NCBI GenBank assembly: GCA_913049565.1
Contig: CAJWZG010000056.1
Coordinates: forward strand, 1-12,556
Reading direction: 5' to 3'
From: an uncultured Gammaproteobacteria bacterium
GTDB lineage: Bacteria; Pseudomonadota; Gammaproteobacteria; Pseudomonadales; Azotimanducaceae_A
DNA: 12,556 nucleotides
Below are positions 1-12,556 of the stretch, piece by piece. A program made the position numbers and the translations under genes. Every line of letters begins with the position of its first letter. Within the stretch, counting starts at the first letter, position 1. The notes under the pieces are model-generated. The model was not told where the DNA came from, made no database searches, and saw only the letters and a program-made list of their open reading frames with translations.

Positions 1-505
1 CAGGACCAATAAATTTATCTGGGTTCCACCAAAACGAAGGGCATGATGTCGAACAACAAGCACACAAGATGCATTCATACAAACCGTCGAGCTTTTCGCG
101 CTCCTCAGGGCTTTGCAGGCGTTCCTGAGCAGGTGGTGCTTCCTTGTTCACTAGATAAGGCTGTACCTTTGCGTACTGGTTATAGAACTGACTCATGTCT
201 ACGACCAAATCGCGCACAACCGGCAAGCCCGGCAACGGACGCAAGACGAGTTTGTTGCGCTTAATCACCGCCGACACGGGCGTTATGCAGGCAAGACCAT
301 TTTTACCATTCATATTGATCCCGTCTGAACCGCACACGCCTTCTCGACAACTGCGCCGAAAGCTTAAGGTTGGATCAACATCTTTCATCATGTGCAGCAC
401 GTCGAGAACCATCAAGTCTTTGCCTTCGGGCAACGCAACTTGCACATCTCGCATCACGGGCACTTCGTCCAGGTCTGGGTTGTACCGATAAACACTTACT
501 TGCAT
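1..505 (-). CDS. sdhB: Succinate dehydrogenase iron-sulfur subunit SdhB (partial, 3' end outside window)
   Basis: This is the electron-transfer subunit of respiratory complex II, passing electrons from the SdhA flavin to ubiquinone at SdhC/SdhD. I translated it by hand from ATG at 505. It begins MQVSVYRYNPDLDE and stays open for 168 residues to the left edge, about 70% of the roughly 238-residue family length. The [2Fe-2S] ligands are in the motif CREGVCGSD (C53, C58, D61) plus C73. The Asp in place of a fourth Cys is known from E. coli SdhB. A second cluster motif, ECILCACCSTSCP, begins the [4Fe-4S]/[3Fe-4S] ligand set, and the last Cys motif lies beyond the edge. It is the last visible gene of sdhCDAB, 47 bases after the sdhA stop. 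Its ribosome site is weak (an AGG about 12 bases upstream), which suits translation from the operon mRNA. The match to E. coli SdhB is strong across the visible part. Confidence 0.97.
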   Translation of the reverse strand, partial: MQVSVYRYNPDLDEVPVMRDVQVALPEGKDLMVLDVLHMMKDVDPTLSFRRSCREGVCGSDGINMNGKNGLACITPVSAVIKRNKLVLRPLPGLPVVRDLVVDMSQFYNQYAKVQPYLVNKEAPPAQERLQSPEEREKLDGLYECILCACCSTSCPSFWWNPDKFIGP

Positions 506-552
506 AGCAATGAACCTAAAAAGAGGGTTTGTTCGTTATTTGAAAGTACGAG

Positions 553-2322
553 TTAGTACACTCGCTCTTTCGGCTCGAAGGCTTCCATGGTACGAGGTGC
601 GAAGTTCACATCGCGCTTGCCCACCCGTTTGTCATCGGGGAAGTACATAGAGTGGCAAAGCCAATTCTCGTCGTCCCGAGTTTGGTAATCGTCGCGAGCA
701 TGAGCACCGCGGCTCTCTTTTCTGCCTTCTGCCGTAACGGCTGTTGCTTCGGCAACTTCGAGCAGATTATCCAACTCCAATGCTTCCAATCGAGCGGTGT
801 TAAAAGCAGCTGACTTATCGGGCATATCGGCATTATTGATACGATCACGTAGATCGGCTAGCTGACCGATGCCTTCTTGCATATTCTTTTCTGTTCGGAA
901 CACACCGAAGCTGTTTTGCATCGTGGTTTGCAGTTCTTTTTTGAGGTCATAGATTGACTCGCCACCGCTCGCCTCGTTCCATCGATTCAAACGCGCCATA
1001 GACGCTTCGATATCCGATTCGCTAGCTTCCCGGTAAGAGACGCCTTGGCGCATGACCTGCTCGATATGGAGGCCCGCGGCTCGTCCAAACACCACCAGAT
1101 CAAGCAACGAGTTGCCGCCCAAGCGGTTAGCACCGTGCACGGATACGCAAGCGGCTTCACCGGCGGCGTATAAACCTTCCACAGCGACGTCTTCTCCAGA
1201 CGCATTTTGCGTCAGCGCTTGTCCGCTCACCTGGGTGGGAATACCGCCCATCATATAGTGACAAGTTGGTACAACAGGAATCGGTTCCTTAACCGGATCG
1301 ACGTGCGCGAAGGTACGCGAGAGCTCCAAAATGCCTGGCAAACGGCTGTTGAGTACCTCTTCACCCAAGTGATCGAGCTTGAGTTTAACGTGATCACCGT
1401 CCGGCCCACATCCGCGGCCTTCGATAATTTCTATCACCATGGATCGAGCCACAACATCTCGTCCCGCGAGGTCTTTAGCACTAGGAGCATAGCGCTCCAT
1501 AAACCGTTCACCATCTTTATTGATCAGGTAACCACCCTCTCCTCGACAGCCTTCTGTGACGAGGGTACCCGCACCCGCAATACCCGTCGGGTGGAACTGC
1601 CACATTTCTATGTCTTGCACTGGTACACCGGCTCGCAGCGCCATACCAATGCCATCACCTGTGCACATCAGTGCATTCGTCGTTGACGCATAGATCCGAC
1701 CAGCACCACCAGTTGCGATAACTGTGGCTTTGGAACTTATGTGCACGACCTCCCCAGTCTCCATGCAAAGTGCAATAACGCCCACAACCACGCCGTCTTG
1801 GTTTTTGACCATGTCGATGGCAAACCACTCATTCAAAAAAGTTGTCTCTGCCTTTACGTTGGCTTGGTAAAGCGTATGCAACAAAGCATGGCCCGTGCGA
1901 TCTGCAGCTGCGCAGGTTCTCGCAGCTTGTCCCCCGTTACCAAAATCTTTTGATTGCCCACCAAACGGGCGCTGATATATGCGGCCGGCATCTGTACGAG
2001 AAAAAGGTAGCCCCATATGCTCAAGCTCAAAAACGGCTTGTGGCCCTTCTGAGCACATGTACTCAATCGCGTCTTGATCGCCTATGTAGTCCGACCCTTT
2101 CACCGTGTCGTACATATGCCATCGCCAGTCATCGTTTGGATCGTCACTGGCAATAGCGCAGGTGATGCCGCCTTGAGCAGACACGGTGTGCGAGCGCGTC
2201 GGGAACACCTTGCTTATTACAGCTGTTTTCAACCCGGACTGAGCCAATTGCAAGGAGGCCCTTAAGCCCGAGCCACCGCCGCCTACAATGATGCCGTCGA
2301 ATTCCAACTTTCTAATACTCAC
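553..2322 (-). CDS. sdhA: Succinate dehydrogenase flavoprotein subunit SdhA
   Basis: This is the catalytic subunit of complex II. It oxidises succinate to fumarate with covalently bound FAD on the cytoplasmic side. The Rossmann FAD motif GGGGSG is at residues 14-19. SHTVSAQGG carries the FAD-linking His at residue 45, the same number as in E. coli. Further family motifs are [38 protein letters not shown] (active-site Arg) and the C-terminal [10 protein letters not shown] chose the GTG start at 2322 (589 residues; E. coli has 588) because AAGGAG lies 10 bases upstream and the flavin His then aligns exactly. An in-frame ATG at 2361 would add 13 residues, overlap the sdhD stop and lack a ribosome site. 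It is the third gene of sdhCDAB. Identity is certain; only the start is a choice. Confidence 0.97.
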
Positions 2323-2347
2323 GCTATCAGCGCTCCTTAAATTTTGA

Positions 2348-2704
2348 TCACCAGATGGCAATCATTGCTGCTGCGAAGTAAACCCCCATTATGGTTAAAC
2401 ATCCAAACTGATATCCTAGACGAATTTTGTCCGCATAGCTTGGGAGACCCCAATGTCCTGGTTGAATATAGTCGGTTCCGATGGTCCAAAGGCCCACCCA
2501 GGAGTGTCCAATGGTCGCCAAAACAGCAATCGAACTTCCTGCTTTCATAGCCGGGTGACTAAAGAAAGCAATAAAACTCTCATAGTCGGTTGCACCGCCA
2601 AAGAGGAAAAAGCTAAGAACCAACAACGTGTAAACCGTAAGGATCACCGCGGTGAGGCGCTGCAGCATGAAATCTCTGACGCCTCTTCTTTTAGACCAAA
2701 ACAT
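2348..2704 (-). CDS. sdhD: Succinate dehydrogenase membrane anchor subunit SdhD
   Basis: This is the small hydrophobic anchor that, with SdhC, binds haem b and the ubiquinone site of complex II in the inner membrane. It has 118 residues (about 115 in E. coli) and three predicted membrane helices, near residues 14-36, 55-75 and 93-117. The N-terminal [15 protein letters not shown] matches the E. coli GVHDFILVRATAIVL pattern. H67 in IGHSWVGLW matches the haem-ligand His71 of E. coli, and D78-Y79 in TDYIQP match Asp82-Tyr83 of the quinone site. The ATG is 11 bases after the sdhC stop and has only a weak ribosome site, so translational coupling is likely. The reading frame ends 25 bases before the sdhA GTG, and the sdhA ribosome site lies in that gap. 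Confidence 0.95.
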
Positions 2705-2715
2705 AATTTATTGAA

Positions 2716-3099
2716 TTACCAAAGTGCTATAGATAGGCCAACAACGCTAGCCGACGTGAGTACTAAAACAAGGCCCGACCCTATTCGAGAGGCCGTTGCG
2801 GTATCGCCGATATGTAAATCGAGCAAGAGGTGTTTCACACCGACGAAAATATGGAACATCAAAGTGGCTAGCAGCGCTAACATCACCAATTTGGGAAAGC
2901 CTTGTCCCAAAATATTTTTTGCGTTAGCAAACCCTTGGCTCGAAGACATCGCCATTTCGAGTAAAAAAAGAGCGAAGGCAACACCAGCAAACAAGATCAT
3001 GCCCGATACGCGATGCGTAATCGAGACCATTGGTACAAGCGATAGATTAAACTTTATGGTATCCCACAAGCCCACACTGCCTGGCCTATCTAGTTTCAT
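2716..3099 (-). CDS. sdhC: Succinate dehydrogenase cytochrome b556 subunit SdhC
   Basis: This is the first gene of the sdhCDAB operon and the larger membrane anchor of complex II. It has 127 residues (129 in E. coli) and three predicted membrane helices, near residues 27-49, 69-90 and 105-126. SITHRVSG (residues 26-33) holds the Ser and Arg of the quinone pocket. H83 in MFHIFVGVKH is the expected axial haem b ligand, and the second His (H90) is also conserved. The ATG at 3099 is the only sensible start, because an in-frame stop lies five codons upstream. Upstream AGG and TTGGA are weak ribosome sites. A Fur-like sequence sits 11-25 bases before the start codon. Operon order and close gene spacing support one transcript from the 3100-3869 region. 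Confidence 0.95.
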   Translation of the reverse strand: MKLDRPGSVGLWDTIKFNLSLVPMVSITHRVSGMILFAGVAFALFLLEMAMSSSQGFANAKNILGQGFPKLVMLALLATLMFHIFVGVKHLLLDLHIGDTATASRIGSGLVLVLTSASVVGLSIALW

Positions 3100-3109
3100 A
3101 CTGATTCCA

Positions 3110-3124
3110 ACCTAATCATTATCA
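3110..3124 (-). promoter_or_regulatory. Fur-like operator before sdhC
   Basis: Read on the minus strand, TGATAATGATTAGGT matches the 7-1-7 Fur consensus TGATAAT-N-ATTATCA at 11 of 14 positions. The first half is perfect and the second half is degraded at its last three bases. It lies between the likely transcription start and the sdhC start codon, where a bound repressor would block the operon. Complex II contains three iron-sulfur clusters and a haem, so iron control is plausible. In enterobacteria iron control of sdh acts mainly through the Fur-regulated small RNA RyhB, so direct binding here is an inference. AT-rich chance matches of this quality do occur. Confidence 0.35.
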
Positions 3125-3194
3125 TTTCATGTTCGAGCAGTTCTACCGCCTGACCCTTTTTTTACTCAGTAAGTTGCTCATCTCGTCTGTTAAC

Positions 3195-3243
3195 GCGGGT
3201 CTCTGGGGAGGGTTCCCCCGTGCATATTCAAGACAGGACCCGC
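3195..3243. repeat. Nested inverted repeat in the sdhC-gltA region
   Basis: The outer arms GCGGGTC (3195-3201) and GACCCGC (3237-3243) are perfect 7-bp complements. Inside them GGGGA (3205-3209) and TCCCC (3214-3218) form a second stem with a 4-base loop. The right outer arm overlaps CGCTC repeats that can instead pair with GAGCG at 3259-3263, so two alternative folds are possible. It sits about 95 bases upstream of sdhC and would be in that operon's leader if transcription starts further up. No T-run follows on either strand, so it does not look like a plain terminator. Its function is unknown. Confidence 0.45.
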
Positions 3244-3660
3244 TCGCTCTGCAATTCTGAGCGATCTCCTCTGCCCAAAATTCTTATCTGCTTTTTCTGA
3301 CCTCGATGCCTTCCGCACCCACGCACCGCTTTACCATCCCCATGTTAAGCATCCAATGTCCCTCTGCCAAGGCTCTGCACCGATTCGACCGAAAAAACCA
3401 CGCTATTTCCCAGGCAAGTACAACTTATGCGAAATCTAGCTTCATTTTTCACCGGTTAACTGATCTGCGTCTCCCAACTTTATTTTTAGGAGCGAAACCC
3501 TTGGCCGGACTCATATACAGCGCTGCCGCAACAGGAAGCTGGAAAAACTAATCACTTTGGCCGATGATGTTTCCACCTTAATTGCTATCACATCTTTTTG
3601 TTGCGACGAGAGTCAGATTTTTTGAAGACCCTTCGGACTGATCCTTTTGGAAAACCTATA

Positions 3661-3688
3661 TTGAGGCTGTTAGAACACTTTCGATAAT
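3661..3688 (+). promoter_or_regulatory. Candidate sigma-70 promoter for gltA
   Basis: TTGAGG (3661-3666) is followed after 16 bases by GATAAT (3683-3688), matching 4 of 6 and 5 of 6 consensus bases. It would give a leader of roughly 175 bases before gltA. A second, weaker possibility is TATGAT at 3748-3753. This is pattern matching only. Confidence 0.35.
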
Positions 3689-3869
3689 CATGGATCAGAT
3701 AGGGAAACTTTCAAGAACCGAAAATGTTGCGCATACGCTATGGGATTTATGATTTTGCGCGACCTTAGGCTTTGATACGCGGCCGCGCCTCAGGAGGAGA
3801 GCGCATATTACAACACTACACAACAATAAACCGTTTGCCTAAATACAGCGGAAGAAATGGGGGAAGAAC

Positions 3870-5168
3870 ATGTCCGAGCAAAAAGCACAGCCTGCTGAGC
3901 TTAAAATACCTGGGGTCGCTGACCCTATCGAACTGCCCATCTATTCGGGCAACTTGGGGCCAGATGTTATCGACGTCGGCAAGTTAACGAGCCAAGGCCA
4001 CTTTACCTACGATCCAGGCTTTGTTTCTACCGCGTCCTGCGAGTCAGGGATCACCTATATCGACGGCGACGAAGGTACATTGCTGCATCGAGGGTATCCC
4101 ATTGAGCAACTCGCCGAACATTCAGACTACCTCGAGCTTTGCTTCTTGCTGCTTAACGGCGAACTGCCTAACTCGGCCGAGAAAACCGAGTTCGTCGACA
4201 CTATTAAACATCACACGATGGTCAATGAGCAGCTTCGCAGCTTTTTCACCGGCTTTAGGCCCGAAGCCCACCCTATGGCGATCATGTGCGGAGTGGTAGG
4301 CGCTTTGTCCTCGTTTTATCACGACTCGCTGGATATCGATAATCCACAGCACCGAATGATCACAGCACACAGGCTCATTGCCAAAATGCCAACCCTCGCT
4401 GCGATGAGTTACAAACACGCCCAGGGCCAGCCATTCATGTACCCACGGAATGATCTGGGTTATGCCGAGAATTTTCTGCATATGATGTTTGCAACCCCCT
4501 GCGAGGACTACGAGGTTAGTCCGACGCTGGCAAAGGCCATGGATCGCATTTTCTTACTCCATGCTGATCACGAACAGAATGCGTCAACCTCGACAGTTCG
4601 TTTGGCCGGATCAACAGGAGCCAACCCTTTTGCAAGCGTTGCCGCAGGCATCGCGGCCCTATGGGGCCCATCGCATGGCGGCGCCAACGAAGCCGTTCTC
4701 AATATGCTCGACGAGATTGGTAGTGTTGAGAACATTCCCGAATACGTCAGGCGCGCAAAAGACAAAGATGATCCATTCCGCATCATGGGCTTCGGTCATC
4801 GCGTCTATAAAAACTACGATCCTCGCGCCAAAGTGATGCAGCAAACATGTCATGAGGTACTCGAAGAACTGGGCGTACAAGACAACCCCGTTCTCGCGAT
4901 GGCAAAAGAATTAGAGCGAATCGCGTTAGAAGATGATTACTTTGTTGAAAAACGACTGTATCCCAATGTGGATTTCTACTCTGGCATCATCTTGAAAGCC
5001 ATAGGTATTCCCGTAGAGATGTTCACTGTGATTTTCGCCACCGGGCGAACTCCGGGTTGGATAGCGCACTGGTGCGAAATGATCGGCGGAAACTATAAAA
5101 TTGGTCGCCCCCGACAGCTTTACACCGGAAGTCCCAAACGAGATTTTGTTGGCGTAGCCGACCGATAA
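3870..5168 (+). CDS. gltA: Citrate synthase, GltA type
   Basis: This enzyme condenses acetyl-CoA and oxaloacetate to citrate, the entry step of the TCA cycle, in the cytoplasm. It has 432 residues (427 in E. coli), which fits the larger type II enzyme of Gram-negative bacteria. These have an N-terminal extension and are usually hexameric and NADH-inhibited. The catalytic residues are visible: H269 in GPSHGGAN, H310 in [15 protein letters not shown] and D368 in NVDFYSG. They correspond to His264, His305 and Asp362 of E. coli. The C-terminal GRPRQLYTG is also typical. The ATG follows a purine-rich ribosome site (GGGGGAAG). The gene is divergent from sdhCDAB, as in E. coli, so the two may share control. 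It could be confused with methylcitrate synthase, but the length and closeness to GltA argue against that. Confidence 0.97.
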
Positions 5169-5194
5169 GTCGCGGATCAACATCTAGGCTTCAT

Positions 5195-5245
5195 GCCCTG
5201 ACGGACGACCCCACCATCAGGGCCTAGAGCGGCCTTGCAGGCCGC
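5195..5245. terminator. Paired hairpins between convergent gltA and the dehydrogenase gene
   Basis: Two inverted repeats fill the 79-base tail-to-tail gap. The first has arms GCCCTGA (5195-5201) and TCAGGGC (5217-5223), a perfect 7-bp stem with a 15-base loop. The second has arms GCGGCC (5229-5234) and GGCCGC (5240-5245), a 6-bp GC stem with a 5-base loop. The second lies just after the stop codon of the minus-strand gene and about 60 bases after the gltA stop, so it could end both transcripts. Neither has a good U-tract, so intrinsic termination is only probable. Confidence 0.5.
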
Positions 5246-5247
5246 AT

Positions 5248-6138
5248 TCATTTCAGGCGTCGGAGCAGGCTCGATGTATCCCAGCGGCCTCCTCCTTCGC
5301 TTTGCACATCCGCGTAAAATTGATCCACCAAAGCGGTCAATGGCAGCCGAGCCGCAATTTGGTTTGCGGTGTTCAACGCAATACCCAAATCCTTGCGCAT
5401 CCAGTCAACCGCAAAGCCAAAGTCGTATTCGTCCTGCGCCATGGTGCTGGCTCGATTATTCATCTGCCAACTCTGCGCGGCCCCTTGAGAGATAACGTCG
5501 ACGACTGCGTCGATATCAAGCCCTGCACGCTGCGCAAAGTGGATACCCTCGCTCAATCCCTGCAACACCCCGGCAATACAAATTTGGTTCACCATTTTCG
5601 TCAGCTGGCCTGAACCCACAGCCCCCATCAGCGCATGTTTCTTTGCATAACACTCAAAGAGAGGTGCGGCGACGACGTAATGCTCCTTTGAACCGCCAAC
5701 CATGACGGTCAATGCACCGTTCTCGGCACCAGCTTGACCGCCAGAAACGGGGGCATCCAAAAAACCCACCGACTTTTCAGCGCAGCTGTCTCCCAAAGCT
5801 TGAGCCAGGGTTTGAGAAGCTGTCGTGTGATCGATTAGCAGTTTGCCCGCAGATAAGCCTGCCAGCGCGCCGTCGTCACCTAACACTACTTCTCTGACGT
5901 CGTCGTCATTACCCACGCAGATAAACACAACGTCTGCCGCCTCAGCTGCTTGTCGGGGCGTCATAACCACAGCGCAATCGGCTGCGCTCGCGCCGTAATC
6001 TTCTTTCCATTGGGCCGCCTTAGCGGTGCTGCGGTTGAAAACCGTAACTGCGCTAGCGCGCTTTGCCAAATGACCCGCCATGGGATACCCCATAACACCT
6101 AGTCCGATAAAGGCCACTCGGCCAGTTGGTTCCGACAT
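5248..6138 (-). CDS. NAD(P)-dependent beta-hydroxyacid dehydrogenase (3-hydroxyisobutyrate dehydrogenase / tartronate semialdehyde reductase family)
   Basis: This cytoplasmic oxidoreductase of 296 residues belongs to the family that includes MmsB, GarR and GlxR. It has the N-terminal nucleotide motif IGLGVMGYPMAG (11-22), the substrate-binding DAPVSGG (128-134) and the catalytic-lysine motif GSGQLTKMVNQ with K181. KDLGIALN (249-256) is a further family motif. After the second beta strand it has FNRST (34-38). An Arg there often means NADP(H) preference, while NAD enzymes usually carry an acidic residue, so NADP(H) use is inferred. The ATG at 6138 follows an AGAGAG ribosome site and starts right before the Rossmann fold. 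A longer in-frame start at 6183 adds 15 unrelated residues. The neighbours give no substrate clue: no valine-degradation or glyoxylate gene is next to it. The family is certain, the substrate is not. Confidence 0.9.
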   Translation of the reverse strand: MSEPTGRVAFIGLGVMGYPMAGHLAKRASAVTVFNRSTAKAAQWKEDYGASAADCAVVMTPRQAAEAADVVFICVGNDDDVREVVLGDDGALAGLSAGKLLIDHTTASQTLAQALGDSCAEKSVGFLDAPVSGGQAGAENGALTVMVGGSKEHYVVAAPLFECYAKKHALMGAVGSGQLTKMVNQICIAGVLQGLSEGIHFAQRAGLDIDAVVDVISQGAAQSWQMNNRASTMAQDEYDFGFAVDWMRKDLGIALNTANQIAARLPLTALVDQFYADVQSEGGGRWDTSSLLRRLK

Positions 6139-6174
6139 GTTTTTACTCTCTGTGTGAATAAGGCAAGAACAACT

Positions 6175-6297
6175 GTTTCTCACCCCCTATGATGCCAAGA
6201 CGGACTGCTTAGGCAAAATGGAGAGGCTATTGCTGACTTAGACAGCCAAAGTTTCTCTCGCAACAGGGACGGCCGTTGGCTATAAACTGTTTCTCTC
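6175..6297. repeat. Three GTTTCTC direct repeats in the dehydrogenase-selA divergent gap
   Basis: GTTTCTC occurs at 6175-6181, 6251-6257 and 6289-6295. The first and third copies share an 11-base core AACTGTTTCTC, and the second and third share GTTTCTCTC. The start-to-start distances are 76 and 38 bases, so one is twice the other. The gap also has a TATAAA (6281-6286), a weak -10 candidate for selA without a good -35, and a 6-bp inverted repeat AGCCAA/TTGGCT (6244-6249, 6276-6281). The repeats could be operator sites, but chance is not excluded. Confidence 0.3.
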
Positions 6298-6328
6298 AAT
6301 ACCTCATACATCTTAATTGCTAGAGCTT

Positions 6329-7687
6329 ATGCCAGAACTACGCGACTTACCCGCCATTGAAACGTTGATGCAAAGCAAAGCTATCGCTGAGTTGATCCAA
6401 CAAAAGGGTGCGACGTCTGTAAAAACGCAGTTGCGAGAAATGCAAGCGGAAATGCGAGCATCCCGAAACGTACCGCAATGGGCAACAGCCCCTGAGGGTT
6501 ATGCCGTTGCTTTAGGCAGTGCTGAACCCAGACGCGACTACATACCAGTGTTTAACCTGACAGGTACGATAGTGCACACCAATCTCGGACGCGCATTACT
6601 CAGTAAAATGCTCTGGGAGAGTATTGAGCCACTAGTGACTCGACCGATGAACTTAGAGTACGACCTTGAAAAAGGTACCCGCGGCCAGCGGGACACTGTG
6701 GTTGAAGAGCGGTTGTGCGAGTTGATGAGCTGTGAGGCCGTAACCATCGTGAACAACGGTGCTGCTGCGCTCATGCTAGTACTCAACACCTTCGGGCTGA
6801 ATGCCGAGGTACCTGTGTCCCGGGGCGAGTTGGTCGAAATCGGAGGTAGCTTTAGGCTTCCAGAGCTAATGAGCCGCGCTGGAAGTAAATTGTTAGAAAT
6901 TGGCACCACCAATAGAACGAGAATTGACGACTTCGCCAATGTCGTCGACCGATCCTCGATGCTGCTGAAAATCCATCCAAGTAACTATCACATCGAGGGG
7001 TTTACCGAGGCAGTTGAAGGCTCAGAGCTCGCCGAACTAGGCAAGGCCCATGACATCCCTAGCTGCGTAGACCTTGGCAGCGGCAGCCTTGTCGACCTCA
7101 GCACATGGGGCTTACCCAAAGAGCCTACCCCGCAAAGTGTGCTAGCGCAGGGTATTGATCTGGTGACATTTAGTGGTGACAAGTTATTGGGCGCTGTGCA
7201 GTGCGGTATTATTGCAGGCCGCAAAAATTTGATAGAAGCCATTCATAAAAACCCAATGAAACGCGCATTACGCGTCGACAAAGTTACATTGGCAGTTCTC
7301 AACGCGACGTTGAAGCTGTATGACAATCCCGAGCAGCTAGCGAAACATCTACCGCTGCTGCGAACGTTGACGCTAACGCCCGATGCACTTAATGAGCGAG
7401 CCCAAACCATTCTTGCAAACCTGCCCCCAGCGGTGAGCGGCACTATTGTTCGGAGCGCGGCGCAGATAGGCAGCGGTGCCCTTCCCGACCAGACTATTGA
7501 TAGCGTCGCCGTCAGCCTAACCCACGCGTCTTTAAGCGCCCAAAAGCTTGCAGAACGATTACGCGCAGCGCAAACGCCTATCATTGGTCGGCTGAAAGAC
7601 GAAAGATTGCTTTTGGATATGCACGGCGCAGATCCCTTGGATGAATTGGTAGACGTACTGTGCAGCGTCGATCTGGGCAGCGCTTGA
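6329..7687 (+). CDS. selA: L-seryl-tRNA(Sec) selenium transferase (selenocysteine synthase)
   Basis: This PLP enzyme converts Ser-tRNA-Sec to Sec-tRNA-Sec using selenophosphate supplied by SelD. It has 452 residues, against about 463 in E. coli. Family motifs run in order: NLTGTIVHTNLGRALL, EYDLEKGTRGQRD, IVNNGAAALML, SRGELVEIGGSFRLPE, GTTNRT, DLGSGSLVDLS and FSGDKLLG. K285 in the last is the PLP-linking lysine (Lys295 in E. coli). The start is uncertain: TTG at 6317 is also in frame directly after a stop codon. I prefer ATG at 6329 because ATG is the commoner start and neither has a good ribosome site. It is followed after 4 bases by selB and forms an operon with it. The tRNA substrate gene lies at the right edge of the window. 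Confidence 0.97.
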   Translation: MPELRDLPAIETLMQSKAIAELIQQKGATSVKTQLREMQAEMRASRNVPQWATAPEGYAVALGSAEPRRDYIPVFNLTGTIVHTNLGRALLSKMLWESIEPLVTRPMNLEYDLEKGTRGQRDTVVEERLCELMSCEAVTIVNNGAAALMLVLNTFGLNAEVPVSRGELVEIGGSFRLPELMSRAGSKLLEIGTTNRTRIDDFANVVDRSSMLLKIHPSNYHIEGFTEAVEGSELAELGKAHDIPSCVDLGSGSLVDLSTWGLPKEPTPQSVLAQGIDLVTFSGDKLLGAVQCGIIAGRKNLIEAIHKNPMKRALRVDKVTLAVLNATLKLYDNPEQLAKHLPLLRTLTLTPDALNERAQTILANLPPAVSGTIVRSAAQIGSGALPDQTIDSVAVSLTHASLSAQKLAERLRAAQTPIIGRLKDERLLLDMHGADPLDELVDVLCSVDLGSA

Positions 7688-7691
7688 TCCT

Positions 7692-9539
7692 ATGATCATC
7701 ACGCTCGCTGGACATGTAGACCATGGTAAAACCACCTTGGTGCGTGCGCTCACCGGCGTCGATACAGATCGCTTAGCCGAAGAAAAAGCCCGCGGCCTTA
7801 CCATCGACCTGGGCTTCGCCTACACAGAGCAACTTGGATTTGTCGATGTACCCGGACACCAAAAGTTCATCCACAACATGGTTGCAGGGGTTGCTGCTGA
7901 TCAGCATGCGCTGCTTGTTATCGCCGCTGACGACGGACCGATGCCGCAGAGCCGAGAGCATCTCGAAATATTGTCTTTGATCGGTGTGAAAAGCGGCACC
8001 ATCGCCTTGACCAAATGCGACCTTGTGAGCAACGAGCGGCTTGCCAAGTGCCGTGATGAAATTACAGCACTCGTTCAAAACACGATGCTCGAGACTGCTG
8101 ATGTTTTCCAAACAAGCGTACAGGACAGCTCCAGTTACCTCGCGCTCAGTCAGCATTTGCAAGATCTAGCTGAGGAACATCAGCCCAAAAGCGACGAAGC
8201 AAGATTTCGCTTGGCCGTCGATCGCGCCTTTACCGTCAAGGGTGCTGGCGTGGTTGTAACGGGCACCGTGCACAGCGGCAGCCTGAAGTCTGAACAGCTG
8301 GTAGAGCATTTTCCGTCAGGAAAATCGCTACGCGTGCGCTCAATGCGCGTTGAGGATCAGTTGGCAGAAGAGACGAAGACTGGTGATCGCTGCGCGCTCA
8401 ACCTAGTCGGCGCTTCCTTGGATGAGGTCAAACGCGGTGACTGGATAACCGACCATGCCGTTAGCGGACATCGTTCGATCACCATACGCCTAGATCAAGC
8501 CTCCAGCTTTGCCCGGGACGTAAAACATTGGATGCCAGTACATGTCTACCACGCCACCAGTCACAGTACTGGCCGGCTAGCGCTATTCACCGATGCGCCA
8601 AACCACGAGACATGGGCTGAGATTGTCTGCGACACACCCATGGCCTGCTGCCGAGGCGATCGCGTCGTGCTGCGTGATCAAGCGCTGGACACCACCCTCG
8701 GCGGAGGAGAAGTGCTTTACCTCAATCCTTCTCAAGTGCGTCGACGCAATGCTCCCGAGCACCGCCGTATGGTCTCAGCTTATGCTGCCGTCAATGCTCA
8801 AGAGTGCTTTAAACGCGCGATGTATCAGCTCCAACTCAATCTTGAAGCGTTCCAGCAGATTTGGAATTTGCCAGACCATGCAATCCAAGCTTTGAGTGCC
8901 GAAAACGATGTCACTTCCGTAAACGACATAGCCTTAAGCGAGAAACAGTGGGCGCAGATCCAGCAAGAGTGCCTTGAGCAATTTATCCATGATGATCCCA
9001 AAGCCAACAATCTTGGCGCAGGAATAAAGGCACAGGACATCAAATCAGTACCCCAAGCACTACGCCAAAGTGCATTAGACGCCTTGCTAAAGTCAGGTGC
9101 GATCGTTCAGCAAGGTGCGCTGTACCGATTGCCTGAGCTCGAGCCTACGTTACCCGCAGAGCTGCTATCGCTCTGGGAGCAGGTCGAACCGCTACTCGAT
9201 CATATGCAAGCACCAAGCTGTGGCGATTTAGCCAAAATGCTCAACCTTAATTTGCAGCATTTAGAAAAACAGCTGATGGCGTTGTCCAAAGCAGGCAAGT
9301 TGACGTTTTTGGGCAACCATCGATTTTACCTGCCACGACGTTTAGGAGAGATTGCCAGCGTCGTAGAGGAGATGACGCAGCAAGACCCTACGGGGCAGAT
9401 GACCGTTAAATCCTTTCGTGACAAGACGGGCATAGGGCGCAATGTTGCGATAGATGTGCTTGAGTACTTTGACAGCAAGGGTTTTACCCGGCGCCAAGGC
9501 AACGAGCGGGTCGTGTTACGAGTTTTTAACGATCTTTGA
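7692..9539 (+). CDS. selB: Selenocysteine-specific translation elongation factor SelB
   Basis: This GTPase carries Sec-tRNA-Sec to the ribosome and binds the SECIS hairpin after an in-frame UGA. It has 615 residues, almost the E. coli length of 614. The GTPase motifs are GHVDHGKT (7-14), the switch region RGLTIDLGF (34-42), DVPGHQ (52-57) and TKCD (107-110). Beta-barrel domains follow, with VKGAGVVVTGT typical of domain II. From about residue 370 the C-terminal half is the set of winged-helix domains. The last of these, ending GIGRNVAIDVLEYFDSKGF, is the SECIS-binding type. The ATG is 4 bases after the selA stop and has no strong ribosome site, so translational coupling is likely. The frame is intact and no key residue is missing, so this is a working selenocysteine factor as far as sequence shows. 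Confidence 0.97.
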   Translation: MIITLAGHVDHGKTTLVRALTGVDTDRLAEEKARGLTIDLGFAYTEQLGFVDVPGHQKFIHNMVAGVAADQHALLVIAADDGPMPQSREHLEILSLIGVKSGTIALTKCDLVSNERLAKCRDEITALVQNTMLETADVFQTSVQDSSSYLALSQHLQDLAEEHQPKSDEARFRLAVDRAFTVKGAGVVVTGTVHSGSLKSEQLVEHFPSGKSLRVRSMRVEDQLAEETKTGDRCALNLVGASLDEVKRGDWITDHAVSGHRSITIRLDQASSFARDVKHWMPVHVYHATSHSTGRLALFTDAPNHETWAEIVCDTPMACCRGDRVVLRDQALDTTLGGGEVLYLNPSQVRRRNAPEHRRMVSAYAAVNAQECFKRAMYQLQLNLEAFQQIWNLPDHAIQALSAENDVTSVNDIALSEKQWAQIQQECLEQFIHDDPKANNLGAGIKAQDIKSVPQALRQSALDALLKSGAIVQQGALYRLPELEPTLPAELLSLWEQVEPLLDHMQAPSCGDLAKMLNLNLQHLEKQLMALSKAGKLTFLGNHRFYLPRRLGEIASVVEEMTQQDPTGQMTVKSFRDKTGIGRNVAIDVLEYFDSKGFTRRQGNERVVLRVFNDL

Positions 9540-9574
9540 GGCGGAGTTGCTCAATCAAGGGCTTGAGACAGCGA

Positions 9575-9805
9575 TTACATTCCCCGACGGGGTCCAGACC
9601 CCAAATTCTCGTAGGTAGGATCCACGGAAGCTGCGGGGCGCTTACTGATGAGCACTTCGACGCCTCGATCAATGGATGTATCTATTGCCTGTTTTGTTGC
9701 TTTCTCTAGCGCCTGTTCAACCTGCTTGATTGCTACCGACTTGTCGCTCGTCAAACGTTGTATATTGGCTGTGTTCAGGGGCCCTACGGTGACGTTGTCT
9801 GTCAT
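9575..9805 (-). CDS. Small hypothetical protein (76 residues)
   Basis: I do not recognise this protein. The ATG at 9805 is preceded by a very strong ribosome site, AAAGGAGG, 4 bases upstream, which is the main evidence that it is a real gene. A longer in-frame start at 9850 has no ribosome site. The product is soluble, with no signal peptide or membrane segment. Residues 20-45 (DKSVAIKQVEQALEKATKQA onward) look like one long amphipathic helix. The C-terminal part, with SKRPAASVDPTYENLG, looks unstructured and ends in basic GPRRGM. It has no Cys. It runs convergent to selB with a 35-base gap and divergent from the transporter gene, so it is a single-gene unit. A link to selenium metabolism is not shown by anything except position. 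Confidence 0.7.
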   Translation of the reverse strand: MTDNVTVGPLNTANIQRLTSDKSVAIKQVEQALEKATKQAIDTSIDRGVEVLISKRPAASVDPTYENLGSGPRRGM

Positions 9806-9931
9806 ACGTCCTCCTTTGATTATCGATGGGTTAAGGTTACACCGAATCAACGAACCGACAAATACCTTTGACAGTAGGTAAAGCTGGCGGGCTTTAGCAG
9901 AACTTCTCTGACATGCAGCGTTGTATAAAAC
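9806..9931. promoter_or_regulatory. Divergent promoter region of the 76-residue gene and the GPH transporter gene
   Basis: These 126 bases must drive both divergent genes. A perfect TTGACA lies at 9868-9873 on the plus strand, but there is no good -10 at 16-18 bases. TATAAA occurs only just before the transporter ATG. The transporter start has no clear Shine-Dalgarno sequence, while the minus-strand gene has a strong one (GGAGG at 9810-9814). No confident promoter pair is visible. Confidence 0.3.
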
Positions 9932-11434
9932 ATGACTATTTCTGAGAATAACTATAATAACGGCAGCGCTGGCTCCGAAATCTTATTCGTGAGCGAGCAA
10001 CAACGAGTAGGCCGAGTACCAGGGCGAATAAAGTTCGTGAACGGCCTTGGCGCGCTCCCTGGACAACACAAGAATTTTGCGTTCAACACCCTTCTCCTTC
10101 TCTATTACTCGCAAATTTTGGGGTTGTCACCTTCACTAGCGTCCATGGCTCTGGCGGTTTCACTGATCGTCGACGCAATTTCTGACCCCTTGCTTGGGGC
10201 AATATCAGACAACGTGCGTTCTCGATTTGGCAGACGCCATATTTTTATGCTCGTCGCAATACTGCCCACCTCGCTGTCTTTTTATGCCCTTTTTGCACCA
10301 CCTGCAGGCCTCGACAGCTCTCAACTTGCTTTGTGGATGATTACCTTCACAGTACTAACTCGGCTGAGTTTCACGTTCTTCGACGTGCCTTGGGCGGCGA
10401 TGTCTGCTGAATTGGCACATCAATACGAAGAGCGAACAAGCGTTCAAACTTACCGAGTAGCTGTGGGTTGGTATATCGGAGCAGCTTTTTCGTTCACGGC
10501 CTACGCGGTCTTATTCCCGCCCTCCGAAATCGACCCAACTGGACTGCTGGACGCAACCCGATACGCACCGTTTGCGCTTATCGCTAGCCTATTAATTGGC
10601 TCATGGATGCTAATGACCACGCTCGGCACTCTGAGCCAGATACCTTTCCTCTCACAGCCCTCAAAGAGTCTGCCGAAAGTCAAACTCGGTAGGATTGTTG
10701 CCCAATTGGTCACAGCCTTAAAAAACCGCAATTTCAGACTGATATTTTTCGCCTTTGTCCTAACCTCGGCAATCGGCGGAACCGGGCAGGTTTTTGATGT
10801 CTACATGAACCTCTATTTCTGGGAATTCAGTACCCAGGACATGAAGTGGTTTCTCGTTTTTTCTACAGTTGGTGCTACGGCGGCGTTTGCAACGGTTGGT
10901 GCACTGCAAAAACGCTTCGAAAAACAGCAGATCGTAGTTGCCGCAGCAGTTTTCGGCATGGCTATGGGCATGCTGAAGGTGGGCTTTCGCTTCGCAGACA
11001 TATGGCCTGAAAATGGTGATCCTTTGCTGCTTCAGCTGTTGGTGTTGCATTCGACTGTTTTATCTTACGCAGGCGCAATCGCAATCATCATGCTGGCCTC
11101 CATGATCCCCGATATCGTTGACGAGAATGAACACAAAACCGGCATGCGTCAGGAAGGTGCTTTCTTAGCTGGCTCGACTCTTGCCACAAAAAGCACGACG
11201 GGGTTGGGCTTATTCCTAGGCGGCCTCCTTTTGGAGTGGGTCGTGCGACTGCCGGTACAGATTCAACCAGACAGCGTAGACCCCGACGTGCTCGTGAGGT
11301 TAGGCCTAGTTGACGGTATTCTAGTGCCTGCATTCAGCATTATTCCGATTATTCTGCTGAGCAGATATCGGCTAGGCCGCAATGAGTTAGAAACCCTTCA
11401 AACTGAGATTCGTCAACGTAAAAAACGCGTCTGA
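9932..11434 (+). CDS. MFS transporter, GPH family (glycoside-pentoside-hexuronide:cation symporter), MelB-like
   Basis: This is a 500-residue inner-membrane protein with about 12 predicted helices and a 30-residue hydrophilic N-terminus. The GPH signature is present: DAISDPLLGAISDNVRSRFG (81-100) places D81 and D85 like Asp55 and Asp59 of the MelB cation site. FFDVPWAAMSAEL (149-161) places D151 like MelB Asp124. MRQEGAFLAG (405-414) and K420 match the conserved region around MelB Lys377. It therefore most likely moves a sugar or sugar-like solute together with Na+ or H+. The substrate cannot be read from the sequence, and no sugar-catabolic gene is adjacent. The ATG at 9932 lacks a good ribosome site; a later GTG within the first 40 codons is possible. 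It ends 13 bases from the convergent Coq4-like gene. Confidence 0.88.
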   Translation: MTISENNYNNGSAGSEILFVSEQQRVGRVPGRIKFVNGLGALPGQHKNFAFNTLLLLYYSQILGLSPSLASMALAVSLIVDAISDPLLGAISDNVRSRFGRRHIFMLVAILPTSLSFYALFAPPAGLDSSQLALWMITFTVLTRLSFTFFDVPWAAMSAELAHQYEERTSVQTYRVAVGWYIGAAFSFTAYAVLFPPSEIDPTGLLDATRYAPFALIASLLIGSWMLMTTLGTLSQIPFLSQPSKSLPKVKLGRIVAQLVTALKNRNFRLIFFAFVLTSAIGGTGQVFDVYMNLYFWEFSTQDMKWFLVFSTVGATAAFATVGALQKRFEKQQIVVAAAVFGMAMGMLKVGFRFADIWPENGDPLLLQLLVLHSTVLSYAGAIAIIMLASMIPDIVDENEHKTGMRQEGAFLAGSTLATKSTTGLGLFLGGLLLEWVVRLPVQIQPDSVDPDVLVRLGLVDGILVPAFSIIPIILLSRYRLGRNELETLQTEIRQRKKRV

Positions 11435-11447
11435 ATCAGGCGGATAA

Positions 11448-12392
11448 TCACGATACCTGGCTCAGTTGCTCCAACAGATCCGCAGGGAGCGCGCTGCTAA
11501 ATGGCTTTATGCCATGCTTTTCGCGCACATCCTCCACTTTCAAATGCCAGTCCTGCTCCCACTCGATTGCCATGAAGTCAGGCGACTCGCAGCCATGCAC
11601 CCAGGCTTCGGCCAAATTTTGGAGCAACAGCGGGAAACCCAGAGGCTGCTTGAGATGACTCATCGCACACACCGTGGTGAGAAACATCGCAGAGTAGTTA
11701 TGCCCAAACTGCGCCAGTTGAAACGATGAGATCGCCATCTCGTGTAGGCTCGTCGTGCGATAACCCGCCACAAGATGCCAAGTGTCATGCATTTGCAAAA
11801 TGCGGGTGTTTAGGTAGCGCAGTGCGGGGCTAAGATTTGCTAGTCCGATCGCGTCGCGATCCAATACCTCGGGATCAAAACCGTTGTCCACCCACATGCT
11901 CAGCAGCTCTCGAGCCAAACTTCCCTCGGGGTGTTCAGCGAGTCCGGCTAGAGAAATCATTGGCGGCACAGTTTTGTGTTCCGCATTATCGGCACCAGCG
12001 TGATTCCGTGCGGCGAGTTCGCTGAGTTTCCCATAAGTCTTCTCTAGCGATGGGCCGAGCGAAGCTACCGCAACGGTAATCGACGTTGCATCGTAGCCCT
12101 CTTCGGGGCCAGTCAGCGTCTGCTCGAACTGTTTCCAAAACGTTTCCGGCAACTCTACGCTTTGCACAGACAGGTCGGCGAGCTCTACAGAATGACCAAG
12201 TTGGGCGCGGGAAATTACATCAAAGACTGTTGGAATGGCACCGGGCGCTGCAAAAGAGGCCCAAATCATTGCTCCACAAACCGCAGCTTGAGCAGCTGCA
12301 TCGCCTTGGGCGGCCTTTGGCACCTGCTCTGCAAGCGCACTAAGATCTGGATGGACGGATTGGGTTCTCAGAGTTTGCAGATTAATCGACAA
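11448..12392 (-). CDS. Coq4-family protein (ubiquinone biosynthesis)
   Basis: This is a 314-residue soluble protein. Its C-terminal half carries the Coq4 signature HDxxH-x11-E: H202, D203, H206 and E218 in MHDTWHLVAGY to LHEMA, the metal-ligand set of the family. It continues with a helical SSFQLAQFGHNYS segment and ends in EWEQDWHLKVEDVREKHGI, which resembles the Coq4 C-terminus. Coq4 proteins act in ubiquinone synthesis on the ring C1 position. The first 150 residues or so are not typical of Coq4 and are unassigned. The start is TTG at 12392: an in-frame stop lies two codons upstream, AAAAGGGG sits 7 bases upstream, and the next Met is residue 42. It is convergent with the transporter gene, 13 bases apart. 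Family assignment is from motifs, and a direct role in quinone synthesis is inferred. Confidence 0.8.
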   Translation of the reverse strand: MSINLQTLRTQSVHPDLSALAEQVPKAAQGDAAAQAAVCGAMIWASFAAPGAIPTVFDVISRAQLGHSVELADLSVQSVELPETFWKQFEQTLTGPEEGYDATSITVAVASLGPSLEKTYGKLSELAARNHAGADNAEHKTVPPMISLAGLAEHPEGSLARELLSMWVDNGFDPEVLDRDAIGLANLSPALRYLNTRILQMHDTWHLVAGYRTTSLHEMAISSFQLAQFGHNYSAMFLTTVCAMSHLKQPLGFPLLLQNLAEAWVHGCESPDFMAIEWEQDWHLKVEDVREKHGIKPFSSALPADLLEQLSQVS

Positions 12393-12501
12393 CGTTCAGC
12401 CCCTTTTGTTTTTGTTTCAGGCCAAGTATGCCTTGCTACTTAGGACAAAAAAACGGTGGGGTGACCTAGGTTCAGAGCTGGTGTGCAGACAATAACCCAC
12501 A

Positions 12502-12507
12502 TAGTAT
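12502..12507 (+). promoter_or_regulatory. Weak -10-like element of selC
   Basis: TAGTAT matches the -10 consensus at 4 of 6 bases and ends 7 bases before the tRNA 5' end, so transcription could begin at or next to the mature 5' end. A GC-rich stretch (GCGAGC) between them resembles the discriminator of stable-RNA promoters. I found no good -35 at the usual distance. Confidence 0.25.
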
Positions 12508-12514
12508 TGCGAGC

Positions 12515-12556
12515 GGAAGAGCATCGCTCCCGGTGGGGTGCGCGGCCTTCAAAGCC
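12515..12556 (+). tRNA. selC: tRNA-Sec (UCA anticodon), 5' part only, cut by window edge
   Basis: The last 42 bases fold as the 5' half of bacterial tRNA-Sec. GGAAGAGC (12515-12522) is the 5' strand of the 8-bp acceptor stem; E. coli has GGAAGATC. After AT, CGCTCC (12525-12530) pairs with GGGGTG (12535-12540) around the loop CGGT, giving the 6-bp D stem and 4-base loop peculiar to tRNA-Sec. Then come C, the anticodon stem GCGGC (12542-12546) and the loop CTTCAAA (12547-12553), identical to E. coli, with anticodon TCA at 12549-12551. GCC at the edge starts the 3' anticodon strand. The long variable arm, T arm and CCA lie outside. This RNA is the substrate of SelA and the cargo of SelB, both encoded here. 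Confidence 0.9.

Follow-up and report, generated by a model that had tools for sequence, protein, structure and literature searches.

Transfer RNAs for selenocysteine (tRNA-Sec) of the Escherichia coli type possess an 8-bp acceptor stem and a 5-bp T stem (8/5), which together form a 13-bp acceptor/T domain. To judge from the title of a 1991 paper by Baron and Bock, acceptor-stem length is reportedly the determinant for SelB or EF-Tu binding in E. coli. The portion of the Secmarker study drawn upon here (PMC5330540) states the 8/5 form for bacteria and also counts 47 tRNA-Sec from bacteria whose acceptor/T domain measures 12 bp, including those of Gammaproteobacteria with an extra nucleotide 7a and others bulged at 3a, 4a or 5a. 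In the same portion, the 7a type is assigned to several Gammaproteobacteria and Alphaproteobacteria (S2 Fig, column D), and selA and selB are described as usually located near the genes for 12-bp tRNA-Sec. The gene considered here lies at the end of a stretch of 12,556 nucleotides, analysed as a whole and referred to as the window. It shares with the E. coli type a 6-bp D stem, a 4-nt D loop and the anticodon TCA, to which its relatives add a long variable arm and G73, and it differs, as judged from these relatives, in that the acceptor is shorter by one pair and the linker longer by one base. With the 12-bp 7a type, as presented in that portion of PMC5330540, the relatives have in common a 7-bp acceptor, a T stem of 5 bp, an additional nucleotide in the linker that joins acceptor to D stem, and selA and selB nearby, whereas the window shows the 5' 42 nt alone and the form is followed here across one family-level sample. 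As far as a limited literature search goes, the structure is known but minor, and its uniformity in the family sample is a small addition.

The first 42 nt of the tRNA-Sec gene (selC) occupy positions 12515..12556 of the + strand. They comprise the 7-nt 5' strand of the acceptor (GGAAGAG), a 3-nt linker (C-A-T), a D arm with a 6-bp stem (CGCTCC/GGGGTG, including two G-T wobbles) and the 4-nt loop CGGT, a single C, and the anticodon arm as far as its third 3' base (GCGGC-CTTCAAA-GCC). The anticodon loop CTTCAAA is complete with TCA (UCA anticodon), three of the five pairs of its stem are visible, and no mutation disrupts any stem in this part. The 6-bp D stem, 4-base loop and CTTCAAA loop named in the original prediction can thus be read directly from the window. 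When the final 157 bases of the window were compared with 4227 Rfam families at a permissive threshold, a single match resulted, to tRNA-Sec (RF01852; model positions 1-43 of 91, 3' truncated, 29.6 bits, E 2.1e-4). Because this match is truncated and falls under the gathering score of 47 bits, neither ARAGORN nor an Rfam search at gathering level returned any hit in the window, just as had been foreseen for a gene finder run on the window alone. The score by itself is weak, since other sites in the genomes of three relatives, presumably ordinary tRNAs, reach 29.5-41.9 bits with the tRNA-Sec model. A meaning for the exact cut at base 42 was considered and rejected, as this position may be merely the window edge.

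Upstream, selA (L-seryl-tRNA(Sec) selenium transferase; 6317..7687, + strand; TIGR00474, 512 bits against a cut-off of 268) and selB (selenocysteine-specific elongation factor; 7692..9539, + strand; TIGR00475, 390 bits against a cut-off of 242, with the SelB winged helix PF09107) are separated by 4 bases. They are followed by a 91-aa ORF, an MFS_2 transporter gene, a divergent Coq4-domain gene (PF05019; 11448..12392, - strand) and finally the tRNA-Sec gene. The 6.2 kb from the start of selA to the window end therefore cover three of the four core selenocysteine genes, with selA and selB both over their NCBIfam cut-offs, close to the span of about 6.3 kb first proposed; no selD was found among the nine window proteins scanned. 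The window resembles the selABC neighbourhood in that selA and selB are adjacent and selC is nearby, and departs from it in that selC is located about 3 kb past selB, beyond the small ORF, the MFS gene and the divergent Coq4-like gene. For this reason selC is probably transcribed alone, as its own transcription unit. A consensus scan upstream of the window tRNA-Sec found no sigma-70 promoter.

Three related loci were obtained by scanning genome contigs with SelA: L001 and L002, from Gammaproteobacteria MAGs, and L003, from a K189A-clade assembly (G003). In the NCBI taxonomy this clade belongs to the OMG group of Gammaproteobacteria. The SelA proteins of these loci are 78-80% identical to that of the window, and all three loci keep the window order of selA, selB, small ORF, MFS gene, Coq4-like gene and tRNA-Sec. 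Each contains a complete tRNA-SeC with anticodon tca according to ARAGORN, scoring 70.6, 70.6 and 73.1 bits by Rfam against the cut-off of 47, and each agrees with the window at 41 of the 42 nt, the sole difference being base 8 (C in the window, T in the relatives). Of 150 genomes sampled around G003 at the family level and scored with stricter filters, 109 had tRNA-Sec over the cut-off; these, with G003 represented by L003, together with L001 and L002 make up the 111 loci examined. The 42 nt of the window are matched completely in three of the 111 (L027, L031 and L113) and at 41 positions in eight. The same divergent Coq4-like neighbour, with 68-77% identity by tblastn, is found at five of these 11 loci, namely L001, L002 and L003, found by selA and differing at base 8, and L031 and L113, found by tRNA-Sec and matching exactly. 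At L027, also a 42/42 match, tblastn detected no Coq4-like neighbour, and L061 gave a 28% match only. The long variable arm, the T arm and G73-CCA are present in the syntenic L001-L003 and L031, while the contig of L113 stops inside the gene. At least five of the six D-stem pairs are formed in all 107 parsed relatives, and a SelB relative lies inside the available stretch, in most cases about 1.5 kb on each side, in 49 of the 111 loci.

This identity at 42 or 41 of 42 positions, combined with the synteny of the Coq4-like gene, settles the terminal 42 nt as tRNA-Sec, in agreement with the truncated Rfam match and with the original prediction. An edge-cut tRNA gene is thereby recoverable from half a sequence plus synteny. 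Two further features recur near these genes. A short conserved stretch, CACATAGTAT (12498..12507, + strand), noticed by eye in the flanks of the relatives, is identical in L001, L002 and L003, present as close variants in L031 and L113, and absent in L027; it is a candidate -10 element. The 91-aa ORF between selB and the MFS gene (9575-9850, - strand) has no Pfam or NCBIfam match, and its product is 63-73% identical in L001-L003 and 66% in L113.

Positions 12515-12556 are, with very high confidence, considered to belong to a genuine tRNA-Sec gene on the chromosome of a gammaproteobacterium related to the K189A clade, truncated where the sequence ends; the gene most likely has the minor 12-bp form, and its Sec-tRNA would serve UGA codons by way of SelA, SelD and SelB. 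Neither the gene nor the selenocysteine locus around it is out of the ordinary, and the source organism was probably marine. Following the established pathway, the tRNA would be charged with serine, SelA would turn the seryl-tRNA into Sec-tRNA with selenophosphate from SelD, encoded elsewhere, and SelB would carry the Sec-tRNA to UGA codons in the mRNAs of selenoproteins, UGSC-family redox proteins probably among them. For the window gene, we infer its 3' half, its intactness, its expression and its role in decoding.

The 5' side seen in the window is compatible with a 7-bp acceptor and a 3-nt linker, and the 3' side is taken from the relatives, whose tRNA-Sec genes end CCTAC-CTCTTCC-GCCA (a T stem of CCTAC or similar, then CTCTTCC, then GCCA). 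In these genes, therefore, GGAAGAG alone pairs, the acceptor has 7 bp and base 8 is the extra linker base (7a). All loci but L113, which is truncated, could be parsed by a script that scores the stems, the linker and the length of the acceptor (110 of 111). In 103 of them the acceptor is a clean 7 bp and the linker has 3 nt; the remaining seven were scored as 7 bp with two mismatches and are read by eye as a 7-bp stem in which GGAAG(C)GC faces GCCTTCC with a single base bulged. The two forms appear to correspond to types 7a and 5a in the portion of PMC5330540 used here. After the 7-nt 3' strand, GCCA follows in 101 and GCCC in 2 of 107 loci, and CCA is absent in 4, the 107 being those parsed by an earlier script that missed four of the 111. 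That script gave four acceptors as '9 bp', an effect of the GC or GT upstream, which can pair in genes lacking an encoded CCA.

The alternative of a canonical 13-bp (8/5) tRNA-Sec, with an 8-bp acceptor ending GCTCTTCC, draws on the possible pairing of the 5' strand GGAAGAGC with GCTCTTCC, and on the presence of such acceptors in the same order. Of 155 genomes sampled across the order, 18 possess tRNA-Sec, with an acceptor of 7 bp in 10 and of 8 bp in 8; this sample is not independent of the family sample, because both include G003, G024, G009, G010 and G022. The D-stem frame is poor (4/6 pairs) in L152, L156 and L157, which affects their linker length and not the 8-bp acceptor call. Against this alternative, no 8-bp acceptor was scored in any of the 110 parsed genes of the near group, and L027 and L031, which have the same 42 nt as the window, both show 7 acceptor pairs and a 3-nt linker, so that an 8/5 gene in the window is regarded as very unlikely. 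The 8-base acceptor strand and the 3' strand GCTCTTCC of the original prediction are likewise improbable, because the relatives show 7-bp acceptors in which CTCTTCC follows the T stem, as is the GC expected to complete the anticodon strand, since that strand finishes GT (a G-U pair) in the five syntenic relatives. Downstream bases unable to pair with all of GGAAGAGC had been proposed as grounds for refutation, and such a rule would reject the gene wrongly. From the sequences of its relatives, the window tRNA-Sec is most likely the minor 12-bp form, with a 7-bp acceptor, a T stem of 5 bp and, in the linker, the additional base 7a. This form looks like the rule in the family sample, with 103 clean and 7 bulged acceptors among 110. 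Set beside the 13-bp forms of the order (8 of 18), the family sample offers a natural comparison for how SelB reads acceptor length.

The selC gene is well known as an island site in E. coli. In G003, a tyrosine integrase gene (PF00589) begins 149 bp past the tRNA acceptor. The last 27 nt of tRNA-Sec with CCA (TGGGTTCGACTCCTACCTCTTCCGCCA) recur exactly 13.9 kb downstream, and its last 22 nt recur at 10.5 kb, with a decayed copy (21/25) shortly after. Repeats of this kind are as expected for two stacked integrated elements, which probably occupy L131:345-14261 (contig 7 of G003), the first with the integrase and a PriCT_2/AAA_25 protein. At 105 loci the sequence extends more than 60 bases past the gene, and in most of them up to about 1.6 kb was searched; a G003-like integrase sequence follows the gene in eight of the 105, including G003. 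Contigs end within 1 kb downstream of tRNA-Sec in 23 of the 111 loci and upstream in 4, a bias with a two-sided binomial value of 3e-4 that treats the loci as independent, though they are not; within 100 bp the numbers are 8 downstream against 2 upstream (p 0.11). Integration at selC may explain the contig breaks near selC in the group, for which the downstream bias is suggestive; it is not a result for the window, on which the bias shows nothing.

Scanning viral contigs for the 27 nt identified three IMG/VR contigs (L164:954-980, L165:11783-11809 and L166:3178-3204), none of which carries the anticodon part directly before the 27 nt. An integrase-like ORF lies 133-137 bp from the 27 nt in each, assigned to Phage_integrase by Pfam in two of the three, and the site is likely attP. 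By its exact identity to the tRNA-Sec 3' end, this site beside the integrase gene points to a likely group of hosts for these phages. By tblastn, neither the integrase of G003 nor any window protein matched the three viral contigs; the integrases of these phages are therefore not close to that of G003. A search of the phage collection in distant mode with window positions 11448-12556 gave no match. All three viral contigs also possess, just before the 27 nt, an imperfect palindrome (TTTCACGTGAAAC-like) that we take to resemble parS, the site of ParB.

Use of tRNA-Sec as an integration site in this group, with its last 27 nt repeated downstream in G003 and carried without the rest of the gene by three viral contigs, lends some weight to the view that the window holds a tRNA-Sec fragment or pseudogene, for example the leftover of a mobile element, rather than a working gene. 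The element-borne copies found are 3' ends, however, and the window holds the 5' half; it also shares the upstream stretch and the chromosomal neighbour with complete genes of relatives, and its visible stems are free of breaking mutations. A fragment is accordingly thought to be highly improbable. Chance resemblance, or a tRNA of another type, would suit a window score of 29.6 bits that other sites in the relatives' genomes equal or exceed, but is given practically no credence in view of the 42/42 identity to over-cut-off genes elsewhere, two of them syntenic, and of the three syntenic genes at 41/42.

Beyond the reading of the window as a genuine chromosomal tRNA-Sec gene, a wider proposal concerning its family is held with some preference. 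A whole gammaproteobacterial family may decode UGA as selenocysteine solely with a 12-bp (7/5) tRNA-Sec of ordinary tRNA length, in which case its SelB and SelA could not use the acceptor-length rule of E. coli and would have to recognise other features, and temperate phages would have taken the 3' end of this tRNA as their attachment site.

Genes of the selenocysteine trait are divided between the window, which contains selA, selB and the 5' half of selC, and the relatives, in which alone selD and UGSC-family genes were seen. Of the three genomes retrieved with SelA, two have selD over the cut-off, in open frames of 735 and 753 aa, and in the third it is partial. In G003 the SelD ORF of 747 aa (L123:253-2496) has an N-terminal pyridine nucleotide-disulphide oxidoreductase domain fused to the AIRS domains, with no in-frame stop. 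UGSC-family genes are found in all five genomes searched (G001, G002, G003, G024 and G129; 13 matches, every one containing exactly one in-frame TGA); 14 control genomes gave no match. Five of the 13 matches, distributed amongst four of the five genomes, are over the cut-off, and the single match of G003 is under the curated cut-off. The in-frame TGA is the U of UGSC in seven of the eight loci inspected (L133-L137, L139 and L140), L138 giving no match to the script. The portion of PMC2398784 used here counts UGSC proteins among the selenoproteins that are abundant in samples from the ocean. With selD and UGSC-family genes, the relatives look like selenocysteine users, and the same trait would be expected in the window's own organism. 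Hairpins of -9 to -12 kcal/mol, computed without a shuffle control, lie 3' of the TGA in the same seven loci and are candidate SECIS elements. Searches for two classical selenoproteins gave no formate dehydrogenase alpha over the cut-off in G001-G003 and no Rdx/SelW in the five genomes, which counts against the trait. CMD/AhpD proteins gave 19 matches in all five genomes, four of them with one in-frame TGA. These four carboxymuconolactone decarboxylase-like matches, at G001:C71:5147-5275, G003:C15:39145-39267, G002:C56:14536-14706 and G129:C95:6578-6697, are possible AhpD-like selenoproteins.
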